Of a stretch of 64,000 nt of DNA, positions 1 through 64,000 are shown piece by piece. The position numbers and the translations under genes are program-made. The notes below the pieces were generated by a model. That model was not told the origin of the DNA, ran no database searches, and worked only from the letters and a program-made list of their open reading frames with translations. Location of the stretch: contig JAKSSX010000001.1 of NCBI GenBank assembly GCA_024402895.1, forward strand, positions 86,090 to 150,089, in the 5' to 3' direction. Numbering within the stretch: position 1 is the first letter of the stretch; the number at the start of each line of letters is the position of its first letter. Source of the stretch: Candidatus Saccharimonadota bacterium. GTDB taxonomy: Bacteria > Patescibacteriota > Saccharimonadia > Saccharimonadales > Saccharimonadaceae.

Positions 1-1
1 G

Positions 2-196
2 GGTTTCATGGGCTTCTTTGGCAACTTCGTCACTGGACCTGCTCTAAACGTATTTGTGCTCGTTTGGCGCGGTATTACGTACTACTTACCAATGATTGCT
101 GGCGCTATCGCCTTCAACGTCTACAATGGACGTGGTGCGATTGAGGAAGCGGAAAAGTTATCCGCAAAAGGCGACACTAAGAAGAGTAGGAAATAA
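2..196 (+). CDS. C-terminal end of a polytopic membrane protein, probably a YbhN/LPG-synthase-type flippase (partial)
   Basis: The gene enters from the left edge, so only about 64 C-terminal residues are visible. The reading frame is open from the first bases, and the ATG at 8 is internal. The segment has a hydrophobic stretch with the pattern LVWRGITYYLPMIAGAI followed by a charged Lys-rich tail ending KKSRK. A last helix opening with an Arg and a run like YYLP is typical of the C-terminus of the lysylphosphatidylglycerol synthase/flippase transmembrane family (PF03706), which fits the neighbouring glycerophosphodiesterase. Assignment rests on this short piece alone and is tentative. A bidirectional hairpin follows the stop codon. 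Confidence 0.5.
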   Translation, partial: GFMGFFGNFVTGPALNVFVLVWRGITYYLPMIAGAIAFNVYNGRGAIEEAEKLSAKGDTKKSRK

Positions 197-197
197 A

Positions 198-223
198 AAG
201 AGGTCCTCGTTAGAGGATCTCTT
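198..223. terminator. Bidirectional terminator hairpin between convergent genes
   Basis: An 11-bp stem (one G-U pair) with a 4-nt loop, 198-208 pairing with 213-223, flanked by A-rich sequence on the left. It spans the end of the plus-strand gene and overlaps the TAA stop of the minus-strand glycerophosphodiesterase at 210-212. Confidence 0.7.
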
Positions 224-935
224 CGCATATTACGTTGTCGCAGTATTTTAGTGCTTCTCGGCTTTCGGAGACTTTTCGGATTGTCCAGCCTAGGACAGGA
301 ATACCTTGGTTGCGCAATTTTTCTACGCGTTTGTTTGGTAGTGCTCGGAAGTTATATGAGATAAAATCTGGTTTCGCGATAGGGAAAAGCCAGAGATTTT
401 TAAGGGCAATTCTCGGGATTCTTGCAATTGTCTTATCGTTCTTGAAATCGCTCGCTAGAAGGCCTCTAGGAGCCTCAGGGGCATGCTTTTTGAGCCAACG
501 TAGGGTAAGAGGGCTAAAACTCTGAAAAGCGTACTTCCCTTTATAGCCTTTAAGGATATTTAGAACTGCTTGCTCTAGCTTCCCTGTTGGTTGATCACAC
601 TTAAGTTCGATAAGAATCGGCACTTTCCCGTTGATTGCAGCTAATACTTCAGAAAGAAGTGGAATACGTTCGCGGGTACGCTTAATAAAGAGTTCGCGAA
701 CTTCGGTGAGAGTGCAGTTTGCGACTTCTTTGTCGATTCCGCACATTCTCATAAAGCTATCGTCATGAAAAACCACGACTTCCCCGCTCTTAATCATGTG
801 GCAATCCAGCTCAATTGGGAAATGACCGTCTACGGCCTTCTGGAAGGCTACTAGCGTATTTTCTGGCGCTGATAGACCTTTATGAAGACCGCGATGAGCA
901 ATAGGTAGATGCAGGAGAAAATCTACTTTAGACAT
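210..935 (-). CDS. Glycerophosphodiester phosphodiesterase (GDPD family)
   Basis: 241 residues, a normal length for a single-domain cytoplasmic GDPD that hydrolyses glycerophosphodiesters (deacylated phospholipids) to glycerol-3-phosphate and an alcohol. Diagnostic residues are visible: H14-R15-G16, E25-N26, the metal pair E42 and D44 (IELDCH), and H57-D58 (VVFHDDS). No signal peptide is seen. The ATG at 935 is preceded by an AGAGGTAG ribosome-binding site that contains the stop codon of the upstream VirD4-like gene two bases away, so the two are co-transcribed and probably translationally coupled. Function of the family is well established; the physiological substrate here is unknown and could be host-derived lipid debris or the cell's own lipid turnover. 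Confidence 0.93.
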   Translation of the reverse strand: MSKVDFLLHLPIAHRGLHKGLSAPENTLVAFQKAVDGHFPIELDCHMIKSGEVVVFHDDSFMRMCGIDKEVANCTLTEVRELFIKRTRERIPLLSEVLAAINGKVPILIELKCDQPTGKLEQAVLNILKGYKGKYAFQSFSPLTLRWLKKHAPEAPRGLLASDFKNDKTIARIPRIALKNLWLFPIAKPDFISYNFRALPNKRVEKLRNQGIPVLGWTIRKVSESREALKYCDNVICEEIL

Positions 936-937
936 GC

Positions 938-3781
938 CTACCTCTGAACTGGGCGATTTCCGCGTTCATTGTTTGAGCTATGTTTGTGGTAGCTAATTTT
1001 ACGACCTTTTTTCTGAATCGTATGAACGTTTGCTTTGCCATTTTTGGCGCTAGTAATAACCTGGCGACCTTCGTTATCGTCTTCGTCTTCGCGAGCTGCT
1101 GGAGCTGGTTCCGGAGCGGATGTAGGCTCTTCTTCGACCTTTGTGGTCTTAATATTCGGGCTAGCAGCCTGCTGAGCGGCGATAATTGCGCCGAGATCTT
1201 TGAGGCTTGGGCCTTTCTTCTCGCCTTCTGCTTGAGATGGGGAGATTTTCTGCTTACGGAATTCTGCTTGTGGCGTGAATTCGAAGACGGGTTTTTCGTG
1301 CTTTGCGGATGGCTTTTCGGAACCGCGTTCACCGGCTTCACGACCGGAGTCGGAAAGATTCTTCTTCCACTTATCTGCGGCTTCAATAGCGTCTCTAATT
1401 TCCTTCTCAACGTCTGCGCGTGGTCTTGCATAAGTCATGCGAGAGTTGCGAACGATTTGAGGGGTGAGATCGTTAGGTGGTTTTGGAATGCTAAGGGTGG
1501 TTGCGGAGAAAGCCTGGGATTTTTCGCCGTTAATAATCATGGAGAGGACGAAGTGGCGGTTATTGAGGTTAAGGAGGTCCTGGGCCTCGAAAACTGGTTC
1601 GAACTGCTTTGAGAGAATTGGCGCATCGTCTGCGGAAACGCGGAATGAGATTGTAGTACCGACGTTACCGAAGACTGCATCACGAACAGAGTCAGTCATC
1701 TGGCTGGTGTACTGGTTCGCAACGGTAAGGTTAAGACCGTATTTGCGAGCCTCAGAAAGAATAACTGCGAAGGAATCAGTCGCGAAGTTCTGGAACTCAT
1801 CTACGTAGAGATAGAATGGGCGGCGATCATCGACGTTAAGGATATCGCTACGGCTCATTGCTGCGAGCTGAACCTTAGTAACGAGGAAGGCGCCAAGGAT
1901 GGCGGCATTATCTTCGCCGATAAGACCCTTGGAAAGGTTAACAACGAGAATTTTACCTTCGTCCATAATTCTACGAACGTCGAAGCTGGATTTTGGCTGA
2001 CCGATAATATTACGAATGATAGGGTTTGCCGTGAAGGCACCGACCTTGTTAAGGATAGGTGCTACGGATTCGGTAACCTGCTTGTCGCCCCAAGAACCGA
2101 ACTCTTGTTTCCAGAACTGAAGAACTGTAACATCCTGACAATAATCGAGAGTTTCTTTACGGAACTCTTTATCGGTAAGCATGCGAGAAATATCAAGCAT
2201 GGTTGCGCTTGGACGATCGAGCAAAGCGAGCAAAGTGTAGCGCAAAATGTGCTCAAGACGTGGGCCCCAAGAGTCGCCGAACATACGCTTAAGAACGCCG
2301 ATAACCTCAGAGGAAATGTTTGGCTTGCGAGCTGGATCATAAACCTCGAGAGGGTTAAATGCCATTGGATACTGAGTATCTGCTGGGTTGAAGTAGACAA
2401 CATCTTTAATGCGGTTTTCTGGGATAAACTTCAAGTTATCCATTGCAAGATCGCCGTGTGGGTCGATAATACAATAACCTTGGTTATGGTAGATATCACT
2501 CAAAGCAAAGAGCGTGAGAAGACCAGACTTACCGGAACCAGTCTGACCGATAATATATGCGTGGCGAGAACGGTCGCGGCGATACATGCCGAACTGGTGC
2601 TTAATACCGCGGAAATCGGTAAGACCAAATGCGGAAATGTTTTCATCGAAGCTCGGGTTGCCGGTGAGCATTGGAAGCTTTGCCGGTGGCTCAGCGGTTT
2701 TGCTGGATGCCCAAACAATGTTTGGCGTTTCAACGTTAGTATGCGGGAGATGATAAACGCTAGCGAGCTCAGAAATATTAAGAATAAAGCCATGATCGGT
2801 AAACTGGCGAGCTTTGTAGGCGTTTAGTGCGCTCTTATCGAAGGTTGCGCCAACCATCTTGAAACCGTTGAGGTTTGTAGAATTGAACTGCTTGAAGGTA
2901 CCGACGAGGGCCTGCATGTTAAGCTTTGCGTTAACTTCATTTTCGCCAACGTAAGCGATACGAATTTTAACTTCGTAGCCGAGCTTTGTTGCCTTCTCTT
3001 CTGCCTTGGATACCTGAGTTTTTGCGCGTTCAGAAAGCTCTACCTTTACAGGAGAGCTAGTGCCACCCTCTGGTGGGCGCCATAGTGCAGCGAATAACTG
3101 TAGGAACCATGAAAAATCAATATTACCGAAGCTGAAGCTTTTGCCAGCTTTGACTTTCTGAATCCAAGTATCAGTTTTCTTATGCCAGTCATCTGCGACT
3201 GGGCGAGTAAGAATCTGAATCCAAAGCTCTTCGCCGCCGTTTGGATTGAGCTTTGCGAGAGTACCAGTAACACCGGCTAATGGGTCTACTTCAAAGGATT
3301 CAAAAGTCTTAATTGGGAGCGCTTCGTCATAAATAAGAGAGATTTCGGAGCTGTAAGCGACAGGATATTTATCGCGACGATCAGCATAATCCTCTTTCAT
3401 GCGATAAATCTGGACGCTTGGATACTGGGAATAAATCTGACCTTCAACGAAACTCTGGAGAACTTTTGGAACCCAAACGAAGAAGCGAATCTGGTTACCG
3501 GTGGAAGCAATTTCGAATGAGAGATGCTCCTGAACACCACCGGAATGCTTAAGCTCGTTTGCGTCGCGCAAAATGCCATGGAGTGAGGCGAAAAGTTGCT
3601 CAGCGCTGAGCTCTTTCTTATCGTTGTCTTTAGGGATTTCGAGCATCAAAAGTACAGAATCGACATTCAAAACTTTGAGTCGATTAAGCTTTTTATAGTT
3701 GCGATATGTAAGAATGCCGAGGATAACAACAATAGATATCCAAACTATCGGCGTAGCAAGAAAATGAATAATGTACTCCAT
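938..3781 (-). CDS. VirD4/TraG-like type IV secretion/conjugation ATPase
   Basis: 947 residues. An N-terminal transmembrane helix (about residues 10-27) is followed by a 380-residue region without recognised motifs. A RecA-like ATPase comes next: Walker A GQTGSGKS at about 411-418, the motif IDPHGDLA, and a Walker B-like LYVDEFQNF at about 655-663 with the coupling-protein pattern SEARKYGLNLTVANQY. The last 190 residues are low-complexity, charged and Pro/Ala-rich. This matches coupling ATPases of the TrwB/VirD4/TraG class (TraM-recognition-type C-domain) that pump DNA or protein at the membrane. No other secretion-system gene is adjacent; only the GDPD gene follows, two bases downstream. An extended -10 (TGC TAAAAT, 3788-3793 minus) ends 6 nt before the ATG with no Shine-Dalgarno, suggesting a leaderless message. 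Substrate unknown. Confidence 0.88.
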   Translation of the reverse strand: MEYIIHFLATPIVWISIVVILGILTYRNYKKLNRLKVLNVDSVLLMLEIPKDNDKKELSAEQLFASLHGILRDANELKHSGGVQEHLSFEIASTGNQIRFFVWVPKVLQSFVEGQIYSQYPSVQIYRMKEDYADRRDKYPVAYSSEISLIYDEALPIKTFESFEVDPLAGVTGTLAKLNPNGGEELWIQILTRPVADDWHKKTDTWIQKVKAGKSFSFGNIDFSWFLQLFAALWRPPEGGTSSPVKVELSERAKTQVSKAEEKATKLGYEVKIRIAYVGENEVNAKLNMQALVGTFKQFNSTNLNGFKMVGATFDKSALNAYKARQFTDHGFILNISELASVYHLPHTNVETPNIVWASSKTAEPPAKLPMLTGNPSFDENISAFGLTDFRGIKHQFGMYRRDRSRHAYIIGQTGSGKSGLLTLFALSDIYHNQGYCIIDPHGDLAMDNLKFIPENRIKDVVYFNPADTQYPMAFNPLEVYDPARKPNISSEVIGVLKRMFGDSWGPRLEHILRYTLLALLDRPSATMLDISRMLTDKEFRKETLDYCQDVTVLQFWKQEFGSWGDKQVTESVAPILNKVGAFTANPIIRNIIGQPKSSFDVRRIMDEGKILVVNLSKGLIGEDNAAILGAFLVTKVQLAAMSRSDILNVDDRRPFYLYVDEFQNFATDSFAVILSEARKYGLNLTVANQYTSQMTDSVRDAVFGNVGTTISFRVSADDAPILSKQFEPVFEAQDLLNLNNRHFVLSMIINGEKSQAFSATTLSIPKPPNDLTPQIVRNSRMTYARPRADVEKEIRDAIEAADKWKKNLSDSGREAGERGSEKPSAKHEKPVFEFTPQAEFRKQKISPSQAEGEKKGPSLKDLGAIIAAQQAASPNIKTTKVEEEPTSAPEPAPAAREDEDDNEGRQVITSAKNGKANVHTIQKKGRKISYHKHSSNNERGNRPVQR

Positions 3782-3874
3782 GAGATAATTTTAGCATAAT
3801 CAAGAAGAAATAACTAGAAATATAACAGAGTTGCAGAGCGACTAAAAACACTTTTTGCGCTATAATTATAAAAG

Positions 3875-5008
3875 ATGAAACGGAAGATTCTTTTTACTTC
3901 ACATACGGCGAATTTTCATAAATTCAATCGCCCTTTGATGCGCATGTTGCGTGGTACGCTTGAGGCGCCTTATGACGACTTAAATATGGGCGGCTGGCAA
4001 GTAGATTACGCTTGTGCGTGCGAAGAAGATGTCTATGATGCAGATAATGTTTTTGCGATTGACTTTGCTCGTAACCCGTTGCGCTTAGATAAGCATATGA
4101 AAGCTTATCGTCAGCTCAAGAAAATTATTGCTGAGGGTGATTATGAGTTAATTCATACGCATACCCCAGTCGGTTCAGTCGTTACGCGTATGGCGGCAAA
4201 AAGCGCTCATAAAAAAGGCGTAAAAGTGATTTATACTTGTCATGGCTTTCAATTCTATAAGGGCGGACCAAAGAAAGACTGGAGACTTTATTATCCTATC
4301 GAAAAGAAATTATCTAAAGAAACTGATCTTTTGATTACGATTAATACTGAAGATTTCGCGCTCGCCAAGAAGGACTTTAAATGCCCTGTTAAAATGATTG
4401 ATGGTGTTGGCGTAAGTACTGATAAATTTACTTGCAAATATTCAAAAAAAGAACAAAATGATGCGAGAAAAAAATATGGAATCAAATTGGACGATTTTGT
4501 AATTGTGTATCTTGCGGAATTTCGTTCGATAAAGAATCATCAGCGTTTGATTGAGGCGTTTGCTCCAATTGCGCGCGAGAACAAGAAAGTAAAAATGCTT
4601 TTCCTTGGTCATGGAAAATTAATGGACGCAGCGAAGGAGCAAGTTAAGAATCTCGGAATAGAAGAAAATGTTTTAATGCCGGGATATATTCGCGATCAAT
4701 ATTTCGCGCTTTTGCAGAGTTGCAATCTCTGCGTGTCTGCTGCATATCAGGAAGGTCTTGGTTTAGGCGTACTAGAATGTGTTGCTACTGGTTTACCATT
4801 AGTGATCGCTAATACTCGTGGTCATCGTGACATAGTTAAGGGTAATAAAAAGCTATTATTTGATCCATATAACGTAGACGAAATGACGAATAAAATACGC
4901 GATGCTGTAAAAAATCCTGAAAAATATCATTTAGATTTTGACGAAAAATTCAGTTTGCGCTCTTCTTTGGCGAAGATGCGTGAAATCTATAAGGAGATTC
5001 TTGGATGA
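3875..5008 (+). CDS. Glycosyltransferase family 4 (GT-B), first of a pair
   Basis: 377 residues, single GT-B protein. The N-terminal domain starts KRKILFTSHTANFHKF, with an HTHTPVGSVVTRMAA strand-helix typical of exopolysaccharide/capsule GT4 enzymes. The C-terminal nucleotide-sugar domain carries FLGHGKLMDAAKE and the EGLGLGVLECVATGLPLV segment with the conserved E-x7-E spacing. It probably transfers a sugar from a nucleotide donor onto a lipid-linked or surface glycan at the cytoplasmic face; donor and acceptor cannot be read from sequence. A TATAAT at 3861-3866 lies 8 nt before the ATG, with no convincing Shine-Dalgarno. Its stop overlaps the start of the next glycosyltransferase (ATGA), so the two form an operon. 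Confidence 0.9.
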   Translation: MKRKILFTSHTANFHKFNRPLMRMLRGTLEAPYDDLNMGGWQVDYACACEEDVYDADNVFAIDFARNPLRLDKHMKAYRQLKKIIAEGDYELIHTHTPVGSVVTRMAAKSAHKKGVKVIYTCHGFQFYKGGPKKDWRLYYPIEKKLSKETDLLITINTEDFALAKKDFKCPVKMIDGVGVSTDKFTCKYSKKEQNDARKKYGIKLDDFVIVYLAEFRSIKNHQRLIEAFAPIARENKKVKMLFLGHGKLMDAAKEQVKNLGIEENVLMPGYIRDQYFALLQSCNLCVSAAYQEGLGLGVLECVATGLPLVIANTRGHRDIVKGNKKLLFDPYNVDEMTNKIRDAVKNPEKYHLDFDEKFSLRSSLAKMREIYKEILG

Positions 5009-6093
5009 AAAAAATATTACATGTAGTCGGTGGCATGGATCGTGGTGGCGCAGAAGCGTATATTATGAATACATTGCGCAATATTGACCATAAAAAGTAT
5101 AAGTTTGGCATTTTGACTTTTATGGCGCCACGCGAAGGCGACAAATATTTCTTCGAAGATGAACTTAAGGAACTTGGCGTAGAACTTATTCGTATTCCTG
5201 ATAATCGCTTCCGTAGACCATTAAAATTCATTGATGACGTTGCGAAAGTTTTGACCGACGGCAAATATGATGTGATTCATAGCCATATCGACTTTATGTC
5301 TTCCCTAACTCTTACGGCTGCTCGTAAAGCCGGCGTTAAAAAACGCATAGCTCACTCGCATAATACGAATAACTCAAAGATTAAATCGAAAAAGATGCGT
5401 GCGGTCGCTTCGGTTTTGCGTCGTAAATTAAACCGTGAAGTCACCGATCGTCTTGCTTGTGGTGTTGATGCTGGTAAGTTCCTTTACGGCGCAAAGAAAG
5501 ATTTTACAGTCATTCATAATGGCATCGATCTGCAAAAATTCCGCTACAATTCTAATATTCGCCATACGATGCGTGAGAAATTTGATATCGATGAGGATGC
5601 TATTGTCTTATTAAACGTTGGACGCTTTGAGGCTCAGAAAAATCAGGAACATCTTATTAATATTTTTGCGGATTATGTGCGTAAAAATAAGACGGCGAAA
5701 CTTGTTATTATTGGCGAGGGCTCGTTAAAGCAGAATATCGAAGATAAAATCGCAAGTGAGCGCCTAAAGAAAAGTGTCATATTGCTACCTGCTCAGAGCG
5801 ATATGGAACGTTTCTATGCAATGGCTGATATCTTCGTGCTCCCATCACTATTCGAGGGTGTTCCGACGGTAGGTATTGAGGCTCAGGCGAGCGGTATGAA
5901 GTGCTTGTTTAGCGATAAGGTTCCAGCCGAGACGAGGTTGTTAGATTCTACGAAATTCTTATCTCTTGAAGAAAACTGGACGAGCGAAATTGTTCCGGTT
6001 AAAAAGCGTGGCGATGCAATAAAAAATCCAGCTGTTCAGGAATATGATATCCAGAGTACAGTAAAAACTCTCGAAAAAGTTTACGATAAATAA
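5005..6093 (+). CDS. Glycosyltransferase family 4 (EpsF-like), second of a pair
   Basis: 362 residues. The N-terminus reads VVGGMDRGGAEAYIMN, the classic start of EpsF/WcaL-like GT4 enzymes. VIHNGIDLQKFRY and LLNVGRFEAQKNQEHLI mark the domain linker and donor-binding domain, and LPSLFEGVPTVGIEAQASG supplies the E-x7-E motif. Its ATG overlaps the stop of the preceding gene by four bases with an AAGGAG ribosome-binding site inside that gene, so the two enzymes are made together and probably add consecutive sugars to one surface glycan. A strong hairpin terminator follows the stop codon directly. No flippase or polymerase for the glycan is adjacent. Confidence 0.9.
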   Translation: MKKILHVVGGMDRGGAEAYIMNTLRNIDHKKYKFGILTFMAPREGDKYFFEDELKELGVELIRIPDNRFRRPLKFIDDVAKVLTDGKYDVIHSHIDFMSSLTLTAARKAGVKKRIAHSHNTNNSKIKSKKMRAVASVLRRKLNREVTDRLACGVDAGKFLYGAKKDFTVIHNGIDLQKFRYNSNIRHTMREKFDIDEDAIVLLNVGRFEAQKNQEHLINIFADYVRKNKTAKLVIIGEGSLKQNIEDKIASERLKKSVILLPAQSDMERFYAMADIFVLPSLFEGVPTVGIEAQASGMKCLFSDKVPAETRLLDSTKFLSLEENWTSEIVPVKKRGDAIKNPAVQEYDIQSTVKTLEKVYDK

Positions 6094-6125
6094 AAAATAT
6101 CCCGCCTCGTTAAGCGGGATATTTT
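6094..6125 (+). terminator. Intrinsic terminator of the glycosyltransferase pair
   Basis: A 12-bp perfect stem, AAAATATCCCGC (6094-6105) pairing with GCGGGATATTTT (6114-6125), loop of 8 nt. A/T-rich on both sides, so it may serve both the plus-strand operon and the convergent minus-strand gene ending at 6134. Confidence 0.85.
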
Positions 6126-6133
6126 AACGCTAA

Positions 6134-6541
6134 TTATTGCTGTTTTTTGAAGGTTAGGTACGTTCCCTCATCATTGATAGTAATTGTATTGTCGTTATCT
6201 TCAAGGACGTATTCCCTCTCTATGTCGTAGTTGTCAATAGTAACGCCCTTCTCTTCATCGTATCTAATCTCATAAGCAGGTTTGCCGTATAAGCTTAGGA
6301 GAAGTTTATTATCTTCTTTGAATTCAATATAACTGTCAGCGAAGCCGAGTTCTTTAATTTCTTCTAGAGTAAACTTCTGTTCTACGAAATGCATGCCGGC
6401 AATATTCCATCTTCCAAGTAACTTCGAAGTTTTAGTAGTGTTTCCTAGAGTGAGAGCTAAAATGACTGCGACTGCAGCAATAACAATTGCGCCAACTATG
6501 AGGCCAATAATAAGGCCGGTTTTTCTTTTTCTTTCAGGCAT
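6134..6541 (-). CDS. Small single-pass membrane protein with extracytoplasmic beta-rich domain
   Basis: 135 residues. A short basic N-terminus (PERKRKTG) precedes one strong transmembrane helix at about residues 9-31 rich in Ile/Val/Ala. A roughly 100-residue exterior domain with GRWNIAGMHF and repeated short beta-like segments (KLLLSLYGKPAYEIRY, NTITINDEGTYLTF) follows. The fold resembles small lipocalin-like or DUF5640-type domains, but no family can be assigned firmly. An AAAGGAA ribosome-binding site lies about 10 nt before the ATG. It stands alone between two hairpins. Function unknown. Confidence 0.7.
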   Translation of the reverse strand: MPERKRKTGLIIGLIVGAIVIAAVAVILALTLGNTTKTSKLLGRWNIAGMHFVEQKFTLEEIKELGFADSYIEFKEDNKLLLSLYGKPAYEIRYDEEKGVTIDNYDIEREYVLEDNDNTITINDEGTYLTFKKQQ

Positions 6542-6585
6542 TTTTTGTTTTTCCTTTCATAATGCTTTTACTTATAATATCAAAA

Positions 6586-6608
6586 AACAGCCCTTTTGGG
6601 GCTGTTTC
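6586..6608. terminator. Terminator hairpin after the sigma-4/HARE regulator
   Basis: AACAGCCC pairs with GGGGCTGTT around a TTTT loop. On the minus strand the stem is followed by TTTTTTGATATT, a good intrinsic terminator for the gene ending at 6617. Confidence 0.8.
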
Positions 6609-6616
6609 TCTTAAGC

Positions 6617-7645
6617 TTAAGCTAGCTTGTAGTGATCTTTACCTACGCGAGCGTAGAGATCTTTGTTCTGAAGATTGAGGAGAACGGTAGTTTCTTTAAC
6701 TTTGCGTTCCTTAAGGACCTGCTTGACGATTTCTTTGCGGCTTAGGCCTTCGTCGCCAGCTTTCTTGAGAATCTTAGAGATAATTTCTGCTACGGTTCCC
6801 TTGCTGTAGCCCCACTTATCAAGTGCATAGATACCGCGACCGATAAGAACGAAACGAGAATCCTTGATGAGTTCGTTATGGATTGCCTGAACGGTGACGT
6901 CTTTGCGCTTGAAGTCGGAAGAGCTGATTGCCTTTGCGATTTCGTTGAAGTGCATAGGCTCTTTGTGCTTTTCGAGGACTACGTAGATTTTGTCGCGAAT
7001 GTTCTTTGGGTTAACGGTTGGCCATTTCGCGAGACCCCACTGATTGTTAAGGGTGGAAAGAAGCTTACTGACGCGAGCAACAGCCTCAATATGGCTAGGA
7101 TGCTCATAATTAAGCTTTTCATCTAGCTCGTCGATAGTCATTGGAGCTTTGTTTGCTTTTACGATGCTGACGATTTCGTCGGTCTTGCTACGGATTTCCT
7201 TTTCGGTGCCGTATTCAGCAATGCCGATAGCAGTATGATATTTATCATTCTCTGCTACAATGCTGAGAGCTGGAGAGATTTCACCTAAGAAACTGAACTG
7301 TGCCTTTTGAGTTGCATTAGGCTCTTTATTAAGAATTTTGCTTGCTAGATCATTGACGCGGGCGATACGACCCATTTCGGTAAGGTTGCGAACCATGAGC
7401 TTTTCAGCTGCTGCGAGTTCGTTAATTTTGCCTTCTTCGGCGGCGATTCTAAGACGGATAAGAATAGCCTTTTCGAGTTGGCGAACACGCTCGCGAGTAA
7501 TAGATAACATTTCTCCGATTTGTTCAAGTGTTTCTTTATGACCATTGAGCCCAAATCTGCGCGAGATGATTTCTCTTTCGCGCTCTTGCTCGATGATGTT
7601 TAGACTATTCGAGATTGCTTTGGCAATCGTTTCCGCATTATTCAT
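6617..7645 (-). CDS. Transcription regulator: sigma-70 region-4 HTH fused to a HARE-HTH domain
   Basis: 342 residues. Residues 18-65 form a sigma-70 region 4 (EREREIISRRFGL, then the HTH LEQIGEMLSITRERVRQLEKA), which normally reads the -35 element. No region 2 is present, so this is not a complete sigma factor. Residues 216-280 (IRDKIYVVLEKHKEPMHFNE to LIGRGIYALDKWGY) form a HARE-HTH domain like that of RNA polymerase delta subunit RpoE. A further winged-HTH-like segment ends the protein, and residues 150-210 resemble a second degenerate copy. The combination suggests an RNA-polymerase-associated factor of the kind found across CPR bacteria. The gene has a GGAAAGGTAAGG ribosome-binding site, and a dyad lies across its promoter (7690-7719). 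Confidence 0.88.
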   Translation of the reverse strand: MNNAETIAKAISNSLNIIEQEREREIISRRFGLNGHKETLEQIGEMLSITRERVRQLEKAILIRLRIAAEEGKINELAAAEKLMVRNLTEMGRIARVNDLASKILNKEPNATQKAQFSFLGEISPALSIVAENDKYHTAIGIAEYGTEKEIRSKTDEIVSIVKANKAPMTIDELDEKLNYEHPSHIEAVARVSKLLSTLNNQWGLAKWPTVNPKNIRDKIYVVLEKHKEPMHFNEIAKAISSSDFKRKDVTVQAIHNELIKDSRFVLIGRGIYALDKWGYSKGTVAEIISKILKKAGDEGLSRKEIVKQVLKERKVKETTVLLNLQNKDLYARVGKDHYKLA

Positions 7646-7683
7646 GATGCTGCCGTTTTTCCTTACCTTTCCGTCTATTTGAT

Positions 7684-7719
7684 ATTATAATATGACACCA
7701 CAAAAGGACTGTGTCATAT
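7684..7719 (-). promoter_or_regulatory. Promoter of the sigma-4/HARE gene with operator-like inverted repeat
   Basis: On the minus strand a TATAAT box lies at 7684-7689. Immediately upstream is a perfect 9-bp inverted repeat, ATATGACAC (7690-7698) and GTGTCATAT (7711-7719), separated by 12 nt. The arms occupy the spacer and the expected -35 region, the usual position of a repressor or autoregulator site. It does not match CIRCE, CtsR or NrdR boxes. Confidence 0.6.
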
Positions 7720-7751
7720 CTTATTTTTAAAAATTTTAACATTATTTTATA

Positions 7752-7928
7752 ATGTTGTCAACAAGCAAAGTATCTTTACTTAATATTTATTATATCAGAA
7801 GTTTGACATTAAATGAAATAGAAAATTTAAAAGTTTTAAACGTTAGCGAATTATTGTCTGGTAATAGTAATTATGCTTATTTCTTGTATGTAAAAAGTAC
7901 GACCCAAGAGTCGTACTTTTATGATTGA
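7752..7928 (+). CDS. Possible 58-residue peptide ORF (weak)
   Basis: An uninterrupted ATG-to-TGA frame of 58 codons, beginning MLSTSKVSLLNIYYIRSL and ending inside the terminator hairpin that follows topA. No ribosome-binding site is visible, and the A/T-rich leucine/asparagine-rich content could be chance. This intergenic stretch otherwise holds only the sigma-4/HARE promoter and the hairpin at 7893-7920. Confidence 0.2.
   Translation: MLSTSKVSLLNIYYIRSLTLNEIENLKVLNVSELLSGNSNYAYFLYVKSTTQESYFYD
7893..7920. terminator. Terminator after topA
   Basis: An 11-bp perfect stem, AAAAGTACGAC (7893-7903) with GTCGTACTTTT (7910-7920), loop of 6 nt, just past the topA stop at 7932 on the minus strand. 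Confidence 0.8.
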
Positions 7929-7931
7929 ATT

Positions 7932-10199
7932 TTATTTCTTTGCAGTAGTTTTGCGCGTGCGCTTTGCTGGACGGCGCGTTGCTTTCTTTGGCTTATTGGC
8001 TAGATATTCTTCCGCCTGCTCTTTCGTGACGGTTTTTGGATCAATGTCTTTAGGAATGCGGACAAAGTTGCGACGACCTGGGCCTTTTACGTATGGGCCG
8101 TAAGCGCCGTTGATAATCTGAATCTCACCCCAATCAGCAATGAAGGAGTCGCGCTTTGCAATATATAACGGCTCAGCATCTTCGAGAGTGATTGTATAAG
8201 GATCGAAATCTTTGAGTGGAATATTGTATTTACCTGCGCGTAGGTATGGGCCAAATGGGCCAGCTGCGGCAATAATCTCTGTGCCGTCAGCGGTTGTGCC
8301 GAGCGTGCGTGGTAACTGTGGCAATGCGAGCTGCTTTAGTGCCTGTTCGAGCGTAACAGTCTTAACCGACTTACGCTTTGGAAGCGGTGCGAAGCGTGGC
8401 TTCTGGCCAGTTTCCTTTTCGTTTTCGCCGAGCTGAATGAATCCGCCATTTTTACCGACCTTAGCGTAAATTGCTTCGCCGGTTTCTGGGTCGTGGCCAA
8501 GGAGACGTGCGTTATTGTAGCGCTCGATACCCTCGCTTGCGAGAACTTCGTCATTGAATGGACCATAGAAGTCACGTAGCATTTTAACGCGGTCGAGCTT
8601 TGCCTCGGCGACAAGGTCGAGATCTTTTTCGATGTTAGCAGTAAACTTGTAATCAACGATATTCTTGAAATGGTCAACTAGGAAGCCAGCAATCAACTCG
8701 CCGATAGGAGTTGGAAGAAGCTTGCCTTTGTTTGCGCCGAACTTTTCGGTGACTTTTTCTTCGGAAACCTGACCGTTTTCGAGTTTGAACTGAGTAACTT
8801 GGCGCTCTTCGCCTTCGCTCTCACCCTTCTCTACGTAGCTGCGAGCCTGAATTGCGGTCATAATTGAAGCGTAAGTGGATGGACGACCGATGCCGAGTTC
8901 CTCGAGCTTCTTGACGAGCGAGCCTTCAGTATAACGTGCTGGTGGCTTTGCGTAGTATTGCTTTGCGATGATAGCTGCGGCGGTAAGCTTATCGCCAACA
9001 GACATCTTTGGCAACTCGCTATCCTTAAAGCGACCATAAACTCTTAGGAAGCCATCAAAAGTAATAACCTCACCTTTACCCTCGAAGAAATATTCGGTTG
9101 GAGTAGAAATTTTAACGGTAGTCTTTTCGAGCTTTGCGTCTGCCATCTGAGTAGCGAGTGCGCGTGCGCGAATCAAAGCATAGAGACGCTTTTCGTAATC
9201 GTTCTTACCGGCAATCTCATTTTCGATATGGGTTGGACGGATAGCTTCGTGAGCTTCCTGCGCGCTCTCGTTCTTAGTCTTGAAGTTGCGAACCTTGACG
9301 TATTCTTTACCGTAGTTGGACTCGACATAGCTAGAAATACTTGCGATTGCCTGCTTGGAAAGATTTAGGCTATCGGTACGATGATAAGTAATATGGCCGG
9401 CCTGATAAAGTGCCTGTGCGGCCTGCATAGTGGTCTTAGTGCTATAGCCGAGCTTGGAGTTAGCCTCAATCTGCATAGAAGCGGTCGTGAATGGAGCGGA
9501 TGGTTTGCGCTCGCCAGGAGCAGTCTCTACGGCCGAAACAGTATATTCTGCGCCAATGAGCTGATTAAGGAGGGTCTTAACTTCATCCTCATTTTCGAAC
9601 TCATGGTCTAAGCTAGTAGGAAAACCGAAGTCGCCAGAAACTTTGTAGGTGTATTTGCTAGCGAATTTTTCGATAGCTTGTTCGCGCTCGACGATGAGGC
9701 GCAAAGCTGGGCTCTGAACGCGGCCGGCAGAAATGGCGCCAGGAACTTTCTTGCGAACAACGCCGGAAAGATCGAAACCTACGAGCATATCTAGGGTTTG
9801 GCGAGCCTGCTGGCTAGCGACCATGTCCATATCGACTACGCGTGGCGACTTAATTGCGGCCTCGAGTGCAGGTTTCGTAATCTCATGAAAAGTAATACGA
9901 GCGGTATCTTTTGGAAGTCCAAGGACCTCGCAAAGATGCCAAGAAATAGCTTCACCTTCGCGGTCTTCATCCGTCGCGAGCCAGACTTTTTCGGCTGTTT
10001 TTGCGGCTTTCTTTAAATCGGAAATAATACTCTTGTGACCTGGATCGATCTCATAAGTGACATCAAAAGTATTCTTGTCGACCTTCGTATCTTTACGAAT
10101 ATGCCCAACCGATGCGAGCACAGTAAAATCCTCACCGAGGTATTTCTCGATGGTATGCGCTTTGGCAGGAGACTCTACTATTACTAAATTCTTGCTCAT
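7932..10199 (-). CDS. topA: DNA topoisomerase I (type IA)
   Basis: 755 residues from the chosen start. The Toprim domain opens SKNLVIVESPAKAHTIEKYL and carries the acidic DEDREGEAISWHL motif. The active-site tyrosine lies in GHITYHRTDSLNLS. The classical C-terminal zinc ribbons are missing. Instead there are Toprim-type C-terminal repeats (GPFGPYLRAGKYNIPL, GAYGPYVKG) and a Lys/Arg-rich tail of about 20 residues, as in actinobacterial-type TopA. The enzyme relaxes negative supercoils behind replication and transcription. The ATG at 10199 is preferred over 10217 because it begins the conserved MSKNLVIVE; the upstream ATG adds six unconserved residues. A TAATAT box ends 8 nt before it with no Shine-Dalgarno, compatible with a leaderless message. 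Divergent from the secreted-protein gene at 10317. Confidence 0.98.
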   Translation of the reverse strand: MSKNLVIVESPAKAHTIEKYLGEDFTVLASVGHIRKDTKVDKNTFDVTYEIDPGHKSIISDLKKAAKTAEKVWLATDEDREGEAISWHLCEVLGLPKDTARITFHEITKPALEAAIKSPRVVDMDMVASQQARQTLDMLVGFDLSGVVRKKVPGAISAGRVQSPALRLIVEREQAIEKFASKYTYKVSGDFGFPTSLDHEFENEDEVKTLLNQLIGAEYTVSAVETAPGERKPSAPFTTASMQIEANSKLGYSTKTTMQAAQALYQAGHITYHRTDSLNLSKQAIASISSYVESNYGKEYVKVRNFKTKNESAQEAHEAIRPTHIENEIAGKNDYEKRLYALIRARALATQMADAKLEKTTVKISTPTEYFFEGKGEVITFDGFLRVYGRFKDSELPKMSVGDKLTAAAIIAKQYYAKPPARYTEGSLVKKLEELGIGRPSTYASIMTAIQARSYVEKGESEGEERQVTQFKLENGQVSEEKVTEKFGANKGKLLPTPIGELIAGFLVDHFKNIVDYKFTANIEKDLDLVAEAKLDRVKMLRDFYGPFNDEVLASEGIERYNNARLLGHDPETGEAIYAKVGKNGGFIQLGENEKETGQKPRFAPLPKRKSVKTVTLEQALKQLALPQLPRTLGTTADGTEIIAAAGPFGPYLRAGKYNIPLKDFDPYTITLEDAEPLYIAKRDSFIADWGEIQIINGAYGPYVKGPGRRNFVRIPKDIDPKTVTKEQAEEYLANKPKKATRRPAKRTRKTTAKK

Positions 10200-10316
10200 A
10201 TTTTTATATATTAACATAACATTTTCAGATTGCTATGCCTTGGTAATATATCATAAACATACAAAAAGAGGCAAAAATTGCACATTATAAACAAAAGCGT
10301 TAAGATAAAGGTAGGT

Positions 10317-12161
10317 ATGCTAAAGAAAGAAAAAGTTAAGAAAAAAGCAATAGTTGCCGGTATGACATTATTGGTGTTTTCGGCTGTTATTGGCGTTACT
10401 ATGGCCGTCAATCATGATAAGGCAGTATTTAATAATACCTTCGGCATTAATAATTATAAGACTGTCTTTACCGAGGATTTTGCTTCACCTAGCAATTGGC
10501 GCACCTGTGAGACGATAGATAAGACGATAACCGTCACAAACGAAGCTAGCGTCCCTATCGTAGCGCGCATTAAACTTGATGAGCAATGGCTAGATAAAGA
10601 TAAGCAGGAGCTACCACTTGTATCGGAGGCTTCTGGGCTCACGATGGCGATTATTAACTTTGCGGAAAATTCTGGCTGGGAGCGTCGTGGTGAATATTAT
10701 TACTACGAGAACGATATTGCGCCTGGCGAAACAACTACTTCCGTAATTACCGGTGTTACTCTAAATTGCGAGGCAAATCTTGCTTTAAGTGGAATTGTGA
10801 ATTCTAACGATAGGGCTTATGGTGGTTCTGAATACCATTTAATATTTACAGCGCAAACGCTTCAGGCAGATTCAAAAAAGAATTGGGATGATAAGATTTC
10901 GTCGATAGTGGAAGTTCAATCAAATCCACGCGATTTTCACATCGATTTTACGAATAAAGCGATTGCTTCCGAAGATATATTCATAGCTAACGGTAATGGT
11001 GTGCAGAAATATACTGAGAACGGCGAAGATATATACTATTATCGCGGCGAAATAGATAATAATTATTTGATTTGGGCTGATCAATGCTGGAGAATTCTTC
11101 GTACGACCTATACGGGCGGGACAAAACTTATCTATAGTGGTAAGCCTTCCTCTGATAAGGTTAGACAATGTAATGCGACTGGCGCTGACGTAGAAATTAA
11201 CAACACGGTCTATCGCTATGCCATAAGCTCCTGGGCTTTGGCTGACGTTGGTTATCAGTATGGCGATCGCGTAGAGGTAAAGTGGGGGTCACCAATCGCT
11301 GCTGGCTATACTTTTGCTAATGACGTTACTAGAAACGGTAGTACTTATACGCTTGATACCAGTGTTGGTCAGTCAGTAACTGGTACATGGGCAGAACAAA
11401 GAACTACAGCAGCAGAACGCTACCATTATTTCTGTACTGATGGCGCAACTAGCTGTAGTAGTAGTAAAATCGCTTATCTATTTGACTACACTAGTGAAGA
11501 TACTATTTATTATTTCTTGCTTGGCGGCTATAACGATATTGAACATCTAAAAGAAGCATCCTTCACGAATAGGAACAATAGCCTCGTTAAGACTGCAATT
11601 GAATCTTGGTTTGAGAAGAGTGGGTTATCAGAACATGAAGACGATCTCGAGGATGCAGTTTACTGCAATGATCGTACAATCGTGACTGGAGCCCTAAAGG
11701 GTAAAGATAGCCCTTCCCCTACGGTACCATCGTTTGTTTCTGGCGTATTCTATCAGGCACAGCATTCGAAGTATGATAAATATGAAAGCGGAAATTTGCA
11801 TCCATTATTGGAGTGCTCGAACACACGCGATTCATTTACGAAGAGTACTGCAAACGGTAATGGCAGGCTCGCTCATAAAGTAGGGCTAATAACTGGTAGC
11901 GAACTCGTCTTGGCCGGTTTTGGCTCAGAAGAGATTACTACTTCCCTAAATAATTATCTATATAGCGGACGTGTCACATGGACTATGTCGCCATACGGCT
12001 ATTCCAGCAATGCTCTAGTGATGAACTTCGCGACCTGGCCATTCATTAGTGCGCGTGGCACGTGGGATCAGCACGGCTTGCGTCCGGTTGTCACTTTGAA
12101 GGCGGGCATGAAGGTTGTTAGCGGTAATGGCACCAAGACTAATCCATATATTGTAAAATAA
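10317..12161 (+). CDS. SipW-type secreted surface protein with C-terminal DUF6273-like domain
   Basis: 614 residues from the ATG at 10317, chosen because AAAGGTAGG lies just upstream; an ORF start at 10278 lacks a ribosome-binding site. A Lys-rich N-terminus and one hydrophobic segment (AIVAGMTLLVFSAVIGVTMA) form an uncleaved anchor or SipW-type signal. The next 180 residues carry FNNTF, ASPSNWRTC, GEYYYYEN and NCEAN, shared with the protein at 13688 and characteristic of the BsaA/CPF_0494 alternate-signal exported family (TasA-like). The C-terminal 370 residues contain IWADQCWRILRTTYTGG and end with GLRPVVTLKAGMKVVSG, the pattern of DUF6273-like surface domains. Probably displayed outside the cell or in a fibre. 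Neighbours are topA (divergent) and a minus-strand ncRNA immediately downstream. Confidence 0.75.
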   Translation: MLKKEKVKKKAIVAGMTLLVFSAVIGVTMAVNHDKAVFNNTFGINNYKTVFTEDFASPSNWRTCETIDKTITVTNEASVPIVARIKLDEQWLDKDKQELPLVSEASGLTMAIINFAENSGWERRGEYYYYENDIAPGETTTSVITGVTLNCEANLALSGIVNSNDRAYGGSEYHLIFTAQTLQADSKKNWDDKISSIVEVQSNPRDFHIDFTNKAIASEDIFIANGNGVQKYTENGEDIYYYRGEIDNNYLIWADQCWRILRTTYTGGTKLIYSGKPSSDKVRQCNATGADVEINNTVYRYAISSWALADVGYQYGDRVEVKWGSPIAAGYTFANDVTRNGSTYTLDTSVGQSVTGTWAEQRTTAAERYHYFCTDGATSCSSSKIAYLFDYTSEDTIYYFLLGGYNDIEHLKEASFTNRNNSLVKTAIESWFEKSGLSEHEDDLEDAVYCNDRTIVTGALKGKDSPSPTVPSFVSGVFYQAQHSKYDKYESGNLHPLLECSNTRDSFTKSTANGNGRLAHKVGLITGSELVLAGFGSEEITTSLNNYLYSGRVTWTMSPYGYSSNALVMNFATWPFISARGTWDQHGLRPVVTLKAGMKVVSGNGTKTNPYIVK

Positions 12162-12169
12162 GAAACCAT

Positions 12170-12469
12170 CAAAAAGCCGCAGGTAAGGGTGGGCATCACC
12201 TGCGGCTATTTAACCCTTTAAACACACCTTTCGTGGTACCGGAAGACGGAAGCGCGACCCACCTCACACAAATGGGGTCCGCCGGTTTAAAGGGGTTGCT
12301 AGCCATAGAAACGGTCATTCTAAGTGGAGGTAATACTTTTCACTTCAAACTATATAGGAGAAATTTGAAGGCTGAATGTGTTTCTATAGCACGCAACAAT
12401 TGTTAAAACAAAAGTTTTAACAAAGTTATAGATTATTTAGGTGCAGTACTTAGCCTTTCGGCTAAAACT
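12170..12469 (-). ncRNA. Probable stand-alone structured RNA of about 300 nt, unclassified
   Basis: No protein-coding frame of note covers this interval. A near-consensus promoter precedes it and an intrinsic terminator closes it. By eye, in transcript order, it holds: a TTAGCC-GAAA-GGCTAA tetraloop hairpin; a perfect GTTAAAAC-TTTT-GTTTTAAC hairpin; a long stem GTTGC...TATAGAAAC with GTTTCTATG...GCAAC enclosing two or three hairpins (CTTCAAA/TTTGAAG, AAGTG/CACTT, CATTC/GAATG); a second domain closed by CTTTAAAC/GTTTAAAG with inner ACCGG/CCGGT and GACCC/GGGTC pairings; and the terminator. Hallmarks of RNase P RNA (GAGGAAAGTCC, ACAGAA), SRP RNA (GGAAG tetraloop region), tmRNA (T-arm GGTTCGA) and 6S RNA (one long bubbled rod) were looked for and not found. 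It is not a leader: the next minus-strand gene (topA) lies beyond a plus-strand gene. Confidence 0.7.
12175..12207 (-). terminator. Intrinsic terminator of the ncRNA
   Basis: A perfect 10-bp stem, AGCCGCAGGT and ACCTGCGGCT, with a 13-nt loop. On the minus strand it is followed by TTTTTGATGG. In the plus direction it lies 13 nt past the surface-protein stop and may also help terminate that message. Confidence 0.88.
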
Positions 12470-12475
12470 GTCCTT

Positions 12476-12504
12476 ATTCTAGCACTAATTTGCAATAAAG
12501 TCAA
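12476..12504 (-). promoter_or_regulatory. Sigma-70-type promoter of the ncRNA
   Basis: On the minus strand TTGACT (12499-12504) and TAGAAT (12476-12481) are separated by exactly 17 nt. Predicted transcription start is near 12469. One mismatch to consensus in each box. Confidence 0.8.
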
Positions 12505-12542
12505 TACTTTTTGCATACTTTTTTGTAAAATCAATAGAAAAT

Positions 12543-12592
12543 AGCGCTTTTTGCTTCCCTGTTAGCAATATTTTAACAGGGGTCAAAGCGCT
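12543..12592. terminator. Long imperfect hairpin between pth and the ncRNA promoter
   Basis: Outer stem AGCGCTTT (12543-12550) with AAAGCGCT (12585-12592) and inner stem CCCTGTTA (12557-12564) with TAACAGGG (12574-12581). On the minus strand it comes 40 nt after the pth stop and is followed by T-rich sequence, so it probably ends the pth operon and insulates the ncRNA promoter. The rest of 12471-12634 is A/T-rich spacer. Confidence 0.7.
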
Positions 12593-12634
12593 TATTGTTA
12601 TTTTCTAAAAAAATGTTATAAAATCGGCGAAAAA

Positions 12635-13156
12635 TTAGTATTTTGACACAAAATCTGCGATTTCGCGAAGTACTGAAGCGAGCTTTTCGTGCTCGGCGTC
12701 CGTGAATTTACTAAGCACAAAATCAACGTCGCCAATACGCGCACGAAGCTCATCATTGCCCGTACCGAGGCGAAGGCGAGGAAAATCTTCTGTATTGAGA
12801 TGCTGGATTGTGGATTTGAGGCCATTATTGCCGCCAGCGCTGCCACGTTCGCGGAAACGTAAATTGCCGAAAGGAAGATGAAAATCATCGCATAATACTA
12901 GAATATCTTGTGGTTTTATTTTATAAAAATCGCAAATTGCGCGAATACACATTCCCTGATCATTGTAGTAGGTTTGCGGTTTGACGAAGATGCGATCATT
13001 GGCTTTATCTTCGGCGATGACGGCGTGCCATTTTGGTTTTTCGGTCCAGCTAAGATTGTTAATCTTGCCGTAAAAATCTAGAGCCAAAAAGCCGAAGTTA
13101 TGGCGCGTGAAGTTATATTTTGAGCCGGGATTGCCGAAACCTACAATTAATCTCAT
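12635..13156 (-). CDS. pth: Peptidyl-tRNA hydrolase
   Basis: 173 residues, slightly shorter than the usual 185-195. It frees tRNA from peptidyl-tRNAs that drop off ribosomes. The N-terminus LIVGFGNPGSKYNFTRHN holds N9 and the catalytic H19; LVLCDDFHLPFGNLRFRERG and GSAGGNNGLKSTIQHL are the other conserved blocks, and PRLRLGTGN follows. It is the second gene of a two-gene operon: the stop of the upstream gene lies two bases before its ATG, so translation is probably coupled. No own Shine-Dalgarno was identified. Confidence 0.97.
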   Translation of the reverse strand: MRLIVGFGNPGSKYNFTRHNFGFLALDFYGKINNLSWTEKPKWHAVIAEDKANDRIFVKPQTYYNDQGMCIRAICDFYKIKPQDILVLCDDFHLPFGNLRFRERGSAGGNNGLKSTIQHLNTEDFPRLRLGTGNDELRARIGDVDFVLSKFTDAEHEKLASVLREIADFVSKY

Positions 13157-13158
13157 GA

Positions 13159-13590
13159 TTATTTCTTTGAGTCGATTCTGATTTTAATGATGTTTCTAAG
13201 GTAGCCAACGAACTTAGTAAAAATAGTGCCGTACTCTTTGACGAACATATCGACAGTAGCGGAAAAATCTTCATCGACGTTTAGGCTAAGAACTTGCTGA
13301 GCGGAATTCTTTGGTCTAGTGAGCGTTTTTGGATCGAGGCTATTAACCTGATCGTAAGTTTTCTTCATTGGTTCTTTGAACTGAGCGTAGGTGCTTGTAA
13401 GAATAATGTTTTTAATGAAGTCAGCATCGCGGACTTCGATCTGGACTGGATTTCTGAAAGTAATGTCTTCGGATGGTCTGGAAATCTTTTTGTTGTATTC
13501 GACAGTAATGCGCTCTTTGTAGACCGTAATAGTTTCTGTCGACTGAAATGATCTATAAGAATATCTAATTAGTGGTGTTTCGCTATTCAT
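13159..13590 (-). CDS. Conserved small protein of unknown function upstream of pth
   Basis: 143 residues from the ATG at 13590. A longer frame starting with TTG at 13608 would place its codons inside the -10 box and is rejected. A TATAAT (13597-13602, minus) ends exactly 6 nt before this ATG and there is no Shine-Dalgarno, so the message is probably leaderless. The protein is soluble, beta-rich at the N-terminus (RYSYRSFQSTETITVYKERI) and helical with a basic C-terminus (NIIKIRIDSKK). No known motif was recognised. It is co-transcribed with pth, which hints at a translation-related role only by association. Confidence 0.7.
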   Translation of the reverse strand: MNSETPLIRYSYRSFQSTETITVYKERITVEYNKKISRPSEDITFRNPVQIEVRDADFIKNIILTSTYAQFKEPMKKTYDQVNSLDPKTLTRPKNSAQQVLSLNVDEDFSATVDMFVKEYGTIFTKFVGYLRNIIKIRIDSKK

Positions 13591-13620
13591 AAATATATTA
13601 TAGCGCAAGATGCTTATGCC

Positions 13621-13650
13621 TTGACTTTTTGGAGCAAATACAGATAGAAT
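13621..13650 (+). promoter_or_regulatory. Promoter of the second SipW-type secreted protein gene
   Basis: TTGACT (13621-13626) and TAGAAT (13645-13650) with an 18-nt spacer, 38 nt before the ATG at 13688. The predicted leader contains the 12-bp palindrome TTTTACGTAAAA. Confidence 0.65.
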
Positions 13651-13687
13651 AAAGATAAGCTTTTACGTAAAATAAACAGGTCTAAAA

Positions 13688-14299
13688 ATGAAAAATCTTA
13701 AGAATAAAAAGACTTTAGTAATCGCTGGTTTAGCGGTGGCGATTTTAGGTATTGCCGGTACAATTGCCTATAATCAGGATTCTATGCATTTCAATAACGC
13801 CTTTACGCTTGGTGAAGATAAGGCTGAGTATGTAGAGACTTTTGAGTCTCCAGATAACTGGACGCCGTGCGACGTAACGCCAAAGTCAGTCATCGCTACG
13901 AACAAAGGTACCGGTAATCGCTATGTTCGTGTAAAGTTCGATTATTATTGGCGTAAGGCAAATAGCACCATCCCAGAAAGCGATCATATTACTTCGGATT
14001 TGGATAATACCTGGAAGGACGAGGATGATAATACCGAGAGTTATGCGACGGTTATCCTTGATGATACTGGTGATTGGGAAAAAGATGGCGAGTGGTATTA
14101 CTACAAGAAAGCTATCGCAGAGAACGAATCCACTACATCTCCTATCAAGTCAGTTAATTTCAACTGTGAAGCGAATACGGTAGCAGACATTGTCTACTCC
14201 GACGATGGCCTAACTGCGACTTCAGTCCCATCGGAATACGCAAGTGCGAAGTTTCATGTATATGTAACTATCCAGATGAGCAAAGACAATTGGCGCTAA
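13688..14299 (+). CDS. SipW-type secreted protein (BsaA/CPF_0494-like), short paralogue
   Basis: 203 residues. A Lys-rich N-terminus and one hydrophobic segment (TLVIAGLAVAILGIAGTIAY) precede a single exported beta-rich domain. It shares a set of motifs in the same order with the N-terminal part of the protein at 10317: FNNAF, ESPDNWTPC, an acidic central part, GEWYYYKK and NCEAN. This is the alternate-signal exported family related to biofilm-matrix TasA. The C-terminal 370-residue domain of its larger paralogue is absent, so this may be the bare fibre-forming or anchoring unit. No SipW-like signal peptidase is in the window. It has its own promoter and terminator, so it is monocistronic. 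Confidence 0.78.
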   Translation: MKNLKNKKTLVIAGLAVAILGIAGTIAYNQDSMHFNNAFTLGEDKAEYVETFESPDNWTPCDVTPKSVIATNKGTGNRYVRVKFDYYWRKANSTIPESDHITSDLDNTWKDEDDNTESYATVILDDTGDWEKDGEWYYYKKAIAENESTTSPIKSVNFNCEANTVADIVYSDDGLTATSVPSEYASAKFHVYVTIQMSKDNWR

Positions 14300-14310
14300 A
14301 AAGACAATAA

Positions 14311-14345
14311 AAAAGCCGGAGCGAATGAGCTCCGGTTTTTCTTTT
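14311..14345 (+). terminator. Intrinsic terminator after the short SipW-type protein
   Basis: CCGGAGC (14316-14322) pairs with GCTCCGG (14329-14335), followed by TTTTTCTTTT. Confidence 0.88.
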
Positions 14346-14371
14346 CGGAATTTTATTAAAGTGCTATACCT

Positions 14372-15883
14372 TTAGATGTTTCCTCCATAACAACGGTATA
14401 CAATTCCTGCACCATCTCTCTGGGTGAGACTGCCGTCAAACTTCAGAATGGCTACTTCAGGGTCTCCTGCGAAACGTCTGATTGCCTTAGCGAGTGGATT
14501 ACCGTACCAGCCGTAAGGATTGCGAATCTGGGTCGGATCGCCACAGATAAAGATTCTTGATTCTGTCGCGATACGCTCGATTGCCATCTTGAGCTGGCTC
14601 TCTTTCATGAACTCTGCTTCGTCAACCAAGAAGAAGGTCTTAGAGAAGCTGTTTCCATTAATCTGCCCTGCGCTTGTAAAGTGAATCTGGCGCATGATGC
14701 TTTCCGCACGAGCTTCAATGTCGCGTGGATTCATTATTTCTCCACCCTTTTTCTTATTCTTCTGGGCCTCAAGGAAAGCCTGAATGTTCTGGCAATAACC
14801 ATCAAGATTATCGCGAAGTTTCATCCAGCGATCTCCTGGAACGGCTGCCATCTTGTCGCCCATCATACGATCAGGTGGACAACACCAAATCTGGCTATAG
14901 ACGGCTCTGAGGTTGCGATCTTCATCGTCCTGATTCTCGGCTGCCGCCATAGCTGCCATTTCGGCATACTGACGTTTCTTGCGTCTTGCTTTTGTCATTT
15001 CGCCCTGATAAACCTTTTCAGGTGCTACTACTGCACGAAGGTCGGTCTGAGCTAAAGCAGCTCCAAGCGAGATGAAAGTCTTGCCACAACCTGCGGCGCC
15101 GTAGAAGAATACAGCCGTAAGTCTACGGTCGACATCCGCGTAAGCGGCCTCAAAAGCCATAGCCTGACGCGCGTTTCTAGGGTAGATACCCTTTGGCGCT
15201 TTCTTGAAGTACTGAAGATGTTCGAGGCATCCTGTCCAAGGATTAAACATACCAATATTACTGTAGTTTGACGGTTTTACTCCGTCATAGACGAATTCGA
15301 CGAATTCGTTTGGAAGAAGTGGTTCATCGCTGAAATTATTCTCCCAGTCTGACGCAGTAATATCGCGGTGTTTATCCCACCATAAGGACTGATTTGTATT
15401 GAGTTCTATTCTTCTGAAGCCAGTATAGATGTTTGGACTAAGAAAATACGCCTCGACGCCCTTCATTTGAGCGTCCGTAACCATTGTAGACTTGCTAGTT
15501 ATAATGACTGCTTTCCAGTGCTTTGCGTGAGCGATTGCGTGAACGCTAGTAGACTGGGAATCACCGTCGTGGTTTCTAGGATCGAGTATGATGCTCTCTC
15601 CGCTACTGTACTTGAACTCGTAATAAAACTCATCACCTTCTCTGAAAATCTTCGAGTGGTTAGTTATATTGACGAGATACTTCGAAAGCTCAATTGCATT
15701 AGTTCCTCTATCCGAATCCTCATCCTCCCACACTCTTAACTTTGAGTTGTAGGAACTGATCGGAATGATGAGCGTTTTGCAAATCGGAGCCTCCTGGGTG
15801 ATGTCTAAAATCTCTGGAAAATTTAATGCTGCATCCAGATTTAAGACGTATTTCTCTTTGTCTAAAGATAATTCAGACGACAT
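14372..15883 (-). CDS. PIN-PhoH fusion ATPase (PhoH2-like)
   Basis: 503 residues from the ATG at 15883, chosen for the AAAGGAGG site ahead of it; a frame to 15925 has none. Residues 10-150 resemble a PIN ribonuclease domain: acidic D17, a DSDRGTNAIELSKYL helix, and KAVIITSKSTMVTDAQMKG near its end. Residues 235-500 form a PhoH ATPase with Walker A GAAGCGKT (262-269), Walker B FFLVDEAEF (about 408-416) and the sensor GDPTQI. An insertion of about 100 charged, Ala/Lys/Asp-rich residues separates Walker A and B. PhoH2 proteins are RNA helicase/RNases; an RNA-processing role is inferred from the family. The 5' leader starts with a stem-loop (15920-15939). Confidence 0.85.
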   Translation of the reverse strand: MSSELSLDKEKYVLNLDAALNFPEILDITQEAPICKTLIIPISSYNSKLRVWEDEDSDRGTNAIELSKYLVNITNHSKIFREGDEFYYEFKYSSGESIILDPRNHDGDSQSTSVHAIAHAKHWKAVIITSKSTMVTDAQMKGVEAYFLSPNIYTGFRRIELNTNQSLWWDKHRDITASDWENNFSDEPLLPNEFVEFVYDGVKPSNYSNIGMFNPWTGCLEHLQYFKKAPKGIYPRNARQAMAFEAAYADVDRRLTAVFFYGAAGCGKTFISLGAALAQTDLRAVVAPEKVYQGEMTKARRKKRQYAEMAAMAAAENQDDEDRNLRAVYSQIWCCPPDRMMGDKMAAVPGDRWMKLRDNLDGYCQNIQAFLEAQKNKKKGGEIMNPRDIEARAESIMRQIHFTSAGQINGNSFSKTFFLVDEAEFMKESQLKMAIERIATESRIFICGDPTQIRNPYGWYGNPLAKAIRRFAGDPEVAILKFDGSLTQRDGAGIVYRCYGGNI

Positions 15884-15919
15884 AGAAATTCCTCCTTTTT
15901 TGAAAAGATCTAACAAAAT

Positions 15920-15959
15920 AAGCATCCGGGAAGATGCTTACCTGCTTGTTATTATTTTA
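15920..15959 (-). promoter_or_regulatory. Promoter and 5' stem-loop of the PIN-PhoH gene
   Basis: A TAAAAT -10 box (15954-15959, preceded by TGT) predicts a start near 15947. About 8 nt later comes the stem AAGCATC/GATGCTT (15933-15939 with 15920-15926). Its loop on the transcript (UCUUCC) could pair with GGAGGA of the Shine-Dalgarno, and a T-rich stretch follows the stem. Confidence 0.45.
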
Positions 15960-15984
15960 ACATTTTTTAGGCTTCTTGTAAATA

Positions 15985-17289
15985 CTAGTCGCGGTTGCGG
16001 AAGGAGAAGAAGATTGGAGTGCCACTAAAGTCGAAGCTTTCGCGAAGGCGACGTTCGAGATAGCGCTTATAGCTCCAGTGGAGGAGGCTGAGGTTGCTAC
16101 CGTAAACTACGAACCATGGTGGGCATGTATCGGTCTGAACCATGTAGCGTAGCTTTGGATGAGTATTCTTGAGACCTGCTGGTGGATGAGCGTTAACTGC
16201 GTCCATGAGAAGCTTGTTAAGGTCGGAAGTCTTAAGCTCTGCGTGGCGAGCCTTGTCGATTTGCTGAGCGAGCTCGAAGATTTTAGTGACGTTCTTACCG
16301 GTTACGGAGCTAGTCATAACTACTGGTGCGTAAGGGATGAAGTTGAAATCGTATTCGAGGTTATCGAGGATTTCGTCGGTTTCTTTGTGTTCGAGATCGG
16401 TTTTAGTGACGACGAGAATGATACCCTTGCCTGCTTCGACAATCTGGCCAGCTAGGCTCTGATCGAGCTTAGAATGAGGCTCAGTGCTGTCGACGAGCAT
16501 GCAGCATACATCTGCTTCTTCGATCGCTGCGAGAGTGCGGAGAGCTGAGAATTTCTCAATGCCAACTTCGCGCTTGCCTGGTTTGCGGAGGCCTGCAGTA
16601 TCGAGGAGCTCGATAGTCTGACCTTTGTAGCGAATTTCGGTGCGGTTTATGTCGCGAGTGGTACCGGCAAGGTTAGCTACGACGGCTTGCTGCTTCTGTG
16701 CGAGTGAGTTAAAGAGGCTAGATTTACCGACGTTTGGGCGACCAATAAGAGCAATCTTTAGGCGATTATCTGGCTTCTCTTCTCTTTCGCGAGTATCAAA
16801 ACCCTGGCTCTTGAGCTCTGCGAGGATCTTGCCGCGAAGTTCATTGAGGCCCATGCCGGTAGTTGCGGAAACGCGGATTGGATCTTTGATGCCGAGCGTA
16901 TAGAATTCTTCGAGTGGAAGTGCTTCGCCGAGGTCGGATTTATTGAGAAGCAAGAAGATAGGCTTACCGGATTTGAAAGCTTTCTTTGCGATCATTCTAT
17001 CGTTGTGGTCTGGATATTTGCTGCTATCGAGCGCAAAAAGGATAAGGTCTGCGCCAGCGACTGCGTCTTCGATTTGGTCCTGAATATGAGTTTCAAATTC
17101 GTCGTCAGGATCCTTGAGACCTGCAGTATCGACGAGAACGTACTGGTTATTAACCTTGCTTACAACGTTGTCGCGAGTGGTACCAGCTTCGCGCGCAACA
17201 ATAGCCGTCGACTTGCGGACGAGGCGATTAAAGAGACTAGATTTGCCAGCATTAGTCTGGCCAATGATTGCTACTACCGGTAATTTCAT
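15985..17289 (-). CDS. der: Ribosome-assembly GTPase Der (EngA)
   Basis: 434 residues, the normal double-GTPase layout. The first G domain has GQTNAGKSS (8-16), DTAGLKDP and NKSD; the second has GRPNVGKSSLFN (about 178-189), DTAGLRKPG and TKTD. The C-terminal KH-like domain includes the usual HWSYKRYLERRLRE and ends FFSFRNRD. It binds the 50S subunit during assembly and is essential in most bacteria. A TGC TAAAAT extended -10 (17296-17301, minus) ends 6 nt before the ATG and no Shine-Dalgarno is present, so the transcript is probably leaderless. A plus-strand consensus promoter starts 19 bp beyond the ATG. Confidence 0.98.
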   Translation of the reverse strand: MKLPVVAIIGQTNAGKSSLFNRLVRKSTAIVAREAGTTRDNVVSKVNNQYVLVDTAGLKDPDDEFETHIQDQIEDAVAGADLILFALDSSKYPDHNDRMIAKKAFKSGKPIFLLLNKSDLGEALPLEEFYTLGIKDPIRVSATTGMGLNELRGKILAELKSQGFDTREREEKPDNRLKIALIGRPNVGKSSLFNSLAQKQQAVVANLAGTTRDINRTEIRYKGQTIELLDTAGLRKPGKREVGIEKFSALRTLAAIEEADVCCMLVDSTEPHSKLDQSLAGQIVEAGKGIILVVTKTDLEHKETDEILDNLEYDFNFIPYAPVVMTSSVTGKNVTKIFELAQQIDKARHAELKTSDLNKLLMDAVNAHPPAGLKNTHPKLRYMVQTDTCPPWFVVYGSNLSLLHWSYKRYLERRLRESFDFSGTPIFFSFRNRD

Positions 17290-17307
17290 ACTACCATTTT
17301 AGCAAGA

Positions 17308-17371
17308 TTGACAAAAAATGTAAAGTGTGATATAATCTATATATGGTCGCTTAAGGAATTAAGCGCTTTTT
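17308..17371 (+). promoter_or_regulatory. Perfect promoter followed at once by a mini-ORF and terminator hairpin
   Basis: TTGACA (17308-17313), 17-nt spacer, TATAAT (17331-17336). Six nt later ATG GTC GCT TAA (17343-17354) opens a three-codon ORF. Its end lies in the hairpin CGCTTAA/TTAAGCG (17348-17354 with 17359-17365), which is followed by CTTTTTT. The predicted RNA is only about 30 nt unless it reads through, in which case it is antisense to the vanZ-like gene. The hairpin overlaps the vanZ-like stop codon at 17359. Confidence 0.6.
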
Positions 17372-17856
17372 TCTTGAATTACTTCTAGCGCGTTATCTTG
17401 CTGAATGTCGATAACTGCCTGAACGGCTGCTTTTTTGGTTTTCCAAATGCGATAGAAGCAGAAGAATGCAATGTATGCTAGAACGCCTGCTAGGCCTGCT
17501 AGGGCGTCAATAAGAACGTCAGTGGCGCTGCCATTGCGGCCGGAAACGGTGAGCTGATGAACTTCATCGAGCGCGCCGTAGATGGTTGCGGCGATGATAG
17601 GATAGAAAATCTGAGTATACTTTGGGAAAGTAAGTGGATGGAGGCCTTTGATGAAGCTAGTGCAGCTGTAGCCGAGCGCGCCAAAGAGTGCAAAGTGGGC
17701 GAGTTTGCGAATTAGGCCTTCGGATATGCCGAGGAAACCTGCAAAGATGCCTGATTCACTTGAAGAAATAGTGCCATTATGGCTAGAGAAGTTCCAGATG
17801 ACGAGCACGAAAAAGATTGGGAAAATAATACGCCAATATCTCTTGATAATGCTCAT
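17359..17856 (-). CDS. VanZ-like integral membrane protein
   Basis: 165 residues with four predicted membrane helices. The N-terminus KRYWRIIFPIFFVLVIWNFSS carries the first helix and the SSHNGTISSSESG loop typical of VanZ-like proteins; LIRKLAHFALFGALGY and GALDEVHQLTVSGRNGSATDVLID are the strongly conserved blocks with their H, DE and D residues. VanZ-like proteins are widespread in Gram-positive and CPR bacteria; a role in envelope or teicoplanin response is known only for VanZ itself. The C-terminal tail is polar. Start at 17856 has GGGAG about 12 nt upstream and a TATAAT about 30 nt upstream. A convergent promoter and possible antisense RNA lie at its 3' end. Confidence 0.88.
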   Translation of the reverse strand: MSIIKRYWRIIFPIFFVLVIWNFSSHNGTISSSESGIFAGFLGISEGLIRKLAHFALFGALGYSCTSFIKGLHPLTFPKYTQIFYPIIAATIYGALDEVHQLTVSGRNGSATDVLIDALAGLAGVLAYIAFFCFYRIWKTKKAAVQAVIDIQQDNALEVIQEKSA

Positions 17857-17939
17857 GCTTGCATCTGCTCCCTGTTATTGTTTTATATATTATACTATTT
17901 TTTGCGCATAAAAGCAAACGCGTCTATAATTAAAACATT

Positions 17940-18275
17940 ATGGAGGCAAACGAATATCAGGATTTGGCGCTTCGCACGCTAAACAAAGACTTAGATAAGG
18001 ATCAAGTATTACTAAACGGCGCTATGGGTTTGTGTGGCGAATCTGGCGAGGTTATCGATGCATTAAAGAAGCATTTGATGCACGGTCACGAGCTTGATCG
18101 CGAGCATATGATTAAAGAGCTTGGTGATGTTTCTTGGTATTTAGCTATCACCGCTTACGCGTTAGATTGTGATTTGTCCGAGGTGTTTGAGCGCAATATT
18201 GCGAAGCTTAAGGCTCGTTATCCTGAGGGTTTTTCCGAGGAGCGTTCGAAACATCGCGCCGCTAATGACGATTAG
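17940..18275 (+). CDS. MazG-like nucleoside triphosphate pyrophosphohydrolase
   Basis: 111 residues, the length of a single all-alpha NTP-pyrophosphatase domain. Metal-binding acidic helices are visible: GLCGESGEVIDALKKH (E-x2-E) and KELGDVSWYLAITAYA (E-x2-D). It probably hydrolyses house-cleaning or non-canonical nucleotides to monophosphates in the cytoplasm. A TATAAT (17925-17930) ends 9 nt before the ATG without a Shine-Dalgarno; the GGAGG at the start lies inside the coding sequence. The tRNA-Glu promoter begins three bases after its stop. Confidence 0.9.
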   Translation: MEANEYQDLALRTLNKDLDKDQVLLNGAMGLCGESGEVIDALKKHLMHGHELDREHMIKELGDVSWYLAITAYALDCDLSEVFERNIAKLKARYPEGFSEERSKHRAANDD

Positions 18276-18277
18276 AT

Positions 18278-18306
18278 TTGCAATTAGTGCGATTTTTTGT
18301 TAGAAT
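18278..18306 (+). promoter_or_regulatory. Promoter of tRNA-Glu
   Basis: TTGCAA (18278-18283), 17-nt spacer, TAGAAT (18301-18306), 10 nt before the mature tRNA 5' end. Confidence 0.7.
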
Positions 18307-18316
18307 ATATTCATAT

Positions 18317-18393
18317 GGTCCCGTCGTCTAGTGGTCCAGGACGTCTGGTTCTCATCCAGAAAATCAAGGGTTCGACTCCCTTCGGGATCACCA
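18317..18393 (+). tRNA. tRNA-Glu (CTC) with encoded CCA
   Basis: Cloverleaf read by eye: acceptor GGTCCCG with CGGGATC, anticodon stem TCTGG/CCAGA around the loop TTCTCAT (anticodon CTC), T arm AAGGG-TTCGACT-CCCTT, discriminator A and CCA encoded. 77 nt. A terminator hairpin follows. The accessory segment 18.4-21.2 kb begins right after it, making its 3' end a plausible old integration site, although no second copy of the 3' end was found. Confidence 0.97.
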
Positions 18394-18403
18394 CAGTGTG
18401 AAT

Positions 18404-18438
18404 TTAAGCAAGAAACGCCCGCAAGGGCGGTTCTTTTT
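18404..18438 (+). terminator. Terminator after tRNA-Glu
   Basis: AAGAA-CGCCC-GCAA-GGGCG-GTTCTTTTTT: a G/C-rich stem with a GCAA loop and a run of six T. Confidence 0.88.
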
Positions 18439-18484
18439 TATCTGTAAAATGGTCGGTAATTTAGTGGTTCCAAATTTTTCGCCA

Positions 18485-18601
18485 TCATACATCAAGCCAG
18501 CGGGAAAAAAGCCATTTTTGGAACCTGAACCTGATTTCTGGGTCGTCAATTTCCCGGAATGTGTCGGCTAGGTTTGAGAGTTTTTCTGCTCTAAATTCCA
18601 T
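18485..18601 (-). pseudogene. 38-codon ORF, possible remnant of a degraded gene
   Basis: The only sizeable frame in the stretch between the tRNA terminator and the next gene. It reads MEFRAEKLSNLADTFREIDD and continues to FSRWLDV and TGA. The same frame stays open upstream (ETTEDAVDL) into the hairpin at 18634, with no start or ribosome-binding site. The amphipathic composition looks protein-like, so it may be the tail of a decayed gene. No family recognised. Confidence 0.3.
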
Positions 18602-18633
18602 TAGGTCTACGGCGTCTTCCGTCGTTTCACAAA

Positions 18634-18661
18634 AAGAGAGCCGTTGGGGCTCTCTGTTTTT
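18634..18661. terminator. Terminator after the small acidic protein gene
   Basis: AGAGAGCC-GTTG-GGGCTCTCT with A-rich left and T-rich right flanks, so it can act in either direction; it lies just past the minus-strand stop at 18669. Confidence 0.85.
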
Positions 18662-18668
18662 GTGCTAT

Positions 18669-18917
18669 TTACTCAACCCAAACATCTTCGTCGGTTAATG
18701 ATTTCCAGATTTCTTTTATGATATGTCCATCGTAACTTTTTTCGATGAGTTCATCAACCGTCTTGGCACTTACTTCTGAGTCCGAGTCAGCCTCGTAGAA
18801 GTATAGGAGATTCTCTCCTGATACTTGGCTCCAGGTTATCCAGTAGATTTTGTCGTTGTATTTTAGTTTTATTTCTCGCCCCTCGTCTGTGAGTTGCTTT
18901 AGGTAGTCTATTGTCAT
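18669..18917 (-). CDS. Small acidic protein, candidate immunity protein
   Basis: 82 residues, acidic, soluble, with no signal or membrane segment; motifs such as YNDKIYWITWSQVSG and NLLYFYEADSD give no recognised family. Its ATG overlaps the stop of the upstream gene (four bases). That arrangement, the small acidic character and the toxin-like look of the upstream gene suggest an immunity protein or antitoxin. This is inference from context only. Last gene of the three-gene minus-strand operon. Confidence 0.6.
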   Translation of the reverse strand: MTIDYLKQLTDEGREIKLKYNDKIYWITWSQVSGENLLYFYEADSDSEVSAKTVDELIEKSYDGHIIKEIWKSLTDEDVWVE

Positions 18918-19267
18918 AATATCTCCTTTCCTTCGCCTCTTACTGGGCGACCATTCTTAAATTTTATCTCGTGTTGATGCGGAACGTTAGGGTGAAGCTT
19001 TGGGTTTCCGTGGTCGGAATAGTCAATGTCAAGATAAGCCTCTCCTCTTTCATTATAATACCGCTCGGATTCGAGCCTGCCATTTACGTAGTTTTGCGTG
19101 ACAGAATTAGGCGTAGCGCCTTTCATCGGTGTACTGTGCGCATTTTTCTGCTTATTAATCGTCTTCACTGTACCGACGAGGCTAGATTTGGCTGAATTGT
19201 AACTGATTGATTGATTTGCTTTTTGGCCTGTCGTACCGCTAAAGTGTCCACTATTGCCCTTACTCAT
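18914..19267 (-). CDS. Candidate small toxin with a DIDY-HGNPxxHPxVPHxH motif
   Basis: 117 residues. The N-terminal half is polar and Ser/Asn/Lys-rich (SKGNSGHFSGTTGQKANQS) without a signal peptide. The C-terminal half holds YYNERGEAYLDIDYSDHGNP and then HPNVPHQHEIKF, a His/Asp-rich pattern I associate with C-terminal domains of bacterial polymorphic toxins and with phage-type small proteins; the exact family name is not certain. Several His and Asp residues could be catalytic. It overlaps the DUF4417 gene upstream by 8 nt and the putative immunity gene downstream by 4 nt. Lacking a secretion domain, it would act inside the cell or be delivered by another route. Confidence 0.55.
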   Translation of the reverse strand: MSKGNSGHFSGTTGQKANQSISYNSAKSSLVGTVKTINKQKNAHSTPMKGATPNSVTQNYVNGRLESERYYNERGEAYLDIDYSDHGNPKLHPNVPHQHEIKFKNGRPVRGEGKEIL

Positions 19268-19979
19268 GGTTCTTGCTCCTTCGTTCGAAGGCGTTGGCGG
19301 TTGCGCTTTTGTATTCCACGATTTTTATGCCGTCGGTGCGCAGCTTATCGAAGCATGGGTACTTTGCTGAGCCATAGACGATAATTACTTTTGGTGAAAG
19401 ACGTCGCACTAGCTTATCTAGTCCCTCTTCGAAGCGAAGACGATCTACGAGTTTGTTTGGGCTGCCACCAACGGTTCCGATTGCTATGGTGCTGTTACTA
19501 TCGATACCGTCGAAGCAATAATCGAAGGTTTCTTCGGTACCCCAACGAACGCTATTGATGACTTCAAGTCCATTTCTACCACACCAGTAACCAAATGCGC
19601 GCATTCGGTAGGTGTTATATAATTTGACTGGGTATGGGAAGTCCTGATATGTCGAAAAGTCCGGAGTAACTATACCCCTGAAATGAGACAGAATTTCGAG
19701 CGAGCGATGCGGTTGTGCCCAAATCCCCGCTCGAGTTCCGTCGAACTTCTGATCGTCTATATAGAAACAGACGAATGCGTTGTCTTTGAATGACGGGTCC
19801 TTACTAATTTGTTTTTTATATATTGATTTTGCTTCGACCCACGTAATAATACGTGACGGATTTTCAGTTATTATTGTTGGGCAGTGCGGAACATCGTTGG
19901 GCGACCATTTGGCGCCTTCGCACATGAACGCATTCCAAGTATCTATGATTCCTGGCCTTGCGGATCTTTTTGTAATCAT
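19260..19979 (-). CDS. DUF4417 domain protein
   Basis: 239 residues, almost all one domain. Diagnostic segments for DUF4417 are VCFYIDDQKFDGTRAGIW, HFRGIVTPDFSTYQDFPYP, KLYNTYRMRAFGYWCGRNG and KVIIVYGSAKYPCF. The family is common in phages, plasmids and mobile islands; its biochemical role is not established. A short Shine-Dalgarno-like AGGAG lies just upstream of the ATG. First gene of a tight operon with the candidate toxin and the small acidic protein, and divergent from the XRE regulator at 20188, which may control it. Confidence 0.8.
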   Translation of the reverse strand: MITKRSARPGIIDTWNAFMCEGAKWSPNDVPHCPTIITENPSRIITWVEAKSIYKKQISKDPSFKDNAFVCFYIDDQKFDGTRAGIWAQPHRSLEILSHFRGIVTPDFSTYQDFPYPVKLYNTYRMRAFGYWCGRNGLEVINSVRWGTEETFDYCFDGIDSNSTIAIGTVGGSPNKLVDRLRFEEGLDKLVRRLSPKVIIVYGSAKYPCFDKLRTDGIKIVEYKSATANAFERRSKNHE

Positions 19980-20102
19980 GCGGATTTCTCCTGATTAAAT
20001 TTGTTATCTGTCATGATTCTATGGGTTTGAAAACAGATTAAATATCTGATTTTTTCCTAAGTACTTTTACCGAAACGTCATAAGCTCGAAACCGATATAT
20101 TG

Positions 20103-20175
20103 TTATGCTTCGGCATAAGTGATATTATCTAATTAGATAAGTATTATCTTGTTCCATATATTAATTTATCTAATT
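20103..20175. promoter_or_regulatory. Operator-like palindrome and half-site before the XRE regulator
   Basis: A perfect 16-bp palindrome TTATCTAATTAGATAA (20125-20140), and a half-site TTATCTAATT repeated at 20166-20175, 13 nt before the XRE start codon. Just upstream TTATGC-TTCG-GCATAA (20103-20118) forms a UUCG-capped hairpin. The layout is typical of an XRE autorepressor controlling itself and the divergent operon. Confidence 0.55.
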
Positions 20176-20187
20176 GGAGTTGTGTCT

Positions 20188-20718
20188 ATGGATATTAAAA
20201 CTAGGCGGAATCAGAAAAAGTTAGTTGGAGAGCGAATTCGTGCGGCTAGAAAGGCGAAGAATTATACTCAGTCAAAACTGCAAGAATTGACCGGAATTCA
20301 GGTCTCGTCGATTAGCGAATTTGAGAATGGGCGTAGTCTTCCAAATATTGAATCGGTAGCTAAAATTGCTGAAAAACTCGAAGTATCAATCGACAGCCTG
20401 TGGTATGGCGATAAAACAGTTGCTTTTATTGAGAGCGCACCGAACTATGGCGCTAAAATCGTCAACGCATATGCAATGTTGAAGGCGAGCGGCGTGTTAA
20501 AAACTTTCGAACGCAATAATAATGGGATGTCATATGTCTCTATTACTAAGCATGGTGGGCCATTAGAGCGTCTTCACACATCATTAGATGAATTTTACGG
20601 TAACTATAACACTTATTCCGAGCCATTTGTTTTTGAAAAGCAATTAAAAGAATCTGTTGCTAATAGTATTAATAACGAGATTAAGCAGGCTGAGGCGCGC
20701 AGACGCATGGGTCTTTAG
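20188..20718 (+). CDS. XRE-family transcription regulator
   Basis: 176 residues from the ATG at 20188, preceded by a GGAG about 10 nt upstream; the longer frame from 20149 runs through the putative operator half-site and is rejected. Residues 10-65 form a Cro/CI HTH (ERIRAARKAKNYTQSKLQEL, then GIQVSSISEFENGRSLPNIE, and ends LEVSIDSLWYGD). The remaining 110 residues are helical and may dimerise or sense a ligand. It probably represses itself and the divergent DUF4417-toxin-immunity operon through the palindrome at 20125-20140. A terminator follows at 20841. Confidence 0.9.
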   Translation: MDIKTRRNQKKLVGERIRAARKAKNYTQSKLQELTGIQVSSISEFENGRSLPNIESVAKIAEKLEVSIDSLWYGDKTVAFIESAPNYGAKIVNAYAMLKASGVLKTFERNNNGMSYVSITKHGGPLERLHTSLDEFYGNYNTYSEPFVFEKQLKESVANSINNEIKQAEARRRMGL

Positions 20719-20756
20719 TAAACTTGCACTACTTTGATTTCTAAGTTTAAATACTA

Positions 20757-20828
20757 TTACCTTTGCGAAGCGTTGCCGCAAATATCTGATACGAGGTCGT
20801 TCCAATTCGATTCTACGCGGTTCACCAT
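20757..20828 (-). other. 23-codon ORF in the XRE 3' region (weak)
   Basis: Frame MVNRVESNWNDLVSDICGNA followed by SQR and TAA. No ribosome-binding site. The otherwise non-coding 20719-20911 stretch holds this frame and two hairpins. Could be a gene remnant or chance. Confidence 0.2.
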
Positions 20829-20840
20829 ATAATGTATTTC

Positions 20841-20867
20841 AAATAAGCCGCAGGGCTTATTTTTTTA
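20841..20867 (+). terminator. Terminator of the XRE gene
   Basis: AATAAGCC (20842-20849) with GGCTTATT (20854-20861) around a 4-nt loop, followed by seven T. Confidence 0.8.
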
Positions 20868-20883
20868 TTTTTCGCCAATAAAA

Positions 20884-20906
20884 ATGCCCCCATGGATGTG
20901 GGGGCG
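20884..20906 (-). terminator. Terminator of the small HTH protein gene
   Basis: Stem CCCCCAT/ATGTGGGGG; on the minus strand it is followed by ATTTTTATT, just after the stop at 20912. Confidence 0.8.
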
Positions 20907-20911
20907 AGAAA

Positions 20912-21169
20912 TTAATCTATGTTGCCTAGTTGTCTCTTGAGTTCGTTTCTGCGTTGTTGAATTGCAGGTACGGTCCTCTTCAGGATTTTTGAAAGTTCCC
21001 TGTCGGTCATTCTATGTTGTAAAACATATTTGTCTTCTACGGGTAACCATTTCTTACGCGCTCTAGCACCTTTATCTCGGCCTTCGCCATAGTAATTGTT
21101 ATAGCGTTGGCTATTGCGATATTCGTTTGCTAGAAAAGGGTCCGCGTAGTTCTGTAAACTTTTTGGCAA
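20912..21169 (-). CDS. Small SANT/Myb-like HTH DNA-binding protein
   Basis: About 85 residues if translation begins at the TTG at 21169, which has AGAAGGTGATC ahead of it; a TATAAT at 21213-21218 rules out starts above about 21206. The C-terminal half (KWLPVEDKYVLQHRMTDREL, then SKILKRTVPAIQQRRNEL) has the W...DE...D.EL...L.R...AIQ.RR pattern of the SANT/Myb-like HTH seen in HNH-associated and plasmid-borne DNA-binding proteins. The N-terminus is rich in Tyr and Asn. It could be an orphan specificity domain from a homing-type endonuclease or a small regulator. Confidence 0.65.
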   Translation of the reverse strand: MPKSLQNYADPFLANEYRNSQRYNNYYGEGRDKGARARKKWLPVEDKYVLQHRMTDRELSKILKRTVPAIQQRRNELKRQLGNID

Positions 21170-21231
21170 TAGATCACCTTCTTTCTGCTTGCAAAGAGCT
21201 ATGATTCTTATATTATACCATATTTTTGCCA

Positions 21232-21263
21232 AAAAATAAACCCCCGGCGAATGAGCCGAGGGT
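21232..21263 (-). terminator. Terminator after hppA
   Basis: ACCCCCGGC (21240-21248) with GCCGAGGGT (21255-21263); on the minus strand the stem is followed by TTTATTTT. Confidence 0.85.
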
Positions 21264-21296
21264 CTACATGGGAGGGTGCTCTTTATGGATTAGAGC

Positions 21297-23393
21297 TTAA
21301 AAAATGTGGAACGATGAGAAAATCGGTGCTAACGTATTTGCTACTGTTGACATCAACTTGATAGCGATATCGAGCGCAACGCCAACTACGTCTTTTCTCG
21401 TGTCACCAACTGTGTCACCAACAACGGCTGCCTTGTGAGCTGCTGAGCCTTTTCCGTGGCCTACCAAGAGACCGGACTCAATAAACTTCTTGCCGTTATC
21501 GAAAGCACCACCAGAGTTGCCCATAAAGATAGCCTTAGGGATAGCTACGATGGTTGCGCCGACGAGAATGCCACCGACAAACTCAGGGCCAAACAAGATT
21601 CCACCGATTGCAGGAACAAGCAACGCAAGCAATGAAGGCGCGAGCATCTTCTTGAGAGCCTGACGAGCTGCCATGTCGATACATTTAGCGTAATCAGGTT
21701 TTACGGTGCCCTCAATTACACCAGGAATTGACAACTGTCTGTCGCCTTCCTCTGCCATGAGTTTAGCAGACTCAATTGTATTGTCTGTAAGCATAGCTGA
21801 GAAGTACTCAATAATTGCGCCACCGAGAATTGCACCAGCAATTACGATGAATCCTGCGATATTAAGCATTGGAGCGCCTTCTGAGTAGCTTCCTACGTAA
21901 GCGAAGATGAGCGAAACTGTCGCGAATGCGGCAGATCCGATTGCGAAGCCCTTACCGATAGCTGCTGTAGTGTTACCTACTGCATCGAGCTTATCTGTGA
22001 TTGCTCTTACGTCTGATGGCAAATGGCAGCTTTCGGCGATTCCGCCCGCATTATCTGCGATAGGACCGAAAGCATCAATTGAAACTGTGGTTCCAACAAA
22101 GCTCAACATGCCTAGTGCTGCAAGTGCGATACCATAAATTCCGCAAATTAATCCGGAAATTATGAGTGATGCACAAATCATGCCGATTGGAAGAAGACAT
22201 GATCTTGAACCGATTGCGTCGCCCTTTGTAATAACAAAGGCATCACCTTCTTTTGCCATTTCGGCAAGCTGCTTAACGGGTTTGAAATCTGTGCCAGTGT
22301 AGTACTCAGTGATTTTTCCGATAAGAACGCCGCTAAACATACCTAATGCTGATGCGACAAATGGAGAAGCCCAACCGATTTTAAAACTCTCGGCGAGTTC
22401 GCCTTTTCCGAACATTACGATAGATGCGATAAGACTAGCTACGATTACGAATCCTGCGGAAATGTAAGTAGCAATGTCTAATTCCTTGGAAGGATTATCG
22501 CTTGCTTTGTGCTCAAGCGCGTAGGCAATTCCGACAATACTACCAAGCAATCCTGCTCCGGCAATAATGATAGGGAAAGTACTTACGGACTTAGCAAAAC
22601 TTGCTGTGACGCCAGTGAAGGTTGCTGCGATAAGAATGCAGGCTGTGATTGTTGCTACGAAGCTCTCGAGCAAGTCTGAACAGTTGCCTGCGATATCATT
22701 GACGTTATCGCCTATGAAGTCGGCAATCGTATTTGGCATACGACTATCGTCCTCTGGCATGTCGTGGCGAACTTTTGCTACGATGTCAGCCGAGATGTCG
22801 GCAGCTTTTGTGTAGTTACCTCCGGCAATTCGGTTAAACATAGCAACTAAAGAACAACCAAGGCTATAGGTTGTGAATCTCATGATTGTTGGATTACAAG
22901 CAAAAGAGATTATTAAACCCTTACCGGTTGCCTGTGGATCGATACCGCCAGCAACGAGTCTGATTAAGACGAGACCAAGGAGACCAAATGCAGGAACACT
23001 TAAACCCGAGATGCTACCACCACGAAGAGCGGTTTGAGTCGTCTTACCAATGTTTAGGCTTGTGCGCGCAGTGTTTGCTGTACGTACGTTTGCGAGTGTT
23101 GCGCTACGCATGCCAATGACGCATGCGAAAGAGCTCATCGTGGCGCCTAGGATAAATGTTAGACCACTCGTTTTCTCAATAAAGAATGTGAAAATGAGTG
23201 CTACTACCGCAATCGCCGGAATGATTGTACGATACTCGGCACGCATGAAAGTATTTGCGCCGTCTCTGATGATATCGCCGATTTCTTTCATCTCGGCTGT
23301 ACCTTCTTTCATTTCGCGGAGCTTGCTGTAGTTGTAACTTACGCAGCCAAGAGCTGCGAGGGTGATGAGGATTACGATAACGTATACCATCAT
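21297..23393 (-). CDS. hppA: Membrane-bound pyrophosphatase, K+-dependent type
   Basis: 698 residues, about 16 membrane helices, the usual length for a bacterial ion-pumping pyrophosphatase that couples PPi hydrolysis to H+ or Na+ export. Conserved substrate loops are present: DNVNDIAGNCSDLLES, DAFGPIADNAGGIAE, DNGKKFIE, and GDTVGDTRKD near the C-terminus. The sequence GNTTAAIGKG has Ala at the position where K+-independent enzymes have Lys, so this is the K+-dependent subfamily; H+ versus Na+ cannot be decided here. It would save energy from PPi made in biosynthesis, which is relevant to a cell without a visible respiratory chain. A 74-nt leader with a terminator-like hairpin precedes an AAAAGGAGG ribosome-binding site. 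Confidence 0.97.
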   Translation of the reverse strand: MMVYVIVILITLAALGCVSYNYSKLREMKEGTAEMKEIGDIIRDGANTFMRAEYRTIIPAIAVVALIFTFFIEKTSGLTFILGATMSSFACVIGMRSATLANVRTANTARTSLNIGKTTQTALRGGSISGLSVPAFGLLGLVLIRLVAGGIDPQATGKGLIISFACNPTIMRFTTYSLGCSLVAMFNRIAGGNYTKAADISADIVAKVRHDMPEDDSRMPNTIADFIGDNVNDIAGNCSDLLESFVATITACILIAATFTGVTASFAKSVSTFPIIIAGAGLLGSIVGIAYALEHKASDNPSKELDIATYISAGFVIVASLIASIVMFGKGELAESFKIGWASPFVASALGMFSGVLIGKITEYYTGTDFKPVKQLAEMAKEGDAFVITKGDAIGSRSCLLPIGMICASLIISGLICGIYGIALAALGMLSFVGTTVSIDAFGPIADNAGGIAESCHLPSDVRAITDKLDAVGNTTAAIGKGFAIGSAAFATVSLIFAYVGSYSEGAPMLNIAGFIVIAGAILGGAIIEYFSAMLTDNTIESAKLMAEEGDRQLSIPGVIEGTVKPDYAKCIDMAARQALKKMLAPSLLALLVPAIGGILFGPEFVGGILVGATIVAIPKAIFMGNSGGAFDNGKKFIESGLLVGHGKGSAAHKAAVVGDTVGDTRKDVVGVALDIAIKLMSTVANTLAPIFSSFHIF

Positions 23394-23419
23394 TTTGTTT
23401 TTCCTCCTTTTAAGGTTCT

Positions 23420-23479
23420 AGAGAGTTTTTTGTAACAAAAAAGCATACCTCTCTGTATGCAATTGTACTTATAATTATA
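23420..23479 (-). promoter_or_regulatory. hppA promoter and possible attenuator leader
   Basis: On the minus strand TGC TATAAT (23474-23479) predicts a start near 23467. Seven nt later comes the hairpin GCATAC-AGAGAG-GTATGC (23443-23460) followed by TTTTTT, an apparent intrinsic terminator inside the leader. Downstream CTCTCT (23420-23425) is complementary to the loop AGAGAG, giving a possible alternative or pseudoknot pairing. Confidence 0.5.
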
Positions 23480-23526
23480 GCATAAAAAAGCAGTCGACGC
23501 AAGTGGTGGCTGCTTTTATTTCGGGC

Positions 23527-25071
23527 TTATTTGAATAGGTTCTTGAAGAAACTACCGATTCCCTTGCTGATGCCTTTACTGGCTTCTCTACCGGCTACGC
23601 CGGCTGCATTTGTGACGAATCTTTCGCCGGCTTTCTCGGCGGTAGATTTGCCGCGCTTTGCTGTGCTTTTCGTTGCTGGCTTACTGGCGGTTTGTTTAAC
23701 GGTTGTCTGCTTTGGCTCGTCTTTCTTGAATGATGTTCCGATAGAGTACTTTGCGAGAGCTTCTGCTTGGGCCTGACTTGGGTCGAAAGGCTTGCTTGGC
23801 GCGCTAATGGTGTTGCTCTGGCCTGGGCGGGCTACGGCGTCATATTTTGTGACGAATGGGCTAGCGGCAATAATGTGGTTACGTTCTTCGGTTGTAATGG
23901 TGCCCATGCGGCTCTGTGGTGGCAAGATTGTTGCGCGTTCAACAATTTCTGGAGCACCCTTTTCGTTTTGGAAGGAAATCAATGCTTCGCCGGTACCAAG
24001 CTCAAGAATGGCTTGTTCGGTATTGAAGCTTTGATTGGTGCGGAAAGCGTCGGCTGCAGCGCGAACGGTCTTTTGATCGGCTGGCGTGTAGGCACGAAGC
24101 GCGTGCTGAACGCGGTTGCCGAGCTGAGCGAGAATGTCGCCCGGAATATCTGTTGGAGCCTGAGAAATAAAGTAGAGGCCGATACCGCGTGAGCGAATAA
24201 GCTTCACAATCTGGGTGATCATCTTTAGGCGATAGCTAGGCATGTTATTAAATAGTAAATGAGCCTCGTCAAAGAAGAATACGAGTTTCGGTTTATCGAG
24301 ATCGCCAACTTCTGGAGACTTATTGAAAAGCTCGTTTAGGATCCAAAGTAGGAAAGCCGCGTAAAGGTCTGAGCTCTGGAATAACTTGACGGAATCGAGA
24401 ATATTGATGACGCCGCGGCCGTCTTTGGTCTGGAAGAAATCTTCGATTTCGAGCATTGGTTGGCCGAAGAATTTGTCTGCACCCTGATTTTGGAGTTGCA
24501 AAAGGCTACGCTGAATTGCGCCGATACTCTGAGGAGTAATTTGGCCGTATTTAGCGTTATAATCGCTACGGTTTTCGGAAATGAACTGTAAGACTGCGCG
24601 TAAATCCGCGACAGTATTAAGTGGCAACTCTTCATCCTTAGCAATAGCGAAAGCGATGGCTAGGTTGCCCTCCTGAGCCTCTGAGAGGCCGAGAATGATA
24701 GATAGGACATCAGAGCCGACACTTTCTATGGTTGCGCGAAGATGATGGCCTTTCTCGCCGTAGAGATCCCAAAAACGAACTGGGTAGTTCTGGGCTTTGA
24801 AATCTTCAATGCCGAGATTATCTAGGCGCTTTTGAATCTTTTCATTAATTTCGCCTGCAAAAGCAGTGCCAGCCAAGTCGCCTTTGACATCGGCAAGAAA
24901 AACTGGAACGCCAGCGTCGGCGAAACTTTCGGCCATGACTTTTAGGGTAATGGTTTTACCGGAGCCAGATGCGCCGGTAATAAGGCCATGACGGTTTGCC
25001 ATTTCTGGCAAGATAAATAGTTCTCTTTTGTCTTCGGTTTTACCGATGAGGATGCGATTATTGACAAACAT
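23527..25071 (-). CDS. HerA-like ATPase (DUF853/YjgR family)
   Basis: 514 residues. Walker A GASGSGKTITLK lies at about 33-44 after the short N-terminus NRILIGKTEDKRELFILPEM; VPVFLADVKGDLAG follows. Walker B is KLVFFFDEAHLLFNN at about 262-276, and an RGIGLYFISQAPTDIPGDIL segment carries the arginine-finger region. The last 90 residues are a Lys/Ala/Thr-rich tail ending GIGSFFKNLFK. This is the HerA/FtsK superfamily clade known as DUF853, of unknown substrate; DNA or protein translocation is plausible. Its ATG shares a base with the stop of the upstream Glu/Ala-rich protein gene, implying coupling. Confidence 0.9.
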   Translation of the reverse strand: MFVNNRILIGKTEDKRELFILPEMANRHGLITGASGSGKTITLKVMAESFADAGVPVFLADVKGDLAGTAFAGEINEKIQKRLDNLGIEDFKAQNYPVRFWDLYGEKGHHLRATIESVGSDVLSIILGLSEAQEGNLAIAFAIAKDEELPLNTVADLRAVLQFISENRSDYNAKYGQITPQSIGAIQRSLLQLQNQGADKFFGQPMLEIEDFFQTKDGRGVINILDSVKLFQSSDLYAAFLLWILNELFNKSPEVGDLDKPKLVFFFDEAHLLFNNMPSYRLKMITQIVKLIRSRGIGLYFISQAPTDIPGDILAQLGNRVQHALRAYTPADQKTVRAAADAFRTNQSFNTEQAILELGTGEALISFQNEKGAPEIVERATILPPQSRMGTITTEERNHIIAASPFVTKYDAVARPGQSNTISAPSKPFDPSQAQAEALAKYSIGTSFKKDEPKQTTVKQTASKPATKSTAKRGKSTAEKAGERFVTNAAGVAGREASKGISKGIGSFFKNLFK

Positions 25072-26126
25072 TACAAGCTATATTCCGCTCCAGCTTCCGA
25101 GAATTCACCTTCTGCTTCAGCCTCTTTTTTAGCTGTTTCAATTTTAGCTTTTTCTTCCTCGACGGTAGTGCCGTTTGCTTCTGCAGCTTCAGCGGCCTCC
25201 TTAACCTCTTCCTTCTGTTCCTCGGTCATAGAGTTATATTCAGCTTCGGCTTCATGAACGTTTGCGACGGCTTCTGCGGCTTTTTCTTGAGCCTGAGTTG
25301 CTACATCGATGGCTTTGCGAACTTCTAGCTCGTCGTCGGAATTGCGCATAGCGGAAGTAATTACTTCGCTAGCAGTGTTAGCTGCCGCTGCTGCACGCTC
25401 TTGAATTGCATTAACTTCGCTCATTGCGTTTTCGTCGCCATTTCTGATACCCTCTGCAACTTCTTCGCTTTTTGCAGCTACGGCAACAGCTTGAATCGCG
25501 GCAGATTCAGCGAGATCGTGTGGCTGATCGGCAACCTGCTCATGCGCGAAGCCCGCTACTGCGCTTTCCTCGTCATTATGCTGTTCGGTCGAGAAACGCT
25601 CGGTGTTTGCCATGTCTGCTTGAGCGTCTGGGTTCATTGCGGACTGTTCGACTGCACCGGAAATATAGTCACGTTCAACGCTTTCTTGAATATCGTCTAG
25701 ATCTGGGATTTTGTCTTGGTCCCACTGCTCATTGAACTTCTGAGCAATAGCGTTGTCGCTGTCATGCTTTTTAGTTTCTTGAGCAGAAGCTTCCATATCA
25801 CTATAGCTTTCGCTTTCAGTATCAACTAAAGTATCTTCAATAATGTTACCTACGAGATTGAGGCCCTCTTGTGCGGCAACTCCTGCTGCGACTGAGGTTT
25901 CGTCTTCGACGGCGAGTTCGATAGCAGTTTCAGCAAGGCTACCTTCGGTAATGTCGCCAGCAAATGGGACTGCGTCGCCTAGACTTTCGAAGCCTGAAGC
26001 TTCTTCTGCGCTGTAGTATGGATTAAAGCTTTCGCCATTAGCGATAGCTTCCTGTTCGCGACGTGCTCTTTCGCGTGCTTCTGCACTTTCTAAACTTTCT
26101 CCTGGCATTGGGGTGCTGTTATACAT
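25071..26126 (-). CDS. Acidic Glu/Ala-rich coiled-coil protein
   Basis: 351 residues from the ATG at 26126, which has AAAGGAG 5 nt upstream. Strongly acidic and Ala/Glu-rich, without signal peptide or membrane helix. Residues from about 210 to the end are predicted coiled coil (for example EKAAEAVANVHEAEAEYNSM and KEEVKEAAEAAEANGT). The first half is less regular and lists many DE-rich turns. No family recognised. It sits between DUF3048 (11 nt after that stop) and the HerA-like ATPase, whose start overlaps its stop, so it may be a partner or adaptor of that ATPase. Confidence 0.65.
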   Translation of the reverse strand: MYNSTPMPGESLESAEARERARREQEAIANGESFNPYYSAEEASGFESLGDAVPFAGDITEGSLAETAIELAVEDETSVAAGVAAQEGLNLVGNIIEDTLVDTESESYSDMEASAQETKKHDSDNAIAQKFNEQWDQDKIPDLDDIQESVERDYISGAVEQSAMNPDAQADMANTERFSTEQHNDEESAVAGFAHEQVADQPHDLAESAAIQAVAVAAKSEEVAEGIRNGDENAMSEVNAIQERAAAAANTASEVITSAMRNSDDELEVRKAIDVATQAQEKAAEAVANVHEAEAEYNSMTEEQKEEVKEAAEAAEANGTTVEEEKAKIETAKKEAEAEGEFSEAGAEYSL

Positions 26127-26137
26127 AAATCTCCTTT

Positions 26138-27406
26138 CTACTCCCAAGTTACCTTATTGTTGCTTGGATAAAGAGTAATCCAGGTTTGCCCACGATTGAG
26201 CTGGATGTCATTACCGCTTGCATCGACGAATTTTAATTCTGAATTTTTATCTGCGCGAGACCAGCGAGCCGAAATGACGCCGCCGTTTTGGAAGATTGTC
26301 GCGTCGCCAGTGCCGGTGGTCGTGTAATCGGCATACTGAGCTTCGCTAGAACGGGATACGGAATTGACTTTCATAGCAACGACTACGTCTGGCGCGTTCT
26401 GTGTTTTGGCGCCGCTTTCACTAACGCTATAGTGTGCGCCGCCCTGAACGTAGCCACGTAGGTATTTATTGGTGTTTGCGTCGTAATTGTAGACTGGGCT
26501 ATAGAGATTACTGCCTATGCCAATAGTGATTTTGTTAGCTTTTTGAGCTGGAGCGACTGGAGCTACATCTGGTTTTACGCGAGCGAAGCCATTGAATTCG
26601 CTAGTACGATAGCCTTTGCTAAAGTTGAGCTCATCAAGCATGCTAAAGCGAGTGTAGACATTATGTGGCGATGCGCGATTGCGAATGCGCCAGTAGGTCT
26701 TAGCGTTATAGAACTGATCAATGTCGCGGAACTCAGAATTGCCGCGGATGGTCTTGAGCGCGTTGTCACTGCCGCCAACGTGAGCGATTGAGCAATGATA
26801 AGGTTTTGCCATTTCGACGAAAGTTAGACGAACGCTACGAACTGGGCCAATATAATTTGGCTTAGCTTCTTGGAAGATAGCTAGGAAGCGCGTAATGCCG
26901 CCTTCGGCAATTGCTTCGTAGATAACGCCAGCTTCGTTGAGGCCGGATTGCGGGCGAGCAGCTGGACTGTTTTCGATCATAATACAAGTTGCGGCCTGGG
27001 TCGGAATGTCTTTATTGCTGACTTCTTTGCCGGTTAGATGGGAGTAGTAGATTTCGTCAGCTTTCGTCTGGCTAGCCTCAATGGAATCTAGCTCGGTAGT
27101 GCTGGTTTTGTTCTGCAAGAAGAACCATATACCGCAGCCGATTAATGCGACCAAAAAAGCCGTCAAGAATAAGCGACCGAGAGCGGTTTTGATTTTATGT
27201 TTTGTCTCTGCTTTATGTTCGGCTTTTTCGCGTCTTTTCTTGGCGGACTTCTTCTCTTTTAATTCGGATTCGTCGATATCGTCGGTGTCTTTTAAGAAAT
27301 CTTCGACGTCATTGTTTTTGTTGCTATAAAGATTTGCAAGTGTTTCATTTTTTTGCTGAGTACTACGTTTCTTAATGTTGCCGTAGTAATGTTGCTTGCT
27401 ATTCAT
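26138..27406 (-). CDS. DUF3048 (YerB-like) membrane-anchored protein
   Basis: 422 residues. A charged cytoplasmic N-terminus of about 70 residues (KKRREKAEHKAETKHKIKT) leads into one transmembrane helix (LFLTAFLVALIGCGIWFFL, about 77-95), then an extracytoplasmic DUF3048 domain. Family hallmarks are IMIENSPAARPQSGLNEAGV, YEAIAEGGITRFLAIF, IGPVRSVRLTFVEMAKPY and RNRASPHNVYTR. YerB-like proteins are surface lipoproteins in Firmicutes; here anchoring is by a helix. Role unknown, envelope-linked. A TGC TATAAT (27413-27418, minus) ends 6 nt before the ATG with no Shine-Dalgarno. Heads the operon with the coiled-coil protein and HerA-like ATPase. Confidence 0.9.
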   Translation of the reverse strand: MNSKQHYYGNIKKRSTQQKNETLANLYSNKNNDVEDFLKDTDDIDESELKEKKSAKKRREKAEHKAETKHKIKTALGRLFLTAFLVALIGCGIWFFLQNKTSTTELDSIEASQTKADEIYYSHLTGKEVSNKDIPTQAATCIMIENSPAARPQSGLNEAGVIYEAIAEGGITRFLAIFQEAKPNYIGPVRSVRLTFVEMAKPYHCSIAHVGGSDNALKTIRGNSEFRDIDQFYNAKTYWRIRNRASPHNVYTRFSMLDELNFSKGYRTSEFNGFARVKPDVAPVAPAQKANKITIGIGSNLYSPVYNYDANTNKYLRGYVQGGAHYSVSESGAKTQNAPDVVVAMKVNSVSRSSEAQYADYTTTGTGDATIFQNGGVISARWSRADKNSELKFVDASGNDIQLNRGQTWITLYPSNNKVTWE

Positions 27407-27413
27407 ATCTTAA

Positions 27414-27959
27414 TTATAGCATAAGCTTTGCGTAGATAACGGTATCGTAAAACTTGTCTTCAAGGACCTGATCTTCGCGTAAAATAGCTTCTTTTTCGTA
27501 ACCGCAACGTTCGGCGACGGCGCAGGAGGCGGCATTTTCTGGCGCGGCTAAAATTGCGATGCGATGCATGTCTAATTTATCGAAAAGTAGCTCGGTTAAA
27601 GCTTTGACGCAGGTGGTCATAATGCCCTTGCCGGTCATTGCGGAATCTAGCCAATAACCGATTTCGCACTTTTTGTTCATTTTTGAAACATGCATTACTT
27701 CAATGCTGCCAGCAAACTGATTGTCGTAGAAAATATCGTAGCAATAGTTGGTCTTTTCCTCGAACTCTTTGACTTTGCTGCGCTGGAATTCGGCCATCAT
27801 TTCGGCGTTTGCTTCTGGAGCGTCGTAATAATGAACCCAAGGTAGCCATGGTAATAATTTGTCGCGACTTTTGATGGCGCTGTTGTATTTTTCTTTTGCC
27901 CATTTTTCGTCGGCAATGCGTATTGTAATATTTTCGTTGATTTTTATTTCTTTTTCCAT
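27414..27959 (-). CDS. GNAT acetyltransferase, RimJ/RimL-like
   Basis: 181 residues from the ATG at 27959, which has GGAGGAA immediately upstream. It has the layout of ribosomal-protein N-acetyltransferases: KSRDKLLPWLPW near the start, AGSIEVMHVSKMNKKCEIGYWL, the acetyl-CoA pyrophosphate loop region MTGKGIMTTCVKALTELLF, and NAASCAVAERCGYEKEAILRE. Likely modifies a protein or small-molecule amine with acetyl-CoA. It follows gltX with a hairpin of GCCGTC/GGCGGC between, and ends 8 nt before the DUF3048 start codon. Confidence 0.9.
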   Translation of the reverse strand: MEKEIKINENITIRIADEKWAKEKYNSAIKSRDKLLPWLPWVHYYDAPEANAEMMAEFQRSKVKEFEEKTNYCYDIFYDNQFAGSIEVMHVSKMNKKCEIGYWLDSAMTGKGIMTTCVKALTELLFDKLDMHRIAILAAPENAASCAVAERCGYEKEAILREDQVLEDKFYDTVIYAKLML

Positions 27960-27971
27960 TTTTCCTCCTAA

Positions 27972-27998
27972 TAAATATGCCGCCAATTGCTTGACGGC
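27972..27998 (-). other. Intercistronic hairpin between gltX and the GNAT gene
   Basis: On the minus strand ATGCCGTC pairs with GGCGGCAT around an 8-nt loop, directly before the GGAGG of the GNAT gene. It lacks a T-run long enough to be a clear terminator and may be a processing or stability element. Confidence 0.5.
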
Positions 27999-28006
27999 AT
28001 TTGTGA

Positions 28007-29452
28007 TTAATCGCGGGCGTATGCAGTGATTACTGCGTTCATGCGAGCGAGGCTACGTTCGCGTCCGAGAACGCTGAGCGTATCGTGTAATGCCGGGCTG
28101 AATGGTGCGAAGCTGACAGAAAGACGGATGAGGCCGAATAGTTCTGCTGGTTTGCGACCGGTCTCAGCGAGTAGTTCGTTGAGCGCGTTTTGAAGGTTCT
28201 CTGCGGACCAATCTTCTACTGCGCGAAGTTTTTCTACACCAGCGCGAAGAATGTCTTGGATTTCCTGTTCGGAAAGCTTCTTGAGAGCCTTATTGGACTC
28301 AATCATAGTCATATCGACAGCTGGATCTGCGAAGAAATAGCTAGTCATACTCTTGAGGTCGCCGAGAGTTTTGAGGCGATCGTAAATGATGCTGAAAATG
28401 CGGAATTTGTAATCGTCGTCAGAATTTGCGGCTGCTTCTGGCCAGAAATCTTTGGTACGGTTGTAGAGTGCGCGAGCATCTTCTGTGAAGAGCTTGCGAA
28501 TCCACTGACCGTTGAGCCAGATAAGTTTTTGCTCGTCGTAGCGAGCGCCAGCGTGCTGAATGCGGTTAATTTCGAATTTCTCAATAAGGTCTTCACGACT
28601 ATAAATTTCCTCTTCAGTGCCGTCGTTCCAGCCGAGGCATGCGAGGAAGTTTAGCATAGCTTCTGGAAGGATGCCGTCTGCGCGATAATCTACCGCAGAC
28701 TTTGCACCGTCGCGCTTGCCGAGCTTCTTGTTACCGCTAGGTGCGAGAATGTGTGGCAAGTGAACAAACTTTGGCGTTTCTAGGCCGAGAGCTTCGTAGA
28801 TTGCGAGGTAGTTGCCCATGCTTGGCAAATATTCCTGACCGCGGAAAATGTGGGTGATACCCATAGTTGCATCGTCGACAATATGTGCAAAGTTATAGGT
28901 TGGCAAACCGTCTGCCTTGATGAGAATAATATCGTCCTGCGTTTCTGGAAGCATAACTTTGTCGCCAAAAACCTCGTCATGATAGCTACGCTCTTTTGGC
29001 TCTGCCTTGAAGCGAAGTGGCATGCCTGGCTCCCATTCTGGAGTGTTTTCTGGGCGATAGTTGCGATATAGGAAAGCCTGCTTGTTTTTGTTAGCTTCCT
29101 CGCGATACTGAGCGATAGTTTCGCTAGGAGTTGGGTCAGCATAAGCGCGACCGGCAGCGATAAGCTTCTTTGCCCATTCGATGTAGATTTCTTGGCGCTG
29201 GGTCTGGAAATATGGACCGTGATCGCCGCCTCTTTCTGGGCCCTCGTCCCAGTCGAGACCAATCCACTGAAGAGTGTCTTCGATAAGCTCGGTTGCGCCT
29301 TCTACGTAGCGAGCGCGATCGGTATCTTCGATGCGCAAAATATAGGTACCCTGCTCCTTCTTTGCGACGAGGTATGGGTAAATTGCTGAACGTAGGTTGC
29401 CGATATGAATGTAGCCGGTCGGCGACGGCGCAAAACGAGTGACGATTTTCAT
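28007..29452 (-). CDS. gltX: Glutamyl-tRNA synthetase
   Basis: 481 residues, normal for bacterial GluRS. Class I signature PSPTGYIHIGNLRSAI (HIGH motif) is at 9-24 and the KMSKS equivalent is KKLGKRDGAKS at about 248. ADGLPTYNFAHIVDDATMGI and HIFRGQEYLPSMGNYL are conserved tRNA- and ATP-binding blocks. It charges tRNA-Glu, such as the CTC species at 18317; whether it also charges tRNA-Gln cannot be told here. A TATAAT (29460-29465, minus) ends 7 nt before the ATG, without a Shine-Dalgarno, suggesting a leaderless message. Confidence 0.97.
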   Translation of the reverse strand: MKIVTRFAPSPTGYIHIGNLRSAIYPYLVAKKEQGTYILRIEDTDRARYVEGATELIEDTLQWIGLDWDEGPERGGDHGPYFQTQRQEIYIEWAKKLIAAGRAYADPTPSETIAQYREEANKNKQAFLYRNYRPENTPEWEPGMPLRFKAEPKERSYHDEVFGDKVMLPETQDDIILIKADGLPTYNFAHIVDDATMGITHIFRGQEYLPSMGNYLAIYEALGLETPKFVHLPHILAPSGNKKLGKRDGAKSAVDYRADGILPEAMLNFLACLGWNDGTEEEIYSREDLIEKFEINRIQHAGARYDEQKLIWLNGQWIRKLFTEDARALYNRTKDFWPEAAANSDDDYKFRIFSIIYDRLKTLGDLKSMTSYFFADPAVDMTMIESNKALKKLSEQEIQDILRAGVEKLRAVEDWSAENLQNALNELLAETGRKPAELFGLIRLSVSFAPFSPALHDTLSVLGRERSLARMNAVITAYARD

Positions 29453-29482
29453 ATCTGTTATTATACCATCTTTTTGGTTTTA

Positions 29483-29544
29483 TTGACAAATAATATAAAG
29501 TATGCTATAATAAAAAGATGGTAGTTCTTTAAGGTAGTTTTCTT
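29483..29544 (+). promoter_or_regulatory. Perfect promoter, leaderless mini-ORF and 5' arm of a long-range stem
   Basis: TTGACA (29483-29488), 17 nt, TATAAT (29506-29511) with extended TGC. Six nt later ATG GTA GTT CTT TAA (29518-29532) forms a four-codon ORF. Its last bases and the following GGTAGTTTTCTT (29533-29544) are complementary to AAGAAAACTACC at 29853-29864 in the 3' region, with TCTTT/AAAGA (29526-29530, 29865-29869) extending the helix across a 2-nt bulge. Confidence 0.65.
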
Positions 29545-29571
29545 GCCATTCCGTTAAAGGGGGAATTTTGA

Positions 29572-29610
29572 ATGAAGAATGTCGATCAGCAGGTTGCTGA
29601 TATGATATAA
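29572..29610 (+). other. 12-codon ORF with strong ribosome-binding site, upstream part of a disrupted gene
   Basis: ATG at 29572 has AAAGGGGG about 9 nt upstream. It reads MKNVDQQVADMI and then TAA. The peptide NVDQQVAD resembles MNQQVAEI in the next ORF, and skipping one T at ATA-T-AAA would join both frames. A 16-nt direct repeat ATCAGCAGGTTGCTGA underlies the similarity. Confidence 0.55.
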
Positions 29611-29614
29611 AGAT

Positions 29615-29839
29615 ATGGATATGCAGGCAGAGGCAATGAATCAGCAGGTTGCTGAAATCAATGCTAGTATTGCCATTGGAATCGAAAGAATTAAGAAAAT
29701 CACCGTAAGCGAAGAGTCGCTTGCGAAAATACGTAATAGCGTGCAGGTTGTGCGTGAAGTAACGGATCAGACGAATCGTGCATTAGCAGATGCAAATGCT
29801 GCCATAGAAGGCGCGCGTTCGATTAAGGTCGCAATTTAA
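29615..29839 (+). CDS. Small coiled-coil protein, apparently split by a +1 frame change
   Basis: 74 residues as an independent ORF, but its ATG lacks a ribosome-binding site. The real start is probably the ATG at 29572, which has one; that frame stops after 12 codons and would continue into this ORF if one base were skipped near 29607. The joined product would be about 88 residues, an amphipathic, Ala/Gln/Glu-rich helix (QVAEINASIAIGIERIKKIT, NRALADANAAIEGAR) without Cys or aromatic residues. No family recognised. Either an indel, a programmed +1 shift at UAA, or two overlapping peptides. The whole region lies inside a transcript with complementary ends. Confidence 0.5.
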   Translation: MDMQAEAMNQQVAEINASIAIGIERIKKITVSEESLAKIRNSVQVVREVTDQTNRALADANAAIEGARSIKVAI

Positions 29840-29880
29840 GTAAGCAGGCCAAAAGAAAACTACCAAAGACATTCATGCCA

Positions 29881-29906
29881 GGCCCCGCGGTGCGGGGTCA
29901 TTTTTA
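29881..29906 (+). terminator. Terminator of the small coiled-coil transcript
   Basis: GGCCCCGC-GGT-GCGGGGTC stem followed by ATTTTTATT. Confidence 0.88.
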
Positions 29907-29922
29907 TTATCTAAAAGCATTA

Positions 29923-29949
29923 AAAAACCGCCCCTCGAAAGGGACGGTT
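29923..29949 (-). terminator. Terminator of the lipoprotein gene
   Basis: AACCGTCCC with GGGGCGGTT on the minus strand, followed by TTTTTTAATG. Confidence 0.88.
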
Positions 29950-29974
29950 CTGTGAAGATAATAGCGCCTAGCGG

Positions 29975-30811
29975 TTAGAACTCGTAATCGTCAGGAATGA
30001 ATGTGACGTCTGTTCTGCCGACTGATCTAGTGAAAGCATCCCAGTTGTTTTCGTCTGGATTTCCAGTGCTATTGTAGGAAGGATTCTCGTACCAGCCTAC
30101 AGATATACTGCCGTCAGAGTTCGCTGTTACCTTGAGCATTCTAAGTTCATAGCATGCGTGACCGACATAAGGCCAAACTACTATAGCGTAGCGTGTGTCG
30201 CTTGCAATTACTGTTTCGGAATACTCAATGTAGTAGCCCTGACCAGTAATCCATGAATCGAATGCTCCGAGTTCTGCCTCGGCTGCTGCTCTCAAATCTT
30301 CCATTGTAACTACGGGAGTAGGTGCCTCTGTTGGAGCCACTGTAGGAGCTGTAGTTGGAGCCTGCGTTGGAGGTGCAGGTGGTGCTTCAGTAGGTGGAGC
30401 TGGAGGATTAGTTGGAGCTGTTGTTGGCGCCTGGGTAGGTGGAGGAGGTGCCTGCGTTGTAGCAGGTGGTGCTGTTGGTGCCGTAGTCGCTGTAGGGGCC
30501 TGCGTAGTTGTAGGCGCTGTTGTTGACGTAGGCGCTGTTGTCGGTGTTGTTGTTGGCGTAGCCGTTGGTGTTGGAGTTGGCGTAGAAGTTGTAGTTACTT
30601 CAATATCCGCTCCGTCATCGATGTCCGCATTAGGCTCATCTGGCATATCCAATTCTTCCATAGTAGAGTTGTCCTCTGCCTGCAAAGCTGCTGGCTTCTC
30701 GTCTTCGCCGCATGCTGTAAGCATAGTGAGACAAAGGCTGAGAATGATAGCTATGCTAATTACCTTCATAAGTCTTGAGGTAAGAAGCTTGTTTTTTGTT
30801 TCCTTTTTCAT
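29975..30811 (-). CDS. Lipoprotein with long Pro/Thr/Ala-rich stalk and small C-terminal domain
   Basis: 278 residues from the ATG at 30811, which has AAAGGAC upstream; an in-frame ATG at 30874 would add 21 residues before the signal. The signal region (MKVISIAIILSLCLTM) ends with the lipobox LTAC, Cys34. After an acidic stretch, about 110 residues are a Thr/Pro/Ala/Gln stalk built of short repeats such as TQAPTTAPT, a likely glycosylation or cell-wall-spanning spacer. The final 110 residues are a compact domain with GYYIEYSETVIASDTRYAIV and GWYENPSYN, of no recognised family. Exposed on the outer face. A long leader with two hairpins precedes it (30875-30953). Confidence 0.8.
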   Translation of the reverse strand: MKKETKNKLLTSRLMKVISIAIILSLCLTMLTACGEDEKPAALQAEDNSTMEELDMPDEPNADIDDGADIEVTTTSTPTPTPTATPTTTPTTAPTSTTAPTTTQAPTATTAPTAPPATTQAPPPPTQAPTTAPTNPPAPPTEAPPAPPTQAPTTAPTVAPTEAPTPVVTMEDLRAAAEAELGAFDSWITGQGYYIEYSETVIASDTRYAIVVWPYVGHACYELRMLKVTANSDGSISVGWYENPSYNSTGNPDENNWDAFTRSVGRTDVTFIPDDYEF

Positions 30812-30874
30812 ACTTTTACCAGTCCTTTCGAGTTTGGTCTTGAAAATTCCGAACACTTCATAAGATTCGCACAT

Positions 30875-30988
30875 AAAGAAAAAAGATTCTCCTTCTCCCT
30901 CAATCTTCTAAATGTGCAATTTAATCGATGAATGTGATCTATCGATTAAAACTGTGGTTATTATGCCACATAGTTTAGAATGTTTCAA
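30875..30988 (-). promoter_or_regulatory. Lipoprotein gene promoter and two-hairpin leader
   Basis: On the minus strand TTGAAA (30983-30988), 17 nt, CATAAT (30960-30965, preceded by TGG), start near 30953. The transcript soon forms a perfect 10-bp stem TTTAATCGAT/ATCGATTAAA (30920-30929 with 30941-30950). About 7 nt later AAGATT...AATCTTTTTT forms a terminator-like hairpin whose loop is purine-rich (GGGAGAAGGAG). Confidence 0.5.
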
Positions 30989-31005
30989 GCATTAATACTT
31001 TGACG

Positions 31006-31034
31006 TTGACGGAAAAGCGATATTGTGGTTTAAT
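31006..31034 (+). promoter_or_regulatory. Promoter of the second structured RNA
   Basis: TTGACG (31006-31011; a second copy at 31000-31005), 17 nt, TTTAAT (31029-31034) with extended TGG. Six nt later ATG TGG TTC TTT TAG (31041-31055) forms a four-codon mini-ORF at the probable RNA 5' end. Confidence 0.65.
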
Positions 31035-31040
31035 GGGCAA

Positions 31041-31382
31041 ATGTGGTTCTTTTAGGCGGCTTTTTATACAATCTTTCTTTCGAAGTTTGTTAATTGTACA
31101 TTGCGGTAAAAAAGAGGTTTTTATGAAAGCAAGTTAAATGTAGTTTTAGCTTGCAAAGCCAACGATCGAGATTTGGAATTGCCAAATGGTTAGGATTTTA
31201 AAATATGGGCACACGAGGTTCGTGATGCGCCACAAATCCAGAATCGGTCATGATGCTTCTAGTTAGAGTTGTTTACTCTACGGTCATAGAAGTGCTCGCT
31301 GGTTGCGAGGTTTTCGAACATTTCGTCCGCCTGAAAGAACCCACCTCTAATATATGCCCCGTCATCTGGCGGGGCTCTTTTT
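31041..31382 (+). ncRNA. Probable stand-alone structured RNA of about 340 nt with paired ends, unclassified
   Basis: No long ORF. The 5' end (31043-31059) pairs with 31327-31344 over 17 bp with one bulge. Inside, by eye: TACAAT/ATTGTA hairpin (31066-31099 region); GCAAG/CTTGC hairpin; ATTTGG-AATTG-CCAAAT hairpin extended by CCAAC/GTTAGG; a GGATTT/AAATCC stem enclosing GGC-CACGA-GGT-TCGTG-GCC; CTTCTA/TAGAAG enclosing TAGAGT-TGTTT-ACTCTA; and CTCGC-TGGTT-GCGAG. GAGGT and ACCTC may add a further long-range pairing. A G/C-rich terminator ends it. RNase P, SRP, tmRNA and 6S signatures were looked for and not found. The terminator precedes the separate promoter of the next gene, so this is not a riboswitch leader. 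Confidence 0.72.
31356..31382 (+). terminator. Terminator of the second structured RNA
   Basis: GCCCCG (31356-31361) with CGGGGC (31370-31375), then TCTTTTT; the next gene's TATAAT begins at 31387. Confidence 0.88.
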
Positions 31383-31398
31383 ATGCTATAATTCGCTT

Positions 31399-32160
31399 AT
31401 GGTTAAACAAAAACAAAAATCAGATTTAAATGTTGTTGCAATTATCTTAGCGATTGTCGCTTTGCTCGCTATTGTCGGAGTGATTTGCTTAGCTTGGTTC
31501 TTGGCGATTGCGAACGAAAAAATTGAGCACCTCGAAAAGCAGAATGAAGAATTGAGCGCCGAATGTGACTCTGAGGCGCCGGGTCGGATTGATGATTGGG
31601 GTGATTTTGTTGTTAAGAAACCTTTGATTTATTTATACCCTACTGAAGAGACGGAAGTTTCAGTAAAACTTGGCAATGCTGACAAGTTGACGTCTAGCTA
31701 TCCAAAATACGATAAGGGCTGGAATGTTGTGGCGCAAAAGGATGGTAGTTTGGTTGATAAAAATACGGGTCGCTCTTTGTATGGTTTGTATTGGGAGGGT
31801 GCAAATTATCCGGCGAAGCAGAATGAAGAAGGCTTTGTTGTTGCCGGAAAAGATGCTGCAAGCTTCTTGGAAGAAAAGTTAGCGCAGCTTGGTTTGACTG
31901 AGCGCGAGGCGAACGAGATGATTATTTATTGGTTGCCTCAGCTAGAGAAAAATGCCTATAACTATATTCGTTTTGATTTGAATGAAGTGATGGATGGATA
32001 TATGCCGCTAAATATTGCACCGAAACCAGATACGGTAATTCGCGTTTCGATGGTATTTAAGGGGCTTGATGCGCCGATGTCTGTGCGCGAGCAGAAGTTG
32101 CCGAAGAAAGAGCGCAAAGGATTTACTGTTGTAGAGTGGGGCGGCAGCGAAATTAAGTAG
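31399..32160 (+). CDS. Membrane-anchored protein with KPxIYLYP domain
   Basis: 253 residues from the ATG at 31399; an open frame from 31354 runs through the preceding terminator and is rejected. TGC TATAAT (31387-31392) ends exactly 6 nt before it with no Shine-Dalgarno, so it is probably leaderless. One transmembrane helix (about 11-34), a short coiled coil (NEKIEHLEKQNEELSAE), then an exterior domain starting KKPLIYLYPTEETEVSVKL and containing GLYWEGANYP and GFVVAGKDAASFLEEKL. The KPxIYLYP domain is widespread in bacteria as a secreted or anchored unit of unknown function. A good terminator follows at 32166. Confidence 0.8.
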   Translation: MVKQKQKSDLNVVAIILAIVALLAIVGVICLAWFLAIANEKIEHLEKQNEELSAECDSEAPGRIDDWGDFVVKKPLIYLYPTEETEVSVKLGNADKLTSSYPKYDKGWNVVAQKDGSLVDKNTGRSLYGLYWEGANYPAKQNEEGFVVAGKDAASFLEEKLAQLGLTEREANEMIIYWLPQLEKNAYNYIRFDLNEVMDGYMPLNIAPKPDTVIRVSMVFKGLDAPMSVREQKLPKKERKGFTVVEWGGSEIK

Positions 32161-32165
32161 ATATA

Positions 32166-32198
32166 GAGAAAGCCGTCTCGATGAGACGGCTCTTTTTT
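32166..32198. terminator. Terminator between convergent genes
   Basis: GAGAAAGCCGTCTC-GAT-GAGACGGCTCTTTTTT, stem of about 10 bp with T-run on the plus strand; overlaps the last bases of the minus-strand alarmone synthetase. Confidence 0.85.
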
Positions 32199-32832
32199 AA
32201 TTGACAGAGTTTTCCTCAGAATGGTTTACCATTCTTTCGGCTATCTTCTCGAACTGGCGAAGATGGTTAGCCATTTCGGCGAAAAGCTCTGGTGCCTGAT
32301 CGGCGTGCTTTCCGTCGTGCTTATAGCAGGCTAAATGCTCGATGCTAGCCCAGAGATCCATGCCTTTTGTGCGGATTTGAATCTCAACTGGAACGGAACG
32401 AGTGATGCCTTGGTATTGAACCTGAACCTTGACGATTAAATGTAAACTGCTGTAGCCATTTTCTTTTGGCTCCTTTACGTAATCTTTCTCGTCAACGAGT
32501 TCTAAGCCTGGCTGATGAATTATTGCCTCGCGAATCTTATAAATATCATCCTGGAATAGGGTTACAATTCTGATTCCTGCAACATCTCTGATGCGCTTGC
32601 GCACACTCTCCAATGTTAACTCATGGCCTTTTCTTTCGCATTTTTCAACGACTGAATCGTATTCCTTGATTCTTCCCTCGATAGAGTCGTAGATATTACG
32701 CTGATCGGAAAATTCCTCCATGATTGTAGAAGCGTTTTCGATTTGCGTCTTAACGATTCTCAGCCCGCACTCGCAGAGTCGAGCATATTTGTTATACTCT
32801 TCCTCTGTCAATTTTTTATAAAGTTCTTCCAT
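32197..32832 (-). CDS. Small alarmone synthetase (RelQ/YjbM-like GTP pyrophosphokinase)
   Basis: 211 residues, the size of stand-alone RelA/SpoT synthetase-domain proteins. The synthetase motif runs from KRIRDVAGIRIVTLF through YVKEPKENGYSSLHLIVKV to VPVEIQIRTKGMDLWASIEH with the catalytic ENGYSSLH loop and EIQIRT strand. It makes (p)ppGpp from ATP and GDP/GTP to signal stress. No hydrolase domain is attached. A TATAAT (32887-32892) predicts a start near 32880, and the RNA begins with a TTGGC/GCCAA stem-loop (32863-32879). The ribosome-binding site is weak (GGGGG about 13 nt upstream). Confidence 0.93.
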   Translation of the reverse strand: MEELYKKLTEEEYNKYARLCECGLRIVKTQIENASTIMEEFSDQRNIYDSIEGRIKEYDSVVEKCERKGHELTLESVRKRIRDVAGIRIVTLFQDDIYKIREAIIHQPGLELVDEKDYVKEPKENGYSSLHLIVKVQVQYQGITRSVPVEIQIRTKGMDLWASIEHLACYKHDGKHADQAPELFAEMANHLRQFEKIAERMVNHSEENSVN

Positions 32833-32946
32833 TATATTTTTCGACCCCCAATGGACTAGATTTTGGCATAAAAAGCCAATATCTTAATTATAGCACAGAA
32901 TCGCAAAAAAGTCAATGCTGCTTATGCTTTCTTAAGATAAGAGTAG

Positions 32947-34920
32947 CTATTTTTTCTTCTCTAGCGCGAGCTTAATATCGTCAATTTGGTCGCGTAGTTC
33001 TGCGGCACGTTCAAACTCGAGATTTGCCGCGGCAATCTGCATTTGCGAGCTGAGTTCTTTGACGATTTGCGGAAGTTCTTCACGTGGGATTTTACGAAGG
33101 TCGAGCTTATTGCTCTTCTCTTTTTCTGGGATAATGGCGCGAAGACCGATGCTGATTTCTTTAGCGACGCCACGCGGCGTAATATTGTGCTTCTTATTGT
33201 AAGCTTGCTGAATTTCGCGACGGCGATAAGTTTCTTCGATAGCGCGTTGCATGCTGCCGGTCATATTATCGGCATACATAATAACTTTGCCTTCGACGTG
33301 ACGAGCGGCGCGACCGATGGTCTGAATAAGGGCCGATTCGCTGCGCAAGAAGCCTTCTTTGTCGGCGTCTAGAATGGCGACGAGCGAGACTTCTGGAAGA
33401 TCGAGACCCTCACGAAGAAGGTTGATGCCGACGAGAACATCGTAAGTACCATTGCGGAGGTCGCGCAAAATATCGCTACGTTCGAGTGTGTCGACGTCGC
33501 TGTGGATGTAGGCGGTCTTAATGTTTAGTTCCTTGAGATGCTCGGAAAGATCTTCGGCCATGCGCTTCGTGAGAGTCGTAACGATGACGCGCTGGTTTTT
33601 TGCAATGCGTTGGTCAATTTCTTCGATAAGGTCGTCGATTTGGTTTTCGCTACCACGAACTTCGATTTCTGGATCAAGAAGGCCGGTTGGGCGAATGACT
33701 TGCTCTGCCGGTTTTGGACTATGAGTGATTTCATATTCGCCTGGCGTTGCAGAAACGTAAATAATTTTATTGATGTGGCGGTCAAATTCTGCAAAAGTGA
33801 GTGGGCGGTTGTCTAGTGCGCTAGGAAGGCGGAAGCCGTAGTCTACGAGGGTTTCTTTGCGTGCGCGGTCGCCATTATACATGCCGCGAATCTGCGGAAT
33901 AGTCATGTGAGACTCGTCAACGAGACAGAGGAAATCGTCTGGGAAATAATCTAGCAAAGTTGCTGGTGGCTGGCCCATAGCGCGACCATCAATATGACGA
34001 GAATAGTTTTCAATGCCCTTTACAAAGCCGGTACTTTCGAGCATTTCCAAGTCGTATTTAATGCGCTGGGAAAGGCGCTGAGCTTCGAGATATTTGCGTT
34101 CGTTATTGAAGTATTTTAGGCGGTCTTCGTATTCGGCGCGAATCTTTTTGACAGCCATATCGAGCGACTCTTTTGGTGTAGCGTAATGGCTATTTGGAAA
34201 GATGCCGATTTCGTTTGGTTCTGCATAAACTTCGGCCGTGAGTGGATCGATCACCTTAATATTTTCGATTTGGTCGAAACCGAATTCGATGCGATATGCT
34301 CTATCGCCGGAAGCTGGAAAGACGTCAATAGTGTCGCCGCGGACGCGGAAATTGCCACGTTCAAAAGCGATATCGTTGCGATTGTACTGGATCTCGTTGA
34401 GTGCGCGAATGAAAAGCGACTGATCGCGTTGCTCGCCCTTCGCGACGCGCATAGCCATGGCTTTGTAGTTCTCTGGTGAACCGATACCGTAAATACAGGA
34501 AACGGACGCAACGATCAAAGTATCTTTACGTGTTAGGAGCGCCTCGGTTGCGCCGTGACGTAGGCGGTCAATTTCTTCGTTGATTGCGCTATCTTTTTCG
34601 ATGTAAGTATCAGTGCTCGCAATGTAAGCCTCTGGTTGATAGTAGTCAAAGTAACTAACAAAATAGTGAACTTCGTTTTCTGGGAAGAATTCGCGAAACT
34701 CGGAATAAAGCTGAGCGGCGAGGGTTTTATTGTGTGCGAGAACGAGAGTTGGCTTGTTATATTTTTCAATAATGTTTGCCATAGTAAAAGTCTTGCCGGA
34801 GCCGGTTACGCCAAGCAAAGTTTGTTCGCGTTCGCCGCGTGTCAAGCCGCGATAAAGCTGCTCGATTGCTTGAGGCTGATCGCCGGTTGGCTGATATTTA
34901 CTATGGAGTTTGAAATTCAT
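32947..34920 (-). CDS. uvrB: Excinuclease ABC subunit B
   Basis: 657 residues, full length. Helicase motif [14 protein letters not shown] is at about 39-51; the beta-hairpin region [20 protein letters not shown] reads damage; [20 protein letters not shown] and [20 protein letters not shown] are helicase motifs II and V. The C-terminal UVR motif [15 protein letters not shown] contacts UvrC or UvrA. It acts with UvrA (encoded at 38560) in nucleotide excision repair. A TATAAT (34927-34932) ends 6 nt before the ATG with no Shine-Dalgarno, so leaderless expression is likely. Confidence 0.99.
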
Positions 34921-34932
34921 AGGAATATTATA

Positions 34933-35421
34933 CTATTCTTGACCGTTTAGCCATGGATCCTCTGGTTTTTGTGGCGCTACGTAAGGTGCTCGTTGCTGAG
35001 GATTATTATGTTTGAGGTTGTCATCTGGCTGAGCTGAGTTTGCTGAATAGTTTTGTTCGTTGAGGGTATACTGAGCTTTGCCGAAGCCTAGGATTGGATA
35101 GAAAATATATGGTAGTAGAATGAGACCAATGGCGAAAGCGCCATCTTTATTAAAGGCGGCAGACAATTGTATTGAAACCATAATTAGCCAAATTAAAACG
35201 CCGATGCCAGGAAATAGACAAACCGCTAAAAACCATCCATCGAGTCCGCTTATTTTAGTTAGGACATAGGCGTTATAAATTGGAATAAGTATCTCCCACC
35301 CTTCATGACCAGCTTTTTTGAATATTTTCCAGAGCGCAATGATGCTGATAATGGAGCCTATGTATAATAATGCCGCAATAGCTAACAATATACTTAGTAT
35401 TGCGAGATCCCCTTCTGTCAT
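34933..35421 (-). CDS. DUF5684 small membrane protein
   Basis: 162 residues. Four hydrophobic segments with the pattern ALWKIFKKAGHEGWEILIPI and YNAYVLTKISGLDGWFL, as in DUF5684 proteins often found next to signal-peptidase or stress genes. The tail of 45 residues is polar, Pro/Asn/Gln-rich and probably cytoplasmic. Its stop lies 12 nt before the uvrB start, within the uvrB -10 region. A start near 35421 is preceded by a weak AAGGACTTAGACT. Function unknown. Confidence 0.82.
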   Translation of the reverse strand: MTEGDLAILSILLAIAALLYIGSIISIIALWKIFKKAGHEGWEILIPIYNAYVLTKISGLDGWFLAVCLFPGIGVLIWLIMVSIQLSAAFNKDGAFAIGLILLPYIFYPILGFGKAQYTLNEQNYSANSAQPDDNLKHNNPQQRAPYVAPQKPEDPWLNGQE

Positions 35422-35451
35422 AGTCTAAGTCCTTATGGTTATTTGGTATTA

Positions 35452-36744
35452 TTATAGTTTATTGACAAGCTTTTTAAAATCGTCGCCGCGCTCTTCGAAG
35501 TTCTTATAGAAACCGTAGCTCGCAGCTGCTGGCGATAGGAGGCAGCTTTTGTTTGGTGTAGTGAGTTTATAAGCCTGTTCAACTGCTTCGTGCATATCTT
35601 TGACTGGAATGAGATTTTGGGAATATTCGCCTTCATCGAAAATGGCTTTGAAGCGCGCATCGGTAGCTGGCAAAAGAATTACATTGCGGATATTGGTCTG
35701 GCGAATAAAGTCGACGAGTGGATGATAATCTAGGCCGCGATCCATGCCGCCGAGAATAATCGTGTCGACGTCGCCAAGTGCCTTGATAGCATTCATGACG
35801 GCTTCTTGTGCTGTTGCGATAGAGTCGTTATAGAACTTGATGTCGCGGAAAGTGCCGACGTATTCTAGGCGATGAGGAAGTGGCTGGAAACTTGCGATTG
35901 CTTGCTTGAAGATTTCGCCATTAATCTTAAATGCGTATGCGATAGCGGCTGCAACTTGAATATTGAGTTGATTATGTTCGCCAATGAGTTTTGTGCGAAT
36001 TTGGTCGCGTGGGAAGATTTCGGTTTTTGTAATGTCAATTTTCATGACTGGCGCAGCGGCTAACTCTTCCTGAGTTGCGTGCTGGAAAATATCGCCATAA
36101 ATTAGTAAATCGTCAGCTGTTTGATATTTGAAAATATTCTTTTTTGCGCCGTAATAATCTTCTGGCGTAGTGTAGTGATCGAAGTGCTCTTCATAGATGT
36201 TTAGTAGTACGGAAATGTATGGGCTTGCCTGAATATACTCGAGCTGATGTGCGGAAAGTTCATAAACGATGACGGTTTTTTCATTGATTTCGTCGATAAT
36301 ATCAAAGCAAGGTTTGCCGATGTTGCCAACTAAAAATGTGTCGAAATTTGCAGTTTTTAGAACATGATAAATAAGTGAGCTTGTCGTACTCTTGCCCTTT
36401 GTGCCGGTAATACCGATGACTTGGCGATGGAAAGCGCGCATAAAGAGATCGGTTTGGCTGGTAATTTTTGCCTTAGTTTCTGCGTCTAGTAAGTCTTTAA
36501 TAATTACGCCCGGAGCTTTCAAAATAAGGTCGTAATTTTTGCAGGCAGCAAGATAATTTTCGCCACTAATAATTGTTGTATTTTTTACATCATCTTCATC
36601 CGTGATAGGGTTTTGATCGGCAATAGCAATGTTTGCTTCCGGAAGGTTTTCGCGAATAAATTTGAGAGTACTGCGACCTTCTCTGCCGAAGCCTAAAATG
36701 AGAATGGATTTGTCGCGTAGGAAATCGATTATCTGCTGTTTCAT
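35452..36744 (-). CDS. murD: UDP-MurNAc-L-alanine--glutamate ligase (MurD family)
   Basis: 430 residues. Mur ligase layout: N-terminal Rossmann domain (LILGFGREGRSTLKFI), ATP loop GITGTKGKSTTSSLIYHV at about 114-131, a central domain with NIYEEHFDHYTTPEDYYGAKK, and a C-terminal domain with ILGGMDRGLDYHPLVDFI and LLSPAAASYGFYKNFEERG. It adds glutamate to UDP-MurNAc-L-Ala in the cytoplasm. Its start overlaps the stop of murL by four bases. In Xanthomonas a MurD variant (MurD2) adds L-Glu and MurL then epimerises it, so this MurD may use L-Glu; that is inference from the pairing. Confidence 0.95.
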   Translation of the reverse strand: MKQQIIDFLRDKSILILGFGREGRSTLKFIRENLPEANIAIADQNPITDEDDVKNTTIISGENYLAACKNYDLILKAPGVIIKDLLDAETKAKITSQTDLFMRAFHRQVIGITGTKGKSTTSSLIYHVLKTANFDTFLVGNIGKPCFDIIDEINEKTVIVYELSAHQLEYIQASPYISVLLNIYEEHFDHYTTPEDYYGAKKNIFKYQTADDLLIYGDIFQHATQEELAAAPVMKIDITKTEIFPRDQIRTKLIGEHNQLNIQVAAAIAYAFKINGEIFKQAIASFQPLPHRLEYVGTFRDIKFYNDSIATAQEAVMNAIKALGDVDTIILGGMDRGLDYHPLVDFIRQTNIRNVILLPATDARFKAIFDEGEYSQNLIPVKDMHEAVEQAYKLTTPNKSCLLSPAAASYGFYKNFEERGDDFKKLVNKL

Positions 36745-38093
36745 AGTGCGTATAGTGCCTTTAGATATTCTTCTGGAATGTTATGTTGAGAATTATAATA
36801 TTGCGGAACTGTGTACTGTACGGTTGGATTGTAGCTGTAGCTCTTGTAATACCATTGCAATAATTTTGGTAGCGGTTTTGGCGCATCTTCGCTTTCGATT
36901 GCAATCTTGATTGAATAATTAATCTCTTCGCGCGTGCCGACACATTCGAATGGCTTTGTTGTGTCTGGCGCGATGAGGCTATAGAAAATTTGACCCATTG
37001 ATTCGTCGTCGAGTAAGTCGCGTCCAAATATTTCAATGAGGCGATCTTTTGCGACGAATGGATAAAGCATGATATAGACATACATGCACTTTGCACAGTG
37101 GCCGCACCAGCTATTGGTTTTTGTGCCAACATTGCAACTGCGGAATGCTTTTAGGTAGCTTGGGAATTTGATGAATTTTTGGACGATTTGGAATTCGTTC
37201 ATGCTGCGAAGAAGGCTGAAATAATGAATCTTTTCGCAGAGGTAAGTCTGAAGATAGGTCTCGAAATCTCTCTCAAATTCGTAGCTCTTGGAATATTGAT
37301 GATTAATGGTTGTTCCGGCAATGTTGCCCTCATTTGCGGATGCTTCGTTGCTGACGACAATGTATTTGATATTGTTTAAGTAGCAAATGATTGCGCAAGC
37401 AAATGCAAGCATGCCGGAAAATGGAACATGGCCATTAAAGAATTGACCGGTTTGGTTGAGCTCAAGAATTTGTTCGTCGATAGAAAGATTGAAATTGCAG
37501 ATACTGTCTAGGCCGTAGCCAGCAAGACTGATGCCGTCGAGCGCTGCGCGATTGACTGGATAAAGGCTGCGATTGAATTGCATGCAGAGATTCTGTTCGC
37601 GCATAAAGCCGAGTGCTTCGAGCGAGACAATAGAGTCTTTACCGCCGCCGACTGTGATGAGATTCCCGGCAAAATTATCGTCGAAATAGAACTGCTTTTT
37701 CTCGGCCGGTTCTGGTGCGTCAATAGTCATGAAATCCGCATATTGCATTAACATATTGTTGCGATACATTAATTCGCCGAGGCCGTTATAGAAAAGTTTT
37801 TTGAAGAATTCTTTTTGGACCACATCAAGCTCACCGCACTTGATTGTAAACTTCGGAGCGAGGCTTAATTTGTAGTAATTAATCGCATTGATGATACCAA
37901 AATTAAAGAAGAGATTATCGAGGATTTCGTTTTTTAAGTATTCATTGCGAATGCTTGCGATTGGAATATCTACGGTAGGTTCAAAAGTATATTCGCCGAG
38001 CTTGTAAACGAAGCTTGCGTGAATGCCGTTGATATTGCGTTCGAATTGATATGACTCGAAGATAAATTCAGGATATTTATTGCGAATTTCCAT
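36741..38093 (-). CDS. murL: UDP-MurNAc-L-Ala-L-Glu epimerase
   Basis: 450 residues, similar in length and layout to MurL. A PP-loop-like motif VGGGKDSIVSLEALG (GGGKDS at 149-154) fits the ATP-to-AMP+PPi chemistry reported for MurL. IKYIVVSNEASANEGNIAGT (about 242-261) and a cysteine cluster C320, C330, C333, C336 (SWCGHCAKC) are further conserved features. MurL converts the terminal L-Glu of UDP-MurNAc-L-Ala-L-Glu to D-Glu, replacing glutamate racemase. TGC TAAAAT (38100-38105) ends 6 nt before the ATG, inside the upstream HAD-like gene that overlaps it by 17 nt, so an internal leaderless promoter is likely. Cotranscribed with murD. Confidence 0.85.
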   Translation of the reverse strand: MEIRNKYPEFIFESYQFERNINGIHASFVYKLGEYTFEPTVDIPIASIRNEYLKNEILDNLFFNFGIINAINYYKLSLAPKFTIKCGELDVVQKEFFKKLFYNGLGELMYRNNMLMQYADFMTIDAPEPAEKKQFYFDDNFAGNLITVGGGKDSIVSLEALGFMREQNLCMQFNRSLYPVNRAALDGISLAGYGLDSICNFNLSIDEQILELNQTGQFFNGHVPFSGMLAFACAIICYLNNIKYIVVSNEASANEGNIAGTTINHQYSKSYEFERDFETYLQTYLCEKIHYFSLLRSMNEFQIVQKFIKFPSYLKAFRSCNVGTKTNSWCGHCAKCMYVYIMLYPFVAKDRLIEIFGRDLLDDESMGQIFYSLIAPDTTKPFECVGTREEINYSIKIAIESEDAPKPLPKLLQWYYKSYSYNPTVQYTVPQYYNSQHNIPEEYLKALYAL

Positions 38094-38487
38094 GCTTATA
38101 TTTTAGCACTTCTAATGCTTTTTCTGCCATTTCGGCGTCGCTAGGATTCATATGAATAAAGTTATCGAGTGCATTATGAGTTTTTAGCGCGTAATAGTCG
38201 GCTTCGGATTGATTGTCGTCTAACCAAACGAATGGGCGGCTAAAATCGATACTATCGGATTTATAAATTCCGCTTTGGCAGTACTGAATTTCGTTTTGCA
38301 GGCGCGCTAACAAATCGCCTTCATATTCCCCAGCTAAAACTTCAGGAATGCGTTGTTCGGAGTAGGAAGTGAGCCAGTAAATATTTCCTGCGAAGTTGTC
38401 TAAAATAAAAGTTAGAAGCGCTTCTTTGTCTGCTTTCGGAGAATTGTTAGCGATGAGGGTTCCGTAAATATCCAAGTAGATGTCCAT
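38077..38487 (-). CDS. Small HAD-like protein
   Basis: 136 residues. The N-terminus MDIYLDIYGTLI matches HAD motif I with the two aspartates reduced to D2 and D6, GT retained (usual DxDGT, here LDIYGT); NIYWLTSYSEQ matches motif II (T/S), and FVWLDDNQSEAD resembles motif IV with a DD pair. Cap domains are absent, as in small HAD phosphatases. Substrate unknown; a link to precursor or nucleotide metabolism is suggested by the overlapping murL gene. A CATAAT box (38494-38499) ends 6 nt before the ATG, with no Shine-Dalgarno. Confidence 0.7.
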   Translation of the reverse strand: MDIYLDIYGTLIANNSPKADKEALLTFILDNFAGNIYWLTSYSEQRIPEVLAGEYEGDLLARLQNEIQYCQSGIYKSDSIDFSRPFVWLDDNQSEADYYALKTHNALDNFIHMNPSDAEMAEKALEVLKYKHGNSQ

Positions 38488-38559
38488 AGGTCTATTATGG
38501 CATGATTTTAAGCGTAACTTGGATTGATTTTTTAAGATAAAAATGATAGAATATGCGAG

Positions 38560-41430
38560 ATGAAAAGTACGGATTTTAATGGCGATAAAATCAGTATTCG
38601 TGGCGCGCGTGCGAATAACTTGAAAAACATTGATATTGATATTCCGCGCGATAAACTTGTAGTGATTACGGGCCTTTCTGGTTCCGGTAAATCATCTTTG
38701 GCTTTCGATACAATTTATGCCGAAGGTCAGCGTCGCTATGTTGAGTCTTTGTCTTCTTATGCGCGCATGTTCTTGGGTGTAATGGACAAACCTGATGTTG
38801 ATATGATTACTGGTCTTAGTCCAGCAATTTCAATCGATCAGAAATCTACTTCGCGCAACCCTCGTTCTACGGTTGCAACCGTTACTGAAATTTATGACTA
38901 TTTGCGTTTGCTTTTTGCACGTATTGGTGTACCACATTGTCCAGTTTGTCATAAGGAAGTTGCTCGTCGTACGACGCAGGACATTATCGATCAAGTTATG
39001 CAGTGGCCAACTGCTAGCAAGTTGATGGTTTTGGCGCCAATTGTAGTTCAGAAAAAGGGTTCTTTCTCTCATATTGGCGAGCAGTATTTGGCAAAAGGTT
39101 TTGCTCGCGCACGTGTAGATGGAATTATTTATGCGCTCGATGAATGGCCGGAATTTGATAAGAATTTGCGTCATGATATTGAGATTATTGTTGACCGCTT
39201 TGTAATGGCGCCAGACATGGCGAGCCGTGTCGCTGGCTCCGTTGAGCAGGCTTTGGACCTTGGTGATGGCATTATGAAAGTCCTTTGTATTCGCGATCAG
39301 TCTGTTGCGATCGGCCAGAATCACATTAGTACTGACGGCGCGGAAGTTGTAACTTATTCGCAGCGCTATGCTTGTCCAGAGCATCCAGAAGAACTTATTC
39401 CAGAGCTTGAGCCACGTCTATTTTCTTTCAATGCTCCGCAGGGTGCTTGTCCTACTTGTACTGGTCTTGGTACACGCATGGAAATCGATCCAAATCTAGT
39501 TTTGAATCCAAATCTAACTATCGCCGAAGGTGGTATTCGTCCGTACAATCGCATCAATCAGGATGCGTGGTGGTTGAAGCGTTTGATGGCGGTTGGCGAT
39601 CGTCATGGCTTTTCCGTTCGCACTCCAATTCGCGAACTTTCCGATGAAGTTATCCAAAAAATTCTTTATGGAACCGGCGACGAGAAATATCATGTAAAGC
39701 TTAATAGCGGTTACGATTATGACGCAGTTTATGAGGGCGTTATTCCAAATCTTGAGCGTCGCTATAAAGAAACGGAATCCGATTTTGTGCGCAAAGACAT
39801 TGAGCGCTTTATGCGCGAGCGTGTTTGCCAGACTTGCCATGGCGCACGTCTGAAGCCGGTTGTTTTGGCGATTACGGTTCATGATTTGAATATTATGGAT
39901 ATGTGCGCAATGGACGTCGATCAGACTTTGGATGTTTTGAATTCCGATCTTGGTTTGACTGAAAACGAGCAGATGATTGCGGGTCCAATTTTGAAAGAAA
40001 TTAAGTCACGCGTTGGCTTCATGAAAGATGTTGGTTTGAATTATCTCGAACTTGGTCGTTCTGCAGCGACACTTTCTGGTGGTGAGGCGCAACGTATTCG
40101 TCTTGCGACGCAGATTGGTTCTGGTCTTCAGGGCGTTCTCTATGTTCTCGACGAGCCTTCTATTGGTCTCCATCAGCGCGATAACGATCGCTTGATTGCG
40201 ACTTTGAAGCATCTTCGTGATTTGAAGAATACGGTAATTGTAGTTGAGCACGATCACGATACGATTATGGAGGCAGATTATCTGGTTGATATCGGTCCTG
40301 GTGCTGGCGTTAATGGCGGTAAAGTAATTGCGGCTGGCACGCCTGATGAAGTAGCGAAGAATCCAGATTCTATTACTGGTCGTTATATTTCTGGCGTTGA
40401 TAAAATCGCTACACCAAAGAAGCGCCGCAAACTAACTAATCGTTGGCTCGAGGTAATTGGTGCGCGCGAGAATAACTTGAAGAATATTGACGTTAAATTC
40501 CCTCTTGGCGTAATGACGGTTGTTTCCGGTGTGTCCGGTTCAGGTAAGTCTACGCTCGTTAATGAGATTGTTGCTAATGAGCTTTCCGCGCGTTTGAATC
40601 ATGCTCAGTGTGTTCCTGGTGCTCATGAGCGCATTGATGGTATTGAGAACTTGAATAAGGTTATCGTGATTGATCAGTCTCCAATTGGTCGCACGCCTCG
40701 TTCGAATGCTGCAACTTATACTGGTATTTTTAATAATATCCGCGATTTGTTTGCTGAGCAGCCTGAAGCTCAGGTTCGTGGCTATAAAGCAGGCCGTTTC
40801 TCCTTCAATGTTAAGGGCGGTCGCTGTGAGAAATGTCAGGGCGATGGTGTTCTAAAAATTGAGATGCATTTCTTGCCTGACGTGTTCGTAACTTGTGACG
40901 TCTGTCACGGTAAGCGTTATAATCGTGAGGCTTTGGAAGTCAAATTTAAGGACAAAACTATTTCCGATGTTCTCAATATGACGGTTGATGAGGCAGCTGA
41001 ATTCTTTGAAGCTTTGCCTTTGATCGCAAATAAATTGAAGACTTTGCAGGAAGTTGGTCTTGGCTATATTAAGCTTGGTCAGTCTGCTACGACCTTCTCC
41101 GGCGGTGAGGCGCAACGTATTAAGCTTGCAACCGAGTTGAGTCGTCGTTCGACTGGTAAAACTCTTTATATTCTTGATGAGCCGACCACTGGTCTTCATA
41201 CTGACGACGTAAATAGACTTTTGTCGATTTTGCAGCGTCTAGTTGATGGCGGCAATTCGATGATTATCATTGAGCATAATTTGGATGTTGTTAAGACGGC
41301 CGACTGGATTATTGATATGGGCCCTGAAGGTGGTCAAGGTGGCGGTAAAGTCGTTGCGACTGGTACACCGGAAGATGTTGCTCGTAATGAGAAGTCTGAG
41401 ACTGGTCGTTACTTAAAGAAGCTTCTTTAG
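38560..41430 (+). CDS. uvrA: Excinuclease ABC subunit A
   Basis: 956 residues, two ABC ATPase modules. First Walker [15 protein letters not shown] (about 37-50), the zinc-binding [11 protein letters not shown] loop and a second CPTCTGLG; second Walker [15 protein letters not shown], the C-terminal zinc finger CEKCQGDG...CDVCHG, and signature motifs [15 protein letters not shown] and [15 protein letters not shown]. It locates DNA lesions and loads UvrB. TAGAAT (38547-38552) ends 7 nt before the ATG with no Shine-Dalgarno. Its last codons overlap the end of the convergent membrane glycosyltransferase gene by four bases. Confidence 0.99.
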
Positions 41431-43196
41431 TAATAATCCGGATTATTTAGTGGGAAGAAATTTTTAGCTTCATATGTCGGTTCGTCTGGGAACGTGCCGA
41501 CATATTTTACTTTAATTAGATAGGCGTAATCATATTTAGTTAGGTATGGCATTTCTTTGCTGTCGTATGAGTGGATAAGCTCTTCAATTTGCCAGCCGTT
41601 CATTTCTAGATATTTAACTTTTTTAGAGTAATACCATCTGAGCATATTGTCTGTTAGCATATAAAACTCTTTGCCTTCGATTTTTTCTCTGGTTAAATTC
41701 TTAGTGAGCTCGGACGTTGAATTTTGATATACATCGAGATTATAAATTGGTGTACCTTCTTCCCTAACCATCGAAGTTAGGAATGAATCGTCGTCGATTA
41801 CACCCCAAACGCCATCGATATGAATTTTGAAGTTTTTATCTTTGAAAAAGTTTTCAGCGCTGCGTCCATATAAATATCTCTCAACGGTTGGGAGTGGTGT
41901 TATGATAGCGATCAATGCTAATGTGATACAGGTAATTTTCTGAGGCAATTTTTTAATTTCCATGAGCGTGCACGCTAATACGGCAAGATACATTATTGGA
42001 ATTACCATTGCGTAACGCATGTAGCCAGCTAAACCGAAAACCCAAACGATAGTGCAAATTAGTGAAATATAGATTAAGAAGTGAGCATTTTTATTCTTAT
42101 CTTTTCGCCCAATATTTATGCGCAAAATGACGAGAATTGCAATGTATCCGATTGCCCAAGTGGCGTCGATGATGCCGGAATTATCGCCGTATTTTGGATT
42201 AAAAACGCTAGTATATATTGGCCATACAAAGAATGATAAGATTTTTGGTATGTTAAATCTTTCGTCTTGGAAATTTTCATCTGCAAAATATGGCGATTGG
42301 AAAATCTTATTGTAATACGGATATAATGGACTACCGGTTTGAATGAAATTATCTATCGCATAAGGCGCTATTGGTACGATAATTGCTGCGAAAGAAATGG
42401 CAATAGTCGCGAAGTTTACTTTGATTTTTTTGATGAATTTTGTCGCGATAATTATTGCTAGCGCGAGGAGTAGATTTGTAACTTTGATAGCGCCTGCAAT
42501 GCCGGCAAGTAACGAAATATAGAGAGTTTTTTTCTTGCTAATTTTTTGTCCGTTTTTAAGCGCAATACATTGAATGACGATTTCGAGGATTAACGGTATC
42601 GAGAACGAGTCTATATAGTATGAATGTGTCATTAAAATCAAGATGACTTGCGTGAAGACTATGGCTGCCGAGAAGAACGGAATAAGTTTCTTATTTTTAT
42701 TCTTCGTATTTAGGCACGAAAGTAATTTTTTGACCTGATAGTAGACACAGATAATTGTGAAGTAGGATAATAAAACGCCTAGTCTATACCCGATTAAGAA
42801 GCGAATAATATAGAACATGCGATCGCCGAGTGGGAATAGAAATGCGTTCAAATTCTTGCCGGCAAAATAGTCAAAATTGATTTTGTCGGTGAAGGCGTTT
42901 TCTTGGAGATAGATGTGGTAATTTGCCTCGTCATAAGCAGTTAATGGTGCTCCTATTTCGAAGCAGAAAATAATAAGAAATACTAAGAAAAATAGAATGT
43001 CGGCTTTCTGGAAATTAAATGAAATATGTTCTTTTAGAAACTTTCGTTTAATGAAAGCGACAATTGCGATTGTTAGAAACGCAGTAGCAAGTGAAAAGCC
43101 GTACGGGATTTTAAAAAAGAAAACTAAATAGTCTGTAATTAGTGCGGTTAGTGCGATTGCAATAAAGGCCGCAAAGCTTACGTTAGTTTTCTGCAT
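41427..43196 (-). CDS. Polytopic membrane protein, GT-C glycosyltransferase-like
   Basis: 589 residues with about 12 membrane helices and a C-terminal soluble tail of about 130 residues. The first outer loop FCFEIGAPLTAYDEANYHIY has acidic residues placed like the catalytic or metal Asp/Glu of GT-C enzymes. TGSPLYPYYNKIFQSPYF and AGYMRYAMVIPIMYLAVLAC are further GT-C-like segments. Likely transfers a sugar from a polyprenyl-phosphate carrier on the outer face. TATAAT (43205-43210) ends 8 nt before the ATG and overlaps the -10 of the divergent gene at 43217; the two membrane proteins may be co-regulated. Confidence 0.7.
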   Translation of the reverse strand: MQKTNVSFAAFIAIALTALITDYLVFFFKIPYGFSLATAFLTIAIVAFIKRKFLKEHISFNFQKADILFFLVFLIIFCFEIGAPLTAYDEANYHIYLQENAFTDKINFDYFAGKNLNAFLFPLGDRMFYIIRFLIGYRLGVLLSYFTIICVYYQVKKLLSCLNTKNKNKKLIPFFSAAIVFTQVILILMTHSYYIDSFSIPLILEIVIQCIALKNGQKISKKKTLYISLLAGIAGAIKVTNLLLALAIIIATKFIKKIKVNFATIAISFAAIIVPIAPYAIDNFIQTGSPLYPYYNKIFQSPYFADENFQDERFNIPKILSFFVWPIYTSVFNPKYGDNSGIIDATWAIGYIAILVILRINIGRKDKNKNAHFLIYISLICTIVWVFGLAGYMRYAMVIPIMYLAVLACTLMEIKKLPQKITCITLALIAIITPLPTVERYLYGRSAENFFKDKNFKIHIDGVWGVIDDDSFLTSMVREEGTPIYNLDVYQNSTSELTKNLTREKIEGKEFYMLTDNMLRWYYSKKVKYLEMNGWQIEELIHSYDSKEMPYLTKYDYAYLIKVKYVGTFPDEPTYEAKNFFPLNNPDYY

Positions 43197-43203
43197 ATGC
43201 TAA

Positions 43204-43210
43204 TATTATA
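43204..43210. promoter_or_regulatory. Overlapping divergent -10 boxes
   Basis: The 7-bp TATTATA reads TATAAT on the minus strand (43205-43210, 8 nt before the ATG at 43196) and TATTAT on the plus strand (43204-43209, 7 nt before the ATG at 43217). Only 20 bp separate the two start codons. Confidence 0.55.
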
Positions 43211-43216
43211 CAAGAT

Positions 43217-45133
43217 ATGAAGAGGATATTTTTCGTAATTTGGTTCCTGATTACGGTGGCTTCTTTCTTCGTGATTGGCAATTATTGCCAGAACTATTAT
43301 TCTGATAGTTTTTATTCTGAAAAAGTCGATTTTGAGGATAGTATTGCGTATAACTTGCGCGAGAATTCTTTTGAGCAGGACATTGTTGTTGATAACGATA
43401 ATTTTAGTGGCGTAAATCTATATTTTACGCGTCCAGGCGATGCATTTATTGATGCTGATTATGTTGAAGGCTACGTTAAATTTGAATTATTCGACGAGAA
43501 GAATAACCTGGTTGATGGCTATAATATTGAATATTTATTCTATGATAGTGGACGTGATCGAATTAGAATTAAAGTTCCTACGATAAGCGATTCTAAAGGC
43601 AAAATTTATCATTTGAAGCTATCATCATATCGCGATTTTGGCAGTTTGTTTTTTACATTAGCTAAGAAAACGAATGATAGCTACGGCGAGACTATAATTA
43701 ACGACGAAGCGAGTGAATATGGAATTGTCTACGAATCGCTTTATGATGGCGTCGCGTTGAAAACTTTAATGATGGTTATTGCTGGTGTGATTTCTATTAT
43801 TATTTTCGTTGCTCTTCTATTTATTTTTAAAGTTACGAAGTTGGAAAATATCTATCTTCTAATAGCTATGACTTGTGGCATTGTGTTAATCTTCGTTGCG
43901 AATCCGTATTACGGTTTTGATGAAGCGGATCATTTGGCGCATATTTATGGCATTTCTAATGGTCAAATTTTGCCTGAGCGCAGCGAGGAAGGTTGGCCAA
44001 TTGTTCGTGTTCCCGGCGAATTTACAGACGTCCTAGTGAATAATTATCAAAGGATTTCGCAGCATATTGGAAGCGAGGCGGATTACGAGAATTACTTTGA
44101 AAATAATATGGAATATACAGGGGTTTATTCGCCATTATCGTATGTATTTCAAGTTCCTTTAATGTGGATGGCAAGATTAGCTACGAACCGGGCGCTCGTT
44201 TGGAGTTATATTGTTCGTTTTGGTCAGTTGCTGATTGGTGTTTTCTTGACAAGAGAAATTATTAAACGCGCGAAGGTTGGTCAGAAAATTTTCTTCGCTG
44301 TTGCCTTATTGCCGGCCTATATGTGCGCAATGTCATTTGTGTCGGCCGATTGCATATTTTCGATTGCTAGCCTGGCGCTATTTTCGACTATTTTGAATAT
44401 TATTAACGGGCATGCAAAATTCAATAAGAAGCACGCCGTACTACTATTTATCTGCGCGCTGTTTGCTGCGGTCGGAAAGCTAATGTTCTTCCCTCTAATC
44501 TTTACACTCTTCTTGATTCCTATGACTACAAAAAAGAAGCAAGATTATAAGCGTGTTATTATGATGATTTTGCCGATTCTTGCGATTGTGTTGATTTGGA
44601 ACCTTATTGCTGCGCCATATATGGTTAGCGCGCAAGGCATTAATTCCGGCCATCAAATTTCTTATTATCTCACAAATCCGATTGAGTTAATTCAGTTGTT
44701 AGCTTACTCGTTCTTTAATTCATTTGGTAATCACATGAGCGATTTGTTTGGCGGCAGAAATGCTTGGTATGGTCCTACAATTAATGACGGCTCATTGCTT
44801 CCAATTATCTTTGCGGCGATTTTTGCGTTAATCGTTATGAATGAAAAGTTTGAAATTACTAAGCGCCAAAGATATCTAATTCTAGCGATTGTCGGAATTG
44901 AGATTGCGTGTATTATGGGCAGTATGTTATTGGTTTGTATGCCGCCATATCATAATGAAATTGTCGGTATTCAAGGCCGTTACTTTACGATGCTTTTACC
45001 GCTCATTGCGTTGTTGGTCGTTAGAAAGAAGAATAATCTTCAGTATGATTTTTGGCGCTATGTCCCGGCGACGCTTCTGCTATGCTATTTGATTTATCTA
45101 CTGCGTTTTATTGTGAGAATGTGTAGCTTTTAA
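43217..45133 (+). CDS. DUF2142 polytopic membrane protein
   Basis: 638 residues. After a first helix (RIFFVIWFLITVASFFVIGN) comes a 170-residue extracytoplasmic beta-rich domain, then about ten helices. NPYYGFDEADHLAHIYGISN is the DUF2142 hallmark, with FDEADH acidic residues reminiscent of GT-C active sites. It ends with two helices and a short tail. DUF2142 proteins usually sit in surface-glycan loci and are thought to be polyprenyl-sugar-using transferases or polymerases; the partner at 41427 fits that. Followed by a strong terminator. Confidence 0.85.
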   Translation: MKRIFFVIWFLITVASFFVIGNYCQNYYSDSFYSEKVDFEDSIAYNLRENSFEQDIVVDNDNFSGVNLYFTRPGDAFIDADYVEGYVKFELFDEKNNLVDGYNIEYLFYDSGRDRIRIKVPTISDSKGKIYHLKLSSYRDFGSLFFTLAKKTNDSYGETIINDEASEYGIVYESLYDGVALKTLMMVIAGVISIIIFVALLFIFKVTKLENIYLLIAMTCGIVLIFVANPYYGFDEADHLAHIYGISNGQILPERSEEGWPIVRVPGEFTDVLVNNYQRISQHIGSEADYENYFENNMEYTGVYSPLSYVFQVPLMWMARLATNRALVWSYIVRFGQLLIGVFLTREIIKRAKVGQKIFFAVALLPAYMCAMSFVSADCIFSIASLALFSTILNIINGHAKFNKKHAVLLFICALFAAVGKLMFFPLIFTLFLIPMTTKKKQDYKRVIMMILPILAIVLIWNLIAAPYMVSAQGINSGHQISYYLTNPIELIQLLAYSFFNSFGNHMSDLFGGRNAWYGPTINDGSLLPIIFAAIFALIVMNEKFEITKRQRYLILAIVGIEIACIMGSMLLVCMPPYHNEIVGIQGRYFTMLLPLIALLVVRKKNNLQYDFWRYVPATLLLCYLIYLLRFIVRMCSF

Positions 45134-45162
45134 AAATCCACCCTCAGGGGGTGGATTTTTTG
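45133..45162. terminator. Terminator between convergent genes
   Basis: AAATCCACCC-TCAGG-GGGTGGATTTTTT with A-run on the left, so it works both ways; it overlaps the last codons of the minus-strand gene ending at 45144. Confidence 0.88.
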
Positions 45163-45602
45163 GAGAGACAGTAGATACCGACATGTTTGATTGTTGTTGC
45201 GAGGTAATTAAGTTCTCTGTGTGTGAAATCTTTACTTCGTACCACATGCCAATACGGTTTATCGCCGTAGAATGAAAGCTTGCAAACGATGTGCTCATGT
45301 CCGTCTTTCGTCATGATAATATACGGAACATTAATGCTGCCATTCTCTATGGTATCTTTAACGACTTTTCTGGCAAAGTCAAAATTTGATTCATCGAATA
45401 GATCGCGGGTTTCTTTCGAAAAATTACAAACCATTTTGATGCTGATTCGCTTTGAATCGATTGCGTCGTAGTGCGTTTCCCCAATGCTCAGATTCTGCGT
45501 GATAGTGAGTAGCTCGGAGAGTGAGACGAGTTTTTCGCCTTGGTTATTGGTTCTCAGAACGAGAAAACCGTTCGGATCAACAGTAAATGTAGTAGTTGCC
45601 AT
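45144..45602 (-). CDS. Conserved small soluble protein of unknown function
   Basis: 152 residues from the ATG at 45602, chosen for its AAGGAGG about 7 nt upstream. Alpha/beta composition with TVDPNGFLVLRTNNQGEKLV at the N-terminus, KMVCNFSKETRDLFDESNFD in the middle and VPYIIMTKDGHEHIVCKLSF near the end; no signal or membrane segment. No family recognised. Its RNA starts near 45645 with the stem-loop GCATG/CATGC (45624-45638). Monocistronic. Confidence 0.7.
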   Translation of the reverse strand: MATTTFTVDPNGFLVLRTNNQGEKLVSLSELLTITQNLSIGETHYDAIDSKRISIKMVCNFSKETRDLFDESNFDFARKVVKDTIENGSINVPYIIMTKDGHEHIVCKLSFYGDKPYWHVVRSKDFTHRELNYLATTIKHVGIYCLSKKSTP

Positions 45603-45680
45603 AGAGGGCCTCCTTAATGAGCTGCATGTTTCCCATGCCAATCAACTACTAATTATACCACTTTTGGTTAAAAATGTCAA

Positions 45681-46100
45681 TTATTTCTCAGTGAAGCGGT
45701 CGAGATGAGTGAGGATAATTATGCCCTCTACGATACCCCAAATAACGCTAGCTGCGAATAGAACAATGCCAGTAATTAAGACTGCGTTGAGTGTATCATC
45801 GTAGCCATGAATGTCGTCACAGCCCATGTCGTGTTTGCACTTGTAGATAACCATGAAAGCGTAGGTTAACGGTATAAGGAACATGCCGAAGGCGATTGAG
45901 CTAATAACTGCATGAATAAGCCCTCGTTTTATATTGTGGAGGATTATGTCATGCATGCCAAGGCAGCCCATCGGCAAAGCTAAGATGCCGGCAGTAATTG
46001 CGCGATTGCGTGTAATGGGCTTTCTGCGATGCGTAGACTTAGCTACAGCCTCGTCTAGATAGGCTTTGCCGTGTTTTTTATGAGTAGGCTTAGTTGGCAT
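45681..46100 (-). CDS. TM2-domain-like membrane protein
   Basis: 139 residues. A basic His/Lys-rich cytoplasmic N-terminus of about 30 residues (THKKHGKAYLDEAVAKSTHR) precedes a TM2-like pair: ITAGILALPMGCLGMHDIIL, then GLIHAVISSIAFGMFLIPL, and later helices with WGIVEGIIILTH, the counterpart of the W-x-DG motif in TM2 proteins. Probably a small inner-membrane protein of unknown role. Its ATG overlaps the stop of the upstream aldolase fusion (TAATG), so it is the second gene of that operon. Confidence 0.72.
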   Translation of the reverse strand: MPTKPTHKKHGKAYLDEAVAKSTHRRKPITRNRAITAGILALPMGCLGMHDIILHNIKRGLIHAVISSIAFGMFLIPLTYAFMVIYKCKHDMGCDDIHGYDDTLNAVLITGIVLFAASVIWGIVEGIIILTHLDRFTEK

Positions 46101-47944
46101 TATTTATTAGCCTTTAATGCGTTTGCGTTAGCGATTAAGCGTTCACGGAAGGCGCCACGTGCGATATCTGCGTTATCATTGTTGCCCTGCCATGCTTTGA
46201 GTGCTGGGTCCTGAAGAGCGCGTGCGTATGAGAATGTGACGCCCCATGGGAATGGGCCACAGTTAGTGACTTCCTGGAGGTTGTCGGTTGCCTGAGTGAC
46301 GCTCTGGCCGCCGGATAGGAAGACGACGCCAGCGAGCTCGCGTGGAACATGTTCGCGAAGAACCTGTGCGGTTGCGCGGCCGACTTCTTCTGGAGTGGAC
46401 TGCTTTTCTTGGCGTTTGCCAGCGAGAACCATGTTAACTTTAAGGATACAACCAGCGAGGTTTACGTTCTTCTTCTTAAGCTCATCAAAGAGGCAATCAA
46501 GAATCTTGCCGGTATATTCAATATTCTGTTCAATAGTATAGTCGCCATCATAGACAAGTTCTGGCTCAACAATAGGAACAATGCTTGCAGCTTGGCAATC
46601 TACAGCGTAATTAGCAAGGATTTCGCAGTTTTTCTGAATAGCCATTTCGCTTGGGCTGTGATCGGTAACCTCGAAAGCTGCGCGCCATTTTGCGAAGCGT
46701 GCGCCCATTTCGTAATACTCTTTAAGGCGATCAGAAAGACCGTCGAGGCCTTGAGTATATTTTTCGTCAGAGTTTTCGAAATTAACTAGACCTTGGTCAA
46801 CCTTAATACCGGAAATGACACCACGATCTTTGAGGTAATCGATGAAAGTTTTACCGTCGTCTGCAACTTGGCGTGCGGTTTCATCGAAGAGAATAACACC
46901 GCTAGCGTACTTTTCGAGGTCTGGGGTTGTAAAGAAGATATTGCGGTAATCACGGCGATGTTGTTCGTCGTCTGGAATGTTCATAGATTCGAACTTTTTA
47001 TGGATACTGCCGCCGGATTCGTCTGCTGCGAGGATGCCCTTACCTGGTGCTACTAATTGCTTTGCTACTGCTTCGATTTCTAGCATGTTATTTCCTTGTT
47101 TACTTGATTTTTCTACGCGGTAATAATCATCAGCAATATCGCGTTCTAGTGTGCTGAGATTCGACGTGCTACTGAGTTTTGAGTTCTGAATATTTGCGCG
47201 AGCGAGTAAGAGCGCTTCGCTAGGGTCCTTGCCTAGAATGAGTGCGCCAAGAACGGATGCGCCGATAGTGAGATGAGCAGTAAAGCGCGTGAGCAGATCT
47301 CTCTTATTGTCGAGTGTCCAGAATACGCGGCGACCCATGTATTCGATATGGGAGCCACTAATAAGGATATGATTGTCGCGCTTTTGTTCTAATGGAGCGT
47401 CGCTAATAATAATACTTGCGCGGTCTAGCAATTCGCGGATATGGTTTGCGTTTTGATTGATGCCTTTGCCGATGAAAAAGGCGAGTTTGGTGTTTTGGCT
47501 AAGATTCAAGTAATCGCAAATGGCGGTAGCTGTTTTTGGAGCAATAACAGCGGAGCTATCAATATAAATCCAGTCAGGATTGTTTATTGGAGCTTCCCAA
47601 GTGGTATAGGTTGCTTCACTTGGGTTGATATGGCTAGTGTTCTCGTTTTGGCAAAGAATGTAGCGGTAGGTAGTATGAACATCCTTTGCGATGAACTGAC
47701 CGTCGAGGAAAGTTGCTGGCGTACCAGAGATGCTGGCGTTTAGGCCGAAGCGGCTAAGAACCTCAAGACTGATACTTGCGCCGCCATAAATACTGACGCG
47801 ATTGTAATAATTGTGGACGCTACCATTAAAGCCGAGATCGAGCCATTTGACTCCGTTTTGGTCGGTTTCAAAATTATTAATACGATTATCTAGTCGTAAG
47901 TAAACGTCTTTCGTGACGTTGCCTAAAATGAGAACGCTTTGCAT
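46100..47944 (-). CDS. Fusion of a degenerate PfkB-type kinase with class I fructose-bisphosphate aldolase
   Basis: 614 residues. Residues 1 to about 280 are ribokinase/PfkB-like (SVLILGNVTKDVYLRL, YGGASISLEVLSRFGLN). The C-terminal GAGD box with the catalytic Asp is replaced by LTIGASVLGALILG, so kinase activity is doubtful. Residues 287-614 are a class I aldolase: GKGILAADESGGSIHKKF, FAKWRAAFEVTD, the Schiff-base lysine in GCILKVNMVLAG, and VVFLSGGQSV. The ATG at 47086 has AAGGAA 5 nt upstream, so aldolase may also be made alone. Aldolase interconverts fructose-1,6-bisphosphate and triose phosphates. The N-domain may be a regulatory sugar-binding unit. Main start at 47944 has CGGAGGTAGGGAG upstream. 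Confidence 0.88.
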   Translation of the reverse strand: MQSVLILGNVTKDVYLRLDNRINNFETDQNGVKWLDLGFNGSVHNYYNRVSIYGGASISLEVLSRFGLNASISGTPATFLDGQFIAKDVHTTYRYILCQNENTSHINPSEATYTTWEAPINNPDWIYIDSSAVIAPKTATAICDYLNLSQNTKLAFFIGKGINQNANHIRELLDRASIIISDAPLEQKRDNHILISGSHIEYMGRRVFWTLDNKRDLLTRFTAHLTIGASVLGALILGKDPSEALLLARANIQNSKLSSTSNLSTLERDIADDYYRVEKSSKQGNNMLEIEAVAKQLVAPGKGILAADESGGSIHKKFESMNIPDDEQHRRDYRNIFFTTPDLEKYASGVILFDETARQVADDGKTFIDYLKDRGVISGIKVDQGLVNFENSDEKYTQGLDGLSDRLKEYYEMGARFAKWRAAFEVTDHSPSEMAIQKNCEILANYAVDCQAASIVPIVEPELVYDGDYTIEQNIEYTGKILDCLFDELKKKNVNLAGCILKVNMVLAGKRQEKQSTPEEVGRATAQVLREHVPRELAGVVFLSGGQSVTQATDNLQEVTNCGPFPWGVTFSYARALQDPALKAWQGNNDNADIARGAFRERLIANANALKANK

Positions 47945-48007
47945 TAAGCTCCCTACCTCCGTTGCGTTATATATCTAAATTATAGCACAAGCGTAATGGG
48001 GTGGGGA

Positions 48008-50431
48008 TTATAATTCGCCCCAATTGTGGCCGATTTTTACGTCGACTGCAAGTTTGATTGGGAGTTCTGGCGCGACTTGTTCCATTTTTTCTTTTAGGAG
48101 TGCTGCGAGTTGTTCGGCGTCTTGTTCTGGACACTCGATAATTAGAGAGTCATGGATCTGAAGAATAAGCTTGGCATTTTCTGGAAGCGCCTTGTCGACG
48201 GCGAGCATAGCTTTCTTCATGAGATCTGCCTCGGTGCCTTGAATCGGCATGTTCGCAGCAGCGCGTTCGGCTGCGGCGCGGACGAGGAAGTTTGGCGCAT
48301 TTACGTCAGGAGTTGGTCTGCGACGGCCAAATAGCGTTTCGACATAGCCCTGCTCTCTAGCCTGCTTAAGCTGCGCGTCGAGATAGGCGCGAATTGGTGC
48401 GCGCAATTCGAAATAGCGATCGATAAATTGCTTCGCTTCGTAAAAACTCATGTCGGCAGCGTCGGAAAGGCCTTTTGGACTCATGCCGTAAAGGACGCCG
48501 AAATTGATGACCTTAGCAGCGCGGCGCTGATTCTTGCCGACTTCTTCCATTGGAATATGGAAGGCATCGCTAGCAGTCTTGGTATGAATATCTAGGCCAG
48601 CGTTGAAATCGTCGATAAGTGGCTGGTCGTGGCTGAGCGCTGCGGCAAGGCGAAGCTCGAACTGAGCATAGTCGGCGGTAACAAAAATCTTGCCATCGTC
48701 CGCAACGAAGCATTCGCGAATTCTCTTGCCATCTTCGCTACGAACTGGAATATTCTGAAGATTTGGATTGAGACTAGATAGACGACCAGTTGCAGTGACG
48801 TTCTGAGTGAAAGTTGTATGAATACGATTATCGCCGTCGGCGAGAGCTGGAAGCGGTGTAATGTATGTGCTGAGAAGTTTTGAAACTTCGCGGTAGCGTT
48901 CAAGTTTTGCGATGATCGGATGAAGATCGCGGAGCTTGTCGAGCTCTTTTGCGCCAGTCGAATAGCCGCGCGTAGTTTTCTTGATGCCGTTGGTTGGCAA
49001 AAGAAGCTTTTCAAAAAGTATTTCGGAAAGCTGGATTGGCGAGTTAATATTGAAGCTCTGGCCGGCGAGCGTATGAATTTCTTTTTCAAGCTCGGCGAGT
49101 TCTACTGAGAATTCTTTTGCTAGTGCATCGAAGCGACTTTTGTCGATTTTGATGCCGGCTTTTTCCATTTTATAGAGGACTGGGATGAGCGGAAGGTCGA
49201 GTTCAGTTGCTACTTTTTCTAGCTCAGGCATAGCAGCGAGCTGCTGGCGCTGTTTAACGTAATCTGCGTTATTGTCGCTAACGGCGAGCTCGAGCTGCTC
49301 TGTTTTACGTGCGAGTGGATCGAGTAAGAAATCGACCTGATCCAAATCCCAATATGGGCGACCACTAATAATTTCGTCGGCTAGCTTGCTGTCATCATGC
49401 ATATTAGCTTTGACGTCTTTTGAAATAAATAGGTTTGGTTCGATAATAACTTCGATGTTTTTTGGCTCTGGCAAACTGTATTTTGTAGCAGCTTTTGGCG
49501 CTTCTTTAACGGGCGCTGGTTTGCTTTCTGGCTGCGCAATTCCCTCCGCTTTTGCATCTGGAAAAATCTTTTTGAATTTTGATACCAAAGTATTGAACTG
49601 ATATTTTTTGAGAACAGTCAAAACATTATCTGGGTTGAAATCTGCAAGTTTTGTTGCGGCTGAATCAAATTCTAGTGGTGCATCAAATTGGATTTGCGCG
49701 AGCTGCTTGCTAATAAATGCGAGCTCCTTGCCGTCTTTCAATTTTTGGCCGGTTGCGCCAGGTATTTCGTCGACGTGCTCGTACAAATTTTCGAGGGTTT
49801 CGTACTCCTGAAGAAGTTTGACGGCACCTTTTTCGCCAATGCCGGGAACGCCAGGAATATTATCTGAAGAATCGCCTTTAAGGCTCTTTAGGTCTAGGAA
49901 CTGAGATTTTTTGAGGCCATATTTATCTTCAACTGCGGGAATATCGAACTTCTGGACGTCGCTAAAGCCACGTTTGAGTTGATACATATGGATATTTTCG
50001 TCGACGATTTGGAGCATATCTAGATCGCCGGAGATAATTTCTGCACGAACGCCACTGGCGTCTGCTTTGCGCGCGAGAGTGCCGATAATATCGTCTGCTT
50101 CGTAATCGTCGAACTCATAGAGTGGGATATGGAAAGCCTCAAGAAGCTCCATTAAATAAGGGATCTGCGCATAAAAATCAGCTGGTGCGGGCTTGCGATT
50201 ACCTTTGTAGTCGGCGTAAATTTCGCGGCGGCGGCGAATGTTGGTTTTTGGTTTATCCCATGCGACCGCAATGTATTCTGGTTTTAGCTTTTCGATAATC
50301 TCGATAAGCATAGTAGCGAAGCCGAAAACGCCGCCAGTTGGCGTGCCATCTGGGAGTGAGAGGTGTCCCATGGCATAGTAGCCACGATAAAATACGCTTT
50401 TGCCGTCGATGATTACGAGATTATCTTTCAT
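48008..50431 (-). CDS. polA: DNA polymerase I without a 3'-5' exonuclease domain
   Basis: 807 residues. Residues 1 to about 285 are the 5' nuclease (FLDLKSLKGDSSDNIPGVPG, GIGEKGAVKLLQEY). Only about 100 residues, Pro/Ala/Lys-rich and without the DXE and other exonuclease motifs, separate it from the polymerase domain, so proofreading is absent. Polymerase motifs: VTADYAQFELRLAAALSHD (A), RRAAKVINFGVLYGMSPKGL (B), LQIHDSLIIECP (C). It fills repair gaps and removes RNA primers. TATAAT (50439-50444) ends 7 nt before the ATG with no Shine-Dalgarno. Confidence 0.98.
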   Translation of the reverse strand: MKDNLVIIDGKSVFYRGYYAMGHLSLPDGTPTGGVFGFATMLIEIIEKLKPEYIAVAWDKPKTNIRRRREIYADYKGNRKPAPADFYAQIPYLMELLEAFHIPLYEFDDYEADDIIGTLARKADASGVRAEIISGDLDMLQIVDENIHMYQLKRGFSDVQKFDIPAVEDKYGLKKSQFLDLKSLKGDSSDNIPGVPGIGEKGAVKLLQEYETLENLYEHVDEIPGATGQKLKDGKELAFISKQLAQIQFDAPLEFDSAATKLADFNPDNVLTVLKKYQFNTLVSKFKKIFPDAKAEGIAQPESKPAPVKEAPKAATKYSLPEPKNIEVIIEPNLFISKDVKANMHDDSKLADEIISGRPYWDLDQVDFLLDPLARKTEQLELAVSDNNADYVKQRQQLAAMPELEKVATELDLPLIPVLYKMEKAGIKIDKSRFDALAKEFSVELAELEKEIHTLAGQSFNINSPIQLSEILFEKLLLPTNGIKKTTRGYSTGAKELDKLRDLHPIIAKLERYREVSKLLSTYITPLPALADGDNRIHTTFTQNVTATGRLSSLNPNLQNIPVRSEDGKRIRECFVADDGKIFVTADYAQFELRLAAALSHDQPLIDDFNAGLDIHTKTASDAFHIPMEEVGKNQRRAAKVINFGVLYGMSPKGLSDAADMSFYEAKQFIDRYFELRAPIRAYLDAQLKQAREQGYVETLFGRRRPTPDVNAPNFLVRAAAERAAANMPIQGTEADLMKKAMLAVDKALPENAKLILQIHDSLIIECPEQDAEQLAALLKEKMEQVAPELPIKLAVDVKIGHNWGEL

Positions 50432-50488
50432 ATCTTAAATTATAGCGCATGTCTGCCTTAAAAATAAGGGCCGGTATCTGATAGCGTA

Positions 50489-50550
50489 TTGACTTTTTGA
50501 GCCAAGTATGGTATAATAGAAAGGTTATATAGCGGAGGTCACGTTCCGCT
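50489..50550 (+). promoter_or_regulatory. dcd promoter and 5' stem-loop
   Basis: TTGACT (50489-50494), 17 nt, TATAAT (50512-50517). Start near 50525; six nt later AGCGGA-GGTCACGT-TCCGCT (50531-50550) forms a hairpin followed by CGTTTTGTTTT, then AAAGGAGGT before the ATG at 50593. Confidence 0.65.
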
Positions 50551-50592
50551 CGTTTTGTTTTCAAAAGATTTCTTTAAAGGAGGTAAAAAAGA

Positions 50593-51174
50593 ATGATTCT
50601 TTCTGGAGACACAATTAAGAAACTAATCGCAAATGGTGAACTTATCAAAACGGAGGGTGTCGCGTACGACCCTAATCAGAAGAGAGACGTTAATGCCAAG
50701 GAATTAGTGTTGAGCCATGTCGGGGCTGACAATCTCGATATTCGTCTCGGACACGGTTTTAAGCAGATTGACACATCAAGATGTGACCACTTGGAAATCG
50801 GCGGCTCCTATAACTATAAGGAGATGAATGAGATTGATGGTGGTGGAATATATCTGCATCCTGGCGAATTTTGCTTGGGAACTTCGGATGAGTATTTGAT
50901 GCTTCCTGACGACGTTATGGCTATGGTTGATTCCCGTAGCTCCGTCGGTAGGATGGGTCTCGTGATCCAGACTGCAGCGTTTATTCATGCTGGCTTCAAA
51001 GGGCGTATTACTCTTGAACTGAAGAACGAGGCGGCGGTTCCGATTTTGCTTCGACCTTATGACATGGTCGGCCAGTTGATATTCATGCGTCTTGATGCGG
51101 GCACTACAACTCCTTATTCTGGCGTATATCAGGGACAGAGCGAAACAACTTCGCCGAATATGGCGAAATGCTGA
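50593..51174 (+). CDS. dcd: dCTP deaminase
   Basis: 193 residues, typical for Dcd/DCD-DUT. MILSGDTIKKLIANGEL opens the trimeric fold; VDSRSSVGRMGLVIQTAAFI carries the RSS-x-GR substrate motif; FKGRITLELKNEAAVPILL holds the catalytic Glu; and GQLIFMRLD the last strand. It deaminates dCTP to dUTP (or directly to dUMP in the bifunctional type; not decidable here) for dTMP synthesis. Strong AAAGGAGG ribosome-binding site. Monocistronic, with own promoter and terminator. Confidence 0.94.
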   Translation: MILSGDTIKKLIANGELIKTEGVAYDPNQKRDVNAKELVLSHVGADNLDIRLGHGFKQIDTSRCDHLEIGGSYNYKEMNEIDGGGIYLHPGEFCLGTSDEYLMLPDDVMAMVDSRSSVGRMGLVIQTAAFIHAGFKGRITLELKNEAAVPILLRPYDMVGQLIFMRLDAGTTTPYSGVYQGQSETTSPNMAKC

Positions 51175-51237
51175 GATAATTGATAGGTCTTGGCGCTATA
51201 TCGTGACTCGGTATTAATAAGTGATTAGTTATCATAA

Positions 51238-51275
51238 CAAAAAGGCTGCGTATTTGAAACGCAGCCTCTTTTTTA
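51238..51275. terminator. Terminator between dcd and the giant surface-protein gene
   Basis: AAAGGCTGCGT-ATTTGAA-ACGCAGCCTCTTTTTT; A-run on the left and T-run on the right make it bidirectional. Confidence 0.88.
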
Positions 51276-51279
51276 TGTT

Positions 51280-56506
<5,227 letters not shown>

Positions 56507-56514
<8 letters not shown>

Positions 56515-57613
56515 TATTTATCTCCAGTCTCTCTTTCAAGTTTTCCTTAAACTCACCAGTTTTAATAGTGTATAGTAAATGCTCGTATCTCTCGATTGCT
56601 TCCTCGTCGCCTTTTTCTTTGTAGAAGTATATAGCTATGCCACCAAATCTTTCTGCCTGCATTTTTGTGGAATATTTTCCAGCTACGGTATTTAGAATCT
56701 CCAATGCGGAGTCGATATCGCGATAAATGCGATAATTGTAATCTGCGTATTGTATGGTCAGCATAACCAATTGAGCATCATTCTCGGCGGCTTCAATAGC
56801 ATCAATAAAGAGTCGATCACATTGCTGCTGCGATAAGCCTGCACCTTTTGCATTTTCTGCTTCGTTCAGAATCTTGACGGCGAGACTGGAAGCTTCCGTA
56901 TCGATGTTTGCAAGCATTTCTTTGCGAATGCGCTCTTGTTCAGCGATGCGTTGCTGCTCTAGTTGAGGTTTTAGAATAAAGACATACCCTAGGGTTGTGG
57001 AGATTGCGAGAATGAAAATAGTGATTGGGATAATTTTGCGTTTCCCGGTCCAAGTGAGATTTTTGATCTTTTCTAGCCTTTTGTGGCGCCTCTCTTTGTA
57101 GGCGGCTAGTTCATGTGCATGCTTTTCAGCGCGTTCAACTTTGCGAGCATGTTTTTCTTCGGCAATGAATTCTTTGTGGATATTTTTTTCTTCGGCGCCT
57201 CTATATTTTTCTTCACGAGCGCGTTTTTCGGCTGCTGCTTTTTCGGCGCGTTTTGTTTCTTTTTCCTCGCGGCGAGCAGCGTTGAGCACTTCTTTTTCGT
57301 GCGCTGCTTGACGCTTTTCTTCTTCGCGCTTAATCTTTTCTGCGCCTCTAATATTGACGAAGTATTCAGTTTTTTTGCGTTTACGAATATCGTCGGCAGA
57401 AAAATTTATCTCTGCTTCTGTTGTTGCAGTAGTATTTGTTGTTTCTTCGTCTGCGTAGACGTCATAATTCACCCCGTCATCGCCGATTGGCTCGTCGAGG
57501 TCTCTTATCCGGCTCGATTCTAAAGATTTACCGTCGCCGTTTTCAGGGGCGGTACTCGCTTTTTTCTTCTCCGAATCGAATGTGCCAGGATTCTCCACTT
57601 CTCCCACATTCAT
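56507..57613 (-). CDS. Single-pass membrane protein with charged coiled coil and helical exterior domain
   Basis: 368 residues from the ATG at 57613. A TGC TAAAAT box (57620-57625) ends 6 nt before that ATG; the in-frame ATG at 57617-57619 touches the -10 box and cannot start a transcript-borne frame. The first 90 residues are acidic and disordered. Residues 90-185 form a Lys/Glu/Arg/Ala coiled coil (KIKREEEKRQAAHEKEVLNA). One membrane helix (IIPITIFILAISTTLGYVFI, about 195-215) is followed by a 150-residue exterior helical domain with a TPR-like look (DSALEILNTVAGKYSTK). Probably anchors or exports the giant protein that follows in the same operon; inferred from position only. Confidence 0.75.
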
Positions 57614-57658
57614 AAGCATATTTTAGCAGAAGCGTTTAGAAAAACACAAGCATTCTGC

Positions 57659-58900
57659 TTAAATTGAATGGTCTAAATAACGAGTTGAGCCGAATGGAAT
57701 TTTGCATTTTACTTGATCAGTGCCGAGGCTGTCGGCGGAATGGATTTTTCGTGAACCGAAACGAAGGTTTATTTTGTCTTCGGCGATACATACGGCATTT
57801 ATGCGATCTTTTTGCGCCTGATAAAGACAGAGCTGCTGGTCTGGCTGAGCCTGTAGCTTATATAGAGTAATGCCAATTATGCGCGCGGCGTCTGGCAGTT
57901 TATTGTAGAGCTGACGGGCGAATCTTGAAATGTCTGCGTCGCTATTGAAAGCTTCTTTTGCTATGGTTTGGCAATGTTTGTAGCCATCTTCAAAGTCATA
58001 GGTCCATACATATATGCCGCGAGCATAGAGTTGTTTGCTGCGAAGACGGTAGCCGACATCTTCGGCGAGATGTACGAAGCGTGCTTCAATTTCATTGCGC
58101 GAGAGATGCTTGCCGTCTAGGACGAATTGCCTGCCGATGGTTTTTATATCGCTTGTAGTACTGTCGACTTCAATACCGCGAAGCCGGCGATACCATTTAC
58201 TGCCGTCAATACTTTTGCAGACTAGCTTTACTAATGTCGCTTCGTCGGCGTCCAGAAATTGAAGCGGCGTAAAAATGCCAACCGCATTGAGACGGGCTTC
58301 CATGCGGACATTAATCCCGGGCAGATCTGTAAGTTTTAGTGTGGCAAAAACTGCGCGCTGATTCTCTTCTGTTATTTCATCTAGGCCGTCTGGTTTATGC
58401 AACTCGCCGGCGAGTTTGGCTAGAAAACGGTTGCTGGCAATACCGACGTTACAGCGCATATAGCAGCCGATTTCGTCTTTGAGGCGTTGTTTTATTTCGA
58501 GCCCCAACTCGAAGCGGTCGCGTTCATAGATATGTTTTGGCGCCCGAGTGAGATCGATTACGCCTTCGTCGATAGATTTCATGACAACCGAGGGTGAATA
58601 GCTATTCATGATATTGCGGAGCTTTTCGTGTACGAAAATGAACTTGTCTGGCTCGGTTTCAGCGTAGATAAGGTCCGGGCAGATAATTGAAGCTTCGCGA
58701 CTGCGCATACCGACCTTTACGCCTTGTGCCTTTGCCTCGTAGCTGGCGGCGATAATGCACGAATTTGGAACGAGGCGATTCGTGATGGCGACTGGGCGAC
58801 CGCGTAGCATTGGGCGGCATTGCTGCTCGATTGTTGCGAAGCAGGAGTTTAGATCGACGTAAAGAATGTCATTTGGCGGGCGGCGTAAAATCTCAGGCAT
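57659..58900 (-). CDS. Y-family DNA polymerase (DinB/UmuC-like)
   Basis: 413 residues. Palm motif I ILYVDLNSCFATIEQQ with D16; the finger segment VAITNRLVPNSCIIAASYEA; palm motif III reads SIDEGVIDL (109-117), where the usual SxDE(A/C)(Y/F)LD has G-V-I at the steric positions; catalytic D111 and E112 are kept. NVGIASNRFLAKLAGELHKP is the thumb-proximal motif, and a little-finger domain covers about 250-360. It carries out error-prone translesion synthesis. No clear beta-clamp motif was confirmed. Its ATG overlaps the stop of the 92-residue upstream gene by 8 nt. Confidence 0.93.
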   Translation of the reverse strand: MPEILRRPPNDILYVDLNSCFATIEQQCRPMLRGRPVAITNRLVPNSCIIAASYEAKAQGVKVGMRSREASIICPDLIYAETEPDKFIFVHEKLRNIMNSYSPSVVMKSIDEGVIDLTRAPKHIYERDRFELGLEIKQRLKDEIGCYMRCNVGIASNRFLAKLAGELHKPDGLDEITEENQRAVFATLKLTDLPGINVRMEARLNAVGIFTPLQFLDADEATLVKLVCKSIDGSKWYRRLRGIEVDSTTSDIKTIGRQFVLDGKHLSRNEIEARFVHLAEDVGYRLRSKQLYARGIYVWTYDFEDGYKHCQTIAKEAFNSDADISRFARQLYNKLPDAARIIGITLYKLQAQPDQQLCLYQAQKDRINAVCIAEDKINLRFGSRKIHSADSLGTDQVKCKIPFGSTRYLDHSI

Positions 58901-59171
58901 ATTGATCTCCTTCGAATTCTAAGAACCAGTTGAGCGATTCGCTATCGAGTGTGATGCGATAATCAGTGGAACCGTCCGTGACGTCAAAAGCGAAGGTTGT
59001 TTTTAGGCCGTCATATTTTGGGTGAACTAGGCCAATTTCGCTAATGATGACTTCTCTGCCGGAGTTAGTGCGGAAGCAGATTGGTCGACAATGACCAAGT
59101 ATGGTGCGCGAAAAAGTTGCGTCTACTTCGATTGGTTCATGGAGTGGTGTTTGATAAGAAGTTCGATTCAT
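58893..59171 (-). CDS. Small protein coupled to the Y-family polymerase
   Basis: 92 residues, soluble, beta-rich (HEPIEVDATFSRTILGHCRP, FAFDVTDGSTDYRITLDSES) with the ending LNWFLEFEGDQYA. No family recognised. An AAGGA lies 6 nt before the ATG. The 8-nt overlap with the polymerase gene implies coupled translation and suggests a partner or regulator of translesion synthesis. The leader starts near 59267 and contains a GACGC/GCGTC hairpin. No SOS-type palindrome was identified upstream. Confidence 0.65.
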   Translation of the reverse strand: MNRTSYQTPLHEPIEVDATFSRTILGHCRPICFRTNSGREVIISEIGLVHPKYDGLKTTFAFDVTDGSTDYRITLDSESLNWFLEFEGDQYA

Positions 59172-59285
59172 AAAAATCCTTAGTTACTAGAGTTTATAGA
59201 TGTAGGTGACGCAGTTTTGGCGTCGGAAATTTATGAATCAAAGCCAGTGGCCGAAGCATAGCTTGATATTTATATTTTAGCATAA

Positions 59286-59320
59286 AAAAATAGCTGTCAC
59301 GAATGAGTGGCAGCTATCTG
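59286..59320 (-). terminator. Terminator after the zinc-ribbon gene
   Basis: Stem AGCTG-CCAC with GTG-ACAGCT; on the minus strand followed by ATTTTTTTATG. It also precedes the promoter of the 59171 gene. Confidence 0.85.
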
Positions 59321-59335
59321 GGGTGCGCGGTTATG

Positions 59336-59539
59336 TTACCACCAGCCCTTTTTGGAGCCAGTGTTACAACTGGAACATACGCCGTTAACATTAACCTCTG
59401 CCATCTTGCCGCACTTAGTGCAAGTGCCCCACTTTGGGGATGGATTGTTGTTGCCGGGATATGTTGCACAATTATTACATAAATCGTTATGATTTAAGTA
59501 AGTAACAGTGCCGCAGTGTGCACATTTTCCGAAAGCCAT
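59336..59539 (-). CDS. Double zinc-ribbon small protein
   Basis: 67 residues from the ATG at 59539; AAGGTGGTGAT lies upstream, and the longer frame to 59605 has no such site. Four CXXC pairs, CAHC, CNNC, CTKC and CSSC, make two zinc ribbons in tandem. The C-terminus is GSKKGWW. Probably binds nucleic acid or protein; function unknown. The RNA starts near 59610 with the stem-loop TGACAC/GTGTCA (59586-59604). Confidence 0.8.
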   Translation of the reverse strand: MAFGKCAHCGTVTYLNHNDLCNNCATYPGNNNPSPKWGTCTKCGKMAEVNVNGVCSSCNTGSKKGWW

Positions 59540-59585
59540 ACTATCACCACCTTTCTGGATCGGAAGAATAATTTGAATGAACGAC

Positions 59586-59622
59586 TGACACGGGGGTGGT
59601 GTCAAAAACTTTTTGTATTATA
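59586..59622 (-). promoter_or_regulatory. Promoter and 5' stem-loop of the zinc-ribbon gene
   Basis: TATAAT (59617-59622, minus), then within about 7 nt of the predicted start a perfect 6-bp stem TGACAC/GTGTCA with a C-rich 7-nt loop. Confidence 0.5.
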
Positions 59623-59700
59623 GTACAGTATTTTTCGATTGTCAACTATTAAAATAAAAAATACAGCCGTCGTAAAGACGGCTGTGACTTAATTACCTAG

Positions 59701-62700
59701 TTACTGAGCGAATAGACTATCTATGAAGTCAATTATTTTACTGTATTCTGAGACATCCTGAAAATCGAGCGCTTTAATTTTCGCGTAGACGATCTTGATG
59801 AGCTGCTTAATTTTAATTGCCTCTTCGTCGTCGAAATCTAGTTCGAGCGAGCTAATGTCACCCTTCTCGCCTGGCGCGATGAAGTCGATGCGGCCCTTGG
59901 TAACTTTATAGTTCTTGTAATCGCGGCTATCTTCAATAAGGAATTTATAGAAGTAGAGCTGGAGTTTATATTTGAGAACAGAGTTATTTTTGTCGTCCCA
60001 CTTGTATTTTGGTTTTGCAGTCTTAAAGTCAGCAACAGTAATAGTTTTACTCTCTTCATCGATTTCAATGCGGTCAATTTTGCCGCCAAGTGGAATATCG
60101 TCGAGCATGATATTTTCACTAAAGAAACTATGCTCCGAGTCGGCTTTAGTATCGCGAAGCTGGTCACCGCGCGCTTCGAGGAATTTTAGAATTTCGGCAT
60201 CGCCACGATCGCGCAGGTCGCGTTTTTCATCCTCGGTCATATCAGCATCGTCGATGAGTTTTAAGAAATGCTCGTAAGCGTCTTTGTTGCTAATATTTTC
60301 CTTATTAATCTTATCCATGATTTCGTGGACAAAATTACCATAATTCATGAAGAAATTGCTCTCGGTCGGAACGCCGATAATGTACGACTTCAGGAATGCA
60401 ATTGGGCCGGCATATTCGACGTCTAGGAAGGCATTAAGCTGAGTTGGGAATAGGCGAAGATGCTCGACTTTTGGTTTGTAGAGGTTCTTGCGTACCTCGT
60501 CGTCCGGAACGTAATTATCGAACCATAATGAAGGCGAAATATCTCTTGGCTCGAGTTCTGCGCTAGTACTTGGAATAACCTCATTAAATTGTTCTGGAAT
60601 AGTGCGACTAAAGACTTTATTGTCTTTTTCGTAGGTGTTGAGGAATTTGAGACGATCGACATTTTTGCCGGCAAAATCTGACGTACTAAAGCTCATGAGA
60701 AGTTCTGCTTTTGCGCGTGTGATTGCGACGAAGAAGAGCCTGAGTTTTTCGTCGGCCGAGTCTCCAGTATGGCGAACATATTCGAGGTTGCGAGGTAATG
60801 TAATCTTGTCGGTATTACCTTTCGCGTCTGACCAGTTATAGTTGTCAACGGCGATTAGGAATACGTATTCATACTCGAGGCCCTTACTGGAGTGAATAGT
60901 TTGAATAACTACCGCATCGTCGGACTCATGATATGGTGAATGGTCTTGAATTTGAAGCTCTGCTTTTTCGTAAGCTTCAAGTTTTGTGACGAAATCATGG
61001 AGTTGTACTCTGGTTGCCTGTTTTGCGAAGATGCCGTCGCGCAATGTGTTGAGATTGCTATAGAAGTCGTAATCGCTCGTGTCGGAAAATACCTTTGCTA
61101 CGATTTGAGTGATGATATATTCAGCGGAATATGAGCTGATTTTTGATGCTAATTCGACACACCAGTTAATGGCGTTCTTGACGTTGTCTGAGCGTTCTTC
61201 TTTTTGCATTTCGGCGATAATAGTGCTGCGATTCGTGCGAGCGTCACTAATCAAGGAAATGATTTCCTGAGAGCTAATTCCCCATTCTGGCAACGAGAAT
61301 AGATGGAAGCAGTATTGATTAGCGCGATCGAGATTTTGCTCGGAAATTGCCTGTAGGAATTTACAGAATTCTACTAAGGTTGCGATTTTTGGATTATCCA
61401 AAATATTTTCGCGACGTTCGTAAGAAACGCGAATATCGAGAGCATGCAGATAAGGCAAAATTGAAATCAAATGCTTGTGTTTTGGCGCAATGATAGATAT
61501 TTTGCTGCCGCGAATACCCTTGTCTAATAGAGCTTTAATTTGGCGAGCAACGTGCGAGTATTCCGCCTGATAACTCTTGAATTCGCGATACTCAATGTGG
61601 GTTTTTTCTGGCGGATTTTCAGCAGTAATGTTTTTATCGATTGCGACATTTGGTGCCGTACAGAAACGATCTGTGCCCTGTTCGATTACGTTGTGTGCGA
61701 GTCCTAGAATTTCTGCGCTAGAACGATAATTTTTACTGAGTAAGATATGTTTTGGATGATATTTTGCATCAAATTCAAAGAAGTTCGAGCTGCTTGCGCC
61801 CTGGAAGCCGTAAATAGCCTGATCGTCATCACCGACGGCCATAATATTTGGGCGACCTTCGTTATTTGGATTGTCGGTTAGCTGAGCTACGAGCTGACTT
61901 TGAGCGTCATTTGTATCCTGATATTCATCGAGAAGAATATACTGGAAACGCTCTTGGGCGTTAAAACGTTTTTCGGCATCGTTTTTGAGCAAATCGATAG
62001 CCATTAAAATCATATCTTCATAATCATATAGTCCGCCCTCTGAAAGAACCTCAGAGTATTGGCGCATAATAATGGCTAGATCGGCGAGCTTTTCGTTTGC
62101 GATTGCGTCGCCAAAAACATAACGATTGCTTGCATCTTTTTTAAAATATTTATCGCGCCAGGCGCGTAGTTCTGTAGCGATGCTAGTTTCGCCATCATAC
62201 TTCAACAAGATGTCTGCGAGGCTGCGATAATAAATATGAGCAAGTGGCTCAACGCGGTCGGTAATGTATTCTGAGGCATCATTAATGAAATCTTTTAAGG
62301 CCTCTAGAATACCCTGATAGTGTGGAATATTTGCTGGATATTTCTTGCTAATTTGTTGCAAATCTAGATCGATTGCACTGAGAATTGCAGCATTATCTTC
62401 CCTGTTACGATAAATGATTTTATCAATATCATCAGCGCTGATAGCGGCAGATTTTAAATTACCGATTGCCTTAATAATGTCTTTTGTTCGTTTTTCGTCA
62501 CGGAGCGGAGAGGTAATTTTAAGCTTGCTCTGAATATCGCGAATGAGTTGAAAGCGGCCTATATCATCGATGCTATTTTTAAGGTCTGGACGATGCTCTT
62601 GCAGGATATAAGAACCGAAAGAATGATAAGTGTGAATTTGAACTTTATAAGCCTCTGGACCGATGAAATCTGCGAGACGATGACGCATGTTGCTTGCGGC

Positions 62701-62895
62701 TGCCTCGGTAAAAGTAAGACACAAAATATTTTCCGGAGTAGCGTCAGTTTGTTTTAAAATGTTTGCGACACGGACAGAAAGTAGTTGTGTTTTGCCGGTG
62801 CCTGGACCAGCAATAACAAGTAGTGGTCCATCGATATGATCTACAGCTTGGCGCTGTTGTTCGTTGAGGTTATTGTAGGCTTTTTCAAATTCCAT
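59701..62895 (-). CDS. UvrD/Rep-type helicase with C-terminal PD-(D/E)XK nuclease domain
   Basis: 1064 residues. SF1A helicase motifs: Q-motif LNEQQRQAVDHIDGPLLVIA, Walker A GPGTGKTQLL (30-39), LCLTFTEAAASNMRHRL, DEYQDTNDAQ, GDDDQAIYGFQGA, VVIQTIHSSKGLEYEYVF and RLFFVAITRAKAELLMSF. A nuclease domain closes the protein: GGKIDRIEID then TVADFKTAKP (about 935-960), with a QLYFYKFLI helix, the PD-(D/E)XK pattern of RecB/AddB-type enzymes. Probably a stand-alone AddA-like end-processing enzyme for recombination repair, as no RecC/AddB or RecD partner is nearby. TAAAAT (62902-62907) ends 6 nt before the ATG. Confidence 0.94.
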   Translation of the reverse strand: MEFEKAYNNLNEQQRQAVDHIDGPLLVIAGPGTGKTQLLSVRVANILKQTDATPENILCLTFTEAAASNMRHRLADFIGPEAYKVQIHTYHSFGSYILQEHRPDLKNSIDDIGRFQLIRDIQSKLKITSPLRDEKRTKDIIKAIGNLKSAAISADDIDKIIYRNREDNAAILSAIDLDLQQISKKYPANIPHYQGILEALKDFINDASEYITDRVEPLAHIYYRSLADILLKYDGETSIATELRAWRDKYFKKDASNRYVFGDAIANEKLADLAIIMRQYSEVLSEGGLYDYEDMILMAIDLLKNDAEKRFNAQERFQYILLDEYQDTNDAQSQLVAQLTDNPNNEGRPNIMAVGDDDQAIYGFQGASSSNFFEFDAKYHPKHILLSKNYRSSAEILGLAHNVIEQGTDRFCTAPNVAIDKNITAENPPEKTHIEYREFKSYQAEYSHVARQIKALLDKGIRGSKISIIAPKHKHLISILPYLHALDIRVSYERRENILDNPKIATLVEFCKFLQAISEQNLDRANQYCFHLFSLPEWGISSQEIISLISDARTNRSTIIAEMQKEERSDNVKNAINWCVELASKISSYSAEYIITQIVAKVFSDTSDYDFYSNLNTLRDGIFAKQATRVQLHDFVTKLEAYEKAELQIQDHSPYHESDDAVVIQTIHSSKGLEYEYVFLIAVDNYNWSDAKGNTDKITLPRNLEYVRHTGDSADEKLRLFFVAITRAKAELLMSFSTSDFAGKNVDRLKFLNTYEKDNKVFSRTIPEQFNEVIPSTSAELEPRDISPSLWFDNYVPDDEVRKNLYKPKVEHLRLFPTQLNAFLDVEYAGPIAFLKSYIIGVPTESNFFMNYGNFVHEIMDKINKENISNKDAYEHFLKLIDDADMTEDEKRDLRDRGDAEILKFLEARGDQLRDTKADSEHSFFSENIMLDDIPLGGKIDRIEIDEESKTITVADFKTAKPKYKWDDKNNSVLKYKLQLYFYKFLIEDSRDYKNYKVTKGRIDFIAPGEKGDISSLELDFDDEEAIKIKQLIKIVYAKIKALDFQDVSEYSKIIDFIDSLFAQ

Positions 62896-62899
62896 ACAT

Positions 62900-64000
62900 C
62901 TATTTTAACGTAAGAATCGCTAGTGATTCAATGTGTGGTGTATGCGGGAAGAAGTTGTATGGTGTAAGTTTTTCGATTTTGTAATTTTCTGAAAGAAGCG
63001 CGATGTCGCGAGCTTGCGTTACCGGGTTGCAGGATAGATAAATAACTGAAGTTGGCTTAACTTCATTAAGTCTATCGATAAGTTTTTGATCGCAGCCAGC
63101 GCGTGGCGGATCGAGAATTACGGTGCAATCTGGGGTTACATATTCTGTAACGTCTTCAGATTTTGCAAGTACGCATTTTGCATTTGTTCCGGCTGCATTT
63201 TTCTGCATTTCCTCGTAAGCAGCACCGTTAACTTCGACTAAGGTTAAGTCTTTGTCGCGCGCAACGGAAAGGCCAATACTGCCAACGCCAGAATATAAAT
63301 CTAGGACTTTCGTAGTTGTGATATGTTTCTGGATTTCCTTCAGAACCATCTCGTAAACAGGTAAGTTAATCTGGAAAAATCCGTTTGGTGAATAGCTGTA
63401 ACTTTGACCGTTTAAAGTATCGGTAAGGTTTGGCATTTGAGGATGAGGCTGACCGTTTACAAAAAGGTCGCCACTAGTATTGCCTTTTTGATCGCAGCGC
63501 ATAAGCATAGATTGGTAGGTGCGAGCTTCTGCGTGCTCGGCATTTAGTCTGTCGAAAATCTCCATTGCTTTCGCGAAGATTTCTGGGCGTTCAATGCTAC
63601 TTTGAGTGATAGTCATTTTGCGATGAGAACCGCGCATATGAAATGCGGGATAAATCTTTTCGTCATTATTGTCCCAGTAGAGCGCGTATTCCATTTTGTT
63701 GCGGTAAAAATAGTCTTTCCCGTCAGTGACAGTGGCTTCCGGATTAACGTCGATATGCTGCTGAGTGAAGCACTCTTTGACGAGTAGCTGTTTTTGCTCG
63801 AGCTCGTAATTGTAATCCATGATTTGCCATGGGCTAGTGGAAAGATAGCAAGCGTCTTTAGGTTCTACACGATATGGGCTAGGATTTTCGATTTTTGTCG
63901 CAATGCCCTCGCAGTAGCTGCGCTTGTCCTTGGTGGTTTCAAATTCTACGGTTTCGCCAGGAAGCGCATTCCAGAGAAATGCTTTCTTGCCATCTTCTAG
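62900..64000 (-). CDS. 23S rRNA/tRNA uracil-5-methyltransferase, TrmA/RlmD family (5' end beyond window)
   Basis: 366 residues are visible; the frame is open to the window edge, and an ATG at 63820 is internal. The TRAM-like start (NALPGETVEFETTKDKR) is seen near the edge. The methyltransferase domain follows with KVLDLYSGVGSIGLSVA (SAM motif I), VILDPPRAGCDQKLID and SVIYLSCNPVTQARDI with the nucleophilic Cys of SCNP. Only one Cys lies in the region where the Fe-S type has CGGC, so it probably lacks the cluster. It methylates uracil C5 in rRNA or tRNA. Its stop is 4 nt before the TAAAAT box region of no other gene; downstream lies the UvrD-type gene start at 62895. Confidence 0.9.
   Translation of the reverse strand, partial: LEDGKKAFLWNALPGETVEFETTKDKRSYCEGIATKIENPSPYRVEPKDACYLSTSPWQIMDYNYELEQKQLLVKECFTQQHIDVNPEATVTDGKDYFYRNKMEYALYWDNNDEKIYPAFHMRGSHRKMTITQSSIERPEIFAKAMEIFDRLNAEHAEARTYQSMLMRCDQKGNTSGDLFVNGQPHPQMPNLTDTLNGQSYSYSPNGFFQINLPVYEMVLKEIQKHITTTKVLDLYSGVGSIGLSVARDKDLTLVEVNGAAYEEMQKNAAGTNAKCVLAKSEDVTEYVTPDCTVILDPPRAGCDQKLIDRLNEVKPTSVIYLSCNPVTQARDIALLSENYKIEKLTPYNFFPHTPHIESLAILTLK

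Follow-up and report, generated by a model that had tools for sequence, protein, structure and literature searches.

In a 64,000 nt stretch of Saccharibacterial DNA (hereafter the window), a short gene divergent from gltX probably specifies a transcript whose 5′ and 3′ untranslated regions (UTRs) have been selected to pair with each other, and comparison of sequences across the genus suggests that such selected end pairing very likely characterizes a class of strong-promoter transcripts. The end helix is predicted to be able to form, a relative carries a different helix that matches itself, and other gene families keep the pairing and not the sequence; we infer that the helix also forms in cells. 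On balance, we favor the reading that the window gene gives rise to a protein-coding mRNA with a selected UTR end helix, that it belongs to this class, and that hiding the transcript ends is the main job of the helix. The recurrence across the genus adds to what the window sequence alone could show. The source organism is a gut or rumen Saccharibacterium; its gltX has its nearest relatives in Saccharibacteria assemblies, of which several come from the gut of sheep, goat, cattle and buffalo.

Transcript ends and reading frame in the window

The initial annotation had described a perfect promoter, exactly complementary arms extended by TCTTT/AAAGA, a terminator, and an ORF that stops after 12 codons and continues in the +1 frame, and all of these elements were recovered (Table 1). 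The promoter matches the consensus at 12/12 positions, with TTGACA at 29483-29488, TATAAT at 29506-29511, a spacing of 17 and a TG ahead of the -10 box, and transcription would start near 29518. The UTRs of the predicted transcript contain complementary segments that would pair intramolecularly: the two arms are exact complements over 12 bp and are followed, past a 2-nt bulge, by the 5 bp of TCTTT/AAAGA, to which the fold adds 5 bp of UGGUA/UGCCA. The end helix totals 22 bp in the predicted fold and closes the transcript immediately 5′ of the terminator.

Table 1 Predicted features of the end-paired transcription unit (window coordinates)
Feature	Position	Strand	Basis
Perfect promoter TTGACA-17-TATAAT, extended -10 (TG)	29483..29511	+	predicted from sequence
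UGGUA, outermost 5′ strand of the end helix; partner 29876-29880	29519..29523	+	minimum-free-energy fold
TCTTT, 5′ strand; partner 29865-29869	29526..29530	+	fold, pair probabilities 0.69-0.96
5′ arm GGTAGTTTTCTT	29533..29544	+	sequence; pair probabilities 0.86-1.0
Local hairpin ATTCC/GGAAT, partly over the Shine-Dalgarno G run	29549..29567	+	fold
12-codon frame 0 (MKNVDQQVADMI) after the Shine-Dalgarno sequence, ends TAA	29572..29610	+	sequence, codon usage
74-aa +1-frame ORF, two-helix coiled-coil-like protein	29615..29839	+	ORF, codon usage, structure prediction
3′ arm AAGAAAACTACC	29853..29864	+	sequence, pair probabilities
AAAGA, 3′ strand; partner 29526-29530	29865..29869	+	fold, pair probabilities
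UGCCA, 3′ strand, abuts the terminator stem; partner 29519-29523	29876..29880	+	fold
Intrinsic terminator stem, then T-rich tail to about 29909	29881..29899	+	sequence

The whole RNA folds with z = -4.6 relative to dinucleotide shuffles, none of 100 shuffles being as low, and with the 5′-3′ pairing forbidden, the minimum free energy was -94.0 instead of -123.0 kcal/mol, a cost of 29 kcal/mol. The 12-bp arms reach a score of 28, which is attained by 0.26% of the mismatched promoter-terminator pairs of the genome; on its own, this score is no more than suggestive. The earlier judgement that a 17-bp pairing of the two ends is unlikely to be accidental agrees with the folding statistics, and it becomes convincing in the light of the relatives described below. 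A search of the window locus against Rfam 15 gave no hit at the gathering cut-off, and relaxing the threshold to E values up to 10 yielded chance-level matches only.

Frame 0 reaches its stop codon at 29608-29610, and the +1 frame has an ATG of its own four bases past it. Codon usage resembles that of coding sequence over the initial 12 codons of frame 0 and then over the remaining 74 in the +1 frame, where it lies five standard deviations above shuffles, and the switch between frames coincides with the interruption. We therefore regard the frame as really interrupted, so that a full-length product would need a frameshift; neither a slippery site nor a Shine-Dalgarno (SD)-like frameshift stimulator was recognized by eye, and re-initiation at the ATG at 29615 could yield the 74-aa part. 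Because the codon statistics are joined by an intact relative, the broken frame appears as a departure from a normal gene, which may be due to gene decay or to an error in the assembly, an incomplete draft (87.8% complete, 21 contigs). Single-sequence structure prediction gave two long helices for the 74-aa part (mean pLDDT 89), the helices look amphipathic and the encoded protein has a GRAVY of -0.05; no Pfam family scored above the cut-off for the 74-aa protein. The coding part also contains two copies of CAGCAGGTTGCTGA (29587-29600 and 29642-29655), each of which forms a self-complementary hairpin.

The neighborhood shows further features. An 11/12 promoter of gltX (29452-29489, minus strand) stands back to back with the promoter studied here, and the gltX mRNA may be leaderless because its start codon lies ~7 bases past the -10 box. 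The divergent promoters are flanked by a 12-bp inverted repeat, TACCATCTTTTT/AAAAAGATGGTA (29464-29475 and 29512-29523), possibly a regulator site. At 29975-30874, the minus strand encodes a lipoprotein-like protein whose sequence includes a long stretch rich in Thr, Pro and Ala, and a low-complexity protein similar to this product seems to adjoin gltX in another locus (L017).

Counterparts with different but matching arms

In the slot upstream of and divergent from gltX, one among the relatives compared (locus L013 of genome G026) repeats this design with a TTGACA-17-TATAAT promoter, a 5′ arm GGCTCTTTTAGGCAA, an ORF of 81 aa and, after a 3′ arm TTGCCTAAAAGAGTC, a terminator-like hairpin. The comparison of reading frames thus found an intact frame in the relative, the N terminus of which aligns with the 12-codon frame of the window. 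The two proteins are 28% identical over their full length, but the pairwise BLAST match was not significant (E 0.41), so that their homology is argued chiefly from position, size and design. The arms of L013 pair with each other over 15 bp and differ in sequence from those of the window: with their own partners, the arms score 28 (window) and 34.5 (L013), compared with 12 and 13 when partners are exchanged. Arms that are unlike each other yet self-matched form the pattern expected if pairing, and not sequence, is selected. Covariation of the arms in relatives, which the initial annotation had put forward as a check, was accordingly observed, with one relative for the window gene.

Other searches for the gene gave less. 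The locus DNA matched only short promoter or terminator fragments in 60 relatives, the 74-aa protein had no significant match when 44 other genomes of the genus were searched, and queries of 45 genus genomes with this protein, its L013 counterpart and a profile built from two sequences returned nothing significant beyond the window and L013 loci. Which small genes occupy the slot adjoining gltX varies from genome to genome within the genus (L012-L040).

A second gene family with paired ends emerged when the window's own genome, together with parts of G026, was scanned for this architecture. Its founding member (G000 C9:10553-10918) has the arms TTTATGAAACGT/GCGTTTCGTAAA, and the homolog in G026 has TTTTTTTGGAACT/AGTTCCAAAAAAA. 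Members in the genus encode a shared protein of ~120-160 aa, and each has a strong promoter and a leader that is long and structured. In 9/9 members, a segment that begins 29-42 nt past the predicted transcript start pairs with one located 2-14 nt before the terminator, and the sequences of the paired segments differ in most of the nine. Only 2/362,880 permutations of the 3′ ends reached the matched total, the 3′ segments having been delimited by hand just before the terminator in the same way for all members. As a control, the convergent neighboring GYNK gene family, which has short 3′ UTRs, showed no pairing (p 0.24). Pairing maintained through compensatory change was hence seen in one relative for the window gene and in nine members of this second family.

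Long structured 5′ leaders with a conserved hairpin, UUUCGGGUUAGUUUUCUGC..GGGGAGCGGAAAACUAGCCCGAAG, were noted at L144-L150, L155 and L156 (e.g., L145:1242-1437). Their consensus fold has 19 pairs, 3 of them with two-sided changes, and Rfam gave no match among the loci searched; judged by its sequence, the leader is a candidate for a new cis RNA motif.

Survey of end pairing across the genus

Perfect TTGACA-17-TATAAT promoters were collected from the window's own genome, from one automatically chosen locus in each of 30 genomes, and from 80 stretches of seven genus genomes that were picked from a list with arms not inspected, a choice that left out some promoters repeated between genomes. As promoters defined the sample, the loci were not chosen by their arms. 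Units that combined an ORF with a terminator nearby and a usable 3′ UTR were retained, 53 in all. A helix score of at least 22 was reached by 7/53 units, compared with 0.62 expected from mismatched pairs; for scores of at least 20 and 16, the counts were 9/53 (1.7 expected) and 27/53 (10.6 expected), and none of 5000 permutations attained the observed result. When each 3′ UTR was compared with its dinucleotide shuffles, 15 of the 53 units were significant at p<0.05 (2.65 expected; binomial p 3e-8). The signal survives without the second family and outside the window's own genome, and it is stronger in units with leaders of at least 90 nt. The paired genes are mostly unrelated to each other; L192 and L260, a pair of homologs outside the second family, again have different, matched arms. 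The wider order beyond the genus provided only 4 usable units, so the class is a statement at the genus level.

The result depends on promoter strength and on how the helix is defined. In the window's own genome, strong-promoter units showed a modest excess (p 0.02), and there was none among intermediate-promoter units (p 0.51) or among 222 weak-promoter units (p 0.22), the promoters of which are mostly false. A genome-wide RNAduplex scan of all promoters and first terminators revealed no enrichment, in our opinion because long gapped duplexes were permitted and weak calls were numerous among the promoters, and contiguous-helix scoring gave a mild excess genome-wide (5 versus 1.24 at score 26); the helix definition was changed after the loose scans had given nil or mild enrichment. 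An initial gene-model scan was biased by loci fetched for the second family and was therefore repeated on perfect-promoter units unselected for arms.

Several individual units deserve mention. In a cell-wall-hydrolase-like gene (G000 C1:166400; L104, about 17399-18250), the UTRs pair perfectly over 14 bp, AATTTGTTTTTGCT/AGCAAAAACAAATT, immediately ahead of the terminator. The leader of an end-paired unit from a Saccharibacterium that is more distant (L066:6572 onward) also carries TCCTCCTCG, which is complementary to the unit's own SD sequence CGAGGAGGA. In leaders of unrelated strong-promoter genes (L192, L209, L217, L220, L254, L259 and L260), a hairpin at the start site, a GCACAUU-like stretch and the 5′ arm often follow one another, as noticed by eye. 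A genome of the genus holds about 7-28 perfect TTGACA-N14-TGNTATAAT promoters (45 genomes), compared with mostly 0-4 in the other genera of the order (69 genomes of the order).

Possible roles of the end helix and known systems

End protection is the role that we would, with some reserve, assign to the helix as its main one. The helix would hide the 5′ end from attack by RNase Y or RNase J and, together with the terminator hairpin, would shield the 3′ side; hidden ends would give a long-lived message, and a closed-loop effect on translation could accompany the protection. Proteins of the RNase J, RNase III and RNase Y families are encoded in the genome. Protection from RNase J/Y is preferred as the mechanism since pairing mostly leaves the ribosome-binding site free: a distance of 16 nt or more separates the 5′ arm from the start codon in the window and in 13/15 significant units, and the 3′ arms lie 0-22 nt from the terminator. 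The 5′ arm of the window ends ~14 nt upstream of the SD sequence (about 29558-29564), and this stop short of the ribosome-binding site favors stability over translational control.

Alternatively, end pairing might act as a translational off-switch that keeps the finished mRNA untranslated until the 3′ end is trimmed or an opening factor intervenes, as 5′-3′ pairing does in the short mRNAs of hok/aapA (PMC6733600) and icaR (PMC3868564). Consistent with such a switch, the 5′ arm overlaps the SD zone, to which the 3′ arm pairs, in 2/15 significant units (C20, at G000 C20:602, and L210), and a local hairpin partly covers the SD sequence of the window. This hairpin is, however, predicted both with and without arm pairing, the predicted accessibility of the SD sequence is the same in either state and the start codon is even more open with the arms; furthermore, no minus-strand promoter-like site of consensus type was found within 29519-29900 and the proteins are not hydrophobic toxins. 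Overall, a switch of this type is unlikely.

Less probable still is a processing stalk, in which RNase III would cut the helix and so trim the two ends simultaneously, as happens in rRNA precursors. Processive RNase III cutting usually takes roughly 20 bp or more, and although a helix of 12-22 bp is a plausible substrate and the enzyme is encoded in the genome, many paired arms comprise just 7-13 bp, below the usual length. The icaR pairing offers a precedent, being cut by RNase III (PMC3868564).

The initial annotation had offered two readings, a structured RNA that also encodes a peptide and an mRNA with joined ends. The latter has gained from the matched arms of L013 and from the recurrence with compensatory change, while the former is now less favored in view of the coding-like codon usage and the intact counterpart. 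The same evidence bears on a structured non-coding RNA closed by the arms, with reading frames that are incidental: the broken frame, the low folding energy and the two internal copies of the self-complementary CAGCAGGTTGCTG speak for it, but codon usage that changes frame exactly at the interruption, the 81-aa ORF at the same place in L013 and the absence of an Rfam match make it improbable. A known ncRNA family was rejected because Rfam gave no match.

Chance complementarity in AT-rich UTRs, to which the little excess in the first, loosely defined scans would fit, is very improbable, given that the composition-controlled nulls (mismatched pairs and dinucleotide shuffles) were both exceeded, that the syntenic L013 carries its own matched arms and that weak-promoter units stayed flat. 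Terminal inverted repeats of a small mobile element, complementary at the DNA level, can be dismissed almost entirely despite the variable gene content of the slot beside gltX, and transposon ends were rejected, since arms vary within one family while remaining self-matched, promoter and terminator lie outside the arms, and the pattern tracks transcript ends in many unrelated genes.

For the end-paired mRNAs as a class, we tentatively suggest that end joining is a general layer of expression in the genus, with perhaps a quarter of the messages from the strongest promoters closed by a terminator-adjacent helix, in many cases behind an elaborately structured leader. Saccharibacteria are reduced, host-dependent bacteria whose molecular biology has been little explored. 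Genetic tools are now available for some of them (PMC11665869). If the class is real, mRNA end joining would be a common habit of these bacteria and not a curiosity, which would turn anecdote into a system and provide a natural test set for what end joining does in bacterial mRNAs; it might represent a bacterial counterpart of closed-loop mRNAs, with extended lifetimes or recycling of ribosomes.

In bacteria, a handful of single mRNAs are known in which the 5′ and 3′ UTRs pair with each other, namely icaR, hbs, RNAIII and hok/aapA. What appears to be new here, as far as sequences can tell, is the recurrence of such pairing over unrelated genes within a Saccharibacterial genus, next to the terminator and held by compensatory change, which our limited and incomplete literature search did not find described. 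The type I toxin mRNAs hok and aapA1/aapA3 are likewise short mRNAs for small proteins with a long-distance interaction between both ends (PMC6733600), but the window gene shows no consensus-type antisense promoter, hydrophobic toxin or predicted occlusion of the SD sequence by the arms. A type I toxin mRNA was rejected, as no antisense promoter of consensus type was seen within 29519-29900 and the product is not a small hydrophobic or membrane-active peptide. In Staphylococcus aureus icaR, a UCCCC motif of the 3′ UTR covers the SD sequence, blocks translation and invites RNase III (PMC3868564). The Saccharibacterial units share with icaR the pairing of 5′ and 3′ UTRs inside one mRNA, but their arms usually avoid the SD sequence, C20 and L210 being more icaR-like; in the window gene, no 3′ UTR segment is predicted to pair with the SD sequence. 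The Bacillus subtilis hbs mRNA (Braun et al. 2017), as presented in a review (PMC7821165), has a UTR pairing of ~14 nt, encodes a small protein and is reported to be protected from RNase Y, an enzyme that is encoded here too. Whereas hbs is one Firmicute gene characterized by experiments, the pairing described here extends, at the sequence level, over many unrelated Saccharibacterial genes, often with long structured leaders.

Follow-up and report, generated by a model that had tools for sequence, protein, structure and literature searches.

A candidate structured small RNA with its own predicted promoter and terminator in an accessory locus of a Saccharibacteria genome

The locus and its predicted transcription unit

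The source genome (G000) comprises 785 kb in 21 contigs, is 87.8% complete and has an apparently fragmented assembly; relatives such as L085 point to a Saccharibacteria lineage. The window, the stretch of 64 kb analysed here, contains an ORF-poor interval bordered by two genes: one at 29975-30874, read from the minus strand, is lipoprotein-like, and the other, on the plus strand with its ATG at 31399, encodes a membrane protein. Both neighbours are accessory genes, the lipoprotein gene having a match in the congener G034 only, and the region that holds them has gltX and relA/uvrB-type genes at its borders. A perfect palindrome, TTTAATCGAT-11-ATCGATTAAA (30919-30949), lies close to where the lipoprotein transcript is predicted to begin; in this position G034 carries a different hairpin. 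Farther away in the window, a tRNA-Glu (18317) adjoins a DUF4417 gene (19260-19979) matching a phage nuclease family; a small gene nearby (18914-19267) weakly matches the terminal part of a toxin family encoded by phages, an HTH gene follows at 20149-20718, and the whole stretch (18317-20718) is perhaps a small integrated element. The features of the interval are the following.

31006..31034, plus strand: extended sigma-70 promoter TTGACG-17-TTTAAT, of a type with 38 sites genome-wide
31041..31382, plus strand: predicted RNA of ~340 nt, fold z -4.96, no Rfam match, not found elsewhere
31043..31059, plus strand: 5' strand of the closing stem P1
31068..31107, plus strand: two weakly supported hairpins (31068-31090 and 31093-31107), pair probabilities 0.4-0.6
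31116..31160, plus strand: hairpin whose distal arm (31129-31138/31145-31154) has a pair probability of ~1
31164..31249, plus strand: long arm capped by a hairpin at 31206-31232; part of 31184-31205 is single-stranded
31255..31293, plus strand: hairpin with an inner stem at 31264-31280
31295..31309, plus strand: 5-bp hairpin CUCGC/GCGAG
31310..31326, plus strand: weakly paired stretch GUUUUCGAACAUUUCGU
31327..31344, plus strand: 3' strand of P1
31356..31382, plus strand: intrinsic terminator, an 8-bp stem (31356-31375) followed by TCTTTTT
31384..31401, plus strand: outside the RNA, predicted leaderless promoter of the next gene, with extended -10 TGCTATAAT, 6-nt spacing and ATG; the extended -10 is kept in G034 (L003)

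An earlier note on this DNA, drawn from the letters alone, had described an interval poor in ORFs between a promoter and a terminator, and both elements were recovered at 31006-31034 and 31356-31382. The promoter consists of TTGACG (31006-31011), a 17-nt spacer and TTTAAT (31029-31034); a TG at 31026-31027 makes the -10 an extended one, and the predicted transcription start falls at ~31041. It escaped a generic promoter scan because that scan requires an A at position 2 of the -10 box, which TTTAAT lacks. Genome-wide, TTGACA-like boxes (at least 5/6 identical) precede TATAAT by 17 nt in 52 cases, versus 2-5 at other spacings, and the pattern TTGACN-17-(TGN)TWTAAT occurs at 38 sites on both strands where base-composition arithmetic predicts ~0.1. 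The promoter is thus a good match to the style of this genome. As to coding capacity, the stop-to-stop frames of the interval gave no Pfam or PHROG family above cut-off, the lone sub-threshold match being to MreD (E 0.0086); a hidden gene or coding remnant was rejected on these grounds and for want of a noteworthy ORF. Judged by its predicted promoter, its terminator and its lack of an ORF, the candidate resembles a stand-alone small RNA, and an independent RNA unit is plausible. To this extent the ~340-nt non-coding RNA proposed in the earlier note holds as a predicted unit.

Predicted fold and chance expectation

The complementarity of 17 bp reported earlier between 31043-31059 and 31327-31344 is real: P1 comprises 15 contiguous pairs, one of them G-U, and two more beyond a bulge, with pair probabilities of ~1.0 across 31047-31057. 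Inside this stem, fold prediction returns a multi-branched interior with several hairpins. The fold z-score of 31035-31385 is -4.96, the most extreme among 375 segments of 306 nt sampled across the 64-kb stretch. P1 is the source of most of this score, the interior alone reaching only -2.09. The minus strand folds nearly equally (z -4.74), so that the orientation of the RNA rests on its promoter and terminator. Counting both strands, the genome has eight helices of at least 15 bp with a span of 150-420, where Markov sequence gives 5-6 per strand; only two of these eight are non-coding. By arithmetic, the chance of such a helix in this very interval is ~0.002, with about ten per genome arising by chance, and a stem of the P1 type is therefore not rare genome-wide. 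Equal or better fold scores also occur in several intergenic regions elsewhere in the genome, some of them RNA genes and some unannotated. Since other regions fold as strongly and the z-score comes mostly from P1, the fold is notable without being decisive, and more weight falls on promoter, stem and terminator occurring together.

Three unclassified folded regions were recorded in passing, all intergenic and none with an Rfam match. One, again strongly folded, belongs to the gap 12162-12634: the segment 12341-12646 reaches z of about -4.5 to -4.7 on either strand, and a neighbouring stretch (12206-12310, minus strand) has a closing stem CCCUUUAAAC/GUUUAAAGGG around several hairpins. L122 (G000:C15:55598-56097) holds long inverted repeats nested in one another (GTCTTAAATCAATTT / AAATTGATTTAAGAC), as well as repeats of the unit GATTTAAGACA. 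L106 (G000:C12:5338-5622) is a very stable rod-like hairpin and the strongest fold among all long intergenic gaps of the genome.

Known RNA families, distribution and the empty site

The covariance models of Rfam 15, the check suggested in the earlier note, gave nothing above the gathering cut-off for the candidate RNA and nothing convincing at E<=10; the best match (E 0.63) lies upstream of it on the minus strand. RNase P RNA and tmRNA share with it a similar length (350-370 nt) and an end-to-end closing stem, but high-scoring copies of both lie elsewhere in the genome (G000:C10 and G000:C8). Either identity was rejected in view of these separate copies and of the missing model match here, in line with the earlier note, which had found none of the conserved segments of the universal RNAs. 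In the ~640 of 785 kb of G000 that were scanned with Rfam, neither SRP RNA nor 6S RNA gave a match at the cut-off, and a motif search for SRP RNA found none; these missing matches are not taken as a sign that the candidate is either RNA. The ornate large bacterial RNAs GOLLD, ROOL and OLE (PMC12286853) are likewise structured, non-coding and without evident protein product, but Rfam links the candidate to none of them and its distribution is far narrower.

With blastn, no second copy was found in the genome itself and no homologue in 100 relatives and 44 congeners, the congeners yielding only short chance-level matches and none at E<0.01. The same blastn settings recovered RNase P RNA at 79-92% identity and tmRNA at 73-90% (E<=1e-48) in the congeners sampled. 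A single-sequence covariance model (R1) retrieved the query alone from 394 family, 393 order and 380 phylum genomes, in overlapping samples and in searches that combined a coarse first look with strict filters. Such models are weak below roughly 60-65% identity. Among phages and plasmids the best distant blastn hits were 22-nt chance matches, and exact patterns in viral contigs stayed at chance level, two matches (L083/L084) sharing just an 18-mer. A script that examined the weak congener matches for reading frames and a closing stem placed most of them in coding sequence; one of them (L036) was rejected as the terminator following a coding gene. No such RNA lies upstream of the inspected paralogues of the downstream gene or of the L085 homologue. 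The search produced no homologues to align for covariation of the stems, the check that the earlier note had asked for, and the suggestion made there, of an RNA possibly new to CPR bacteria, is not supported by the genomes searched: the sequence was found in one genome only.

G034 possesses homologues of both flanking genes, its downstream protein being 68% identical, and a short AT-rich gap replaces promoter, RNA and terminator between them. As all three are jointly absent between homologous genes, the unit behaves as a cassette. Gain in this lineage, loss from the others or divergence past recognition could each explain this distribution, gain being the most economical account. A mobile element with P1 as its terminal repeats was rejected, since the sequence is single copy and since the promoter and terminator, which lie outside the repeats, are also absent from the empty site.

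A putative regulatory RNA and its alternatives

The reading that we favour, with a probability of roughly 0.55, is that of a lineage-specific, independently transcribed, structured small RNA with a regulatory role in an accessory locus. It is favoured because promoter and terminator frame the fold exactly, P1 beginning 2-3 nt past the predicted start, because the fold ranks first among the sampled segments, and because the interval has no ORF and no protein-family match above cut-off. The cassette-like absence of the unit from G034 speaks for it too. The absence from congeners fits as well, given that identical settings readily detect the housekeeping RNAs of the genus. Regulatory small RNAs usually turn over fast, and the candidate is probably a young species-specific RNA of this kind, not a class shared across Saccharibacteria. 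RNA polymerase would start at ~31041 from a strong extended promoter and stop at the terminator near 31382, giving a presumably stable product in which the 17-bp end-to-end stem closes the RNA body and a separate terminator hairpin follows at the 3' end. The segments 31108-31128, 31184-31205 and 31310-31326 would be exposed as single strands and could pair with mRNAs, the likeliest role being post-transcriptional regulation by base-pairing. Intergenic trans-acting small RNAs of bacteria, of which the multi-hairpin regulator RNAIII of Staphylococcus is an example, show the same stand-alone promoter, intrinsic terminator, several hairpins and end-to-end pairing, and are also poorly conserved beyond close relatives. 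The candidate differs from them in having no sequence or model match and only a putative target.

The divergently transcribed lipoprotein mRNA may be that target. Among the start regions of ~738 predicted genes against which the RNA was scanned, its 5' leader (around 30849-30865, minus strand) could pair over ~15 bp with 31310-31326 and is the best of all when this segment is considered alone. With the whole RNA and accessibility counted it ranks 18 of ~738, which is not significant, and no start region of the set gave a significant target; the adjacent mRNA is accordingly a weak candidate. Against the small RNA reading stand the lack of a homologue, and hence of covariation, the lack of a significant target, the interior z of -2.1, the comparable intergenic folds and the fragmented assembly.

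The main rival is a non-functional spacer, a recent insertion or decaying stretch, perhaps transcribed, in which promoter, inverted repeat and terminator would have met by chance. Its presence in a single genome, the modest interior fold, the number of 15-bp helices expected per genome and the equally good folds of other intergenic regions all agree with this account; what speaks against it is that a promoter type expected ~0.1 times per genome, a long stem at the predicted start and a terminator coincide within 340 nt, and we hold it to be possible but rather unlikely. Another explanation places the candidate in a wider, very fast-evolving Saccharibacteria RNA class whose members are too divergent for blastn and a single-sequence model. 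The weakness of such a model, the coarseness and strict filtering of the large searches and the presence in this genome of further intergenic regions that fold strongly and are unclassified leave room for it, but the site is empty in G034, the relative with the closest downstream protein, no RNA accompanies the inspected paralogues or the L085 homologue, and the candidate weak matches are mainly coding. We regard this class as improbable.

Readings that tie the RNA to neighbouring or partner genes fare worse. A leaderless micro-ORF or attenuator is conceivable, as ATG TGG TTC TTT TAG (Met-Trp-Phe-Phe-stop) stands at the predicted start and overlaps the 5' strand of P1, so that its translation would open P1 and could alter the fate of the RNA. 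Its 6-nt distance from the -10 box is the preferred leaderless spacing: genome-wide, 37 of 166 TGNTATAAT sites have an ATG exactly 6 nt downstream, the commonest spacing, which suggests that leaderless transcription is widespread in this organism. An ATG at a given position has a chance of ~1/64, however, the peptide counts just four residues and the next gene, having its own promoter, leaves nothing to attenuate, which makes this reading very unlikely. The accessory position and the terminal inverted arms, reminiscent of the end pairing of retron RNAs, could also point to an RNA that works with a mobile or defence element, be it a retron or the guide RNA of a TnpB or Cas12-like nuclease. In this genome, ~88% complete, neither a reverse transcriptase domain (RVT_1) nor a TnpB/Cas12f domain (PF07282) was detected, no partner gene of either type is adjacent and the RNA is single copy; this highly improbable option is largely refuted. 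Scarcely credible, finally, is a 5' leader or riboswitch of the membrane protein gene. The RNA does lie directly upstream on the same strand with a terminator hairpin at its end, but an extended -10 belonging to the downstream gene itself sits on the 3' side of that terminator, six nt before the ATG, and G034 preserves this box while lacking the RNA. The sequence gives no indication of co-transcription, and the earlier exclusion of a leader seems correct.

A literature search surfaced no paper on regulatory RNAs of Saccharibacteria, and such RNAs are little known in these tiny epibionts. That the candidate founded a new Saccharibacteria class of ~300-nt RNAs with a long terminal stem, the others having diverged beyond sequence detection, is a long shot. 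Taken alone, the sequence is one orphan candidate that changes little until its transcript is seen. As a lineage-specific small RNA, with its clean predicted unit and the empty site in a congener, it would offer a workable test case for the gain of a small RNA in a reduced genome.
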